Program-made: the position numbers and the translations under genes | Shown here: positions 1 through 64,000 of the stretch, piece by piece | Layout: every line of letters starts with the position of its first letter | Position numbering within the stretch: position 1 is the stretch's first letter | NCBI GenBank assembly: GCA_025094145.1 | Contig: JALLLS010000128.1 | Location: 1 to 64,000, forward strand | From: Spinellus fusiger | Taxonomy: Eukaryota; Mucoromycota; Mucoromycetes; Mucorales; Phycomycetaceae | Reading direction: 5' to 3' | Length of the DNA: 64,000 nt | The notes under the pieces: model-generated | The model's database searches: none | What the model saw: the letters and a program-made list of their open reading frames with translations, nothing else | Told to the model about the DNA's origin: nothing

Positions 1-2526
1 TGTCTTTGCAGTGTCTTGTCTTATAAGTGAATAGTCCTAGTCCTGTAGTAGCATCAGTCTCAATGACTAGGTTCACACATCCACTGAGGTAAGGGTAGAA
101 GTGGTTCACTGCCACCACCATACCATATGCTTCATGCCATCCAGGGTGTCTGCTTCCTTGTGCCCCATCAATGGCTTTGGAGTAGTAGGCCACAGGCACT
201 ACATCTTCTTGGTTGTTTGTGGGATGTGTAAGGAGGACTGCTCCAATTTCTGATTCAGCAGCATCAATGTGTAGTGTTAAAGGAGCACCTGTGTCAGGAA
301 TAACAAGGTGTTTTATGCCAGTGAGAGCATGCATGAGGCCTTTCCAGTTGCTCCTTAGTGATTCTTTATCTTCTTTGCTTAGACATGCTTTTTTGCCAAT
401 CATTTCATAGAAAGGCAGTGGTATTGATTATGACCAGGGCAGATGTTTGCTGATGGCATTGATGCCTCCACACATTTTCTGTATACCCTTCACTGTTTCT
501 GGCATTTCCAAGGACAACAAGTGTTTTATACTGTGATTTTGTACTGTCCAATCTCCACTCTCACTCCACTCTCTTCCAAGCATTGTCACCATTTTTTCCA
601 AAGAATATGCTCTTCTTCATGTTTATAAGCAAGCTTGCATCTGCTAGATATTGTGCCACCTCACTAATGTCTTTGATGTGATCTTTGGTATTCCCAGTAG
701 TGGATTTCAAGTAGATGTTGTTGATATATATAAGAAGGTTCTTTTGGATCCCATTTGCTTTAGATAGGACATGTTATAGAAATGCTTAGGCAATTGCTGG
801 AGACTCTGAGTTTCCTTGCACCAGGAGCTTGGTCCTTAGCTTTCCTACACTGCCACCATCAAATGATCAGTAGTCTCTGACATTTTTGTCCAGACAAATA
901 GCAGTGAAGAAAAATGCCAGGTCAAGTGAGGTAAGTATTTTGGCATCTCTGACAAATAGGGCATGTTCCATAGGTATGGGGAGTTGCAGTCCAACTTTCT
1001 GCATGTTAGTTGTACTATTGGAGCTGTCATCAAAGAGCACTTGACAATCACTTGTCCCAGGCTTCTCTACTGAGAATATTGGTACTTGGGCATGATCAGT
1101 TCCTGGTTCATCAATTCCATACTCAATTCTCTTCTTCACAAATTTCTCCCTGGACTCATAGGCAGCTCCTCCAAGTGTATGTTGTACTACAAAGAGCAGG
1201 CTTGCTTCTTTTACCATAGGTGGTACAATGAGGGCATATGCTGCAGGTGGAAGACATCCACTTGGATACTACCTCAGGGCTGCTTTGTGGGGTAGTAGAG
1301 CTTCCAGTAGGGCTTCTTCTGTCTTCTTGTCATAGTGTGTTGTTAATCTCTCAGAGATGTTTTCTCTGGATACACTTGGGTACATCTTGTCATACTTGTG
1401 AAATTCTGCATCCTTCATAGGGAGGAAGTACTCCTTTGGTAGCCCCACTGAGACTTGCATTTTCCTTTGAACAACAGGGGCTTTCTCTGGTCCTTCAGGG
1501 GCACACATATTCCTTTCTTCCAATATTTCAATAGTGGGTTGTGTTGTATGTTTTCTTTCCATAGCAGAGCTCTTCAACAGGTAGCCTATGGCTTCCAATG
1601 TCTTGGATCCCAATAGAACATTCCATTCTGTCACAAAGTCCACCACCACTAAGCTTATCCACCTGCCTGGACAGCCATTTACTCTGACTTTAGCATTGGC
1701 TTGTCCATATGCAGTATACGTGTCTGCGTTCCACAAGGATCTGAGCTTTGGAGGCGATTCTGTTCTTATGCTCAGGCCCAGTCTGTCAGCAGTTTCCTTT
1801 GTGACCAGATTTGCTGCTGCCCCTTAGTCTGTGACTGTTTTTACACTTTTTCCACCTATATCTGCATCTGGCAGTGTGACCCAATGCATGAATTTATCCC
1901 TCATATTTGTGCAGTGTTTACTCCAACTAGTGTTTGGTATGTTTTTATTCAACATAAAAGATCCTATGACTAGAGGTGGGGGGGTTGTAAATGCTGCTTA
2001 GACTTTTCCCAAAGAGTCCTTGTTGAGTTGTGCTAGCAGTGCTTTTATCTGCTTCTCTTGGGCCTCCATTCATTTGTTCTGAGCCTCTAGCTGTCTCTCC
2101 AGGTCCTGGTATCCTGAGCAATTCTCCCTAGGCCTTCTCTTTTGGTATGGCCTCTGGTGGTGAGAGTGAGAGGCTTGTTGTACATGATGGTGGCTCTCAG
2201 GGGTGGGTTTTGTTGCTTCAGTCCTCCCTCTGCCTGGGGCTAAGGGGCCTTTGCCACAGTGGGAGTGATCTCAGCAAACTCTGAGAACCTGACCAGTATC
2301 TTCTCAAAGTTTGCCTCTGTTACCAGACTTGGGGACTTTCCTGTAAAGTTCCATACTTGAGGAAATGTCTTGTACAGTGCAGTGGCTATGACATGTGCAG
2401 CAGCATCTGGTGTCAAGAGGTGGTAGGTTCTCTGGGCTTCTTGTAGACAGGTAATGGTAGTATGGTCTGCAATGCAGTCACCTTTGTCCAGCTTCACCAG
2501 AGTCTTGGTTCTGTGAGTGTGCACAG
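1..2526 (-). pseudogene. Ty3/gypsy-like retrotransposon gag-pol remnant, broken, runs off the window edge
   Basis: Read on the minus strand, three pol signatures occur in the right order. Around 1736-1269 is a retropepsin-like segment ending in a linker. Around 1217-867 is the reverse transcriptase N-terminus, with VPIFSVEKPG and SLDLAFFFTAI corresponding to the usual PxFxVKKP and SLDLxSGF motifs. Around 280-1 is the RNase H-like domain (HIDAAESEIGAVL, then PVAYYSKAI). Further upstream, 2524-2240 is an open frame of about 94 codons that may be gag. The frames are disconnected by stops and frameshifts, so no intact polyprotein exists. Codons rich in CpG in live copies (CGN) are rare here. The family assignment rests on domain order and motifs that I recognise; the element's left end lies outside the window. 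Confidence 0.75.
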
Positions 2527-2593
2527 TGTTGTAATCATGAAGACAACAGTAGCAGTCACAGACTAATTATTAAGTTGTCTCCTTTCTACAACA
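2527..2593. repeat. 67-bp short repeat with TGTTGTA...TACAACA ends (copy 1)
   Basis: This 67-bp unit is nearly identical, in reverse orientation, to 8188..8254. It begins TGTTGTA and ends TACAACA, so its ends are inverted repeats, as in an LTR or a miniature inverted-repeat element. Here it sits exactly between the putative gag start of the Ty3-like remnant and the 5' region of the LINE ORF1 at 2606. It could be a very short LTR of the Ty3-like element or an independent miniature element. Confidence 0.6.
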
Positions 2594-2605
2594 TAATTCT
2601 CACAC

Positions 2606-3947
2606 ATGGCTCTTCCCCATACTGCTCCAGAGACACCCTTAGGGGACCCTCCATTAGGCAATAAAAACCAACAGACTTCAAGATCTACTTCACCAACCTT
2701 GGAGAACACTTCTACTACACATGCAAAGACCAATGCTATCTCCTCTGTTGCTTTGGAAACAAAGTTAGATTTTTCTGTAGTCTCAAAGAAAGGGCTTCTT
2801 AACCATGCCATCCCCATTTGTACCAAGATTGTTCTTGGTAGTGACAATGAAAATTCTTTACCCCATATGTGGGCTCAGGGCACCTCTTGCCATTCTGTCT
2901 TTTACAGTCTTCCTGCTAAGGTTGCAGATTTCATCAACAAGTTTCTAGACACCATGCAAAATTGCTTCCCTTTCAATGTTTGCTTTGGATGCAGTTGTAA
3001 GGACAAGGAAGGGATTGCCACTTTTGAGTTTCACTTTGCTACCAAGGCTGCTTGCAAGCAGGCCTGTAAGGAAGGCATTAATGTATATGATTCTGTTCTC
3101 TTTGCATCTCCTGCCATCTCTCCCCAAGCAATGTTGTTGCACCTCAACATAATTGGACTTCCCTTCATGTCTTACGAAGAAATTAACACAGGTCTTTGGG
3201 CCTGTTTAAGTAAATTTGGCACTGTCAAAGAAGTAGTTGTTTATGAAAAACAAAAGTGGTTCCATGGTGATGGCCATGTATACCTAGAACGTCTACCCAA
3301 CCATAACTGTACTCTTCAGCCATTGACCTACAAAGTTGCTTTCAATGCTGAACATAACTTTTTGGCTACATGGACAAAGATGGGAGCTCATTGTCAATAC
3401 TTTAAGGCAATGGGCCATAATATGAATAAGTGTCCCATGCACCCAAAAGAAACCTGGACTTGTTACTCTTGCAGAGAGGTTGGACATCTCCAGGGCAACT
3501 GCACTTGTCTCCCTGCCACTGAGGCAGACACATCAAAGAGACACAGGAAGACTGCTGCCAACCTTTCCAAGGATCAAGGGATTGCTAATCCTGTCTCTTT
3601 TTTTTTTGAAGAATCCTGTCACTTCTTCCAAGAATCCTGAGACAGTTTCAGGCACTGTTCCCACCAATCCCACAGAGGAAGTTGCCCTGCCTGCTGTTGA
3701 CCCTACAGCTGTTTTGGTTGTTGAGGAGCTTGAGAAATTGGAAGGCATCTTGCCAGATGCTCCACCCATCTCTTCTTCTCAAGACCCTTATTCTGTCTCA
3801 CCAAGTAGAGATTGTTCAGTTTTGCCAGGCAGACATTGCTCTATTTCCTCCAGAAAACGTTGCCCTATCTCTCTCAGAAGACTTAAGTCTGATAAATGTC
3901 CAACTATGAGTACCAACATGGACATGTTGTCTAAGGGTGAACAATAA
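2606..3947 (+). pseudogene. LINE ORF1 (zinc-knuckle protein) with one frameshift
   Basis: This is an ORF1/Gag-like RNA-binding protein of a non-LTR retrotransposon. From the ATG at 2606 the frame is open for 344 codons. It then needs a frame change inside a run of ten T (3598-3607) to continue to 3947 as a Ser/Pro-rich tail. Two CCHC knuckles lie near residues 264-298. The second is intact (CYSCREVGHLQGNC, C-X2-C-X4-H-X4-C). The first has lost its second Cys (CQYFKAMGHNMNKC has Phe there). ORF2 follows within 25 bases. The homopolymer slip and the lost ligand point to decay. Confidence 0.75.
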
Positions 3948-3969
3948 TCCCTTTATTTTATTTTATTTT

Positions 3970-4390
3970 ATGTTTAAGATAGGCACTATGAACTGTAGAG
4001 GACTTGCCAAACTTGGTGATCCTCAAAAAAGACAATCATTTATACAACACTTACACAGTAAAGGTATGGATATTCTTGTGCACCAAGAAACCCATACCAA
4101 TACAGACACTATGCAGCAATCCTTTGACCAACTTTTCTGCACCTCCTCATCACTATGGTCCCCTTACTGTGGCCTAGTATCCTTATTACCACTCATTGAC
4201 CCTCTCTTTAGCCTCTGTGGCTGCTGCATTACTGCTACAGTAGTGCATGCCAACATGCTCTTTCCTCCTATCCACATTTGTGTGATATATACCCCTGCCA
4301 CTTACTGTCCCAGATACACTTTCCTTAACTCACTTGTTACCAATCCTCTCTTTCTTCCTCAACACCTCAGCAATCTCATCCTGCTTGGGG
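3970..4390 (+). pseudogene. LINE ORF2 5' fragment: apurinic-type endonuclease domain
   Basis: Only the N-terminal part of a LINE ORF2 remains. Residues 1-45 begin with KIGTMNCRGL and continue to VHQETHTN, the start of the endonuclease/exonuclease/phosphatase fold (the NCRG and QETH motifs, whose Glu binds metal). Reading is open for about 140 codons and stops exactly where the LTR-like repeat at 4391 begins. RT and the rest of the element are missing here. I chose the ATG at 3970 because it directly precedes the first conserved strand. Confidence 0.75.
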
Positions 4391-4966
4391 TGTGATTATT
4401 CAGACAAGTAGAAAATAATGAGACTGAACAAAGATAATTTTTATTAAGTGAAGAGTGGTTCATTATTTATACTTTTTGTGGGTGCTTATCCTTCAGTGGC
4501 ATTCTACCTTTTGGTAGTTAATGATTGGTCCATGGCATAGCTTATTGATAGATGCAACCATATGGTTGGTGTAGATGATTTATCCTATGGTAGTTTACAT
4601 AGGTATAGCTTTATGGTTGGTGTAGGTGTTCTACCTAATGGTAGACTACATGTTGGAGCCTTATGATTTGTTTATTGAATAAACACACTATTATAGAGCC
4701 ATCTATTATGTCTTCACTTTTAATTGCCTTTGATAGGTCTTATTTAATCCACTAAGGATTTATAGATAAAGGCAGCTCATTAAGTGTCCAATAGTAAATT
4801 GAGCTTAGAAGGTTGATTTGTAGTTACAATCAATCAGTGAGATGATACAGAGATGTACTATGGTACTTGTGTGCACAGGTTTTCATAGAGTATTCTGAAT
4901 GTCACAGCATACAACTTGTGTTGAACTATTCATAGAAAATCATTGGATTGAAGTTAGAACATAACA
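4391..4966 (+). repeat. LTR-like repeat, copy 1 (TGT...ACA)
   Basis: About 576 bp, near-identical to 7159..7737 and, inverted, to 6415..6991. All three share the terminal pattern TGT(G/A)ATTATTCAGACAAG at one end and a GAAC-A-A/G-ACA end at the other. TGT...ACA ends and a ~577-bp length fit a solo LTR. No 5-bp target duplication is visible around this copy (TGGGG before, TAAGG after). It separates the truncated LINE ORF2 on its left from a reversed LINE ORF1 fragment on its right, so a recombination at this repeat is likely. Confidence 0.7.
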
Positions 4967-5608
4967 TAAGGAATGTTGTGTTGGAGCTGTTCAAAGATAA
5001 TAAGGTCACCTTCTGAGTCTGTGTAGGGTGCAACATCCAGGACAATATAGCCAGCACCTACATAAGCACAATATGTCATGTCATAAAGGATTCCTGCATC
5101 CAGGACTTGGCCATAGTGGACCATTGTGTTTCTAATACCATCTATTATGGTTTGTGGATCCCTCAATGAGAGACTTTAAAGAGTGGCCTTTCTTATGTTA
5201 ACCTTGGGTCCTAGAGCCAAGACACCAACTACAGTGGTATTGGCCTTCTGGAAGTACAAGCCCTTTTCACATGCTCTGTTGATGCTTTTATGGTCTTCAG
5301 GTACAAACCTGACCTCAAAAATGGTCTTTTTTCCATCTTTCTGGGAAGCAGCACCAAGTCTCTTAGGGTGTTGTTTAAACAATGTCTTATAGACTTGCAA
5401 GTATGTGAGCAAGACCTTGCTCATGTCAAAGATGACTGTGCCTGGTTAGTATGCACTGCACCATACATATGTCTTGTATATTTTATTCCCTTGAGTGTTG
5501 TTCAAGGGCAGAGAGGTATTTTTTTTGTTAAAGGCAATGCTGGCTCAACTGGTGTTTGTTGCTGGGGTGCTGCCATTAGGCTGTGGTTCTTTAGCATAAG
5601 AACCTATG
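4967..5608 (-). pseudogene. LINE ORF1 5' fragment, reverse orientation
   Basis: The minus-strand translation closely matches the ORF1 at 11260..12361. Shared stretches include LQVYKTLFKQHPKRLGAASQ, then VVGVLALGPKVNIRKA and DPQTIIDGI, GAGYIVLDVAPYTDSEGDL, up to QLQHNIP, where the LTR-like repeat cuts it at 4967. The zinc-knuckle half is absent. The start codon position (about 5608) reads ATA rather than ATG, and a frame break lies near 5170. It is a dead fragment of the same LINE family as the element at 11.2-16.5 kb. Confidence 0.75.
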
Positions 5609-5830
5609 GTCTGCAACTGCTTTTACACTCTTTCCACATATTTCTGCATCTGGCAGTGTGACCCAATGCATGAATTTATTCCTCATATTTGTGCAGTGTT
5701 TACTCCAACTAGTGTTTGGTATGTTTTTATTCAACATAAGAGATCCTATGACTAGAGGTGGGGGGTTGTGAATGTTGCTTAGAATTTTCCCAAAGAATTT
5801 TTATTGAGTTGGTTCTCATTAATCTTGAAT
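5609..5830 (-). repeat. Second copy of a Ty3-like fragment (matches about 1825..2035)
   Basis: About 200 bp repeat the sequence at 1825..2035 with few changes; both contain GGCAGTGTGACCCAATGCAT and GATCCTATGACTAGAGGTGG in the same orientation. It is an isolated internal piece of the Ty3-like element, joined abruptly to the LINE ORF1 fragment at its left. Confidence 0.75.
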
Positions 5831-5969
5831 AAAACAGATTATTATTAGTGATATAACTCCTTTTTTTTTGGTGAGTATATAATATATAGAAAAAATTGTC
5901 AATAAATTAAAAAGCCAAAGGCTCTAAAAATAAAATACTGACACTTTAGTATCAAATATTTAAAAGATA

Positions 5970-6051
5970 CGTCGCCTGCAGGATTCGAACCTGCGCGTCC
6001 AAAGGACAATGCCTTAGCAGGGCACCGCGTTAACCACTCCGCCAAAGCGAC
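5970..6051 (-). tRNA. tRNA-Ser (anticodon GCU)
   Basis: The reverse complement folds into a class II tRNA of 82 nt. The acceptor stem GTCGCTT pairs with AGGCGAC, followed by discriminator G. The anticodon arm is GTGCC-CTGCTAA-GGCAT, with anticodon GCT complementary to 6016-6018. A long variable arm (TGTCC/GGACG) marks a serine tRNA, and the T-arm is GCAGG-TTCGAAT-CCTGC. The A and B boxes (TGGCGGAGTGG, GGTTCGAATCC) are intact. The transcript runs leftward into a TTTT stop signal complementary to 5962-5965. There is no intron. This is the only clearly functional non-repeat gene in the first 18 kb. Confidence 0.96.
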
Positions 6052-6414
6052 ATTCTTGTAGTTGACACAGTGTGTGTAGCTTTTGACGGCTTTAGCCACC
6101 AAGAAGATGGAACGGGCCATACTTCTCTTTTGTTTGGTCCCAGACCATGACGTGTATCACAGCTCTCCTCTGTCTGGCAAAGACAGAATCACTAAGTTTC
6201 CTTGTCCTTCCATTTCCCCTTTTTTTCCCTTTTTTGGTGTGCATTTTTTCTTTTCTTCCTCTTTTGGAAATCAATATGTTTCTGACATTTTCTGTACATA
6301 GTAAAGAGATCTATGCTCTTGTCCCACAACCCTTTTCCTTTCTTTTCTCTTTTTCTCATACCATTCTATTTTCTACCTAAATCTTTCTTCTCTTCTCTAT
6401 GATTTATTTCTTTA
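6052..6414. other. Non-coding spacer upstream of tRNA-Ser
   Basis: Pyrimidine-rich DNA (long TTTCC/TTTTC runs on the plus strand) between the tRNA 5' end and the inverted LTR-like copy. I see no coding potential beyond chance frames. Confidence 0.6.
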
Positions 6415-6991
6415 TGTTGTGTTCTGACTTCAATCCAAAGATTCTCTATGAATAGGTCAACACAAGTAGTTTGCTGTGACATTCAGAATACTCTATGAAA
6501 GCTTGAGTGCACACAAGTAACATAGTACATCTCTGTATCATCTCACTGATTGGTCATTACTACAAATCAACCTTCTAAGCTCAAATTATTATCAGACACT
6601 TAATGAGCTGCCTTCATCTATAAATCCTTAGTGGATTAAATAAGACCTATCAAAGGCAATTAAAAGTGAAGACATAATAGATGGCTCTATAATGGTGTGC
6701 TTATTCAATGAACCAACCATAAGGCTCCAACATGTAGTCTACCATTAGGTAGAACACCTACACCAACCATAAAGCTACACCTATGTAAACTACCATAGGA
6801 TAAATCATCTACACCAACCATATGGTTGCATCTATCAATAAGCTATGCCATGGACCAATCATTAACTACCAAAATGTAGAATGCCACTGAAGGATAAGCA
6901 CCCACAAAAAGTATAAATAATGAACCACTCTTCACTTAATAAAAAGGATCTTTGTTCAGTCTCATTATTTCTACTTGTCTGAATAATTACA
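6415..6991 (-). repeat. LTR-like repeat, copy 2 (inverted)
   Basis: 577 bp, the reverse complement of copies 1 and 3, from TGTTGTGTTCTGACTTC to the end GAATAATTACA. Flanking 5-mers (CTTTA left, AGCAT right) do not match, so no target duplication is visible. It faces copy 3 across 167 bp, making a large imperfect inverted repeat. Confidence 0.75.
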
Positions 6992-7158
6992 AGCATATCA
7001 CTTTAGCCTTCACTTTCTAATAATTTATTAAGTCAAAATTCACAAGTCAAATAACTCACTCTCTTTCTAACTTTCATTGAAATCTTCCTTACCATGTCTT
7101 TCACCACCTTCAGATTCAAGAAGAATGAAATCTTCATCTGTGCTGTCTGCAAAAAGAC

Positions 7159-7737
7159 TGTGATTATTCAGACAAGTAGAAATAATGAGACTGAACAAAG
7201 ATCCTTTTTATTAAGTGAAGAGTGGTTCATTATTTATACTTTTTGTGGGTGCTTATCCTTCAGTGGCATTCTACATTTTGGTAGTTAATGATTGGTCCAT
7301 GGCATAGCTTATTGATAGATGCAACCATATGGTTGGTGTAGATGATTTATCCTATGGTAGTTTACATAGGTGTAGCTTTATGGTTGGTGTAGGTGTTCTA
7401 CCTAATGGTAGACTACATGTTGGAGCCTTATGGTTGGTTCATTGAATAAGCACACCATTATAGAGCCATCTATTATGTCTTCACTTTTAATTGCCTTTGA
7501 TAGGTCTTATTTAATCCACTAAGTATTTATGGATAAAAGTAGCTCTTATTAAGTGTCCAATAGTAAATTGAGCTTAGAAGGTTGATTTGTAGTTACAATC
7601 AATCAGTGAGATGATACAGAGATGTACTATGGCACTTGTGTGCACTCAAGCTTTCATAGAGTATTCTGAATGTTACAGCATACTACTCGTGTTGACCAAT
7701 TCATGAAGAATCTTTGGATTGAAGTCAGAACATGACA
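7159..7737 (+). repeat. LTR-like repeat, copy 3
   Basis: About 579 bp beginning TGTGATTATTCAGACAAG and ending AGAACATGACA. It has the same orientation as copy 1 and is inverted to copy 2. The 167-bp spacer from copy 2 holds a short frame from 7094 (FRFKKNEIFICAVCKKT) that ends inside the repeat; it may be a scrap of another protein but is too short to name. Confidence 0.75.
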
Positions 7738-8346
7738 CCTACTAGCCTCCTAAGATCTTGCATTGCCCAAAATTATACTATCTTCATTAAAAGGTAATTT
7801 AATTATAGTATTTTTAGGGAATAAGATATTTTTTCATCACTTTTATCAAAAGTATATACAATAGAATCATAAGATTTAATAATGAATCCCTGATTATCAA
7901 TATATAATATAGTCATAATTCTTTTATTTTTGGATATTACATTTTTTAAAATTTCAACACTACAATTTATTTTTTCTAATAAAAGATAATTTCTATATTG
8001 TTAAATTCAAAAAGAAATTAATCAGACTCAAAACAAGATGTTTTTATTAAAACAATTTTGACATGTCTATTTATACTAAATAGACAGGTGACTGTGTTAT
8101 TGAGAATAATCTATTACTGTTTTAGGATACTGGATAATAATGGCCTGTACAGTAGACTTTAATATGCAGTGTCTTAACTATGAATTATGTTGTAGAAAGG
8201 AGACAACTTAATAATTGGTCTGTGACTGCTACCGTTGTCTTCATGATTACAACATATATAAGGACCTATACCAGACATTGTTATTAATATCTTCTTCATA
8301 CAGTCTTTTTTTAAGGACTAATAGAAGAATTACCAAGATTTTATAG
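7738..8346. other. AT-rich spacer with second copy of the 67-bp repeat
   Basis: No gene is visible. 8188..8254 is the second copy of the 67-bp TGTTGTA/TACAACA unit, inverted relative to 2527..2593, and is followed at once by a TATATAAGG box-like stretch. 8000-8090 resembles the start of the LTR-like family only distantly (TTTTTATTAA then TATTTATACT). Confidence 0.55.
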
Positions 8347-8348
8347 TA

Positions 8349-9704
8349 CAGTGGCTCCTAACAAAACAATGGGTTTTTTCATACCCAGGTATAATTCTGC
8401 AATAGAAATACTTATTCTTTGTAATAAAAACATACATTAAACACACAGTAGAGACTTGAAAATTGGATGAAGTATAAAGAAGGTCAACAGAATAATAAAT
8501 ACAAATTTATTGGGTAGAAACCCTTAATATTTGGTGCTTCCACCCTTGGCCTCTATAACAGCCCTACATCACTGCCCCATGCTGGCAATGAGGGTGTCTG
8601 TGGTGTCCTTGGGAATATTCTCCCATTCTTCCAACAGAAGCACCTCCAAATCCTGAAGGGAGCTTTCTGGGGTCATCCTGTTTCTTATTGCTCTGTCAAG
8701 CACCTCCCAAAGATGCTCTATTGGGTTAAGGTTGGGGCTTTGTGAGGTCCACCCCTCCATAGTGGCAATGCTCTCATTTGCCTTCCACAACCTGGACTCT
8801 TTGCTCTTGTGGCAACTGGCATTGTCCTCTTGAAGAACATAATCTACCACTGGATTCATTGCCTTGAGTCAAGCCAGCTCAAGGCAGTATTCCTTCTTCA
8901 AGATCTCAATGTATCTTGCACTATCAATACTGCCCTTCACAGGTGCCAATCTCCCAATACCTTCACCAGAGAAAGATCCCCACACCATTATGCTGCCACC
9001 TCCAAACTTCACAGTGGGCTTGACGTTCTTTGGGAGCAGTCCTTCATTCACTTTTTGTACTACTCTGGTATGGTTGTTGGTGGTGACCAACTGGTGTCTG
9101 GACTCATTGGACCAGATGACCGTCTTCCAGTTGTCCTTGGTCCAGTGGAGGTGGGCCTTAGCCCAAGCAAGCCTCAGCTTCTTGTGCTTCTTGGTCAAAG
9201 AAGGCTTCTTGACCACCCTGCAAGATAACAGGCCAAGCTTCTTCATCATCTTTGAGAAAGTGGTCATGAACACTTTGGTGGTCATCTGGCTGCAAAGTTG
9301 ATTCATTCCAGACAATGAATCTCTTGCCACTTTGCAGGCAACTTCTCTCTTGTCCATCTCTGTCAGAATGGGCTTGCACCCAGTGCTCTTTTTGGCCTTG
9401 AAGCAGCCAGTTTCCTTATATCTCTTTATGATAAAGGAAACCAACTGTGCACTGACTCCAAACCTAGCAGCAATGGCAACCTACCTGGTCCCATTTATGG
9501 TGGCCTTGTGAGCAATGAGGCATCAAGTGAAGTCATTAATATTCTTCTTTCTGTTCCCAAGAGGTCTCATGGGTTGTTTGGTGGTGTTAGATGAGGTAGA
9601 CATTAGAGTGGAAAAGCAATAAATAAAGAATGTTCAATTAAAAAATTCAAGGGTAAAATTATGGTCTGAATTTGAAATAGCCATTGTTTTATTGAAAGCC
9701 ACTG
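8349..9704 (-). mobile_element. Tc1/mariner-type DNA transposon, complete ends
   Basis: The element is 1356 bp, flanked by TA dinucleotides at 8347-8348 and 9705-9706, the expected Tc1/mariner target duplication. The terminal inverted repeats begin CAGTGGCT and can be aligned for about 45-50 bp with some mismatches (the left end continues CCTAACAAAACAATGG, the right end TTCAATAAAACAATGG when reversed). It encloses a broken transposase on the minus strand. The right end is directly joined to the target duplication of the ORF1-only element that follows. Confidence 0.9.
8569..9603 (-). pseudogene. Tc1-like transposase, inactivated
   Basis: The translation follows the Tc1 family in order: an N-terminal helix-turn-helix (VAIAARFGVSAQLVSFIIKR region), the first catalytic block VIWSNESR, then MVWGSFSGEGIG, the second Asp in DNASCHKS, and the third acid in SPNLNPIEHLWEVL (DD34E spacing). 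Three stops interrupt it: TGA and TAG in the first 45 codons (9603-9470) and TGA at about 8868-8870. The first catalytic Asp is Asn (usual motif VIWSDES). The TGA stop in the N-terminal part sits where Arg is expected, so a C-to-T change is the likely cause. The protein would be about 345 residues if intact. Confidence 0.9.
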
Positions 9705-9717
9705 TATTGTTTCTTTC
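9701..9717. repeat. Target-site duplication, left copy (ORF1-only element)
   Basis: ACTGTATTGTTTCTTTC, repeated exactly at 11239..11255. Its first four bases are the terminal bases of the Tc1 inverted repeat and the next two are the Tc1 TA, so the insertion happened after the Tc1 element was in place. Confidence 0.85.
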
Positions 9718-9726
9718 CTGGCTTTT

Positions 9727-10947
9727 TTGTGTAATCAATATTACCCCAAAAGAGTAAAAATACAAATTGCAAAACTCAACATAAGCAACATCCATCCATC
9801 AGCAACAATCCCCATCCACCCACATAGTACACAGTACACATTGGATACACCAACTAAGGATCCTGGCCAACCACCAACCATCAAGCAACCTCCTGTACCA
9901 GCACCTGTCAGACCCTTTGTGTCTGAGGCCACCACTGCCACCACCATTCCTAACTCAGACAGCAGAAAACCTAGACTACTTACCAAATGCACTTGTGCAA
10001 AGACTTATGAGTATCAAATGACTGAGGTAGAAAAGTCTGATACATTCACCCAGCAGATGATGGCATTTCTGTCAGATATTCAGAGACAAATGGCAACAAT
10101 TGGACTCTGCATCCAGGAATTGGAAGCACAAGTCAAGGTCAAGGATGACCTTATTACATCTCTCCAGGCTCAGATCAATGCCAAGCATGCAGATAATCCA
10201 CCCAAATCACCTCCTGCCCCTACTCCCACACCCATCCCCACAGTGAAACCCACAGATGCCATAGAAAAGGCTACTGTCACTTATGCCAACATGGCTAAAA
10301 AGAACACCTCCCCAGCAAAGAAGACAGCAAAGGCCAGAGCAGTGCTTAGAGCACAAACAGTTTGGGCCTTACAAGAGCCTACTGGGCCCTCAGTATACAA
10401 CTTTGTATACTTGCCCTGTTGCCACTACCTCAAGTATGGCCAGATCTGCAAGATGTTGGGATCACTGAAGATCCAACAGTCACGGATCATAGACATCCAC
10501 TTCCCAGCAAGGGGCACAATTGCACTGCTTGTACATGGTAGCTTCAAGCAAGAACTTGAGGAGAAACTCAAGAAATCAAAGATCAAGCCACAGGCAAGCT
10601 TTGATCCAGTAGCTGCAATGGTGATTGCAGACCCTAAGCTCCAGCAGGAGTCAGATAGCACCAAGGCTGTAATGGCCCAAAAACTCTTTGAGCAATGAGT
10701 GCCCAACACCTGTCTTTGTGCCCCCATTCATTTAGGGTACAGCATTGCTCTCCACTTTGGCTCAAGCATTGCCACACTCTGTCTATCCACCATTGCCTTT
10801 GAGAAGCTCTTGGCAGACCTCAAGGCCAAGGCCACAGTCACCAGCCCTCCTGCCACCCTTGAAAAAGAAGCCCTCCAGGCATTTGGGTCTGACTCAGCCA
10901 TGGAAGGAGTCAAGGGAAACAATCAACACACCCAACAATACTTGTAA
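9727..10947 (+). pseudogene. LINE ORF1-type protein with in-frame stop (copy 1)
   Basis: The frame is collinear with the intact 52739..53968 copy. It has a Pro/Thr-rich N-terminus, a coiled-coil segment (FLSDIQRQMATIG... to SLQAQINAK), then a basic stretch. A compact domain follows (YLKYGQICKMLGSLK, RIIDIHFPARGTIALLVHG) that I recognise as the RRM-like region common in Mucoromycota LINE ORF1 proteins. There is no zinc knuckle. A TGA at 10696-10698 replaces the CGA (Arg) of the other copy, and several Arg codons have become Cys, Trp or His. No ATG lies near the 5' end; the first in-frame ATG is at about 10018. Confidence 0.8.
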
Positions 10948-11238
10948 ATAGACCCATCTTTGGTCTATTGAGAAGCTTGTGGGATTAGGCTCAAACTAAT
11001 GTCTATGTCTGCATTGTCATTTTCTCCCATTTCTCATATTTCTCTTCATTTTTTCCCTCATTTCAAGGTTTTATTTACTCATATCTTCTGTTTCTTTTTT
11101 CCTTGCATTTATTCTTTCCACTTTTGTATTTGAAAGTGTTTATATGTATATCTTAATTGTTCAAAAGCTCTCATAGGGTGGCTAACATGCCCAATGCACA
11201 AATAGCAACCACCACCCAAAAATAAAAAAATACTTTGA
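10948..11238 (+). other. 3'UTR/tail of the ORF1-only element
   Basis: A T-rich then A-rich tail with a conserved core (CTCATAGGGTGGCTAACATG, then GCACAAATAGCAACC). Related tails occur on the minus strand at 52450..52738 and about 50064..50330. It ends AAATACTTTGAA directly against CTGTAT. Confidence 0.75.
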
Positions 11239-11255
11239 ACTGTATTGTTTCTTTC
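11239..11255. repeat. Target-site duplication, right copy
   Basis: Exact second copy of the 17-bp ACTGTATTGTTTCTTTC at 9701..9717. It is followed immediately by the start region of the next LINE (CACACATGGC). Confidence 0.85.
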
Positions 11256-11259
11256 ACAC

Positions 11260-12361
11260 ATGGCTTCTTCTGCTAAAGAATCACAACCTAAGGGCAATCC
11301 CCCTGCAACAAACACCAGTTGGGCTAGCATTGCTGCCAACAAAACAAACACTTCTCTGCCTCTGAGCAACACTCAAGGCATGAAAACGTACAGGACTTGT
11401 GTTTGGCATAGTGCATACTACCCAAGCACAGTCATCTTCAATGTGAGCAAGATCTCACCCACCCACCTCCAGGTATATAAGGCATTGTTTGAGCAATACC
11501 CCAAGAGACTTGGTGCTGCTTCCCAGAAAGAAGGGAAGAAGACCATCTTTGAGGTTGGATTTGCACCTGATGACTATGAGAGCATCAGCAGGGCCTGCAA
11601 AAAAGGGGCTGTACTTCAAAAAGGCCAATGCAACTGTAGTTGGTGTCTTGGCTCTTGGGCCTAAGGTTGATATCAGAAAGGTATCCCTTTCAAGACTCCC
11701 TTTAAGGGACCCACAGACCATCATAGACGGGATCAAGGACACAATGGTTCACTATGGCCAAGTCCTGGATGCAGGTGTCCTTTATGACACAACATATTGC
11801 ACTTACGTGGGTGCTGGCTATGTGGTCCTGGATGTGGCCCCATACACAGATTCAGAAGGTGACCTCATCACCTTCAAGCAGCTCCAACACAACATCCCTT
11901 GGCTGCAGGAGGAGATGGCAATCCATGCTGTCACTAGCACCCTCCCCAAGTGGTGCCATTACTGCCACAAAGATGGCCACAAGAGGGACACTTGCCCTAT
12001 TTGCCCCACCAACAACCACACTTGCTGGTTGTGCCAAGAAACTGGCCATTCTAAGGCCAATTGTCCTCATGGAAATGCCTGCAGCACCAAGACCTGCAAG
12101 CACCAGCCCTCTATGGAGGTAAATCCAGAGGTTCAAGCAGCTGCTGTAGTGAACACAGAGGAGGAGAGGGATGATCCAATGGAGGGTCAAACAGTCCCAG
12201 AAAGCCCCAAGGAAGCCCCAGAGCCCCAGGTAGTAACAGCAGTATTATCTGTGGAAGGGGAGGAGGAGTTGCCCTCTCTTGGCCATGATCACACCATGGC
12301 CAAACAGGTCAAACAGGTTGAGAAGCAACCACAGATGGAGACCCCTGCCACCAAAAGGTAG
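11260..12361 (+). pseudogene. LINE ORF1, zinc-knuckle RNA-binding protein, one frameshift
   Basis: I chose the ATG at 11260 because the reversed fragment at 5608..4967 starts at the same residue. The frame breaks in the AAAAAAGGGG run near 11600-11611 (one extra base compared with the reversed fragment) and continues in the next frame to a TAG at 12359-12361. Near the end are two intact CCHC knuckles: CHYCHKDGHKRDTC and CWLCQETGHSKANC. An acidic and Pro-rich tail follows. Past the TAG the same frame stays open to about 12513, just before ORF2, so this TAG may itself be a mutation. ORF1 proteins of this type bind the LINE RNA and accompany it to the nucleus. Confidence 0.8.
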
Positions 12362-12515
12362 AAGACAAAGGAGCTCTTTCCTAGGGTGACTAGGTCTGCT
12401 TCCTTTGCTACCACCAAGCCCACCACCCACATCCCTGGAGTACATGCCAAGCCTGCTTCAACCCCTGCCATTCCTTCTGCTGGAACAACACCAGCAACTA
12501 CACTAACATCCTAGG

Positions 12516-15500
12516 ATGTTGGCCCTTCCTCTTTCTGTCAGCATTGCCAGTATCAACTGCAATAGCTTGATCAAATCATTCAGTTATTCTCATTCAGACT
12601 TCATTTCATTCCTTTACCAATCCCCATTTGACATCATTGCCCTTCAAGAAACATATGTCACATCACCTCAGCTTGCCACCCTCCTTCACCAACAATTCTG
12701 AGCTCACTCATCCCTATGGACATACCATTGTGGTGTTGTTTCTCTCTCTCCTCACCTTCATTTCAACTGCATACCCTTACCAGAGGATGATTGCGTCCTT
12801 CTGGTCAAGGTAAGTCATGTCTCTTCTTTTTATGATCCTTTCTATGTCCTTGTTCTTTATGCCCCTGCTAGCTCTCTTCCTCAACGAAGAGACTTTTTTC
12901 ATGACCTTTGTTCTTTTTCTATTTTACATGACCCACCCATTCATGATTGCCTCTTTATTATGGAAGATTTCAACATGTCTCTTCACACTCCCTCCACTCA
13001 TCCTCTTCTTATGCCCTGGTGTGAATATCTCTCTTTATACTTTGTAGACTGTCATTATGCCCCTCCTTTTCCTCCTTTACCTACATTTAGGCACAATGCC
13101 ACCACCCTTTCCACCATTGACTATATTTATACCCCCTCATCTCTTTCTTCTTCCCTCAAGTCATCCAATGTTGAGCTGGTCTCATCTTCTTAGACTGATC
13201 ATTCTCTTCTTGCTGCTTCCTTCTGCTTGGGTGTTTTGCCCAGTGAAAAAGGCACCTGGCATGCTAATCCTCTCCTTGTCTCCAATCCTTCCTTTAAAGA
13301 ACAGCTCTCTTCCACCCTCACCAATCCCTTTCCTTCTCTCACTTCTCCCTTGGCGCAAGTCAATTAGGAAAAAGTGAAGCAGGCAGTGCAATGTGTGGCC
13401 AAGATGTTTATCCAGAAGCATGTTCCATGGCAAAAAAAAAGCAATTGAAGATGCTGCAGAGTAAGCATAACAAGCTGCTTTGTAGCAAACCTCCTCTTGC
13501 CATTCTCCACCAAGTCCTTCCTTCCCTTGACCAACATATTGCCACCCTCCAACAGGAACTGGTGGATATCTCATCTCTTTGAGCTGGCAAATGTTGGCAA
13601 GAAAAAGGTGAGAAATCTACTGGTTTCCTCAAGAACACCATCTCTCAATGCACCTCCCAGCAACATATGCCCTCCCTCCAACATCCATTCACCAATGACC
13701 TATGCACCACTCCTTCCACCATAACAGATATAGCACATTCATTTTATATGACTCTCTTTTCCCCTGAACCCACCAACCCTACTGCTACATCCCAACTGCT
13801 GGATCACATCACTCCCAACTGCCAACTCACAGCAGAACAACAATCCTTTCTTCTCCTTCCCTTTACCATCCTTGACATCTGTGACAGTGTATCTCACAGC
13901 CCCAAAGCAAGCAGTTCTGGTCCAGATGGTCTTCCTTATCCAATCCTTTCCCTTGTCTATGCTCACCCTCTTTATGCCACCCTCATTACCCATCTCTACA
14001 ACGATGCCCTTTCCCTTTCTCTATTTCCCTCTTCTTGGATGGACACTGCTATGTGCCTCCTACCCAAGAAAGGTGATCTTATCCTCCTTCACAACTGGCA
14101 CCCCCTTTCTCTGATCAATTGTGATGCTAAAGTGTTTACATGGATGCTGAACTCTAGGATGGTCTGGGTAGCAAAGACACTCATTAATCCCTACCAAACT
14201 GGCTTCCTTCCTTCTTGCTTCATTGCTGACAATGGTCTAATGATCAAGTTAGCAATGGAGTATGCCTCTTCCTCTCATTCCCCCACCATTGGTGTCCTTC
14301 TCAACCAAGAGAAGGCTTATGACCATGTCCATCCCCAATACCTCCAGTCTGTCCTTACCCGTTTTTGTTTCCCTCCTTCCCTTGTCACATCTATCACCCT
14401 TTTCTTCAACACAAAAATCCACATCAATATTAATGGGCACCTTTTGGATCCTGTCACCCAAGCAAGAGGTCTCAGGCAGGGAGACCCATTATCTCCAGTC
14501 CTTTTAAACTTCGTCCTCAAACCGCTCCTTCTTGCCATCCAAGATAATCCTCTCTTCAGAGGTCATTCCATCCCTATGCCTCACCTCCCTTATGCCTCAA
14601 AGTACTTGCTTATGCCAACAACATCCTTGCCTGCCCCAGCACACCCTCCAACCTCACTTGCCTTTGCCACCACCTTGACACCTACAGCCTTGCCTCCAAT
14701 GCCCATGCTAACCTCAACAAAACCCATGCCTTTTCCCTCTCTGGTGCTCCTCTGCCTGAATGGCATGAGCCACTTACAAGAGCTGGTATTCCCTCTTGGA
14801 TAGACTGCTCTTCTCCTTCTCTACTCATTTACCTTGGTTATACCCTCATCCACACTCCTTTACAATGCAACACCTATGCCACCCAACTCCTCGCCACTAT
14901 CCAGCAAGCACTCCACATTCATTCACAACAATTCCTGTCAGTTTGAGGTAGAGCCACTGTGGTTAACACTTTGGTTCTCTCCAAGCTCTGGCATGTTCTC
15001 CGTCTTGTCTGGTTTCTTGTCTCCTTTTATGCCAAGCTAAAATCTATGGTAAGTTCCTGATGAGAAGGATGTTTCTTCCCATCAGCTATGTCAACCTATG
15101 TCTCCCTTGTTACTGTGGTGGTCTTGGTGTGCTGGATCCGTCCACTCAACAGGCCTCCCTCCAGTTTCATTGGCTCCTTTGTCTCCTTTGTCCTGTCACC
15201 CACTATGCTCCCCTTCCCATTCTCTGGCTTTGTGCCTATTTTTCTTATTATATGTCTCTTTCTTCTTCTTTCTATGCCCCCAATTATGTCTTTCTTTTCT
15301 TTTTTCCTGCTTTTTGTTCTGCTTTACATCTGCCCCATTCACATTCATTTAATCTTCTTTTCTTGGCTTTTGACCATCTTCCCCTTCCACAATTGTGCAG
15401 TGACTTGTCTCTTGCTACATGTCTTTGTCTTTCTTTGTCATCCATATGGATATCCTCTACCAACAACCCCACACCAGCTAGGCCAGGCTTCAAATGCCTT

Positions 15501-16270
15501 ACAGTTGCCAATGCCTATTACTATGACCTCCCCACCCAATCCCTACAACGTTGTCCTTGGACAGATTGGCCAATGCGCCCATACCTCCTCTCTCATTTCT
15601 TCCAAGATGTGGACAATCATCACATCATCCACCCTCCTTTCTTTCTTCATGCCTGCATTCCACATATGAATCCACAGTCATTATATTCTGATACTGTGGA
15701 TATACCTTCTTCTCCCCTAACAACATCCTTCTTCAACTTGCCACTTATGCACTCCTTCTCATCACAAGTCTTCCATTCACTATGCCATACACCACCTATG
15801 CCAAACTCTTCTCCTGCTGCCTCGCTTCCACCCAACAAGTGGAAAGCCTTTTGGAAGGCACCTGTCACATGTGGCAAGGAATGTCTGGTTTTGCCTGTTG
15901 CATGGCAAACTGTCCTCCTTGTCACTCTTTTACCGTATCATGCCCACCATTGTCCTCTCACCTTCATGCCGCCTATGCTCCCACCCTTGCCACAGTCCCA
16001 AACATTTCTTGGTGACTTGTCCAAGGGTTTGGCCTGTCTGGATGTCCGTTTTGCCATATTGGCTCAGTATTCACACTCCTTCTTTTGCAGCAATCATCCA
16101 GCATTTACACTCCTTTTCTCTTCCTCCCAATGGACCTCTGACTAGTAGTCAAGTCTTTGGTGCAGTTCTCCAGGCAATTTGGCATGGCTACTAGGCCAGC
16201 CACTTCCACAACTCTCCTTTCCTCACCTCCACCGTCTCTGAACGTGCCCGATCCCTTCTTACCACCCTTA
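12516..16270 (+). pseudogene. LINE ORF2: endonuclease, reverse transcriptase, zinc-binding tail, multiply broken
   Basis: The ATG at 12516 opens an endonuclease start (SIASINCNSLIKSF, then DIIALQETYV), which stops after 61 codons. RT blocks are readable in 13667-14803: SSSGPDGLPYPILSLV, NQEKAYDHVHPQYL and GLRQGDPLSPVLLNF. The catalytic YADD then appears in a shifted frame near 14610 as YANN, so the active site is lost. Further blocks follow in other frames (LSKLWHVLR; CYCGGLGVLDP near 15090), ending with a Cys/His cluster (CRLCSHPCHSPKHFLVTCP near 15975-16020) of the kind found C-terminal to LINE RTs. At least five frame changes or stops separate these blocks. Confidence 0.8.
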
Positions 16271-16630
16271 CCTGCAAAAACAAAGACATGTCATAGTCTA
16301 GTGTTTATTTTAACTTTATGTCCTTTTCTCCTATATACTCCTTTTGTTTAGCTAGTTTTTTTTTCTTTCTTTTTCTGTTATTTTAATTTTCTGCAAGTGA
16401 CTTGTGTCCAATATGCTTTCCCAGTCAGACCTCTCAGTGCAACGTGTGACTGCGTAAAGACGCTTAATAAAAAGTGTCATACAAAAAAAAACTATGCTAT
16501 TTTGGAGGAAAACATTCTTTAACTACATCCATTAATATAGGCTTATTGCCCAATGCGTCGATAGCATTTCCCTGTCAATTTCCATAGTAAATTTGTAAGA
16601 TCATTATTGAAGAGATAATGTTTCAAAGAT

Positions 16631-16740
16631 TATGCAAAAAGAATTTATGGAATTGTGCAAAATGTAAAATATAAACTGTGCAAAAAGTGAAGAAAAAAGT
16701 GTGCAATCTATTTCTGAGGTTGTGCAAATAATTTCCGAAA
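16631..16740. repeat. Five phased TGTGCAA-type motifs, 23-bp period
   Basis: The G of the (T)GTGCAA core (TATGCAA in the first unit) falls at 16634, 16657, 16680, 16703 and 16724, that is spacings of 23, 23, 23 and 21 bp. Between the cores the sequence is A-rich and loosely similar, so it is either a decayed 23-bp minisatellite or a row of binding sites. Confidence 0.65.
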
Positions 16741-18193
16741 ATAGTGTAGGTTAATCGAGTTGAGCTTGGTCATGTATAAATAGTAAATAATAGATAATGG
16801 GAAATGAATGATAAAAAATAATAAGAATGAATGGGGTGGGTGAGGAACATTTATTCCTGTGTTTTTTTCCTTCCTATGGTCTAAATAGACAATTATATCA
16901 CTATTACTATACTATTACTATATTAATATATTACTATATATTACTATATATTACTATATTATTAATGAGAACATTACCATTTCAGACTTCCAGGCAGTGG
17001 TGGCCCATCCATGACACTAAAGACTATGAAATAGGCAGTAGCACTTACACTCTGTAATGTAGAAAACCATTTGTTTAACAAGATTAGAATGTCTAAGGAT
17101 TAAGGGATTAAATATATTATTATTAATGTTTTATATGAAGAATAAATGACGGTATGAAAAGCCATCACTACTTTCGTGTCCTTTTTGCCCTTTGTCTCAG
17201 CAGCCTAAACATTTAAAACGTTGTAAAGGCTTGTTATAGCATTTAGCATCTGAATATTGATTTGACTATCATTGACTCATGTTGAGTATTAAGGAAGTTT
17301 GAGTTGGCAGTAGAATAGTGAAGTAATGTCTATTCTTATTTCACAGACAGAAAGAGTAGACACATGGCAGAAGATAGCATGATGAATAGTCTGTTGGATG
17401 GTTAGTGTGTAGAATCATGAGCATCAAAATGTGTGTTTTATTATTCATAATTACTTGTGTAGGTATATTCTCTAATCCATTGTGTTACTGAATAAGAAAT
17501 ATAAACACACACCATAGTACTAAGCTGACAAATGGCTATGAAAATCATTCACCAAGAATAAATAGTGAATGGAAGGAGATTGATATCATCTATAGTTTTT
17601 ATTTTGAATAAGTTACACACTCTACAAGAAATAAAGTTTATACATTTTGAATTCATGTATTTTTGTGGACTCCTATAATTCACATACTCGATAAAATACT
17701 TATTCACACACTTATCAGTCTCTGTTCATTGTTCTTTCTAAAGTAACATTTTACACTTTTTTCCAAACATGTGGACTCCATGGGTAAATACTTGACATGA
17801 ACTGGTATTTGTTGATAGAGTCAATGATCAGAACAATGGACATTGATGTATGGATGAAAGGGATGCATACCGACTATTTGGGTTTTTTATTTTTATTTTA
17901 ATAAACTCGGCTAATTGTGTAAAAATATCTCGTGGGCATACTGCTCATTTCTGTGTTCCAAGTGAGAAAAGGCAAGAGAGTAGGCCCTGCTTTTCCATTT
18001 GCCCTTATAAAAGAATTAGTGTCTACTCTGCCTTTCATCTATTAGCATGACACCTGCTCTGTTATTGTATTGTGAATCAATGAAAGAGACAAGGATATTT
18101 ATACTGTATAACTCTATAATAACTCTATTACTACTGTTATTATAATAGCCATAGCCATATTAATGGAGCATCTATTCTATTTATCTATTTATC

Positions 18194-18194
18194 A

Positions 18195-18251
<57 letters not shown>

Positions 18252-18256
18252 TATAA
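18194..18256. repeat. Microsatellite (ATACAT)n
   Basis: About ten uninterrupted hexamer units, followed by an A-rich stretch. Confidence 0.9.
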
Positions 18257-18843
18257 ATATAAAAGAAAAAGAAAAAGAAGGGGGTGGCCCTCTACACTGC
18301 ACTTATTCTCAGTAGTGCATTTAGAACATTTATACATGGTATACAGGAAATTTTTAGATGATTGAATACCACACCACTTGAACTGTCATTGATGTATAAG
18401 TATGTTTGTTGTGTTTCATGTCAAAACCTAATGTTGACTCACACCAGACACTATCAGCACTTCCCACCCCTAGGAATCAAAGAGAGATAATTTCTTATCA
18501 TATCCTATCTGGCCTATCATACTACACCATATCCATTTTAGATTAGATAAGTCTGGCCTGTCATGTCCTGTTTATTTTTGCTTACCTTTGCCTTTTTGCC
18601 CAGCCCAGTCTCTGTTAGGCACTATTTTCACATGGGATCTTTTCCAACGCCAGATTGAAACTCCAACTTTTTCTCGAGAACAATAGCACAAGAACTTTTA
18701 CGTATTTTAGACTGTTATGAGTAGACTGTTAAAATAATCTGTCCTTTGTAGTAAGTCTGAGCGCTGACAAAGACGCATTGATTGGTTTTTCCTTTTATGG
18801 AGATTCATTCTCTCCTTCCAAAGTATCTCCATTGATAATTGAC

Positions 18844-18851
18844 TATAAATA
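18844..18851 (+). promoter_or_regulatory. TATA box of DGAT2
   Basis: TATAAATA, 64-71 bp upstream of the DGAT2 start codon, in a suitable position for a fungal TATA element. Confidence 0.6.
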
Positions 18852-18914
18852 GTAAGCACCACGTTAAATAGTTACAGCACAGTCTTTTATTTTAACTATC
18901 CAGTGTGTGTAGTC

Positions 18915-20339
18915 ATGGAGAAGGAATTTTCCACTGCAGAGCCTGTTAGTGCCTCATGCGAGTCAATAACACCTACCAAGGTGCCTACAGAGAGCGAGAA
19001 TAAAGAGAGCAGCAAGGGCGTGAAGGAGGCAGCCACTGATCTTACTACGAGTGCTGCTGCTGATACTACAACCAGGACGACGACAGCCAAGACAACTACC
19101 ACAAAAGAATCCTCAACAGAGAGTGTGCTCCACCCAAAGCCCACCAAATCACAAATCCACTGGGCACCACTGACTGTGCCGCTTAAAAGACGTATGCAAA
19201 TGCTGGTGCTGCTTATTTGGACCTGTATGATTCCCATTTGCTTCTCTGTCTACTTCTATGCCATGTGCTACCCCTTCCTGTGGCCTCTTATTCTTGCCTA
19301 CACCACCTACCTTGTATTTGACAAGGCCCACGAATCAGGAGGGCGTCGTATTAGCTGGTTCCGTCATAGCCGCATCTGGCGCCACTTTGCTGGCTATTTC
19401 CCTATCTCTCTTGTCAAGGTAAAGAAAAAGAAGCCCTCAGAGACCATGTCTATTTGTATAGAAAGAAAGAAAGACAAAAACAGAAACAAAAAAGAACAAT
19501 AGTAGAAAGACAAAACAAAAAGAAGCGTCTTCTCTCTCCTCTTTATTCCTCTCTTCATTCCTCTTTGAACAACCCTCGCCTGTTGCTAACATGGAAAGTA
19601 GGAATGCAAACTAGATCCTGATCGTAACTATGTGTTTGGCTACCATCCTCATGGCATTATCTCCATGGGCGCCCTCTGTAACTTTGGCACAGAAGCCACC
19701 CACTTCTCCTCTCTTTTCCCTGGCATTGTCCCTTCATTATTGACACTCGAGAGTAATTTCAAGATTCCCTTTTACCGCGATATCATCATGGCCCTTGGCC
19801 TTGCTTCTGTCTCTCGTAAATCATGCGAAAACATTCTCTCTTCTGGTCCAGGTCGTTCCATTGTCATTGTCATTGGCGGTGCTGCAGAGTCATTGACAGC
19901 ACGTCCAGGCGTCACTGACTTGATCCTCAAACGACGCCTTGGGTTCATTCGTATCGCCATAAAGCACCAAGCACCTCTTGTTCCTGTGTTTTCATTCGGA
20001 GAAAACGACTTGTACGATCAATTAGACAATGCGCAAGGATCCATTGTATGGATAGTCCAAAAGAAGATGCAGGCACTCCTTGGATTCACAGTACCTTTGT
20101 TCCATGCCCGTGGTATCTTTAATTATGACATGGGGTTGATGCCTTTCCGACATCATGTAGTGACAGTGGTGGGTAAGCCTGTGCAGGTGCCTGCCCTTGA
20201 CGAGGGACAGACAGAGCCTACACGAGAGCAGCTGGAGGCTGTACAGAAGGAGTACATTCATGAGTTGGAGTCGATTTACCACAAGTACAAGGATGTTTAT
20301 GCCAAGGACCGTAAGCGAGACCTTTGCATTATTGATTAA
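18915..20339 (+). CDS. DGAT2: Diacylglycerol O-acyltransferase 2 (DGAT2 family)
   Basis: Final acyl-CoA-dependent step of triacylglycerol synthesis at the ER and lipid droplet. Exons 18915-19418 and 19602-20339 give 413 residues. The intron (183 bp) has GTAAAG, a CTAAC branch site and TAG, and keeps the frame. Residues 1-90 are a Ser/Thr-rich extension. A hydrophobic hairpin lies at about 95-136, and the catalytic HPHG is at 183-186 in YVFGYHPHGIISMGA. Conserved blocks follow: ESNFKIPFYRD, IGGAAESLTARPG, RRLGFIRIAIKHQAPLVPVFSFGEND and the C-terminal VVTVVGKPVQVP. This matches DGAT2 rather than wax or monoacylglycerol acyltransferases in the long N-terminus, though these paralogues are close. 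I took the ATG at 18915; codons upstream lack ATG. The gene converges on the ABC transporter. Confidence 0.95.
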
Positions 20340-20839
20340 GTAAGGTTATAAGGAAAACAAAGCAATAATAGAAAACGACTTTATAAGACAGCAACAGCAA
20401 CAACACAAAAAAACACACACAAAAAATCAAGACAAAAAAGACAAAATAATATGAATAAACAAGTGGACCATGTGTGGTACCTGTTCTATAGAGGTGTGTT
20501 ATCTGTCTAGAGTCTTATCCCAAGTCCATATTCTTTGGATACTAGCAGATATAGGTTAATGATTAAAGATGTTTATAAAGAGTACACTCTCTTGTCTGTG
20601 GAGAGAGTATTAAGAAAAGAAAAAAGAAAGAAAGAAAAAAAGAGAAGAGAATCCATTCACAGACATACAAAGAAAAAAGAAGAGAATTATACAGAAAATA
20701 ATAAAGACAAAAAGAAAAAACGAAAAAGAGAGAGAGAGAAAAGAAACAAATGTAAACACTACTAGGACGACTAGGACGACTAGTAGTGATGGTGACGATG
20801 ATAGTGATGGTGATGGTGATGTACGACTCCTGGCTCTCA
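20340..20839. other. Intergenic region between convergent genes
   Basis: Purine-rich low-complexity DNA (GAAAG/AAAAG runs at 20610-20750) and GAT/GGT triplet repeats at 20785-20820. It holds the 3'UTRs of DGAT2 and the ABC transporter; no gene is seen. Confidence 0.7.
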
Positions 20840-23800
20840 CTATCTGCGCTCCTTCACAAACAGGACAAGCCATACAAAGGCAAACACTATAAAGGACATA
20901 AACATAATGCTAAGTTTGATAACATCTGGCCAGTAGTTCTTGGCATTAAATCCAAAGGTAGACAAGATAGTGGCACCTGGTACCTGTTGGGTGTTAATCT
21001 CTTATCACTTCTATGGAGGGGTCTTACATCAATGTTCAATCCATAACGTTCTTCTACCAGTTGGAGATACAGCATCTCATTCACTAGCAGTGCCTCCAAT
21101 CCATAATTGAAGAAGGACAGGTGCTTGAGCCATCCAAAGTAGGGTGACATGGAGTCTAACAGTAAGTACACTTTATATTCTACATCCATCTTACCTTTGT
21201 TCAGTAAAAGACCAGCAAACAGCATGGAGAATAACATCACCATGCAGCTGAGCAAGTTGGCCATGGAGATATTCTTAAATACAACACCAATGACCAAACA
21301 GGCAGCAGCAGCAGTGAGATTGAAGAGAACAAGCACTAACAAAAACTTGAAGAAGTTGGCAGTGCCTTCTACCAGACCCACCATATAGTATGAAATCAAC
21401 CCCATCATCAGTGGAGGCACCACTCTCAAGGGAATAATATCAAACAGTACTTTGGATAGAAAGTAGGTACCAGGAGAATAGTATCCATTGGCTCTTTCTC
21501 TTACAAAAAGAATACGCTCACTTGAAAACACTTGAAGTGAGGTCAGACACATGAATCCCAAGAGTGCCTCATAAAAGAAAAAGAGACCCATGCGATTCTG
21601 GAAACCAGCAATCGTATTGGACACCTTGTAAAACAATCCGCCACAAATCACTGTTCATGGCATCGTTATTAAGTCTGTTCTCTTGATCTATAGAACTTAC
21701 ATGCAAGGACAACAGCAATAGCATAATGAGCAAACATCAGCATGGGGTTGCGGTACAGATTCTTGAAGGTTCTGTCTGCAAGAATGCGGAATTGAGTCAA
21801 CCAGCCTGGTCTTTCATGGGTGATCAGTGGTTTAGGGATATGCACAACGCCCTGTTCAATGCTCTCGGGTGTGCTACTAGAAGCCGCTGCAATGTAGCGC
21901 TCAATCTCATCATTTGTAGCAGAATACACTTGGCTCTTTTCAAATGCATCCAAAAGATACTTTATGTGGAGAGCGAGTTTGTCTTGCTCCATGCCAGGTT
22001 CAGTGTCAATAACAACATCCATTTCAGACATGTGCTGTCTATGCAGTCTCTCTTGGCGCAGTCTCTCTTGGCATGCATCGAGTTCAGACACAGACTGTTC
22101 ACCCGTGTTGTAAAAGTCATCCACAGAAGGAGGGGTGTTGATGCTACTAGCCTCTTGTTGTGCTATGTTTGTGGCGGTGGCTGGTTCCATGGGCTGCATG
22201 GTAAGATCAATAAGGTAGTCAGCAATGTTGAATCCAGGTGGACATGTATAGCCAATGCTCTTGAAATGATTCTGAGCATGGACACGGGGTCCTGAATACA
22301 AAACATGGCCCTTTGCTACCACCACGAGCTGATCAAACATGGTGACAATATTAGAGCGGGGCTGATGGATAGTAAAGATGATGGTTCGGTTATAATCTCT
22401 CGCCAATGTCACTAGTGACTCGACGACATTGAATGCATTGTAGGAATCCAGACCACTGGTAGGTTCATCCAGAAACAAGATGGAGGGAGAAGTGACGAGT
22501 TCACAAGCAATGGCCACTCTTCTTCTCTCTCCACCACTGATGGATCTCTCGTCTGCCTGTCCAATCTTGGAGTCCTTGATAGAGTAAATGCCTAGCTCCT
22601 GTATGACTTCCATGACTCTATACTTTTTGGCAGATTCACTCATTGAACGTGGAAGACGCAAAAGAGCAGAGTAGAGGATGGTTTCATAGACTGTCAGAGT
22701 AGGAATCATTGTGTCTTCCTGATCCACATAACCAATGTGCTTTTTGTACTCTGAGCGGGAAAGACGGTGGCCATTGAGAAGGATATCCCCCGAGACAGTG
22801 CCTGTCTTTGTGCGATTGGCAAGGATGTCTAGCAGGGTGGTTTTTCCTGCACCCGAAGGACCCATGATGGCCATGACTTTTCCTGGTCTGGCAATACCAG
22901 AAGCACCCTTTAAGATGTTATGTTTGCCAACAGAGTAAGAGAGAGAGTCGAATATCAAGTGAGTAGGGATATGTTCTGACATGAGTTTTCCTGCTTCATC
23001 ATCCTCCAGCTGTACAAATCCTTCTGAACGAGATGACTTTTTGGCACAGTAGTAGACAATAGAGCTCACTAGGACTAGGAAGAGAGAAACGCCTGCTATT
23101 CCCAATCCAATCATGAGCTGGTTGGTGGGTCTTTCAGGGCGCTTAGGACAGAAGAGTGGGTGAGTTATGTGGTGGGGTGGGGATGATCCTACCTCAAATC
23201 CAGGTACCATGGTGTAATGAAGACATTCACCCGAGTTACAAGAGAGGAAGATGGAACTATCACCAAACACAGCAGATATCAGATCATCCATGGCAGGTTC
23301 TAAGACACAAAGGGAGTAAATCAGCACCATCCGTAGCATAGCAACACTGCTTACCTGAGAATGCACAGTTAGGACCAACACAATTGAAACTGGCAGGTCC
23401 TTGGATTTCTTCTTTTAGCATTTCTCCAATATCAATAGAGCCATCCTTGCCACATAACATTTCTCCCACAATGCATCGACATTCAATGGTCTCGCATGCA
23501 TATTTGGTGATGTTTTTATCATAGCTGTGTTCTAAGCACAGGTTATTCTTCTGTTCATCTCTGTTGTTATGGCACCCACCTTGTTCAAATGTACATGTAT
23601 TCAAGTGGCAATAAAAGGACTCGACCTGATCCACCCAGACTATAGCAAGATTAGAAAAGAAAAAGAAGAAAGAAAAGAAGAAGGTTGCTTACATTGGAAA
23701 TCACACGAAGCGTCTTTTTGGTTGCAGGAGAACGTGACTTGAGGGACTTGTGTCTTGAGTTGATCAAGAATCTTACGGTCTGATAAGAATCAATGAATGG

Positions 23801-24476
23801 ATGAGTTAAAAGAGTAAAAGAGTGATTCAACACAGGGCTTCTGCTTCACTTACTGGTCACATTGCACATCTGGTGGTTCTCTATGACTGTCAATCCCCCT
23901 TGATAGCAGGTGCCTTTTTCTGTCGGTACCATTGCGTCACATACGCTGTCCTGTGTGCATACTGTGTGCAGTGTTTAGCAAGTGGATGTTATGTACACTA
24001 CCCCGCCTCCCCGTCCTCTCTTCTTTTTCTTGTGAGCCATACCATTGCAGTTGATGCCCTCCCATCCTTCTGGACAGTCACAGTGGTCGCCTTGACGAGG
24101 GCTTCGATGGCGACCATCCGAAAGCGCTCCACATACTATCCAATGGAGTGGTTAGACTGGTATGAGGATAGCAGAACCCCTCTGTGTCCAATGTCTCAAC
24201 TCTAGACTTACAAGGCTGTCTGCAGTCATCACCACCAAATCCGGGAGGACAGTTGCACTTTCCATTGTAGTCTGTACAGTTGGCAAAATGAAGACAGTCG
24301 AATCCAGGCAATAAGCAGTTGAAACAAGGAGGACAATGGTCAGGTATATCAAAATAAGGAGTTAATGCTGAGTAGGTGGTGTTGGTGAATTGGGGTTTGG
24401 CACTGCAAAGGGCTACACAGTAGAAGGTCCCTAGCAGCCATAGGATGCCTCTCACTGCTTTAGAGGGAAGAGCCAT
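20840..24476 (-). CDS. ADP1: ABC transporter of the ADP1/ABCG (White) family with extracellular EGF-like head
   Basis: Half-size ABCG permease. Exons (complement): 24476-24212, 24135-24043, 23961-23854, 23779-23693, 23639-23355, 23299-21701, 21650-21028, 20983-20840. All seven introns (44-81 bp) are GT-AG and the phases close to 1067 residues, close to yeast Adp1. A signal peptide ([17 protein letters not shown]) starts from the ATG at 24476. Cys-rich EGF-like segments follow ([39 protein letters not shown]), then one helix at about 341-364. The ATPase domain has Walker [10 protein letters not shown] near residue 427, signature ISGGERRR, Walker [13 protein letters not shown] and H-loop IHQPRS. 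A six-helix ABC2 membrane domain follows ([30 protein letters not shown]) and it ends FVKERR. Collinearity with Adp1, EGF region included, makes orthology likely. The substrate is unknown in the family. Confidence 0.95.
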
Positions 24477-27400
24477 GAAGAGAAGCCTCCACTTGAAGTG
24501 CAGTCGCTTTGACTTGTACACTTGTAAAGTCACGTAAGGGTATGACGCATCAATCGGGAGATGAACTCCTATGAATGTCCAAAAAGAAACCTCCACCCCG
24601 TGTTGCTGTGGAGTTGCTTGTGTCTGTTCATGTGACACGGACATTTCTATTTCCTTTCTTCTTTTGAAAGGACAATGGGATGTCACCTGCCCCTGCCTGT
24701 GTAGGATTAACTACAAGGATTTGTAGTGTAGACACACACACACACGCATAAAGAGAGAGAGAAAGAGAGAGAAAAGAATCTGTGATGTTTATTAGTGTTA
24801 TTATTAGTGTTATTATTAGTGTTGTTGGGTGATGATAAAAGGGCAGGGAGATGTTAGTAATATAAAAAAGAAATACAACCTATTCTACTGTAATCTATTC
24901 TATTACAACCCCTCCTATTACAACCCCTCCTCTCTGTCACTAGCCATAGTGCTGTGGAATAGAAGTAGAGTAGCTCCATGGACAAACACAAGTCAGTTTA
25001 GAATAAAAAACATCACCAGACCCTATCTCTTGCTATTCACTGCATAACAGACGATGCTATATCAACACAATTCTCCATTAAGAAGAAAAATGGACATATC
25101 AAGGCAAAAGAAGACAGACACTTGTTACCCAGAAAAAGAATTCAAACAGTCTTCTTGTTAGTGAGTTTAGGAAGGAGTCTGAGAGCACTTTTTTTGTTTG
25201 AGTTTGTCACTAGGTTGATTCAATGAGCCACCATAGAGTGAGGGAAGAATATGACATAGTTTTGGATCTTCCTCTAGACTCTAACTTATAAAGACAATAC
25301 CAATGGCAGCAGTAGGCATGGTGTTTGTCAATAAAAGACCAGAGAGATGAATTCAAAGAACTCCATGTCCATCTTCATATCCTCCATGTCTGTGTCTGTG
25401 TCTGTGTCTGTGTCTTTATCTTTTTTGGAGGTGCTAGTATAGTTTAACTGAATAAAAAACAGTTTCTTATCTATGGAGTGAGGAGTATCTCTGATGCTTA
25501 CATATTATAGGTCAATAGTGTTTTTATGAGATACCTCTAGCATACTACATAAAAGTCCAAGTGTGTGTATATCCTTTGCATGTAGCATTGACTTAATCCC
25601 CAGTTGATGGGAGTAATGACTGCACATAGAATATATAAACTTCTTTTTATTTATTTATTTAATATCTTTCTTTAGAGTGTATCTACAGACACAGAAGAGG
25701 AGGGCCTGGTAATAGCTAACCATCTTACTACGAGTCATTTACCTTGATTCATGCTACTTACCAAATGTATAGGATTTCATAATAGCAATTTAAAGTTGAA
25801 TTGAGCATAGATACATAACATCTTTCAAAAGAAGTTTGGGTCTTGACTATACATTCATTCTACTTTATATTTATATATAATATAATCATTGATAATGCCT
25901 TGTTCTATTTCTGTTAGTAGTGCATGATAGTAAAGTAAACATTCTTTCTTGAAGACACCTCATGTTTATGTCAAGAGCATATTCTAAACATGTCTTCTTA
26001 GTGTAATATTTTATCTGCACTCTATAGAATAAAAGATAAAGTATAATGGTAGTAATAATGGTACTAACCATAGTAACAAAATAAAATAATAATAGATAAG
26101 GTCTACTCTTGATACTACAGCTACCAAAACAGACTCTTAGGCTATTCAATCCAATGCTTCATTATAGACTATATCAAATAAAGAGTTATTCGTGCAATAG
26201 AATGCTAAAAAGAAGGTTATCAGTTGCAAGTACCTATATTTCTATAACATTCATGGCTCTATGACTAAGACTTTATAGGAATTCAGCAATAACAACAATA
26301 CTTGAGTTTATCCTGTCATACACTATTATCTTCGATGTTCAAAACGGGTTGTACAGGGAACGTGGTAGAGAAAAGCACTTGCATCCCACTCTTCTACCTG
26401 TTTGTGTGTGTGGCATTGTCTACTCTTTTTCTATTGATTGTATTGTATTGTATTGTATTCTATGTTTCATGTAGATAGATAGATGGGATAGATAGAAATA
26501 CATATGTGGTTATATATCTGTGTCTATTAAATATCCCATGTAAAAAGTAATTATGATAACTTACAGGAAGCATAGTGTAGCCACCATAATACTCTTTTAC
26601 TTTTATTTTTATTTTTATGAAACTGTATGGTGAGTATCACGGAGAATAACGTATCTACTCTCTCTTTGGATATTCTTGAAGTGATAACACTACTTTGACT
26701 AAATATCTTCTAATCATAGTGCTATATATTAATGATTTCTAAAGTAAGAAAGAAATACATAAGCTAAAAGGCATAAACCATAGACACCCCTTCTAGTGTA
26801 TCAATAGCTACTATTCTCGTATATCCAATTACCTTTTGTCTTTATCATTATTACCTTTTCATAGTTTAAATTCTGCTACAATCGAATTTTTAATAACATA
26901 TTAGGAGTCTCATCATGGTACATATCATTACATCAATAGACGCACCTCGTTAAAAATAAATAAAAATAAACATGGGATATTCTAGAGAATGGAACTCTTT
27001 GTCAATACAAATACTATTTCTACAGATCAGGTAGTGATAATCTCTTGTAGATGAAAACATGTGAATTAACTATTCTCTATCTATCACAGTAAGTCTTTTC
27101 GAGTAGGTGTATTGGTGTTTCCTACTTTGTATTGATGAAGATCTTAAGTATCCGTCCTACAATCACCCTATTTTGTTTCTCCTTTGAGATAGCAATGAAA
27201 ATATATTTTATTTATTTAACATTCGATATGTTTCTTTCCTCTGGATATTCTAATCTTCTCCATCTTTCCTACCATAAACCATATCACATCTCTCTAATCT
27301 ATCACTGGTAGGTGTATAAACAGGATAAAAGCATGTGGTGATCCATGTTTCTAGAATTCGGTAATAGAAATACATGTTTAATTTCTTACTTCTTTATGAT

Positions 27401-29439
27401 AAACACGTTACACTTTTGCAAATCAAACATTAATTATTATTTTGAGTTCTCATTAGATGGGTGGACAGAAATACTGGGCTTACTGTGCACAGATGTTTTG
27501 TTTCATAAATGATTGGTAAATATCTTTTTCTTTTTCTTTGACTGTACATGGATCTATAGGAGATAGGCTTTCCATCAACAGTCAAATGAGGATGTGAGAG
27601 AGGACTTGCCAAAGCTTCCAATAAAACTAAATATTGAAATACTAAAATAATGTCTTTTCGTATTGACCAGTACATATCTATTAAGATTCATAATAGCATA
27701 AGCTCTACAGTGTAACCTATACTTCTAGGTTGCTTGTAGGCTATCTTTGGAGCCATCTCTTGATTTTGGATACATGTTCATTTACAGTCCTACTATAAAT
27801 GATAACATGATAGCATGATAACATACTAACATGATAAGGATAAGGGTCCTTTTTAAAATAATAGTGGGTACTGATAGTCATTGGAATGGTGTTGTATCTT
27901 ATGAGTATGTCAATTCAAATATACTCTGTCTAGGAGAAGCCAAAGTCCATGATATTCACCTTTTCCCGCTAGATTCTTTTTCTACTGCATCACTAAAGTC
28001 ATTCCATACTTTCTTTTTATTATTATTATTATTATTATTATCTACTTCACTATGAACCTACACACCAAAGATGTTTCTCTTTTCCAATACTACATTGAAT
28101 ATCTTTGATTTCTTCAAGGTATGTTCATCTTGGTTAGAATATTAAATAGTAAAACAGATAGGCTTTTATGTATGCATATTTTGTAAGAACTACAACATAT
28201 CGGTATCTTAATCGATTGATGTTTAGTGATGGTTTAAACTCATTATAGGCCATTGCTGTAAATATAGATTTAAGTGAACCAAAGTCGTCTTATGGCAACA
28301 CATCAACAGTGAAAAAATAGACACACACTGCTATCCCAAACACACAAAATGTTTCCATGTTTACCTTCTTTGGTCCTTTTTTTATATGGCCAATAGAGAT
28401 TCAGTGCTCTATTCTTATAGACACAAAGGGAACAAGACACACTATACATTGCCATTACAGAAAGACTGCAGAGGATATTCTTATAGTATTTGGTTTGTTG
28501 AAGGCCTATAGACCTTCCTTGCAAAGAAACAAGAGGATAGAGGGTGTGTTTGGTAGTGTATTTATTGAGAAGAGGAGAATATCCTTTTGAATAAGTTTAA
28601 CCCTACGAAACAGATACACACACACACAAATATAAACATAGAGATATAGATATTTACACATACATGTTTATCACTTTCTTTGGTATGATCTATCTTTAAT
28701 AGCTGATATTGTTTTTATAAAGAACAACAACCATGTCTTTATATACTACCCTTTCTCTTTTATTCAATAGTAAACAGTAGAGAAGAATGGTATATCATAT
28801 TCTAGGGAAAAAACGAATTAAGGGAAGTCTATTTTCATAGCCATGTCTATTTCCAATGTTCTCTCTGTGTACATTAGGGTGGCCTTTCCATTGGTATCTC
28901 CATCAAGGCTCTATTTTATTGGATCTTCCATTTTTCTTTTCTTTAACTACACACCCTACCTATTGTACTTTCTTCTTCCATACCAAACTAACACACATAC
29001 TCCTTCTTGTTGTAGAGTGCGGATGTTGAATTCAGAATACTTTTTACCGAAAGCTCATTTCTTTCGTCTCTCCGCTAACCCTTTTCTTTTGAAATTTGCC
29101 TTACTTCCTTCTCTCTTTCTCTTTCTTTCCTTCTTTCCTTCTTTCCTTCCTTTTCTTTTCTTTCTTCTTCTTTCAATTCCTCCCACTGTGCGTGTGTGTG
29201 TGCTTGTGTGTGTGTGTGTGTGTGTCTCATTTCTCCCATCTTTTTCATTGCATGAATTTTGTTATATAATTTCATATTACTGTATATTTTACAATAGATC
29301 ATTTTAACATTTAGTTATGGCAAGTCTTGTTCCCAGCTAAAATATATAATATATAATATAATATATACATATACATATATATATACTCCACATATACTCT
29401 ATATGTATTCTAATAGTATATCTATTGTTCATTTTATAG
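24477..29439. other. Long AT-rich intergenic region, 5 kb
   Basis: I find no supported coding region or recognisable transposon here. Short simple repeats occur (CACA at 24730, TGTGTC at 25388, TTGTA at 26430, TTA at 28017, TTCC/TTTC at 29105-29170, TG at 29195-29226). The right end (28.8-29.4 kb) probably contains the promoter and the missing first exon of the deacetylase, since the exon at 29440 starts after an acceptor (TTTTATAG). Confidence 0.55.
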
Positions 29440-32204
29440 GATACACTTCCAATCAGAGCCTCTTATTCCGTTGACTCCCGTAGACTTTCACCTGCCAGTT
29501 GTGGGTCACCTCCCTATCCCGACAGTGACGGTAATTGGTCTACCTCCTCCAATGGGTCTTTAAAAAGACGACGACGGCCAGGCCGACCCTCCAAGCCAAA
29601 AGCCAAAGACATAGAGCCATGGACAGACGGCATTGCCATGGCAGAAGAAAGACTAAAAGTCCTATCTCTTCCTAGCTATAGTAAATATTCGCTTGCCTAG
29701 GATTGAATTTTATTTTATTTTGCTCATCATCAGAGTAGCTCATTACCGTGCAGGGGATCAGGTAGAAGCCCTCAAATGTAGTGACCACGGCAAAGAATGG
29801 TATTGTGCTCGGGTGGTTCAAGTAGAAGACATCAATGCAAGTGAGCGCGTATTTGTTCACTATGAAGGATGGCCACCCGATCATGCTGACTGGCTCAGTC
29901 TTAGTTCAGTAAGAATGGGGCGTTCTCTTCGGTTTGGGCCTTCTGGCAGAGAAAGTGATCGATCATGGAAGGATTATGCCTCGTTTTATTATACGAAGCA
30001 AGGGATCAGTGTACGGCAGCATACAGGTCTTGTCCAAGACACACGCATGTCACTGCATTGCTGTCCATGTCATTCAGCAGAAACAGTGCATCCCGAACGA
30101 CCAGATCGCATTGCTTCTATTCTGCAAACACTTCATAGTCAAAGGTAGTCATTGTGAGGAAATCCATAGAAAGTCCATGGGTCTATCTTATACTAAGTTG
30201 TTTGTGTAGAATGTTGCGCCTTTTTCATCATATCTATGCACGGGAGGCTACCCTGGAGGAACTGATGCATGTCCATACACCCTTTCATGTTCGCAATTAC
30301 ACTGCTTCTCTCATTAAACAAGAGGATGAAGACACAGAGGATACAGAGGACCTAGAGGAAGAAGAGGATCCCAACCCTCGACCCTACAAAATATCAATTG
30401 CTGCACTTCTCAATCCCATGCCAGAAGATGTCCCGTCCTCACCTCTTCCTCGATGCCAGCGTCACGGCTCCATTGTGGGCCCTACGCGTGGTGTGGGAGG
30501 TGGTGTGGTAGTAGAGGCAGATCAAGACGATATTAAACAGCAACACAGACGGTTCTCCACAGCAGCCATCTCAGCAGATCTGTCGAAAGATGCGCCTGTA
30601 CCTATCTCTCCACCGGGTCTTGTTTGTAAAATGACTTGCGGGGAACTCGGTATTGGTAAGTGAGTAGGCAGGATGATAATTCAACACGTTGGATAGCCGT
30701 CGACACCACCTTCCATCCTCTTCACTCTAGTTTGTCGGCTCGTGTAGCTGCTGGAGCTCTCCTTAATTTAGTAACGCCCATTGTACAAGGTCAACTTCGT
30801 AATGGGTTTGCGCTTATTCGTCCACCAGGTAAATCTAAAGTAAACCCCACCCTTTTGCCCTTGTTTAAAACCACCCACCCCTACCCACCTACAAACATCT
30901 ACAATGCATCATAATAAAATACAATAAAAAGGACATCATGCAGAGGATGACAATGCAATGGGATTCTGCTTCTTTAATAATGTGGCAGTAGCAGTGTCTG
31001 TCACATTGGAAAGATATTCAAAGATCAAAAAGATTCTTGTAGTAGATTGGTAAGTCATGGTCCTTTGATATTGCTAACCTATTAACTACTAGGGATGTTC
31101 AGTAAGTCAGTCCTTATTATAGAAAATAGAGTGGAGGAAGTCGAGTGTCTGTGTGTCTATGAGTCAGTGTATTTATTCAGAGGGTCTTCTTTATAGTCAT
31201 GGTAATGGAACACAGAAAACATTCTACGATAATCCCAATGTTCTGTATATCTCTGTCCATCGATGGGAGCATGGTCGATTCTATCCCTACAGTGGCGCCC
31301 CCAATGAATGTGGACAAGATGCTGGTTTAGGACGGAATATCAACATCTCCTTCAATGAATCTTCTGGGAAACCAAGTAAGCAATGAAGCGTCAGTGCATT
31401 GCTTGTTTCTTCTATTGAACAAGATGTTAAACTCTTTCTCTCTTTAATATGATGATAGAGCCAATGGGCGATACTGAGTTTATAGCTGCGTTCTATCATA
31501 TAGTGCTACCTATTGCACGACAATTTCTTCCAGACATGGTAAGTCTCTCTTTTGAACTGAGTTGTCGTTGTTGACCGAAAGATATTCGTATCTGCTGGGT
31601 TTGACGCTGCGGAAGGACATCCAAGCAATGTAAGTGTATTCCATAAGATGGTTTTATTATTTTTTTATTTTTATTATCTCCACCAAAAGAAGAGAACAAA
31701 CTAACTCCATGGATACTATTGTGAATGACTTGCAGCTTGGAGGCTATAAAGTATCACCGAGAGGATTTGCCTTGATGACAAAAATAATGAAGGATCTAGC
31801 AGAAGAACTATGTGATGGAAGGCTCATATTAACACTCGAGGGTAAGAATCCTCCCACCGTGCAATGTACTGAACCTCTTCTTTCTTATAGGTGGTTATGA
31901 GCTACAACCCTTGGCAAACTCAGCTGCAGCCAGTGTCGCCCAGCTTCTTCCATATCCTATTGACTCTGAGGGACCTTTAGAATACAAACACTCACTCAAT
32001 GCCATTAAGCCTAACCAAGGGGCTGTGGAGTCGTTGAGTACAGTTGCTCAAATCCAAAGACAATTTTGGAATCTTCCTGATTATTTATTTGTCCCTGGCT
32101 TCAGATTCCAATTGCCAGTAGAGTGGAGGGCCAAGGATAGTATTTCTACTCGACCGCGTCGTGATAAAAGACCTATCAAAGTGCCTATTGTTGAGGGTTA
32201 CTGA
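29440..32204 (+). CDS. Class II histone deacetylase fused to AT-hook and chromo-barrel/Tudor-knot module (5' end missing)
   Basis: Removes acetyl groups from lysine, probably on nucleosomes. Exons: 29440-29680, 29736-30144, 30210-30655, 30697-30828, 30932-31049, 31093-31101, 31197-31375, 31459-31538, 31582-31629, 31736-31841, 31891-32204. All phases agree, giving 693 residues here. In order: an AT-hook ([12 protein letters not shown], about residues 44-55), a chromo-barrel ([38 protein letters not shown]), then the HDAC domain from TGLVQDTRM. Metal and catalytic motifs are [27 protein letters not shown] and EGGYEL, the last with the active Tyr (vertebrate class IIa has His). The order resembles HDAC4-type catalytic domains; no Arb2 domain follows, unlike yeast Hda1. 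An acidic, Pro-rich insert of about 90 residues (30320-30600) splits the catalytic domain. The second acceptor (29736 or 29739) and the first exon are uncertain. Confidence 0.9.
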
Positions 32205-32270
32205 TCTATCAATATTATATTCACACATACACACATGTCTATATATATATATAATGTATGTATGTATGTA

Positions 32271-32301
<31 letters not shown>

Positions 32302-32748
32302 TTACTGCCGTTATTTATTATCATTATTCTTATTATTACTGCCACCAGACATATGCTTCTGTATAGATATACCTACCCCCTGCTCACACACTCATTAACA
32401 CAACTACCCACTCACTCAGCTATATATGTATCTATCATTATCTATAGATGCAAATACTTTTATGTACTTCAATGAACAAATAAACCCCAACACATAGATA
32501 CTATTCATTTTTAACATAAAGTACTATTATAAAACAGTCTCTTTTTATTTTTATTTTTATAAATATATATATATAAGCGATGACTCTTGGACTACAATAA
32601 GCTATTGTTAGTTAATATTGTACTGAGAAATAAACAGATAGCTTTTGAGATAAAGATATATATTGTAATTATAGCTACAAATAAACAAAGCAAATGAGAG
32701 AGATAAAACGAAACTATCAGTGGATCTTGACAGGGGGAAATTACATTC
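32205..32748. other. Convergent 3' spacer with microsatellites
   Basis: Between the deacetylase and Nup85 stops. It contains (GTAT)n at 32255-32276 running into (TG)n up to 32301, and AT-rich 3'UTR-like DNA. No gene is seen. Confidence 0.75.
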
Positions 32749-35052
32749 TTATGCAGTCATGATAACTGCAAGGTTGTAGCAAAGACTTGTGTGAAGTAGA
32801 CGTTTGATGGCCTTTGCTTCAACAGCAACCTCAGAAGGATAATGTTGTGAGTAATAATGAGACAGATATTGGCTTTGGTCTTGGGTTTTAAAGGCAAGCA
32901 CATAGTTATGCATCAATGTATACAGTTCCTTCTTGTTGAAGTAATTGGTGGATGCTAACAGAAAGTAAAGTAAGTCATTTCCTGCCCTCTCTCTTTGTTT
33001 ATTCTTTAGCATAAACTCACATATCAAATAAGGCAAAGAGTCAACAAGCAGCACCAATCTGAATTCTTCTGGTGCAGAAAATATCTTAAAAAGCTCAAGC
33101 AGTAGTGGACTCGCTTCTTCTACACGGTCCGTCTGTAATGACCATGTTCATAAATCACAGTGCTCATGTATACTTTACTTGGACTTACTCTCAGATAGTC
33201 TCTGAATTTCTCGTACAGCATTAGAAAAGCATAGGTCTTACTATCGGATAAAGCAGCAGTACGATCTTCCACAGAAACAAGTCCTTCCAATGTACCTGGA
33301 CACTTATGTTTAGCGCACAATATATATTTATAAAACAATGCCACTGTACTGCTATTACCTTGGGTTAAGAAGTTTTTCAGTACACCAGTGGCCAATACAT
33401 CAAGTTTTGCATAGTTCTTTGCACGTGCGTAGTGGAGGGTAGCTTGATATAAATCTCCATTCTGCTCACAGGTGTCTGCCATGATCTGTAGTATACAACA
33501 ACAACAAAAATGAGTTGTTATGTCTTGTACATCCAATAATTACTTTGAACAGACACCGCTGTACTTTGTTGAACTGTCTCTCTTGGCAGAATGAAAGCAG
33601 TTCTTTGGTAAAGGACACATTATCTTTTATAAAGGGATCTTTGAGAAGCTTTAGATAGAAATATAGAAACATAGATTGTGAGATGAGATATCCTCTTTTA
33701 CTGCCAACTTACATTCTCCATCCATATCTCTTTGTTAGCTCCACACACACTCAAGTAGTCAAATGCTTCATGCCACATTGAGTACTTTGATACCAAATGT
33801 TCAGCATAATCACATATCACATAATAAATGGGATCTGTGCATATCTCCACTTCTCGATCACTGTCTTTCCCGGCATCTTCATCCACCAACCATCCTGCTG
33901 CCAAAAGTAAATGACCAAGATGGGTTTCTGTCCAACTATCATTGAGTATCTCCAAAACATCACTCCAGCACTCTGTCATAATATGGTGGCATAGCTCGGT
34001 GATTTTGTCTACATCATCTGGCAATTCCACTCGTTTTGTCACCAGCGCCAGTTTGCTTTGGTTTTGGAATGGATCATTGTAAAGCAATAGACCCATAAGA
34101 TTCTCAGGGAAGGTGCTTGTCTTGATGATTGTTTCCTCGTCTCCTGCAAGAATATTGAGAATAACACCAAGAGTATCATTGGTATTGATGTATGTATAGT
34201 TCTGACAAACTTCCTGACACTGTCTATGCCATGCATGCCATTTCTCTTTCACACACCCATGTGTGGTTGATGAGAACAGGCTTGGCATAGTGTGAAGGAG
34301 CTGGATGACTTGTTGTACTTGTGCCTGAGGTTCGCGTGGTAGGGTAGAGACACAGGATTTTAATAAAACCAAAGCTTCTTCAAAGTCGCCTCGTAAAAGA
34401 AGTCTTTTGGTGGATGAGTTTCACGTCCTTTTTGCTTTCTTTCTTTCTTTTCTCTTACAATTGCTATTGTTTCTATTTCATTACCTGCAAATAAGATGGC
34501 CTTGAGGCAAGGTCTCCTTTATTCTGTGTGCATTGGCTTTTGTTGTTTTCTCATCATCATCTACTTATAGTAAAAGACAAAGGAAAAGTCCAAGGTGAGG
34601 ATATATCATGCCTTGGAAGTGTCTGTAGAATACTTACTAATGGGCCATACTCCATTCAACCACTCACACACCTTTAGAACAAAAGGAGTAGCCTCACTTA
34701 CTGGGAAATATAATAGCTCACATAGTTCCCATAAGTGCAATACACTGGAAAGATGATTAATGAATGCATCTTCTTTATCTTCCTATAGCACAATGTTAAT
34801 GGAGATTCAGAAAGTCCAATTGAACTCACCTTGGATAAATGGTTAATATATCCCCTCAAGAGATCAGTGTATTCACCAGCATAGCTTGATAGTCTTGCTT
34901 TTCTAATGTACAGTTAAGTCTTCAAGTGTCTTTATCTTCATCTCAACCTACTCTCTTATACTCAACGTAGCAGCAAACAGTGACATTGTAGCCTTGCTTG
35001 ATGCTCTCAAGTCGTGTATCTTCTTAAAGATAGCATGAGAGGCCTCATAAAA
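32749..35052 (-). CDS. NUP85: Nucleoporin Nup85 (Y-complex), N-terminal exon(s) not resolved
   Basis: Structural subunit of the Nup107-160 (Y) complex of the nuclear pore. Exons (complement): 35052-34962, 34897-34830, 34782-34638, 34563-34485, 34403-33713, 33648-33544, 33485-33189, 33132-32749. All junctions are GT-AG and in phase, giving 619 residues; human Nup85 has 656. Alpha-helical blocks align with animal Nup85 in order: SVLHLWELCELLYF, LLLRGDFEEALVLLKS, NILAGDEETI then GLLLYNDPF, WSDVLEILND, FNKVQRCLFKIMADTCEQNG, YEKFRDYLR, VEEASPLLLELFKIF, and the C-terminal RLLHTSLCYNLAVIMTA. About 40-80 N-terminal residues (first propeller blade) must lie upstream of 35052 but I could not place them. 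Exon 35052 starts in phase 0, and so does the end of the acidic gene's last exon, so a fusion cannot be ruled out. Confidence 0.88.
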
Positions 35053-35299
35053 CTATAAACACACACACTGTATCAGCCAACGATTGGCTGTCATTAAGCT
35101 TGTTTCTTTTCCTTGCCTCTCTTTCATTGGTGGGCCCTTTCTCCTCATGCAAGGAAACAAAGGTGTGGTACAACTCGTAACGCTAAAGAATAAAGTCTTT
35201 GAGAAACCTTTTCACGAGTCAAATGTAGAATTGTACCCCCCTTTATATATATATATATATTCTATTATTGTTGCCTACCTCTTTACTGTTATCAGAAAG
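35053..35299 (-). other. Spacer or missing 5' part of Nup85
   Basis: It contains an (AT)n run followed by AAAG on the minus strand at about 35262-35243, which could be a TATA element, and two ATG codons (near 35139 and 35123) without a convincing splice path into the exon at 35052. Confidence 0.4.
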
Positions 35300-37902
35300 C
35301 TAATCAACATTGATAATTAGTAGATGCATCCGTGTTGTTGTAATTACCTCATCACCACTCTCTGTGCCCGATTGTAGGCTAACTTGTGATAATTCATCAG
35401 AATCATGGTGTGTAAAGTCAGTATCACTTTCAAAATCAAACTCTTCTATTGTATTGAACATTTCATCCTCTTCTTCCATTTCTTCTTCATCATCGTTGGA
35501 TCTGCTTTCTGTTGCCTCATCATCAGTAATATAGGCTTGTTCAGTTGTATCATTGCCAGAAACAGGTGCAGTGAATGAAGCAGGATTCTCTACTGTGGAA
35601 CAAAGACCCTCAAGTGCTCCACTCTCCAAAGAATCAACATTCACTGCCAAAAAGGACGAGGACTGCATAGGAGTGTACATAGGATCCTCTATGGATTCTT
35701 CTGAGACTCTAGTTTTGACATAGGGTAAGGCTGAAGAGTCAAGTTCCTCTGGCATCATTTCACAAAGGTGTAGTTGATTCTCAGAAGTGACACTGCTAAC
35801 CGTAGACCCACGCTCAGATGCAAGGAATTTGCTATCCCATAGCTTGGACCATAAGGCACTCTCGTGTTCCTCCATGTCTTTTGTCTGTGGTGTCATCTTC
35901 TGTGAAGAGATCACTGGTAAATGAGAAGGGTCAGTCTGAAATAATTCCCCCTCTTCCCAGCATGGGTTGAGTAGTTCCTGATATTGATGACTGTGAACAG
36001 GTATAGAATCAGCAGTCTTGCTTGAGCTTAATTGTATGCTGTCCGTAATATCATGTGTCTTATACCCAATTTGTTTTTTAATGAGCTCCTTAGCAGAGTC
36101 ATTAACAGCGTCATCAACAGACTGGAGAATAGCTTCTCTATTGAGTTGTTCAGCAGACAAGTCCATAGGCTTAAGAGTATGTTCTTTGTTGAGTTCATCG
36201 ACAGGTGCCCCAATGGGTATATCAATAGGTGCTTGGATGGATTCTTCTACAGGCACCTCAACAGACTCTGCTGTAGCTTCTTGCATACTTTCTTCTTCAT
36301 GGGTCTGAATAGACTCTTCTGAGGGCACTTTGACAGTCTCTTCAGCAGGTACTTCAATAGATGTAGAATCAACTTTTGTGGGTTCCTCTTCTGTTGGTCT
36401 ATCCGTTGATTCCTTTTCTATTGTATGTGCATCAGTGGTATCCAGTTCTAATGTTTTATCCGCCGATGTTTCTTCCATAGTCCCCTTCAAAGAAGCATTC
36501 ACTGTTTCAGAGTCTACACTGTCATTTAGTGCATGAGGATCTTCCACTTTTAAAGTGTCTTCAAGTACTTGTACTGTATCCATGGTAGGAGTTGCTAGAA
36601 TATCAAACTGGTTCTCATGCTCAAGTTCATTCCTATCTACAGAAGATGTCTTATCCAATGGCATGGTGATATGGTGTTTCTTTGAGGGTGTAATCCACTC
36701 TTCACTCGAATGCTCTGTCAATGATTTAGTGTCCTCCAAGGACTTTGGCTGTTCCTCAAGAGTGTCCTGAACAATAGACTCTTCCTTAAGATGGATGGTA
36801 GCCAAGGGATCATTGGACTGTGGTGGATCCACAATAGATGTTTCCTTGTCTGCTTCAGTGTCTGCTTCAGTGTCTTTGATAGAACCACTCTCATCAATAA
36901 CTCCAGGTGATTCTGTGCTTATGCATGATACCTCCTTCAATGCTGATGGTTCAGGACTCTCCTTCTCAGCTGGTCCATTCTCCTCTAAAGTTGTTCTCAT
37001 GGCTTGATAGGATGATGTTTCATTATGGTAGGTTGTTGGTGCAGCACTGATAGATCTGTCAGCACTTGTATTCATATCCAACAGACGGTCCTGTTTATCT
37101 TGAGAGTGTGAACTCACTTGAACAGGATGAGTATCAGGCTCAGTCTCTCCTTCTGTTGGCTCAAAATTGGTATTTCCACTCAATACATCTTCTTCCATCT
37201 CAATCTCAATCTCAATCTCTTCTGGCTTTGTGTTCATGTTGTTGTTCGACCCACTCTTTGATTCTCCCTCTGATTCTCCCTCTGATTCTGTCTGCTTAAT
37301 ATCAATTGTCAGAAGAGAGTCGCTCTCTGACTCTGTTTCTCTCTCTAGAAGGGAATAGGAACTGCTTTCGAGTAGACTGTTCATCTCTTCAGGGAAGCTT
37401 TCGTCCAGAATATTATCCACCTTCTCCTCAGAGCAAGTTAGTCTGTCTAGGGCTGTCTCTGGTGTTGTGGATTGTTCTTTTGCAGTGTCTGTCTCTATCT
37501 CTGTTTCTGTCTCTGTTTCTGTTTCTGTCTCTGTTTCTGTCTCTGTTTCTGTTTCTATCTCTATCTCTACCTCTGTCTGTGGTGTTGCTTTTAGTGTTGG
37601 TTCATGACGAGACTATAGTGTCCATAGTCATAAGTTATCCAAGTCCATTCCTCAGTCTTACTTTTATATTCTCATGATCACTCTCTTGGGTGGTTGTGGG
37701 TGTGCTTTGGCTGTGAGTTAGTTGTTGATCGACTGTTTCTAAAGGAGTGTGTTTGTGTTTATTTAGCTGTGTTCTCTCTCTCTCTTTCATCCATCTACTT
37801 ACCACTCTCTTTTGCACTAGGTGTTGTTGTGGTAGAAGACGTGTGTGGCTCTGTGGTGCCATGCTTCTTTGCCTTTGCCTTTGCCTTTGATTTCTTGCCC
37901 AT
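35300..37902 (-). CDS. Large acidic, Glu/Ser/Thr-rich protein of unknown function
   Basis: Exons (complement): 37902-37803, 37738-37662, and 37612-35300; phases agree, for about 829 residues. It starts MGKKSKAKAKAKKHG, a lysine-rich head. A hexanucleotide repeat coding (ET)n/(EI)n follows at 37570-37480, then a long acidic, probably disordered body with repeated patterns (EEPTKVDSTSIEVPAEE, VPVEESIQAPIDIP). The tail ends in an Asp/Glu stretch (NDDEEEMEEEDEMF). I recognise no domain; short ordered-looking pieces are EEWITPSKKHH, NQFDILA and ALWSKLWDSKFL. A good donor (GTAATT) sits at 35347 after GDE in phase 0, so the last 16 codons may be intron and the protein could continue into Nup85. Function cannot be assigned. 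Confidence 0.7.
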
Positions 37903-38881
37903 GGTCGTTCAACAAGAATCACTTCACTGAACGCGTTTGTGACTATTTTATTTTCTCTTGCTTGTCATTCTATCAAATATTTCCATGCATTTGCTCTTTT
38001 GTGGATAAAAGTCACGTGAACTAGAGAGGACAGCGGGTGATGAAGCAATGCTTTGGAGAGAAAGAGAAGAGGGAGGATTCTGGAGGCTGTGTATCAATAT
38101 CCTAAGGCTGTATGTTTTTTATATTTTATATTTTATATTTTATATTTTATATTTTATTTTCATAATGAAAAAGAAAGTAGGAATAGAAGAGTATGTTGCT
38201 CCCTGTGAATTGCTTTTCCCTTGTCCCTGGTGGGAAGAAAGCCTTCTTTGTCTTTCTTCTCTTGTGGGTAGGGTCCTAGGAGAATGCCAGTCATTTAATA
38301 GACATCTATAGAAGAATAGCTCTTGATGGACAGATAGAGAACACACAGGACAAAGGACAGCATGACGCCAACACCACCAATGCATTCGCAGGGCTAGAGG
38401 TCCATCTGTACACTGAACACATGCATTGGCAGTGTTGACTATTTTAGGAGAGACAGTGGAGGGTGAAAGCAGAATGTCAAGTCACGTCTATTCTCCACTG
38501 TTACTGCACATCTGAATGGAGTCACTTTCTTACTGTCTCAAGGGTTAACTCAATTCATACGTGTGACTTGAGTATAGCCTACGATTGGAAACATTGCCAT
38601 TGTTGGAGGGAAGGTTCGTCATAGCAAGTCTCTATATTTATGTTTATATTATATTCTTTTTATATTCTTTTTATCTCTCCCCAAAACAGTATAATTCTGT
38701 AGCCAATCACTGCTGCTGCTGTCTCGGACTCTATTCATGCGATTGGGTGTTTGTTTGTGGCACAGAAAAGATCCACGCTGGAAAGAACAGAAAGTGTCAA
38801 GTGAAAGACTTGGCACTTTTCATGTGACTCCTACGCTTAAAACCACACTAACACTGTGGGGCTAAGGACAGCACAGCAGCC
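37903..38881. other. Intergenic region between divergent genes
   Basis: Holds the promoter region of the acidic-protein gene (left) and of the WW-domain gene (right). A (TATTT)n run lies at 38117-38158. No coding region is supported. Confidence 0.65.
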
Positions 38882-38889
38882 TATAAAAG
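38882..38889 (+). promoter_or_regulatory. TATA box of the WW-domain gene
   Basis: TATAAAAG about 121 bp before the start codon at 39010, followed by a purine-rich leader. Confidence 0.6.
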
Positions 38890-39009
38890 AAGGCGGTTTT
38901 CTAGTGTAAAAAAAAGAAAAAGAAAAAGAAAAAAAGAGATCAACACATAAAACGCACAGAAAGACGTCTTTTTCTTCTTCTTCCTTTTTCTTCTATAGTA
39001 TAGACAGCA

Positions 39010-39603
39010 ATGGGATTATTTTCAAGATCAAAGAATTCAGTGGCACCCCCTGCGTATACTGAGAAGCCTACTCTGCAGCAGAGTCCAAGAAACAGCCATG
39101 GCATGTATGCTCCTCCACCCATGCCACAAGAACGTACAAATCCAGACAGTCGATCTCTTCCTCAAGGCTGGATCAGTCAGTACGATCCTTCTTCGGGAAA
39201 GTTCTTCTATGTGTACGAACCAACGGCACTAAGACAATGGCAGCACCCTTCAGATGTCACCCGAGGAGAAAACAGCTCTTATACAGCACAACAGCCACAG
39301 CAAGGCTATTATCCCACACAACAGCAACAGCCCATGCCCTATGCCCAACCACAGCAGTCGAGAATGGGTGGTATAAATGGACTTCGCCCTGGTGGGGGTG
39401 GTATGGGATTAGGCACAGGTCTAGCAGCAGGAGGTGCCGGTCTCTTGGGAGGTGTTTTGCTTGGATCTGCCCTGTCTGACATGCATCATCCAGATGTTGT
39501 GAATAATAACTACTATGACACAAATGGCGACTATGGAGGCGGTTATGGAGGCGGTTATGGTGGGGATTATGGTGGAGGCGACTTTGGTGGAGACTTCTTC
39601 TAG
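39010..39603 (+). CDS. WWM1: WW-domain protein, Wwm1-like
   Basis: Intronless, 197 residues. A proline-rich start leads into one WW domain at about 49-81 (LPQGWISQYDPSSGKFFYVY, ending QWQHP). WW domains bind Pro-rich (PPxY-like) peptides. A Gln/Tyr/Pro-rich linker follows, then a glycine-rich hydrophobic segment (GLGTGLAAGGAGLLGGVLLG), a VVNNNYYD motif, and a GGY/GGD-repeat acidic tail ending FGGDFF. The whole layout, including the LLGG segment and the NNYY motif before a Gly/Asp tail, matches yeast Wwm1, whose overexpression toxicity is suppressed by the metacaspase. The hydrophobic Gly-rich segment is degenerate enough that membrane insertion is unsure. Confidence 0.88.
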   Translation: MGLFSRSKNSVAPPAYTEKPTLQQSPRNSHGMYAPPPMPQERTNPDSRSLPQGWISQYDPSSGKFFYVYEPTALRQWQHPSDVTRGENSSYTAQQPQQGYYPTQQQQPMPYAQPQQSRMGGINGLRPGGGGMGLGTGLAAGGAGLLGGVLLGSALSDMHHPDVVNNNYYDTNGDYGGGYGGGYGGDYGGGDFGGDFF

Positions 39604-39818
39604 GCCCAGATATTGTACATTGTAAATAGAAACTGTATGCTGAGTAATCCGCCCTACTCACTCTAATAATAAAGAATAAATCCAATGCGTTTATACTTTG
39701 GCATTAGGAGATGTCTAGTTTAATAGGATAGGAAGGTGTATCTAAATAGGAGCCCATAGTATCTCAAAGAAGGATCCTTTTCTCTTTCTTTCTTTCTTTC
39801 TTTCTCTTTCTTTCTATT
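39604..39818. other. Convergent 3' spacer with (TTTC)n
   Basis: Contains an AATAAA at about 39668-39676 for the WW gene and a (TTTC)n tract at 39781-39815 before the carrier stop codon. Confidence 0.6.
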
Positions 39819-40900
39819 TTACACAGGTGGAATCAGTCCAAGGACATGTTCATACACTAGGAAATTGAGTGAGTGAATAGGAAAGGCACGAATCAATGTA
39901 ATGTTCAGGCCTTTGTACAGGCCTCGAATGCCTTCACGACGCACAATCTCTGACGCATACTCCCGGAATCCCTTGGCCTTTGACTTGAGAACATCCCTCT
40001 GCACTACTGACTTCACAAGATCCACAGGAAACACCACCAGCCAGCTAAACACACCACAAAACCCACCCGCCAAGAAGTGGGTCAATGGTCCAGATCCACC
40101 CAACTGACCACCTGAGACCATGAATTTGATGGACTCATAAGAGGCAAAGTAGATGCTTGTTCCTAATGTATCTCTGCCTAGATAAAGTCAATGGACGCAT
40201 GTTCTCCCCGCAACGCTTCTTATAGAATAGATACCAGAATGAAGACGCACGCCTGTCCATAGTCCAAGAAATCCTCTTTGCTGTATGATCTGCTGTACTG
40301 CATAAAGACTGGAGGAACGGACAGGAGCACTGCCTTGACCCATCACAGCTGCTTCCTTCATCGTCATGTGTTCTAATTGCCGCTGTATCTTAACGAGTTC
40401 CAATGGACAGCTGAGAAGAGCAATAAAGGCACCACACACACCACCGCTGAGACCTGATAAAGCCATCATAGAAGGCAATGTAGTGCCATGAAGACCCTGT
40501 GCACGTAGCTGTCGTTTTGATGTTTCGTAGATGGAGAAGGAGGCTGATTTGATGATACTGACAGTAATCAAGGGAGGGATCATGCCTAGAGTATCGACAA
40601 ATGATCAAAAAAGAAAGATCAAAAAGATCAAAAAGAAGAGTACCTCGAAAGAACCCTCGAGCACCTTCTTCTTGAAAGGTGATTTTAAGACAAGAAAGGA
40701 CGGAGGAGTAGTGGTGGGTCTGCATTCTTGTCTTGATAGAGTCAAACTGTTGTAATATACATATATACATATATACATATGTATGTATGGATGTGCGTGT
40801 ATACAGATGGGTGAGTTTGGGTGGTGGATAGGACTAGTAGTAAGAGTCAAGTTACCGGGAAACCAGCCAGTACAGACACCATGGCTGCACTTGAGGCTGC
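39819..40900 (-). CDS. Mitochondrial carrier (SLC25 family), substrate unknown
   Basis: Six-helix inner-membrane solute carrier of three repeats. Exons (complement): about 40900-40856, 40746-40644, 40585-40235, 40177-39819; phases agree. Each repeat has the signature P-x-[DE]-x-x-[KR]: GFP-FDSIKTRMQ (split by an intron between Pro and Phe), CPLELVKIQRQ, and FPVDLVKSVVQ. Each is followed by a G-rich second motif: EEGARGFFRGMIPPL, RGFLGLWTGVRLHSGRDTLG, REGIRGLYKGLNITLIRAFP. Helix 4 carries RDTLGTSIYFASYE. I cannot name the substrate from these motifs; it is not an ADP/ATP or citrate carrier by its helix contacts. The first codons are unresolved: the open frame upstream of TVTAASSAAM has no ATG, so a further 5' exon likely ends near 40970 (donor GTGAGT). 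Confidence 0.85.
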
Positions 40901-41316
40901 AGTGACAGTTCTATGCTCTGTCGACAAGGCATAAGTACAACTTTATCCACAGACTCACTTCCACACTCTAGAAAGGAGAACGAAGCCCCAAACCTCTTAA
41001 AACACTCATTAGCTTTTGTCGTACATTGGCAACGTCAGGCTGGTTGTCTATCTCGGGCCCCTGGTGTGTAAACGGTTCACTGTGCTTGTGTTAATCCAGC
41101 TCATTTTTTTTTTAAAAAAAGAAATAAAAAACTTGTACTTAAGATTCTCGGAGGCCATGTTTGCTGGGACAAGAGTGCATTCAACCACAGGAGACAAAAC
41201 CCAGGCTGTGGAACTGGAAGAAAGCAAAACAGAGGCAAGCAAGGAGCGGGGCAAAGATCAGCCACTCATCTCAGAAAAGAGGAACCACCCTAGGGGACCA
41301 TACAGACTCTTGTTGA

Positions 41317-43283
41317 ATGCCCGACAATGAAGACCATGACGCGATGGACACCTTCCAAGATGACACAACAACAGATCCTTGGAAATGTGAAAAAGACACT
41401 GTTCCTCAGACACAGTCACGGTGTCTCGTCCTTAAGGGAGTTTAGGAAAATAGCTCTGAGCCAGTTTACACCTCTTGAGGAGCTCTGCCGTGTCGTATCA
41501 CTACAACAAGTACCTGTAGCATACATTAAGCACTGTGTAGAGAAAGATACTTCACAACAATTTGAATTAAGTAGTAATGAGCTTGAGATTCGACTAGTAT
41601 ATCTGGATCCAGACGATCAATCCTTAGAGACAGATCCTTATGGCGACACAACGACTGAGCTATTGCATAAAGTAGTGGTGCCTATAACAGAATCAGCAGC
41701 CCCAACAGATAAAGTGGTCTCGACAGAAGAAGTCCCTGTAACAGAAGTCCCTGTAACAGAACCAATATCTCCAGCAACATCTCCAAAAACACCTACATCT
41801 ACCACTACCACTGCCACTGCCACTGCCACTGCCGCTACACCCACACCTAGTGTCTACTTTCGACCTTACCAAGTGAGTTTTATAAATAAACATCCTACAA
41901 GCAACTTGACAGATACGTCTCTTGCTGATACAGACATTCTACCAACACCATCTACAGCAGTGGCACCTGTTTATTATGAAAATGGCAAATTTTACTGTGA
42001 CGATATTGCTGGAGAAGAGGCACGCCAAGACAGACCTTCCATGAGAGTACCTGACTACGAAAGAGTCTTTATGGATCCACTGGGCTATGACAGCCTCCAA
42101 TGGACAAAGTAGGTAAAAGGAAAAAGGAAAAAGAAAAAAAGAAAAGAAAACCACCTCTTGTCCAGCCCTACTTATGCATCCCACCTAGGTTTAGTAGTGC
42201 CCCCTTTCCTTCCAGTCGTGTTTGTTGGAACTGTGATAGTGAAGACCACCAGCTCTCAGACTGCCCTGAGAAGCGTAATCAAGCCAAGATACGGGAGAAC
42301 AGCAAAAGGCACCGGGAATCCCATCCCTCCAAAGGTTTATTTGATACAGAAGAAGCAGGGGAGTCCAGTGTGGCCTCTTTTGAACCTGGAAAACTGTCAG
42401 AGAGTCTGAAAAAGGCATTGGGCATGGCACACAGGGACAGTGAGCCTCAGTATTACAGGAACATGAGGATGTATGGGTACCCTCCTGGTTACATGGGATC
42501 AGGTAAACAAGCAGATAGGGAGAAAAAAAAAAGAAAAAAAAGAAAAGAAAAAAAAGAAGCATAAAGTGTTTTTATTTTCTATTTATTTATTATTAAAAAG
42601 AGTTCTAATGTTAAGTAATCTTATTAGAGCCTATCAAAGGGGTGAGTCAATTACCCATTACAAAAGAATCCGTGATATTTGAAGAGATTCCACTGCTAAA
42701 AGTGTATGATGATGAAGAGCCTTCTGAGGAAGAAGAATCTCCCAAGAAAAGAATAAAGACAGACACGAAGGACACTCCAGTTTCCACTGACAAGAAGCAT
42801 GTACGCTTGGTAGATTATCAAGGATTGGATCTTTATGAACATGGATCAAATGAACAGCCACCCTACCAGCATGGCTATAAACATGAACAGCAATACTCCT
42901 ACTACCAGCCGGAATATCTTCCACCTCCTCAGATACAGTATTATCAGCAACCCTACCCACCCTACCCACCCTACCCACAAGCCTATCCTCCTCCTCAAAT
43001 GCAGTATCCACCTTCTACTTGGGAATACCCACACATGTCAGAACATGAATATGCTGCTATGAATGAAGCCTATAGATATACACCAGGATCCACAGAATAT
43101 TATCAGGGTTATTCTTATCCAACCCTTCCTTCTGACACTGCTCCATACGCTATGCATTCACAAACAGAATCCTTTAAAGAACCCACACCCATCACACCTG
43201 CTGTTTCTTCCACCCCACATGGTGTCTCTGATGATGAAGACATGGACATATCAGACGATGAAGATAAAGAAGGTGAAATTTAA
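41317..43283 (+). CDS. ZCCHC8-like protein: CCHC zinc knuckle plus PSP domain
   Basis: In animals ZCCHC8 scaffolds the NEXT complex, which feeds nuclear RNAs to the exosome. Model: 41317-41386, 41454-42108, 42189-42502, 42628-43283 (GT-AG, phases closed, 564 residues). A start at the ATG 41327 without the first intron is equally open, so the N-terminus is uncertain. Around residue 250 is the knuckle CWNCDSEDHQLSDC (C-X2-C-X4-H-X4-C). A PSP domain follows (FEPGKLSESLKKALGM, PQYYRNMRMYGYPPGYM), the same pairing and spacing as in ZCCHC8. The N-terminal half has a Thr/Ala-rich repeat (TTTTATATATAA). The C-terminal half is Pro/Tyr-rich (YQQPYPPYPPYPQAYPPP) and ends in an acidic motif DDEDMDISDDEDKE. 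The promoter region is shared with the divergent carrier gene. Confidence 0.82.
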
Positions 43284-43539
43284 AGAAAAGTAAAGAAAAG
43301 TAAAAAAGTAAAAAAGAAGGAAACATGCTTGTATTTGACAATGAATGAATAAAGCTTTCTTGAACCAACTTATTCCATTAGTATCAAGATTAAATTAAAT
43401 AGACATATATTTCTAAAAATGTGAATGTAGGATGTTTTAAGTGGTAGTGGACAGATATATAGAAAAGAGTCTATCTATCTATCTATCTATAAGAAATAAG
43501 AAATAATAGCCATTCTATAAAGAAAGACATATTCTACCT

Positions 43540-46500
43540 CTATGTAGGGCTCTCTGCTATTTTCTCATCCTTCCATGCTTCCACTGCAATCATACTTCTT
43601 CCCTTGACTCGTCGTGGATGGTCCAACAACCACTCTGAAAGCTGAACAGACCAGGTATTCGTCTCTTCTTGTTCATAAAGACTGATATAACGAAATGGAC
43701 TTGTACTTCTTTGTTTCCCTTGAAGATATGGATGAGTTCTCTTGACCATTCTATTATTCTTTTCTCTGTTCTCTTTATACACTTGTAAATAAATAAACAG
43801 AAAGATTACCTTTAGATAGTACTGGATCTTGTTCTAATGAAAGCATAGAAACACTCTTGCTATGATAATGAGAACGAGGGGGTGGAGACAGAGCCACAGG
43901 CCATGTACGTATTTCTGGCGATGAGCGTGAATTTGGCACGCCCCCATACACCATGGAAGCAGAACTTGTGCTTGGGTGGCGTTTAGACGGTGCTGTTGGC
44001 AGGCGTCCATAAGAAGAATAAACAAAGGAACTGAGGGTTAGGTTAGATACATCTTGTTTGACTTGTGCAGAGAGTGGTGGTTGGGGGAAACTGTGCTGTG
44101 AGGGCTGTGAGGAATGGGCTGTGGTGTGTGCTTCCATGGGAGTGTGAACTGTAGTGTAGGGGCTGTCAGCTGCAGATAGGGGTTCAGTATTCATTTTAAC
44201 AGACAGAGAAGAGGAAGAGGAAGTTGGTATTGTCAGTCTGTTTCCATCAAACTGTAGTCTTTTAGAATATACATGTTGAAGTAAACTAGTAGAAGACTGT
44301 TTAGATTGTATACAGTGGGGTAGTGGTGACAGTGATTGTGTGGGCTGAGATAGAGTAGCATGATTCTCTAGAGTGTCAGGATAGCCAGGAAAGAATATTG
44401 GACTCAATCCATAAGGTTTCGTGTGTGTAAGACTGTATGGATTATTTGGAGTACGTGTTGTGGATCCTTCATAGTGATGTTCTGACATTGAGCAGTGTTC
44501 TTGTGGATAGGGGACTACTCCACTTCTCAAATGACAGTGGTTGTGGCTGTTTTTGTGTATTTTTTCTATTGCATTGCCCTGGACAAATGAATGCAGCATG
44601 GGATTAAGCATACCGGGACTCCTAACCTTAAATATGTTACTTAGTAACCAATGCATACACCTTGATACCATTGGATACCGATAGCGTTGAAAAGATGCCA
44701 TTTGAAGGTAATCATGTCCAAACAGCCATCGGTTGATCTCGATTTGGTGTTCGGGATGCAATGTAGTATGCACAGTCTCCGGATTTTTTGTAGAACGAAG
44801 ACGATGGAGATGTAGAGTGATGCAGCAATCCCCTGATGAATCAGAAAACCACTGAGAAAGGTAGAAATGAAGACGGCGCAATTGTGCTGAGGATGTATGA
44901 GGACCAGGAGATGTTTGTAATGGTTCATCAAAGAATACTTTTACACCAATTTTCTTGTCTTTATAGCAATGTCCTCTTTTCACTTTGATGCCATCTACTG
45001 TAGCAAGGTAGGCTGAATAATGGGATGAAGTACATATATTTTTGAGTGTGTTCATCTGTGAACAGCTCGATGAAGGTTCATTGTGTCTGTTGTTTTGATG
45101 GAGGAAAGAGGCGTCTGTTATATTTACTGGTGACAGTTGGTATTCATTGCAGTCCATACTTATAGGATTATCTTCATACACCTCTGTGGGTACTATGGGA
45201 TCATTTGGAGACATTGAAATAGTGTCTTTATGGCTTTTCTCTAGTTCATCAGGTAAAGTGTACAACACAACAAGTCGACATTGATGAAACAAATCTTTTG
45301 ATAAATCCCCATTGATGTTTGTATCAGGTATCATTTTAAGGCAATAGTAGTCATCCACATAGTGCTGTTTAGCTTTTCTAATAAGCTCGGATAGTATACT
45401 TGTCACATCTGGATCAGTAAAATAAATGCAGCTAATCAAGACCCCTGTATTGTTTGTGTGTAAATTTTTAATAAGACAAATGAAGTAGAAATGTAGCATA
45501 AAATCATTACTAACCTAGGATACTTGAAGAAACTCTATCCCATACAAACATCCCGTAAGGTACATATATGTTGTTAATGACAAGGATTTGTAAAGTGATT
45601 CCAACCGCTTTTGAGATAATGGGTACTTGTAATAATGTAGCATTATTATCTGTGAATTGTTTACTCTGCCTACCAATAGAATAGCATGCACAACACCTAG
45701 TAATAATCTGAAGGGTTGCCTGTGTTTCTTGTTTTTCGTGATGACTTGTATGATATTCACTGGTAAATATGTGATGCTCCTGTGTGAATGTACGGATAGA
45801 AAAAGCAGAGCAAATAGCTGCTATGACAGATAGAATAAACAACCAGCTACAGTACCACATCTAAAACACCCATAGATATTGATTAATAATTATTTTTCTC
45901 TATGGATATCACTGATAGAGCCCTACCTACCCAGTTAAAATAGCGTAGGAAGCGTCCAACAAAGTAATAGTGGTACCTTTTTTTTTTTATAATAAAATAA
46001 AAAATAAAATAAGACGGATATCGTTAGCATATACTTAATTGTTACTGCTGCTTAACATTTATTACTTTACCAACAAGTTTCTATAGTATCATCAGAAACA
46101 GATGTCACAGTCAAAGGTACAATTACAACAAGTACTCCCGAAGCAAGCACAAATATATAGTAATATTTCTCAAATCTTCGAGATCCAGAAGATTTGATCA
46201 TCATTAAAATCACGATATTTACACCCACCATGGCTAGACAAGTGCAAGCCATAGTATCAGAAGCCATCAACAAATAGAAAAATATTTGACATGACAGATG
46301 ACTTCCAGATATTTTGTTTGAGACAGTGCTTACAGTAGAGTAGACAAGTGTTATAAAACAAGCTATAACCACAAGACGTAAAGATAGCCGGTTGACTGCG
46401 TCTGGTTTGTAGTACCTTATGAAAAAGTGGGAAAGTACAACAATGGAGCAGAAAACTATTGTAGTAATGGTAGGAATCAGACTCGCCAAATAGAGTTCGA

Positions 46501-46555
46501 CACGTTGGTTTCCATCAAAGTTGTAAGGATTTGATCTTTTCATTAGCATGTTCAT
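43540..46555 (-). CDS. Seven-transmembrane receptor-like protein (fungal GPCR) with very long cytoplasmic tail
   Basis: Exons (complement): 46555-46071, 45976-45931, 45860-45515, 45444-43810, 43781-43540; all GT-AG and in phase, 917 residues. Hydrophobic helices: LYLASLIPTITTIVFCSIVV, LRLVVIACFITLVYSTV, IFFYLLMASDTMACTCLAMV, IFVLASGVLVVIVPLTV, WYCSWLFILSVIAAICSAF, VGITLQILVINNIYVPYGMF and SILGVLISCIYF. A conserved-looking loop ETCWYHYYFVGRFLRYFNW lies before helix 5. The architecture (short N-terminus, loop Cys, 7 helices) fits cAMP-receptor-like/class-E-type fungal GPCRs, but I cannot name a ligand. The tail of about 620 residues is Ser/Pro/Thr-rich with one ordered-looking block (DGIKVKRGHCYKDKKIGVKV to RYRYPMVSRCMHWLL). 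Confidence 0.75.
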
Positions 46556-48079
46556 TGAAACTGTCAATAGAATTGAAGCATTAACTTAATAATTCAAAGA
46601 GAGAAAGGAAAACAATCTGTTCAGTGTTTAAATATGTAGATCCTACAGCCAAAAAGTAGAAGCTTATCCCAAACACACTGTTTCCGAAGACGATAGCATT
46701 AATGATAATAATAGTAATAGTAATAAGAGGAGAGGGAGAAGCGGTATTGTATCAGCAATAACAATAACAACAGTCTGTGATAATCATAATCATAATAGTT
46801 GGATTAAAAATAAATATTGATATAAAACATTTCATTTCTTAATTCAGTAAATGCACAAAGGGATAAAGTTCTTTCATTTCAATGGCGGTGTATGATAGTA
46901 GATGAATTTTATATTTATTCATGACGATAGATTCTTTAAGGAGATTAATAGAAATAGTAACGGTAACAGCAGTAGAACGTTGTAAGAATTAAGAATCCAA
47001 AAAGACAAAGAGAAAATCCGAATTCAAATTAAAATGTTCGGAATAGAGTGCTTCAGAACCGAAACAAGTAAGAGGGGATCTAGTCATACGGGAGTACATA
47101 CATAATGCAAGTGACGAAATATACAAACAACAGGCAGAAGGTGATTCTTCTCCTTGAAATAGCTTCTGTTTCCCATGGCAGTGAACGACCAGAGAAAGAG
47201 TAAAACGCCGAATGAATGACTAAATGACTGAATGAAACAGTTAAGAAGTTCAAGAAGAGTAAAAAAGTGAAAGAAAAAAAAAGAAAAAAAAAAAGAAATA
47301 AAGGTTAAATGACAGTGATTTATTTTTTACATTGTAAACAAAAAAGAAAACACTATCTTTATTTTGATTTCTTCAGAACTTTGTATAACATTATATTGGC
47401 ATTGTCTTTAATTCACCCTTAGATAATCCCTGTCATGTGTATGTAGTACTCAAATGTAAGCATTATTAGGTTCCTGTCATTTTATAGACAACTCACAAGT
47501 GTCTCACAATGTATATATTTATATATTTCTTTGGAAATGGAGTGATTCCAATCCATACAGAATTAGTGCCTATGACTGACTATTATCAAATACTTGTGTC
47601 TATGGTGTATTTTTTCTTTTCTTTCATATAAATAAATCCATGTTTGTCTGTTTGTCTGCATGCGTTTTACAATTTATGATGATCAGAACCAGTGGTATTC
47701 GTGTTACTAGTCTCACTAATGACACTACTGAGATTTGTATCACCTATGGATTATCTTAAAAGTCTAATATAAACATACAAACAAAGCATTTCTCTATACA
47801 CTTCACCTATTCAATAAGATTTAGTGTCGATTCATATGTTTTTAATCAGGAATATCCATTAATAGATTTAATCCATAGCTTAATTTTGATATTCTATACT
47901 ATTCATAGTATTATTATTTTACTTCAATTGTTACCTGCCTGACAATTCAACCATTCAATAACTCTTAATAATTCTACTACTCCAAGACACATTCAATAGA
48001 TCAAAGCCACAGGATTCTAAAAATGGTCGGACTTTTAAACACTTAAAGATCCAAAGCTCTTCTCTGAAATGGACATGTC
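46556..48079. other. AT-rich intergenic region between divergent genes
   Basis: Promoter region for the receptor (left) and DNMT2 (right). There are A-rich tracts at 47270-47300 and no supported coding region. Confidence 0.65.
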
Positions 48080-49817
48080 ATGGTACTGTTACGAGTTCTC
48101 GAATTTTACTCTGGCATTGGTGGCATGGTATGTCCTTAAAGTAGCCTTTATTAATCTATTGATCAATTTTTATTGCTTAACTGATGAATAAATAGCACTA
48201 TGCAGCTGAACTAGCTGAATGGCGACACGAAATATTAAAGGCTTTCGATATTAATACTGTAGCCAACGAAGCAAGTGATATAAATACACACATACATATA
48301 AAGAGAGTATAAAAAACAAATAATAACAAAAGAAAGAAATGACTGGATTATATGTTTAGATTTACCGGCATAATTTTGGTGCAAAATTGGTTGGACAGGC
48401 AAGGCATGCTTTTTCTCTTTGTTGAATAGAGCCACCACAGGTGTGGAAGAAGGTGTATCTCTTACTATAATCCTTACACTTCTCTCTCCCTCTTTTTTTT
48501 TGTCATTTACAGCGTCTTATTGAGACCCTTTCCACCGAGTATTATGATACTATGGCTGCTGATGTTTGGACAATGTCTCCTCCTTGTCAACCCTACACAC
48601 GCATAGGTCTTAAGCAAGGCAGTCAGGATGGCCGTGCTAAGAGTTTCTTACATTTGCTAGAAGTGCTTAAAGGCATGCAACATCGGCCAAAGTATATTCT
48701 CGTTGAGAACGTCAAGGGATTCGAGGTAATTTGGATAAGATCGAACAGCCCATGGATCTAATCTATCATTTGCATAGATATCCGATTCTAGAGATATGCT
48801 AGTGGAGACACTTGAGCAGTGCGACTATGCCTTCCAGGAATTCCTATTAACCCCTTTGCAGCTTGGAATACCTAATTCTAGAATGAGATATTATCTGTTG
48901 GTAGGTTCATCCTATATGTATGAGAGAAAGAGTCTATGTGTGGCTAATATATGATATGGCTGAATGATCAAGGCAAAACTAAAGCCATTAACATTTGCAT
49001 CGGAAGTTACAAAAATAATCCTTGGGCATATTCCTTTTTCCCACCATATGTCCTTTGATTTTATAGATCAAAGAAAGGGGGGCATTACTAATGAGCAGCA
49101 GTTGCTTGATGGGATGACAGTTGCTATTGAGCCTTTGTCTACCTATCTTGAGTCTTCTGTAGACACTAATGTGTACAATGTTCCTGACAAGGTAATAGTG
49201 TTTGTTATAACAGCCTGGATAACTCACTTTACTGAGGAAAATAATAGGTTCTTTTGAAGCACGGCCATGTATTTGATATCGTTCTACCCAACAGCCACCG
49301 TAGCTGTTGCTTTACAAAAGGTAAAGTATTTCATCAAAATACATTCACAGATTTAATATTAATTCTATTTTCTGATACGGATAGGCTACTCTCACTATGT
49401 GGAAGCAACAGGTAAATCTCATTTAGAGATGGATACAACGTAGATGTGTACTCAATCATTTTTTAAGGCTCTGTTCTACAGATGAACACAAGCCTAAATG
49501 TAAGTTGGTAAACTATGAACACTCTATTCATTGCAATATGTCTTTGTCAGAGAGTATCTGTCTTTGAAGAGGCAGCCACTGCTAAAGAAAACGGCGAGAC
49601 AGAAAAACAACTTGCTCTCTTACAGTCACTTCAATTGCGCTACTTTACACCTAGAGAAGTAGCAAATCTCATGGGATTTCCAGAGAAATTTACTTTTCCT
49701 GATAGCTCAAGCCTAAAGCAACGCTACCGAACACTAGGAAACAGCATCAACGTACGCCTTGTATCAGAATTGATGCGCTATTTATTAAAAGAAGTTTCAG
49801 AAAATACAGAAGCATAG
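48080..49817 (+). CDS. DNMT2: DNMT2 (tRNA-Asp cytosine-5 methyltransferase), ten exons
   Basis: Methylates C38 of tRNA-Asp with a DNA-methyltransferase fold. Exons: 48080-48127, 48196-48270, 48360-48398, 48513-48725, 48778-48900, 48973-49191, 49248-49320, 49385-49411, 49468-49499, 49551-49817; phases close to 371 residues (human 391). Motif I is [24 protein letters not shown] is motif II. Motif IV with the catalytic Cys is [12 protein letters not shown], and motif VI is [23 protein letters not shown] follows. The diagnostic DNMT2 CFT element is [18 protein letters not shown]. The C-terminal block is [19 protein letters not shown] then [12 protein letters not shown]. Introns 2 and 3 begin GCAAGT and GCAAGG (GC-AG), needed to keep NTVANE/IYRHNF and [12 protein letters not shown] aligned with other DNMT2s. 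Exons of 27, 32 and 39 nt are unusually small. Not a DNA-silencing DNMT1/5 type. Confidence 0.95.
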
Positions 49818-50032
49818 TAAAAAGAAATAAAGCTTATTATAATATAAAGAGTCAAGGGAATATTTACATTTCAAATCCCAAAGTGAATTTTTTATCTTTA
49901 TATTATATCTTAATACGATAATGGCTTTTTGAATGATTTTCTCATCTTTCTTCCTCTTGATAAGTTGAATGTGTAAATAAAATTAGTCACGGATTTCCAT
50001 ACAAAAATATAACATTGCATGAAATCAGAGAC

Positions 50033-50075
50033 AAAACTACTTTATGCTGTACAATGTACAGTTTAAAGTAGTTTT
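50033..50075. repeat. Near-perfect hairpin at a LINE 3' junction
   Basis: AAAACTACTTTA (50033-50044) pairs with TAAAGTAGTTTT (50064-50075). Inside, CTGTAC-AAT-GTACAG forms a second palindrome. The right arm is the terminal sequence of the minus-strand LINE tail; the inner palindrome starts with CTGTA on the LINE strand. Confidence 0.8.
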
Positions 50076-50471
50076 ATTTTATTTTTGGGCGTGATTTGCT
50101 ATTCGCACATTGGGCATATTAGCCACCCTATGAGAACTTTTGAAAGAATAAGAATAAACATATAAATATATAAACACTTCAAATATAAAAGTGAAAAAGA
50201 ATGAATGCAAAGAGGAAGAAAAAAGAAGAATAAGAGAATACAAAACCTCAAATGAGGGGAAAAATGAGGAAAAATGAGAAATTATGGTAAAATGAGAATT
50301 ATGAATAGACATCCAAAAGGCCATAAAGTCAGCAAGGAATCCAGGACACCAAAAAGATAGCCGTTATCCTATGGCAATTCGAAGTCCAATGAGGGATACT
50401 TAGAGCAACTTGGACAATCCTGAGAATATATGTAACAACTACACTAGCAGCTTCTGGCTTTGCTAAACGGG

Positions 50472-52449
50472 TTAAGAATGGGTGGTAGAGGACAGATTGG
50501 AGAAGAAGTGAGGATACAGCGTCTGTTGCTGAAGGAGTCTTTGCACTCTATTGCGGCGTTGGCGTTCCTGCTCAACACACCCATCAGTAGCCTCAATGAG
50601 CAAGCTACCAGCTGATGGCTCTACCTTAAAGTCTCGAGTAGACGTGGCTCGATCAATGGCTTGCAGCAGTATTAACAAACTGGGCCAACGATCTCGCCAT
50701 TTAACAAAAGACTTAACCGTGCGCGGCAGAAGGTTTAGACAATAGTCAATTGGATGAACGTCTTGTGGTGGTGCAGGAACTAAGAAGAACAAGAACATGG
50801 AGCGTTCATGATTAAAAAATGTGCATATAAGGAAGTGGTCCCTGTTAGCCAAAGGGTGATCACATTGGCAAGGAACTGAAGGTGTTGGTGGTAACCAAGC
50901 AATCCTCCATTTTAGTAGACGATGTCTTTTTTTTACGCGTGCACGGTAGTAGAAGAATTGGATCCCAAACAGGTCATAGAGTCCACGGGCTACCGTCACC
51001 AGCGGATTCTTGCCACGCACTAGACTAGTAATTTCACTTTGAAGACGTTCAAGATAAGCTACTTTTAATGGATACTTAGGAGGGTTGTGAGCCTGTTATA
51101 TTCTTTGAGCATTTTGCCAGAGTACATTGCCACGTAGCTTAATCCATCTGGCTTTACTCTAGGGTGCTTCAAGCTGCGGGACAAGGCACCAGAGGAGGGT
51201 GTCTTCAGGAAGGGTAGATGCGCGCTCAACAAATTTGGCTTGCAGATAAAGAAAACGAGAGTGTATGTTAGGGAGGGTGGCTAATTAGGCAACCTGGATC
51301 GTTCCAAACCTATCAGTGGCAGATCTAGCGAGACAAAGTCTCAGACAAGCAGACTGACAGATTTGTAGCGGGCAGATGCCTAGTCTATTGAAATTACAAA
51401 TAGCCAACCCATACTCAAGGATAGGCCGAACAAAAACAGTATACACTCTTAGGGCTGCTGTAATCCCAAAGCCATACATGTTTACACCCATTCCTCTCAG
51501 CTTTTGCATTACTGCAATTGCCTTGACTTGTGAGTGTGAGAAAAGTGCGTCTTGGTTAATACATTGACGTGAAAAGGGGATACCAAGGTACTTGAAAGTA
51601 TCACAGGTTGAAAGCTCGTTGCCATAGAGATAAAACGGCACATTGGCCGGGGCATTGAGTCCTTCACATTTGGAAGGACTCCATTTGTAACCAAGGAGGG
51701 TCGAGTGAATTTCGGCAAGTGTCAGCATTCGATATATGTCTTCTGGGCAGCCCATAAGAGCCACATTATCAGCATACAGCAAACAATTCACAGGAGCCCA
51801 AGTAACAGTGACATGGGACGGAATGTAAGAGGAATCTGAAGACTCAGAAGAGTCATCCAAAACTGTAGAAGTAGGAAAAGGATTGTGAAGGGAATTCTGT
51901 AACTCATCAAGCAATGCATGAACAGTTGCCTGTGGGGAAGCAAAAGAAAAAGGGTTTCGAGCACAGAGATTAATTTACCGTCCCATGGTAGGTGGGTACA
52001 TACCAACCAGTATTGGGGATACCGAAGCAAACCTCAAGAAACGTGGAAGAGTATCAATGAAAATAGAATAAAGGAATGGAGAAAGAATACTACCCTGTAA
52101 GACTCCTCGTTTAGGTGCAATGTCTTGGGATGCTACATTTTTCAGAATCACATTCACCACAATGTCATCAAAAAAATTCTGTAGTAGCAAGAGCAACGGC
52201 TGAGACACGAAGGGTATCAGCGACTCCCATATGACAGAGCATTCCACACTATCATATGCAGCTTTAATGTCTAGGAAGACGACGACTGGAGGTTTTGGAT
52301 CTTGCTCTCCTGATCCCTGGGCATCATACAACCTCATAAGTTCGTGGATACAGAGGGCCTGGTCTAGAGTTCCATGACGAGTGCAAATTCCACCTTGAAC
52401 CATATCCAATGCAGGCATGGTCGAAAGGAGCTCCCCCTCATGTATACAG
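50472..52449 (-). pseudogene. LINE reverse transcriptase, inactivated
   Basis: Minus-strand blocks in order: GGICTRHGTLDQALCIHE, VVVFLDIKAAYDSVECSVIW (the first catalytic Asp), GVLQGSILSPFLYSIFIDTL, then in a shifted frame from 51914 LLYADNVALMG (the second catalytic pair is ADN instead of ADD), FKYLGIPFSRQCI, the thumb region, and from 51020 a C-terminal stretch with a Cys/His cluster (CQCDHPLANRDHFLIC). Two breaks separate the three frames. It is a different LINE lineage from the GLRQGDPLSPVL type at 12.5-16.3 kb. Unlike the 5' block it keeps many CpG sites, so it is younger. Confidence 0.8.
52434..52449. repeat. Target-site duplication, left copy (second ORF1-only element)
   Basis: CCCCTCATGTATACAG, repeated exactly at 53970..53985. 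On the element's strand it reads CTGTATACATGAGGGG. Confidence 0.9.
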
Positions 52450-53969
52450 TTCAAAGTATTTTTATTTTTGGGTGTTGGTTGCTATTCGCGCATTGGGCAT
52501 GTTAGCCACCCTATGAGAACTTTTGAACAATTAAGATATACATATAAACACTTTCAAATAAAAAAGTGGAAAGAATAAATGCAAGGAAAAAAGAAACAGA
52601 AGATATGAGTATATAAAACCTCGAAATGAGGGAGAAAATGAAGAGAAATATGAGAAATGAGAGAAAATGACAATGCAGACATAGACATTAGTTTGAGCCT
52701 AATCCCACAAGCTTTCAATAGACCAAAGATTGGTCTATTTACAAGTCTTGTTGGGTGTGTTGATTGTTTCCCTCGACTCCTTCCATGGCTGAGTCAGACC
52801 CAAATGCCTGGAGGGCTTCTTTTTCAAGGGTGGCGGGAGAGCTGGTGACTGTGGCCTTGACCTTGAGGTCTGCCAAGAGCTTTTCAAAGGCAATGGTGGA
52901 TAGACGGGGTGTGGCAATGCTTGAGCCAAAGTGGCAAGCAATGCTGTACCCTAAATGAATGGGGGCACGAAGACAGGTGTTGGACACTCGTTGCTCAAAG
53001 AGTTTTTGGGCCATTACAGCCTTGGTGCTATCTGACTCCTGCTGGAGCTTAGGGTCTGCAATCACCGTTGCAGCTACTGGATCAAAGCTTGCCTGTGGCT
53101 TGATCTTTGATTTCTCAAGTTTCTCCTCGAGTTCTTGCTTGAAGCTACCGTGTAAAAGCAGTGCAATTGTGCCCTTTGCTGGGAAGTGGATGTCTATGAT
53201 CCGTGACTGTTGGATCTTCAGTGATCCCAACATCTTGCGGATCTGGCCATACTTGAGGTAGCGGCGACAGGGCAAGTATACAAAGTTGTATACTGAGGGC
53301 CCAGTAGGCTCTTGTAAGGCCCGAACTGTTTGTGCTCTAAGCACTGCTCTGGCCTTTGCTGTCTTCTTTGGTGGGGAGGCGTTCTTTTTAGCCATGTTGG
53401 CATAAGTGACAGTAGCCTTTTCTATGGCATCTGTGGGTTTCACTGTGGGAATGGGTGTGGGAGTAGGGGCGGGAGGTGATTTGGGTGCATTATCTGCACT
53501 CTTGGCATTGATCTGAGCCTGGAGAGATGTAATAAGGTCATCCTTGACCTTGACTTGTGCTTCCAATTCCTGGATGCGGAGTCCAATTGTTGCCATTTGT
53601 CTCTGAATATCTGACAGAAATGCCATCATCTGCTGGGTGAAGGTATCAGACTTTTCTACCTCAGTCATTTGATACTCGTAAGTATTTGCACGAATGCGCT
53701 TGGTAAGTAGTCTGGGTTTTCTGCTGTCTGAGTTAGGAATGGTAGTGGCAGTGGTGGCCTCAGACACAAAGGGTCTGACAGGTGCTGGTACAGGAGGTTG
53801 CTTGATGGTTGGTGGTTGGCCAGGATCCGTAGTTGGTGTATCCAATGTGTACTGTGTACTATGTGGGTAGATGGGGATTGTTGCTGATGGATGGATGTTG
53901 CTTATGTTGAGTTTTGCGATTTGTATTTTTACTCTTTTGGGGTAATATTGATTACACAAAAGAGCCCAT
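52450..53969 (-). mobile_element. ORF1-only LINE derivative, copy 2 (young)
   Basis: 1520 bp on the minus strand bounded by an exact 16-bp duplication. Start (ATGGGCTCTTTTGTGTAATC) and end (AAATACTTTGAA) match copy 1 at 9718..11238. The ORF is intact. There is no RT or endonuclease. It interrupts the RT-bearing LINE. Because the duplication is exact and the ORF open, this is a recent insertion. Confidence 0.88.
52739..53668 (-). CDS. LINE ORF1-type protein (RNA-binding, RRM-like), intact copy
   Basis: 310 residues from the first ATG inside the element (53668). The frame is open upstream through the element's 5' end, and an ATG in the target duplication (53976) would extend it to about 412 residues; the missing Pro-rich head (KQPPVPAPVRPF) argues that the longer or a non-ATG form is used. 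A coiled coil (FLSDIQRQMATIGLRIQELE, VKVKDDLITSLQAQINAK) is at about residues 12-55. A Pro-rich and Lys/Ala-rich linker follows, then the domain YLPCRRYLKYGQIRKMLGSL / RIIDIHFPAKGTIALLLHG and a C-terminal helical part. No nuclease motif is present. Such proteins bind LINE RNA; movement would need RT in trans. Confidence 0.8.
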   Translation of the reverse strand: MTEVEKSDTFTQQMMAFLSDIQRQMATIGLRIQELEAQVKVKDDLITSLQAQINAKSADNAPKSPPAPTPTPIPTVKPTDAIEKATVTYANMAKKNASPPKKTAKARAVLRAQTVRALQEPTGPSVYNFVYLPCRRYLKYGQIRKMLGSLKIQQSRIIDIHFPAKGTIALLLHGSFKQELEEKLEKSKIKPQASFDPVAATVIADPKLQQESDSTKAVMAQKLFEQRVSNTCLRAPIHLGYSIACHFGSSIATPRLSTIAFEKLLADLKVKATVTSSPATLEKEALQAFGSDSAMEGVEGNNQHTQQDL

Positions 53970-53985
53970 CCCCTCATGTATACAG
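53970..53985. repeat. Target-site duplication, right copy
   Basis: Exact repeat of 52434..52449. Confidence 0.9.
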
Positions 53986-54399
53986 CAATTAAAATAAATG
54001 ATTGCAAGTTATATTATCTCCGACTCTGCTTCATATATGCTATTGTTGTAAATGTGAAGGTTTTCCTCCCCTGAAACACATATAGGACAAGAGAGGGAAA
54101 ACCATCCCTGAATTTACTGAGAAGCTATTAATGTATAACTTAGACCTTTTTAGCATAGAAAAAATATGTATATAAGCAGACCAAGATTCATACAATGAAT
54201 CTTTGAGAAATATATCCTTTAATTCAAACAAACATACCTATTGTTTTTGGGTTTTCCAACACTATTCTACTTGTTTGTTATGAAAAAATAATACATTGTA
54301 CACACATTAAAGACCCTGAACTTATATAAAACATCGATATGACCAAAAAATAATATATACAAATGTACTAGACAAAGAGTCTTGGTAATTGGTATTGCC
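53986..54399. other. AT-rich flank
   Basis: No coding or repeat feature recognised between the second ORF1-only copy and the next transposon relic. Confidence 0.55.
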
Positions 54400-54920
54400 C
54401 TTTACTTAGCATAGTTGTCATACACCATCACTTCACCATCACCAAACTTCATGGCTGGCTTCATATTCTTTAGGAATGATTCTTTCTTTTTCTTTCATAT
54501 GATGATACACTATTAATTATCTATCTAATGAATATGGTTCATAGCCCAAGCATTTTCCAATTTCTTATGCTTAATAGTAAGAGCATACTTTTTTACTATC
54601 CTGTAAGAAAACAAGCCAAGTTTCTTCATCATCTTCTGAAATGTAGCTATAGACGCTTTGGTTTTCATTCTCTGATAAATTTACTTTAGTGTCTGAAAGG
54701 GATCTTAAGAAAACTCTTGAGATACCTTTTTCTCATCTCTTCAAAATAATAGATAAGTTATCAAAGCTCACATTAAAGCAATTGTCAATCACTAATTAAC
54801 TGGTGTTATTTAAAGTCGCCTTATGTGCGATGAAACCAGGATTAAGGTAGCCATTCCTCATCTTTATATTAGAAAAAACCCTTGTTGTATTCTTATTAGT
54901 AATGATTAAATCATATATAC
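54400..54920 (-). pseudogene. Tc1-like transposase relic 1
   Basis: Minus-strand fragments resemble the transposase at 8.6-9.6 kb: FQKMMKKLGLFSYRIVKKYA then LTIKHKKLENAWAMNHIH (54640-54530), and MKPAMKFGDGEVMV (54470-54425) in place of VKPTVKFGGGSIMV. Stops and gaps occur throughout; no terminal repeats found. Confidence 0.7.
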
Positions 54921-55133
54921 TGTGGGAAAAATCGAGTAGAATAAGAAGAGGTAAAAAATTGGACAATATTTATGGTTGGAAAATCTAAAACTTGCTAACT
55001 TTTATTTCACTTAATTTAATACTAATACTATTTCACCTGCCTTTGTTGTATATTTCAGTGCTGTCATGTTATTTGAAAATACTTTTATTGTCATATCTTT
55101 GTATTTTTCTTCATGAAATCTTGGTGCAAAGTA

Positions 55134-56504
55134 CAATCCCATGTAATAGGTGACTAGACAAAAAATCAAAAAAATTTTTTTTTTTTGAAAATTAAAGGCA
55201 TATCTATCAGTCTGAGATGTTCATAACAAAAGGTTCATGGAATAACACAAGATTTTTAACAGTTGCTCTTTAGATGATTGTCTATATCTTCATCATAAAT
55301 ATATTGCTCAGTACTTTGTAGCAAAGCATTTATTCTTCATCACAACGGAGCACCTCTTTGGCATGCTATGCACTAAATTTTCCAGAAATTCATTTGGAAT
55401 CTTCTCCCATTCACCACGCAAGTATCATTCAAGCTGTTTTGTATTGGTTATGCTTGTTTGACGTGGCTAAATATTTTTTTCGAGATAAGCCCAGAAATAC
55501 TCAATTGGGTGAAGATCTGGATTTTATGCAGGCCAAAAATCAAAAATATTCAATCATACATCTCTCTTGTTTTTACTATCTACTATATGTTCCTGTGTGG
55601 CAAGGAGCACCGTCTTCTTGAAAGAGAATGGTCTCATTGAGGTTCTATTGCAATTTTTAGAACCAGGGAAGAAAGTATCTAGCAAGTACATTGACATAAT
55701 TGTCTTGATTAACTGATCTCTCCAAGAGTACAAGAGGTCCTACATCTCCACGCCAAATGCAACACCATACTATGACTGAACCCTTGCTATACTTATATGT
55801 TTGTTGTGTATGACGCTTCTCATACCTTTCATCTCTCTTCCTGATCACTCTAGTCCCTTTATCATTGCCCAAAATTGTAAAACAGGACTCATCAGACCAG
55901 ATGACGTTGCTCTACCTCTCCACTGGCCAATCAGTCTTGTTTTTACACTATTCTCATCGTCTTTGCTTGTGAGTAAGTGTCATACCAGGTTTTCTTGATG
56001 GTGAACATGAAAAAACCCCGAGCTCATTCATGTATTTTAAAAATGTACTACGGCAAATATCCACGCCTGCATCATTAATATTTTTCAAATGATATGCAAT
56101 TGTTTGTATAGGGTTTCTTCGAATAGACAAAACGATAGCCAGTTTTGAAGTGGATGACACCTTTTCAGGTCTTCCTGTACGCAGTTTGGGTCGATTTATG
56201 CCTTCATTTTTATATAATAGAACGATCCTGCCCACCGTGTTCTTTGGGATGTCAAGATTATCAGGAGATTTCTGATAAGCAGCATGTCTTTTCCATTATC
56301 CTATGATTTGACTTCTAATAAACATATCATATTCTCTTCTTTTGATATGACCATCTTTATTTTCTTGGCTAAGAGTTGGCTGATTTTCATTGCTTGAAGT
56401 CATATTTTGAATAAGTTGTAGAATATAATAAAAGACCTCTTTTATTTTTGAAGAATAAAAAATAGAAATTTATCTTTTGTCTAGTCACTTATTACATGGG
56501 ACTG
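55134..56504 (-). mobile_element. Second Tc1/mariner-type element with matched ends
   Basis: 1371 bp flanked by TA (55132-55133 and 56505-56506). The terminal inverted repeats read CA(A/G)TCCCATGTAATA(G/A)GTGACTAGACAAAA, about 30 bp with two mismatches. A dead transposase lies between them. The family is different from that at 8349..9704. Confidence 0.88.
55350..56403 (-). pseudogene. Tc1-like transposase, inactivated (in element 55134..56504)
   Basis: The ATG at 56403 starts a frame (MTSSNENQPTLS) with a stop after about 35 codons. Readable blocks follow: NTVGRIVLLYKNEGI and RTGRPEK (paired helix-turn-helix and GRPR-like linker), IRRNPIQTIAYHLKN, KGSVIVWCCIWRGDVGPLV, then ILFQEDGAPCHTG (second catalytic Asp) and a degenerate NPDLHPIEYFWAYLEK (third acidic residue) near 55500-55470. 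Several stops in the last third make it non-functional. Confidence 0.82.
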
Positions 56505-56950
56505 TACATCGCCTTTAATTCCCTCACATTAATGGAGTGTTATTTTTCTTCTTTGGTTCAGAGCCCTTATATCTCGATATAAGTAAGATTGACACCTTCT
56601 CTCGAGTCCAGTACATCTATGTGTATTACTATTGCTGATGCCTTCCCTTTTTATTTTATTTTTTATTTTAGTAATGTTTAGATTGGTAAACTATTCTTTT
56701 TGATTGAAAAGGTAACAGGGGGCAGGGGATTTCTCAGTTCTTCATGTTCCTCTATAGGCTCTTTACTAGGTCTCATTTCAGGAGTCGGTTATAGAGTAAG
56801 GCCTTTCCCATGGCAGGTATTAAGCGAGTTGTTTTCTCTACAGTCACACACAACTGAATTTAATACTTTTGAAAATAAATTTCAGGACGAGATATTTAGG
56901 ATGTGTTCAACATTAAATAAAACACTCTACATTTGATATAGAAGCTTCAA
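56505..56950. other. Spacer between transposon relics
   Basis: AT-rich; no conserved frame or repeat recognised. Confidence 0.5.
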
Positions 56951-58400
56951 ACTTTCACACACCAAGGCTCAATATTTTCAATTATCGAAAATAGAAAAAT
57001 AATATAGTTAATATTTTTGTATGGTCTCCTTTGTCATCAATCACAGCCTGGCATCTATCTGTTATACTCAGAACTAATCATTGTACAAGTTCAATACCAA
57101 CCCTCTCTCTCTCCTCTGAAAGTAGAGCCTTCAAACTTTCAACATTGATCATAGATACCCTTCTTTTCTTTCTTTCAATTCGTCTTTCCAAGGCCCACCA
57201 GATGTGTTTAATTGGGCTTAATTCAGGTCTTTGTGCGGGCCAGTACTCAAGGCCCCTAATTTGATACATCTCTTTTCATCATCTGGCATAGGCCCCAGTA
57301 TGACAAATAGTACCATTTGATTTTGACAAAAACTCACTCTTATTCTTTATGATGCAATTCAATATGCCAAAGATGGAACTCACCAGTCAAGACTTTTGTT
57401 GTGATAGGTGAGACTGCCGATCAGCTGGATTGGTTAGCAATGAGTCGCTGAGAAGTTCTTTATGAAATAAATAGTCTCAAAGGACTCGCATTCCTTTGAA
57501 GACATAGTGTATATAAACCTTAGGATAGACACTTTTAATAAACATTGAATTTCCTTGTTATCTTCTGAATCATATTGTAGAGGCTAAGCTCGCTCTAAGT
57601 ATTGAAACGGGCAGTAATACCCCTTCTCTCAATTGTTTTTCTGTTTTATCACCATCTCTTTTTCGTCCCTGTAACACCATAGGTTACATACCCTCTTTTT
57701 TCCGTTGTCACTATTGTTGGTGAATTCTCTTTGGTCTCCGTTATCTATCTTTATGCATTAGCAGAAAGACCGTTTTGTTAAGTACATCCCCCAATTCCCT
57801 TTTTGTGTACGATCTTTATGTTGGTAGTCAATCTCTCTCGAGACATATATACCTCTTGAATCTTCCACTGCCTCTAATCATACTTCGATATATTCGTCTT
57901 GATCTACAGTGCTATCAACAAAGACTAATAGGGCAAATCTGCCCACCTAAAAACAGTTACAAATCATGACCCCACCACCAAACTTTGTTGTTGGAACAAT
58001 AGGATTAGGATCATAACATTCTCTAACTTTTCTGATGACACGGGCACCTCTATTGTTCTCTTCCACGGTGTACCTTGACTCATCAGACCAGATGACACCT
58101 TTTCACTGGTCGTTCGTCCAATTGACATGTTCCTTCCAGGTGTCTGAGGTCCCTCTCACTGGCTTTTTTTTTTATTATTATTATTTCATGTTTTCCATGA
58201 CTCTTTAAACTCAATGGCGACTTATGTTCTTTGATTTTTCTGATAATACTCTGAACTGTGGGCTTTTTCATCTCAACTACGTTTGTGATGACAGTCAATT
58301 TTAATCCTGCCTTAAACAGGTAATAAATGGCCCATAATATTCTATCTTTTGCCTTTTCATATTCTCCAGGAGTGTGAGTTTCTGAATTTCTATCTGAAAT
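56951..58400 (-). pseudogene. Tc1-like transposase relic 2
   Basis: The minus-strand C-terminal block YWPAQRPELSPIKHIWWALE at 57240-57180 corresponds to the DWPxQSPDLNPIExLW motif, with Lys for the catalytic Glu. Upstream, 58298-58083 carries an N-terminal-like region (KKPTVQSIIRKIKEH, then RHLEGTCQLDERPVKRCHLV). The middle is too decayed to read. Boundaries are approximate. Confidence 0.65.
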
Positions 58401-59849
58401 ATTGTGTTGGCTTAATAATATTTGGAATGAAAAAGAGTTTTATACAAAAAAAAAATAATACATTTTTTATTATTAAAATTTAGGCACGTATATAATTCAG
58501 TTGTGTGACTGTATAAAGTACTACTACTTTGGCTGCTTCGTAAGCTTCTTCTGGCATCTTCATTGGACTTTTGTATCATGAGATCGGACTTTTGACACAT
58601 TAGTGTTTGTGGCCTTATGAAATGATCGACAGTAGCCACGTGTGATGTGTCTCTTCTTTCAGTTATGTATGAACTCGAGGGGTCTTCCTTTTGGTAATAT
58701 TCCATTTGTTGGGGCCTTTTTTTTTTTTTTTAGTTTTTTAGTTTTCTGTTATTGTTTGTGATGGTATTTTTCTGTTGATCTTGCAAATTATCTTTTTTTA
58801 GGGGATTGTTTCTTTTCTCTCTCTTTTTCTCTTGGAATCTTTTGTTCACGAGTCTTGTATGGCAGCTTTATTGCCTGATCTCTGTACCTGCACTGTCCTG
58901 TGATTAGTGTCGGAAGGGGTTTCACTTTGTCCCTTTTGTAAAATAAATAAATAAAAATAAAAAATAAAAAAACCTTCACCTCAAGTGATGTTGATGGTTG
59001 TGGCCACCTCTTCCAAACCTCACAGGTTTTTTTATTTTTTTATTTTGGAAATTGTTATGATGAATGAATCTTTGGACAAGTCTTTGTTGCATAGTATTCA
59101 GCTTATTCTTCTGTTTATTAGTAAGATATTTTTCTTTTTCTCCTTTATTTTCAAGAAAGAGAAATTGTTCATAGGTTTCTATGGCTGTAGGAGCCTGGAG
59201 TCTTGCGCTTTCAGTGATTTTAAATATAAAACTAACCACTTGGTAGAAATTCACTTGGTGGTCATTGAGTCCAGGGATAAAGTTCCTGTTAATGGTTTCT
59301 AGAATAATCCAGTGCTTGTGTACTTATCTGTGTATTTGTTTCTAGCAAACTTTGGCTTTGTCTCCAAGACACAGAAAACCCATCTTTGAAATTCACTAGT
59401 GTCTGCTCTTTTGTTCTCTTCTATATGCAAGTTTGTATTGGTTTATCGAACTAATTTTTCCACTTGTTTTCTGGTAAATAGTGTCTTATTGGTTACAGTC
59501 GAGGAATCTAAATGACTATCATTCATATTTTTTTTCATGGTGGGTAATTTTAAAATATATAAAGGGGAAGGAACAGAGTTCTTTTTTTTCGAGAATATAT
59601 ATATATGAAAATTAAAGCACGGCTCTGAGAGCAATACTATTTTCTTTGTCTTTGTTTCGCCAACCTATTTTCTTAATCGTCACATTTTTTTTTAGTGATA
59701 AAGAAAAGGTCTTTTAAGTGCATAGCCCTTTTATACATATATTTTGTCTTGATAGTGTTATAGATTTATAGATTCATTAGATATAAGCATATAATCTTCA
59801 ATAAATAAAAAGGAGCGTGTTAATAATACATAGCAGTGGGTTTATTGTA
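58401..59849. other. AT-rich region with no recognised gene
   Basis: Several short chance frames on both strands (for example 58985-59302) with no homology I recognise; poly-T runs at 58720 and 59035. Confidence 0.5.
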
Positions 59850-60950
59850 AAGTATTCGGTAACCACCGTTAGTTTTTGGCATTGATGACTGTTTATCACC
59901 TCTACTCCATGCTAGCAATGAGGCTGTCTGTTACTTTATTCAATATTTGATTCTCCTTTAGCACCAGAGCAGCCTATAATCTCCTCTTGGTGGGATAAAC
60001 CTTCCTGTTTCTCTTGACAGCTTTCTTGGGGTGGCCCTCCCGATACTCAGCTGGGCTGAGATCAGGACTTTGTGAGGGCCAGCAGAGTCATTACTATACC
60101 ATTTTCCTACTCTCTAATTGAGTTGTCTTGTTCTTATGGAGTCTATCATTGTCTTCTTGTAGTTAGTAGCTGACTCTAGGGTTTAGGAGAGAGAATTACT
60201 TGAGTTCATGGCAGTAGGCCTCTCCCAAGACATCAGCATACTTGTCGGAGTCTATTGTACCCTCTACTGCGATTCATCTCCCAAGACCTTCCGCACTGAA
60301 ACAGCCCTATAGTATCACACAACCACGTCCAAATCTATTTGTCTCCAGAACATTTTCGGGACTGAAGACTATGTCATGTTGTCTGGTGACCTTAAAGCCC
60401 CTGTCATGACTCATTAGCTCTACCCTGGACTCATCCAACCAGAATATCTCCTACTACCGTTGATATGTCTGGTCGATGTACCCAAGGGCCCGCCAGAGTC
60501 TTGCCTCTGTGTCTTTTTTTCATAAAAGAGGCTTGACCGCTGTATTAATAATGAAGGCCCCCTTCATCAAGGTACTTCTTCAAAGTCTTTTCAGATGCCT
60601 TGATGACCATGTTATTCATAGTAGCTTCTTTGGTCTGATAAAGATCACTCACAATTTTCTTGTACAGACACTAGAAGGCCCTATTGTCGAGTTTTTTTTT
60701 TCGACTACTCTTGGGTGAAAGTCCGAATCGATTAGTTCTCTTGAGATGCTTCTTTATGCTTCTCACAGTGGAAGAAGGCACGTTGAACATGTAATAAGTC
60801 TCAACCAGGGTGGAATTCAGGTTCAGCATCTGGCAGAGAGATGGCTGAGTGAGTTTCAATGATTTTTTTTTTGTATTCATTAATGAATAAGTCAATACAC
60901 TATGAGGTGTGACACTCGAGTTTCAATGCCGGTATATTTTTCATATATAT
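59850..60950 (-). pseudogene. Tc1-like transposase relic 3
   Basis: On the minus strand a C-terminal segment equivalent to WPSQSPDLSP lies near 60085-60055 (plus strand GGGCTGAGATCAGGACTTTG). An N-terminal helix-turn-helix-like region lies at 60895-60671 (VPSSTVRSIKKHLKR). Plus-strand GGACTCATCCAACCAGAATA near 60430 corresponds to the antisense of the WSDES-type motif. Heavily mutated; ends not found. Confidence 0.62.
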
Positions 60951-62810
60951 CGGGGTTATAATGAAAAGTCTCATGCTATTGGATGAGTGAGATATTGTTA
61001 TAAAAAATATTATTATAAAAAAGGAGAAAAATGGTATATGCTATTTCTTGGTACAGAAACAGCGCAGATTTAAAGAGTCTGGCTTCTTTTGCCTCATTTA
61101 AGCCCAATAAGAAATTAATGTACTTAATTTGAATGCATACACACATCCAGAAAAATAAATAAATAAAAGGTTTAGTTCTCTGTTTCCAATTGACTGATTT
61201 TATGTTGACACCCGGTATTGGATATTCCTAAACAATCTGTACATCTGATTATTTTTGTGTTCCTCCCCCCATCATTTTTCTTTGCGTAGTTTTTTTTTCT
61301 TTGAGTCTTCAATTTTCAGGTTTGTGTATGCCATGAAATAAAACAAATACTTTATAAGATCTTACTGCTTTCTTTTATCTATATTCTATTTACCAAATAT
61401 CAAATTTTATTTATAGAATGATTTAATAAAGTGTTTGATCAAGGGATAAGCATCTATATAAAATTACTAGAAGAAAAACAGTGATATTGCAAAGCCTTCC
61501 TTTCATTAAATGTTATACACAAACCTCAAGATTGAATACACAGACAAATAGTCTGTTGCACAGCAAAAGAATTAAAGACGTATAATGAAACAATAATAAT
61601 ACTAATACTAATACTAATACTAATACTAATACTAATACTAATACTAACATCAAAGGCTACATATGCTAAGCCGGAAAATTAGTTTTAAGCATAAAGCAAT
61701 CTTATTTTATTTCTATTTCTAATGAGGACTAGGCCCAAATTCATTATGGAAATACATATTCTGTATATGGAGAATAGTGAATATTAAAAATTTAGAATAT
61801 GCTATTTTCCTTATTTATTATGTGAGTAATGCTCGCTTCCCCTACATTGCTATGAGGCGGAGTGAATAAAAGAGAAAAACCCTTTTGATGCAAGAACCAT
61901 AGGTGTTAGGGTAGATAGTCACAACTCCTTGAGATGCTTAGCTATATATTCATTTTTATTCTCCATTGAATAAATGGTCAAAGTTTTCAAACTGTAGCTG
62001 TGTATTATTTACAGAAGCAATAGCTCTCTAAATGATGTTAAAGTATGATATTGTTGACTTGGATACTCTTACCCATACTTTTTATTTTCTGCCTATGTTG
62101 CTCTACTTTCCAGGGTTGACATATCATTACAAGCAATATACTCTATTTAGTCATATATTTCTTCTGCTAATTATTTCTATTACTCAGTCATTTATGAATT
62201 CCATTATACAAGAGTAAATCCTCGGCGCACACTCAATTGGAAGAAATCTTTATCCGTAGCCATCCCATTCTGAGATCAACAAACCTCTTGAGATCTTATA
62301 TTGTTCAATATTATAATTATGTTAATGTCGTAGAAACATTTCCCGAAAATAGACATTCAACAAATATAGTTCAGAGCAGCCAACAGGGAAGTGTTACTGT
62401 GTACGTCAGCATACGCAAGAGACATTACATCATCGACAAAATCTTATTATATCAACCAAACTCATTATACTATAGTTGCATAAGTAAATTAGTAGCAAAA
62501 AGGTAGTAGGAAAGAGTTGGAATAGATTCCAATAAAGAATAAGAGATTAACCACACGTTAACTGACTGGATACCTTTGGACTCATGAGATCATTGAAAAC
62601 AACAATCACTTAGTATGCATATTTAACCTTTTATCTTTTATAGTAGTTTTGTAAATAAAGATAATATTTATGCAGAAATATTTAGCATGAATTTTTGATT
62701 AAGATTTACCAATGTACTTGGATATATTAGTCAGATATAGCTCTACAGCTAGATACCTTCTTTGTACACTAAAGACTTTCGGAGAATATAAATTTGTATC
62801 CCTATTCATC
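60951..62810. other. AT-rich intergenic region
   Basis: No coding region supported. It contains the (TAATAC)n microsatellite at 61597-61647. The frame at 62237-62506 (89 codons) has no recognisable similarity. Confidence 0.55.
61597..61647. repeat. Microsatellite (TAATAC)n
   Basis: About eight perfect hexamer units. Confidence 0.9.
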
Positions 62811-62818
62811 TATATAAA
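62811..62818 (+). promoter_or_regulatory. TATA box of the dehydrogenase gene
   Basis: TATATAAA about 102-109 bp upstream of the ATG at 62920. Confidence 0.55.
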
Positions 62819-62919
62819 AACCCATCTTGATTGACATGATAAAAGCACATCTTTCTACCAAAAGAACAAGTTTAAACTCTACTCTTTTCTTGTATTCTTC
62901 TCGAAAAATAATAATAACA

Positions 62920-64000
62920 ATGTCCACACAAGCAGCTATTTCAAAGGTAATTCTTTTAAGCATATTATTAACTTCCATAAAACATTCCTACTCTAACACA
63001 TTTTATCTCTTATAGTTATCTGACCCCGAGCTGTTTCGTAAAAAGGCATTCATTAATAACGAGTGGGTGGATTCTGATGTTAAATTCTCTGTCTATGGTA
63101 ATACACTCGCGTTCATATTTCTCTCTACACAGAGGGAATAGCTCCAGCTCTTTATGGACATGTATGTTTATTTACTGGCTTTACCTTTAGATCCAGCAAC
63201 AAGCCAGGTGATCGACAATGTGGCAGACTTGGGAGCTATAGAAACAAGAGAAGCTATTCGGCATGCATCCAATGCCTTCAAGACCTGGTCACGCACAACA
63301 GCAAAAGAGCGCTATATTCTACTCAAAAAGTGGTCTGATGCTATTAGGATACACCAACAAGATCTTGCTACTATCTTGACATTGGAAAACGGAAAAACGA
63401 AACAGGAGGCTCTGGGTGAAATTGGCTACAGCTCAACCTTCTTTGAGTGGTTTTCAGAAGAAGCTATTCGTTCTTATAGTCAAGTCATTCCTTCTATTGC
63501 CACCGATCAAAGATCAATCACCATTAAACAGCCTATTGGTGTGGTTGGTGTGGTAACTCCATGGAGTAAGTTACCTAAGAATAAGATGTGCCCTTTATAT
63601 ATATATAGAAAATGCTCATGAACACATTACATACTTTCCTAGTGCATCAGTAGTTCGTAAAGTATCTGCTGCTCTTGCTGCTGGATGCACTGTAGTGATC
63701 AAACCCTCTGATGAAACTCCTTACTCTGTCCTGGCACTGTGTGAGTTGGCAAAACGTGTAGGCATTCCTGCTGGTGTAGTGAATGTAATTACTACTCTTA
63801 ATCATGTTTCCGAGGTTGGCAGAGAATTGTGTACAAATCCTTCTGTGCGCAAGATTTCATTTACTGGATCTGTAAGTTAAATTCTTTTTATGAATAGAGT
63901 AAAGATAAAAGTGAAAATACTAACACCTAATGCTTAGACTCAAGTTGGTAAATTATTAATGGAGCAGTCTTCTTCGACAATGAAGAAGGTATCTATGGAA
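62920..64000 (+). CDS. Succinate-semialdehyde dehydrogenase (5' part; continues past the window)
   Basis: Oxidises succinate semialdehyde to succinate with NAD(P)+, the last step of the GABA shunt. Exons: 62920-62946, 63016-63097, 63191-63565, then 63609 or 63633 to 63871, and 63938 onward. The N-terminus [19 protein letters not shown], then [36 protein letters not shown] and [15 protein letters not shown], is typical of the GabD/Uga2 subgroup. [19 protein letters not shown] (cofactor-binding Lys), ISFTGS and [16 protein letters not shown] follow; the catalytic Glu and Cys lie beyond 64000. No mitochondrial presequence is obvious from the first exon (MSTQAAISK), so it may be cytosolic as in yeast. 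The junction after TPW is odd: the canonical acceptor at 63608 inserts nine residues before YFPSAS, while restoring TPWNFP requires an AT acceptor at 63632. Confidence 0.9.

Follow-up and report, generated by a model that had tools for sequence, protein, structure and literature searches.

Chromo-barrels and zinc-dependent deacetylases work together in Rpd3S, a multisubunit complex in which the barrel of Eaf3 guides the class I enzyme Rpd3. The gene analyzed here, from a 64,000-nucleotide stretch of the Spinellus fusiger genome (the window; the source assembly has 38.1 Mb in 197 contigs), also sets an MRG/Eaf3-type chromo-barrel beside a zinc-dependent deacetylase, but in one chain and on a class II enzyme. 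Three further comparisons define its position. First, its catalytic sequence is closest to that of animal HDAC4 and HDAC7, which also come first in Foldseek, and it shares with them the HxCxC...HPE loop and the Cys of CGxxG. Vertebrate class IIa enzymes, however, have His where the catalytic Tyr would stand, as stated in PMC7288346, whereas the fungal family has Tyr, has Arg or Gln at the position of HDAC4 His678, and carries the chromo-barrel. Second, Hda1 and Clr3 are likewise fungal class II deacetylases, but the Spinellus protein differs from them in having the zinc loop and the barrel and no Pfam match to Arb2. Third, the barrels of MRG2, MRG15, MSL3, MOF, KAT5, and PHF20L1 share the predicted fold and three cage positions with the Spinellus barrel, although the latter scores under the Pfam cutoff and the fourth cage position of its family is never Trp, Tyr, or Phe.

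Results

The barrel and the deacetylase share one exon

The gene lies at 29440-32204 on the plus strand. It has 11 exons with GT/AG borders throughout and encodes 693 amino acids, stop-free until the TGA at 32204 (Table 1). The sequence-only reading had joined an AT-hook, a chromo-barrel, and a deacetylase in a single polypeptide. For the barrel and the deacetylase, this was borne out at the DNA level: both are in the uninterrupted exon 2, in one frame, and are therefore inseparable by splicing. The match of exon 2 against its own genome is stop-free over 29738-30139, and a gene-fusion artifact between these two domains is ruled out by their common exon. The AT-hook, unlike the barrel-deacetylase join, depends on one splice. 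Its exon is nevertheless supported by Phycomyces proteins P0002 (P. nitens) and P0003 (P. blakesleeanus), to which 55 and 56 of the 80 aligned residues, respectively, are identical. That two adjacent genes, or an assembly error, were read across a gap is barely credible. The AT-hook exon does require a splice and the start codon is outside the model, but the barrel and the deacetylase occupy a single exon, and the identical domain order recurs in 78 proteins from many species and at a second locus of the Spinellus genome.

TABLE 1 Features of the barrel-deacetylase gene and its neighborhood (positions in the window)
Feature	Position	Strand	Content and basis
Exon 1 (as modeled)	29440-29680	+	Bordered by an AG acceptor and a GT donor; carries the Ser-rich patch SDGNxSTSSxGSLKRRR and the AT-hook
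AT-hook	29563-29601	+	Read from the sequence; basic residues around a GRP core
Exon 2	29736-30144	+	A single open frame with the chromo-barrel, connector GPxGxESxxSWxDYxxF, and the beginning of the deacetylase along with its zinc-ligand loop
Chromo-barrel/Tudor-like domain	29738-29920	+	Profile search, predicted fold, cage counts
HxCxC...HPE loop	30056-30091	+	Putative HDAC4 structural zinc loop (His665, Cys667, Cys669, and His675 positions); alignment to HDAC4 chain 4cby
Exon 3	30210-30655	+	Deacetylase with acidic insertion; ends MTCGELGI, with Cys at 30637-30639 in the HDAC4 Cys751 position
RRFS motif	30540-30580		In the catalytic insertion of exon 3; PKA-like motif, present in 26/78 members
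Exon 4	30697-30828	+	Catalytic domain as far as RPPG
Exon 5	30932-31049	+	GHHAED, catalytic His pair
Exon 6	31093-31101	+	9-base micro-exon, zinc-binding Asp of DWDVHH; not in deposited P0001
Exon 7	31197-31375	+	Catalytic core from HHGNGT on
Exon 8	31459-31538	+	From PMGDTEF on; also lacking in P0001
Exon 9	31582-31629	+	Zinc-binding Asp
Exon 10	31736-31841	+	
Exon 11	31891-32204	+	EGGYEL with catalytic Tyr (codon 31896-31898); basic C-terminal tail
C-terminus	32145-32204		Conserved basic tail ending EGY; RP[RK]R...EGY-like end in 39/78 members
Neighboring gene	33123-34420	-	Nup85 nucleoporin (PF07575, 5.3e-31)
770-aa open frame	35303-37612	-	Glu/Ser/Thr-rich; no Pfam match at E ≤ 0.01

The modeled frame begins at 29440, immediately 3′ of an AG acceptor, and 5′ of this point the TAG of that acceptor itself closes it. 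Exon 1 as modeled is the first coding exon whose acceptor is secure, and the coding start lies farther upstream. A scan for upstream ATG codons with in-phase GT donors gave 28071-28118 (MFLFSNTTLNIFDFFK) as the best candidate, with the same start as P0001 (BDF14DRAFT_1876946 of Spinellus fusiger; Mucoromycota, Mucorales, Phycomycetaceae), the nearest deposited protein, with 99% identity across the N-terminal 230 residues. This start exon is doubtful, as it would need a 1,321-base intron, and none of the 25 start candidates listed from the scan resembled the Phycomyces start MVPTHLQHE. P0001 also has SYTHYR where our model has SYIAHYR, which implies an exon 2 acceptor 3 bases later, at 29739.

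The micro-exon deserves separate mention. It supplies, in addition to the Asp, part of the first His codon of DWDVHH, and it is present in the DNA of both Spinellus copies of the gene, each time with AG and GT borders (in the second copy at 2050-2365 of locus L009, reverse strand). At this site, 12 of the 78 deposited family proteins, both Spinellus entries among them, read DCHGNG instead. Omission of the micro-exon is a recurrent gene-model error, and deposited models without it would falsely imply a dead enzyme.

Three of four cage positions are aromatic

The earlier assignment of the N-terminal domain to the MRG/MSL3 type was upheld by a family profile and by the fold, with Pfam scores below cutoff. 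For the Spinellus barrel these were 12.0 bits for Tudor-knot (PF11717; cutoff, 20.8) and 14.3 bits for MBT (cutoff, 22), and the best Tudor-knot E value among the 28 members examined was 3.5e-4. A barrel profile built from 18 sequences of the barrel-deacetylase family itself matched the solved structures of MRG2 (5.2e-6) and MRG15 (2e-5), as well as MOF, KAT5, Esa1, and Eaf3. The predicted structure has the barrel fold of the MRG/MSL3 type, and Rpd3S structures are also in its fold list. By both sequence and Foldseek, the first relatives of known structure are MRG2 chromodomains, determined together with methylated H3.

The cage positions, assigned through what we take to be the MRG15 residue numbers, are Y103, Y123, W126, and H130 in the modeled Spinellus protein. 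Three of them are Tyr, Phe, or Trp in 75/78, 77/77, and 78/78 members, respectively. The fourth is Trp, Tyr, or Phe in 0/78, leaving the four-residue aromatic cage incomplete. Methyl-lysine reading by the barrel is plausible from these residues, and the fourth position is the strongest point against it. A rather unlikely alternative is that the barrel is not a methyl-lysine reader but a module that binds nucleic acid or has a structural role, held against the catalytic domain by the connector, akin to the Esa1 knotted Tudor or the MOF barrel, with targeting left to DNA or RNA contacts and partners. It would agree with the nonaromatic fourth position, with the matches to the MOF, KAT5, and Esa1 barrels, with the invariant positions that the family alignment shows in the connector, and with the two Umbelopsis proteins, which carry WQ/WH in place of the WY of most Mucorales. 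It sits poorly, however, with three positions that stay aromatic in nearly every member and with nearest solved relatives that are MRG2 chromodomains bound to methylated H3.

The architecture recurs across two phyla

Searches made with the barrel-deacetylase architecture fetched 125 distinct proteins, and the profile search found the barrel in at least 78 of them (domain E < 1e-3), a proportion that under such searches is no natural frequency. In P0070 only 18 of the 62 barrel positions match. Among the matches listed, all 75 members with a named source belong to Mucorales, Umbelopsis, Bifiguratus, or Mortierellomycota and so to Mucoromycota and Mortierellomycota. One protein search lists 120 of 2642 matches, with 7987 candidates scored, so that these two phyla are a minimum for the breadth of the family; another missed Mortierellomycota, though these have the barrel. 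The 47 fetched proteins without the barrel comprise P0034 and P0037, which are family members with short N-termini, P0035, and 44 that are HDAC6-type (by name or domains) or HDAC15.

A second copy of the gene, deposited as P0078, lies on contig C110 of the Spinellus genome (locus L009, 113500-117500). It has the same barrel-deacetylase architecture, with 49% identity over barrel and connector, and no AT-hook core in the deposited P0078. No third locus matched the barrel-plus-connector query at E ≤ 1 in this genome. A quickly built family tree of 79 rows, in which 16 forks stay open, places the 25 Mortierellomycota-type proteins together with support of 100. The C110 copy falls with Phycomyces P0065 and P0067 (99) and the gene at 29440-32204 with Phycomyces P0002 and P0003 (100). 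Since each copy groups with its own Phycomyces proteins, the duplication predates the Spinellus/Phycomyces split.

The precomputed annotation of every listed family member gives PF00850 alone, so the barrel is unannotated in that source. The titles and abstract beginnings that we covered contained no description of the barrel-deacetylase architecture, which a 2022 eukaryote-wide chromatin survey may list, and nothing on class II deacetylases of pin-mould-related fungi. The remark that this architecture is not known from described fungal HDACs thus stands as far as that literature goes, but the architecture is not peculiar to the Spinellus gene: 78 predicted proteins have it, and the suggested look into other early-diverging fungi showed it across Mucoromycota and Mortierellomycota. 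It is real and conserved, a variant of class II deacetylase that is apparently undescribed.

AT-hooks occur at two sites

An AT-hook before the barrel was recognized here too, from its GRP core and basic neighbors, and shuffle controls were favorable. When the 82 N-terminal residues are shuffled, 0.7% of trials contain a core of this kind. The Pfam AT_hook model, a very short one that filters may drop, had no match at E ≤ 1 in the Spinellus model. Across the family, the core is found in 32/78 members, compared to a mean of 1.2/78 and a maximum of 4 in 200 rounds of shuffled family sequences, and in 0/47 of the other fetched proteins. Two arrangements were apparent. First, the hook is N-terminal to the barrel in 10 of the 78, all Mucorales: Spinellus, two Phycomyces, Radiomyces, Apophysomyces, Chlamydoabsidia, two Absidia, Backusella, and Mucor hiemalis. 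Second, it is C-terminal to the barrel in 22 of the 25 Mortierellomycota-type proteins, mostly in an R[RK]GRPRK-like form (e.g., at residue 691 of P0040), and all 22 sit in a catalytic-domain insertion flanked by the HPE loop and the GIAVDT strand. None of the 78 proteins has hooks at both sites.

The AT-hook is a lineage-specific addition, and the difference in its position between the two phyla speaks for independent gains. Inside Mucorales there may have been a single gain of the pre-barrel hook followed by losses; the "N-terminal hook" label changes 6 times on the tree, or 5 times when rows with 60 or fewer residues before the barrel are set aside. A basic run before the barrel is found in 55 of the 62 members with more than 60 residues there, and 42 of these 62 have it in the Ser-rich form SxGSxKR[RK]R. 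Because this basic patch is more widespread than the hook, a nuclear signal is its likelier ancestral role, with DNA binding a later refinement. The occurrence of AT-hooks at two sites in two phyla suggests selection for DNA tethering.

The catalytic domain is HDAC4-like and has the catalytic Tyr

The model matches Pfam Hist_deacetyl (PF00850) at an E value of 2.5e-83 (280.3 bits; cutoff, 27.9). The catalytic His pair, the D/H/D zinc ligands, and the Tyr are all in the 693-aa model, and the Tyr is kept in 73/73 ungapped family members. At E ≤ 1, Pfam found Arb2 neither in the model nor in any of the 28 family members examined; an own-genome Arb2 search matched nowhere, with its controls likewise silent, and carries no information. 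The Spinellus genome has another class II deacetylase gene on contig C142, by eye the Hda1-like one, and the frames downstream of it showed no obvious Arb2 in an unscored inspection by eye.

In a sequence search of solved structures, the best one-domain chain was HDAC4 (330.8 bits), followed by HDAC7 (318.9), clr3 (251.3), HDAC15 (244.6), and HDAC6 (at most 238.5). Two-domain HDAC6 chains reach 449.8 bits, above HDAC4, since both domains are summed. The P. blakesleeanus protein as modeled by AlphaFold2 has a mean pLDDT of 62.6, its N-terminus and loops being of low confidence; in Foldseek this model also ranked HDAC4 first. By Z score, HDAC4 (40.1), HDAC7 (39.1), and HDAC6 (38.9) are nearly tied. 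By sequence, the catalytic domain is closest to animal HDAC4/7. Pfam, the structure-sequence ranking, and the residue check agree with the original description of an HDAC4-like domain with the active Tyr in EGGYEL and no Arb2.

The resemblance extends to positions of the structural zinc site. The positions of HDAC4 H665, C667, C669, H675, and C751 are each conserved in 78/78 members, and for a 56-residue piece with the Cys751 segment the chain matches at E ≤ 1e-3 number nine, each an HDAC4 or HDAC7. We take C669 and H675 to be zinc ligands of the closed form. The structural zinc ligands of HDAC4 named in one review are His665, Cys667, His678, and Cys751 (PMC12383505). Three of these four are kept, because the His678 position is Arg in 50/78 and Gln in 28/78 members. 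Most positions of the class IIa structural zinc site are thus kept, and the site is putative. The family is not assigned to class IIa proper, because the Tyr is present in 73/73. As a separate observation, zebrafish P0035, named HDAC4 isoform X2, was dropped as a class IIa type: it has the HxCxC loop and a Tyr (EGGY, not EGGH), which is unexpected for HDAC4, and the Cys751 stretch is missing in the alignment. Its name may be wrong.

These features invite a further reading, which we consider quite improbable, in which the protein is a signal-regulated, shuttling deacetylase in the style of class IIa: the Ser-rich patch next to KRRRR would be a nuclear signal under phosphorylation control, the zinc subdomain would recruit a corepressor, and the barrel would do no more than tune the outcome. 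The Ser-rich patch and basic run in 42/62 of the members with more than 60 pre-barrel residues fit it, as does the HDAC4-type zinc loop in 78/78; according to section 4.3 of the same review (PMC12383505), the zinc subdomain helps regulate the HDAC3-NCOR contact. Pfam, however, recognizes no class IIa N-terminal region in the protein and no domain before the barrel.

Discussion

We somewhat favor a nuclear class II lysine deacetylase, HDAC4/7-like with Tyr, that has its own chromatin-targeting parts in cis. The N-terminal chromo-barrel would dock on nucleosomes, its ligand probably being a methylated lysine of low methylation state. Basic segments would add DNA contact, through the AT-hook where present and otherwise through the KRRRR patch, which would double as a nuclear signal. 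Where it is docked, the enzyme would deacetylate histones or chromatin proteins and repress or reset transcription. Overall, this would amount to Rpd3S (the Eaf3 barrel plus Rpd3) as a single chain built on a class II enzyme. The single polypeptide, the intact catalytic residues, and the conservation in two phyla are observed, and the folds are modeled; nuclear location, methyl-lysine binding, AT-rich DNA binding, a histone substrate, and repression are what we infer. The sequence-only reading was overstated on two counts: the architecture is not peculiar to this gene, and the coupling of DNA binding, methyl reading, and deacetylation is an inference, as the fourth cage position is other than Trp, Tyr, or Phe in 78/78 members and the pre-barrel hook is found in 10/78.

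More tentatively, these proteins may be undescribed single-chain reader-eraser corepressors, in which a methyl-lysine-reading barrel was fused before the Mucoromycota/Mortierellomycota split and AT-hooks were added independently at two sites, a one-polypeptide counterpart of Rpd3S with a competent HDAC4-like enzyme. Reader and eraser are normally separate subunits, and the one-chain form lets the coupling of methyl reading and deacetylation be tested with a single protein. A Tyr-bearing domain with an HDAC4-type zinc loop also bears on the loss of activity in class IIa. If the proposal is true, a single-chain reader-eraser family keeps the structural-zinc, Tyr-bearing class IIa state outside animals.
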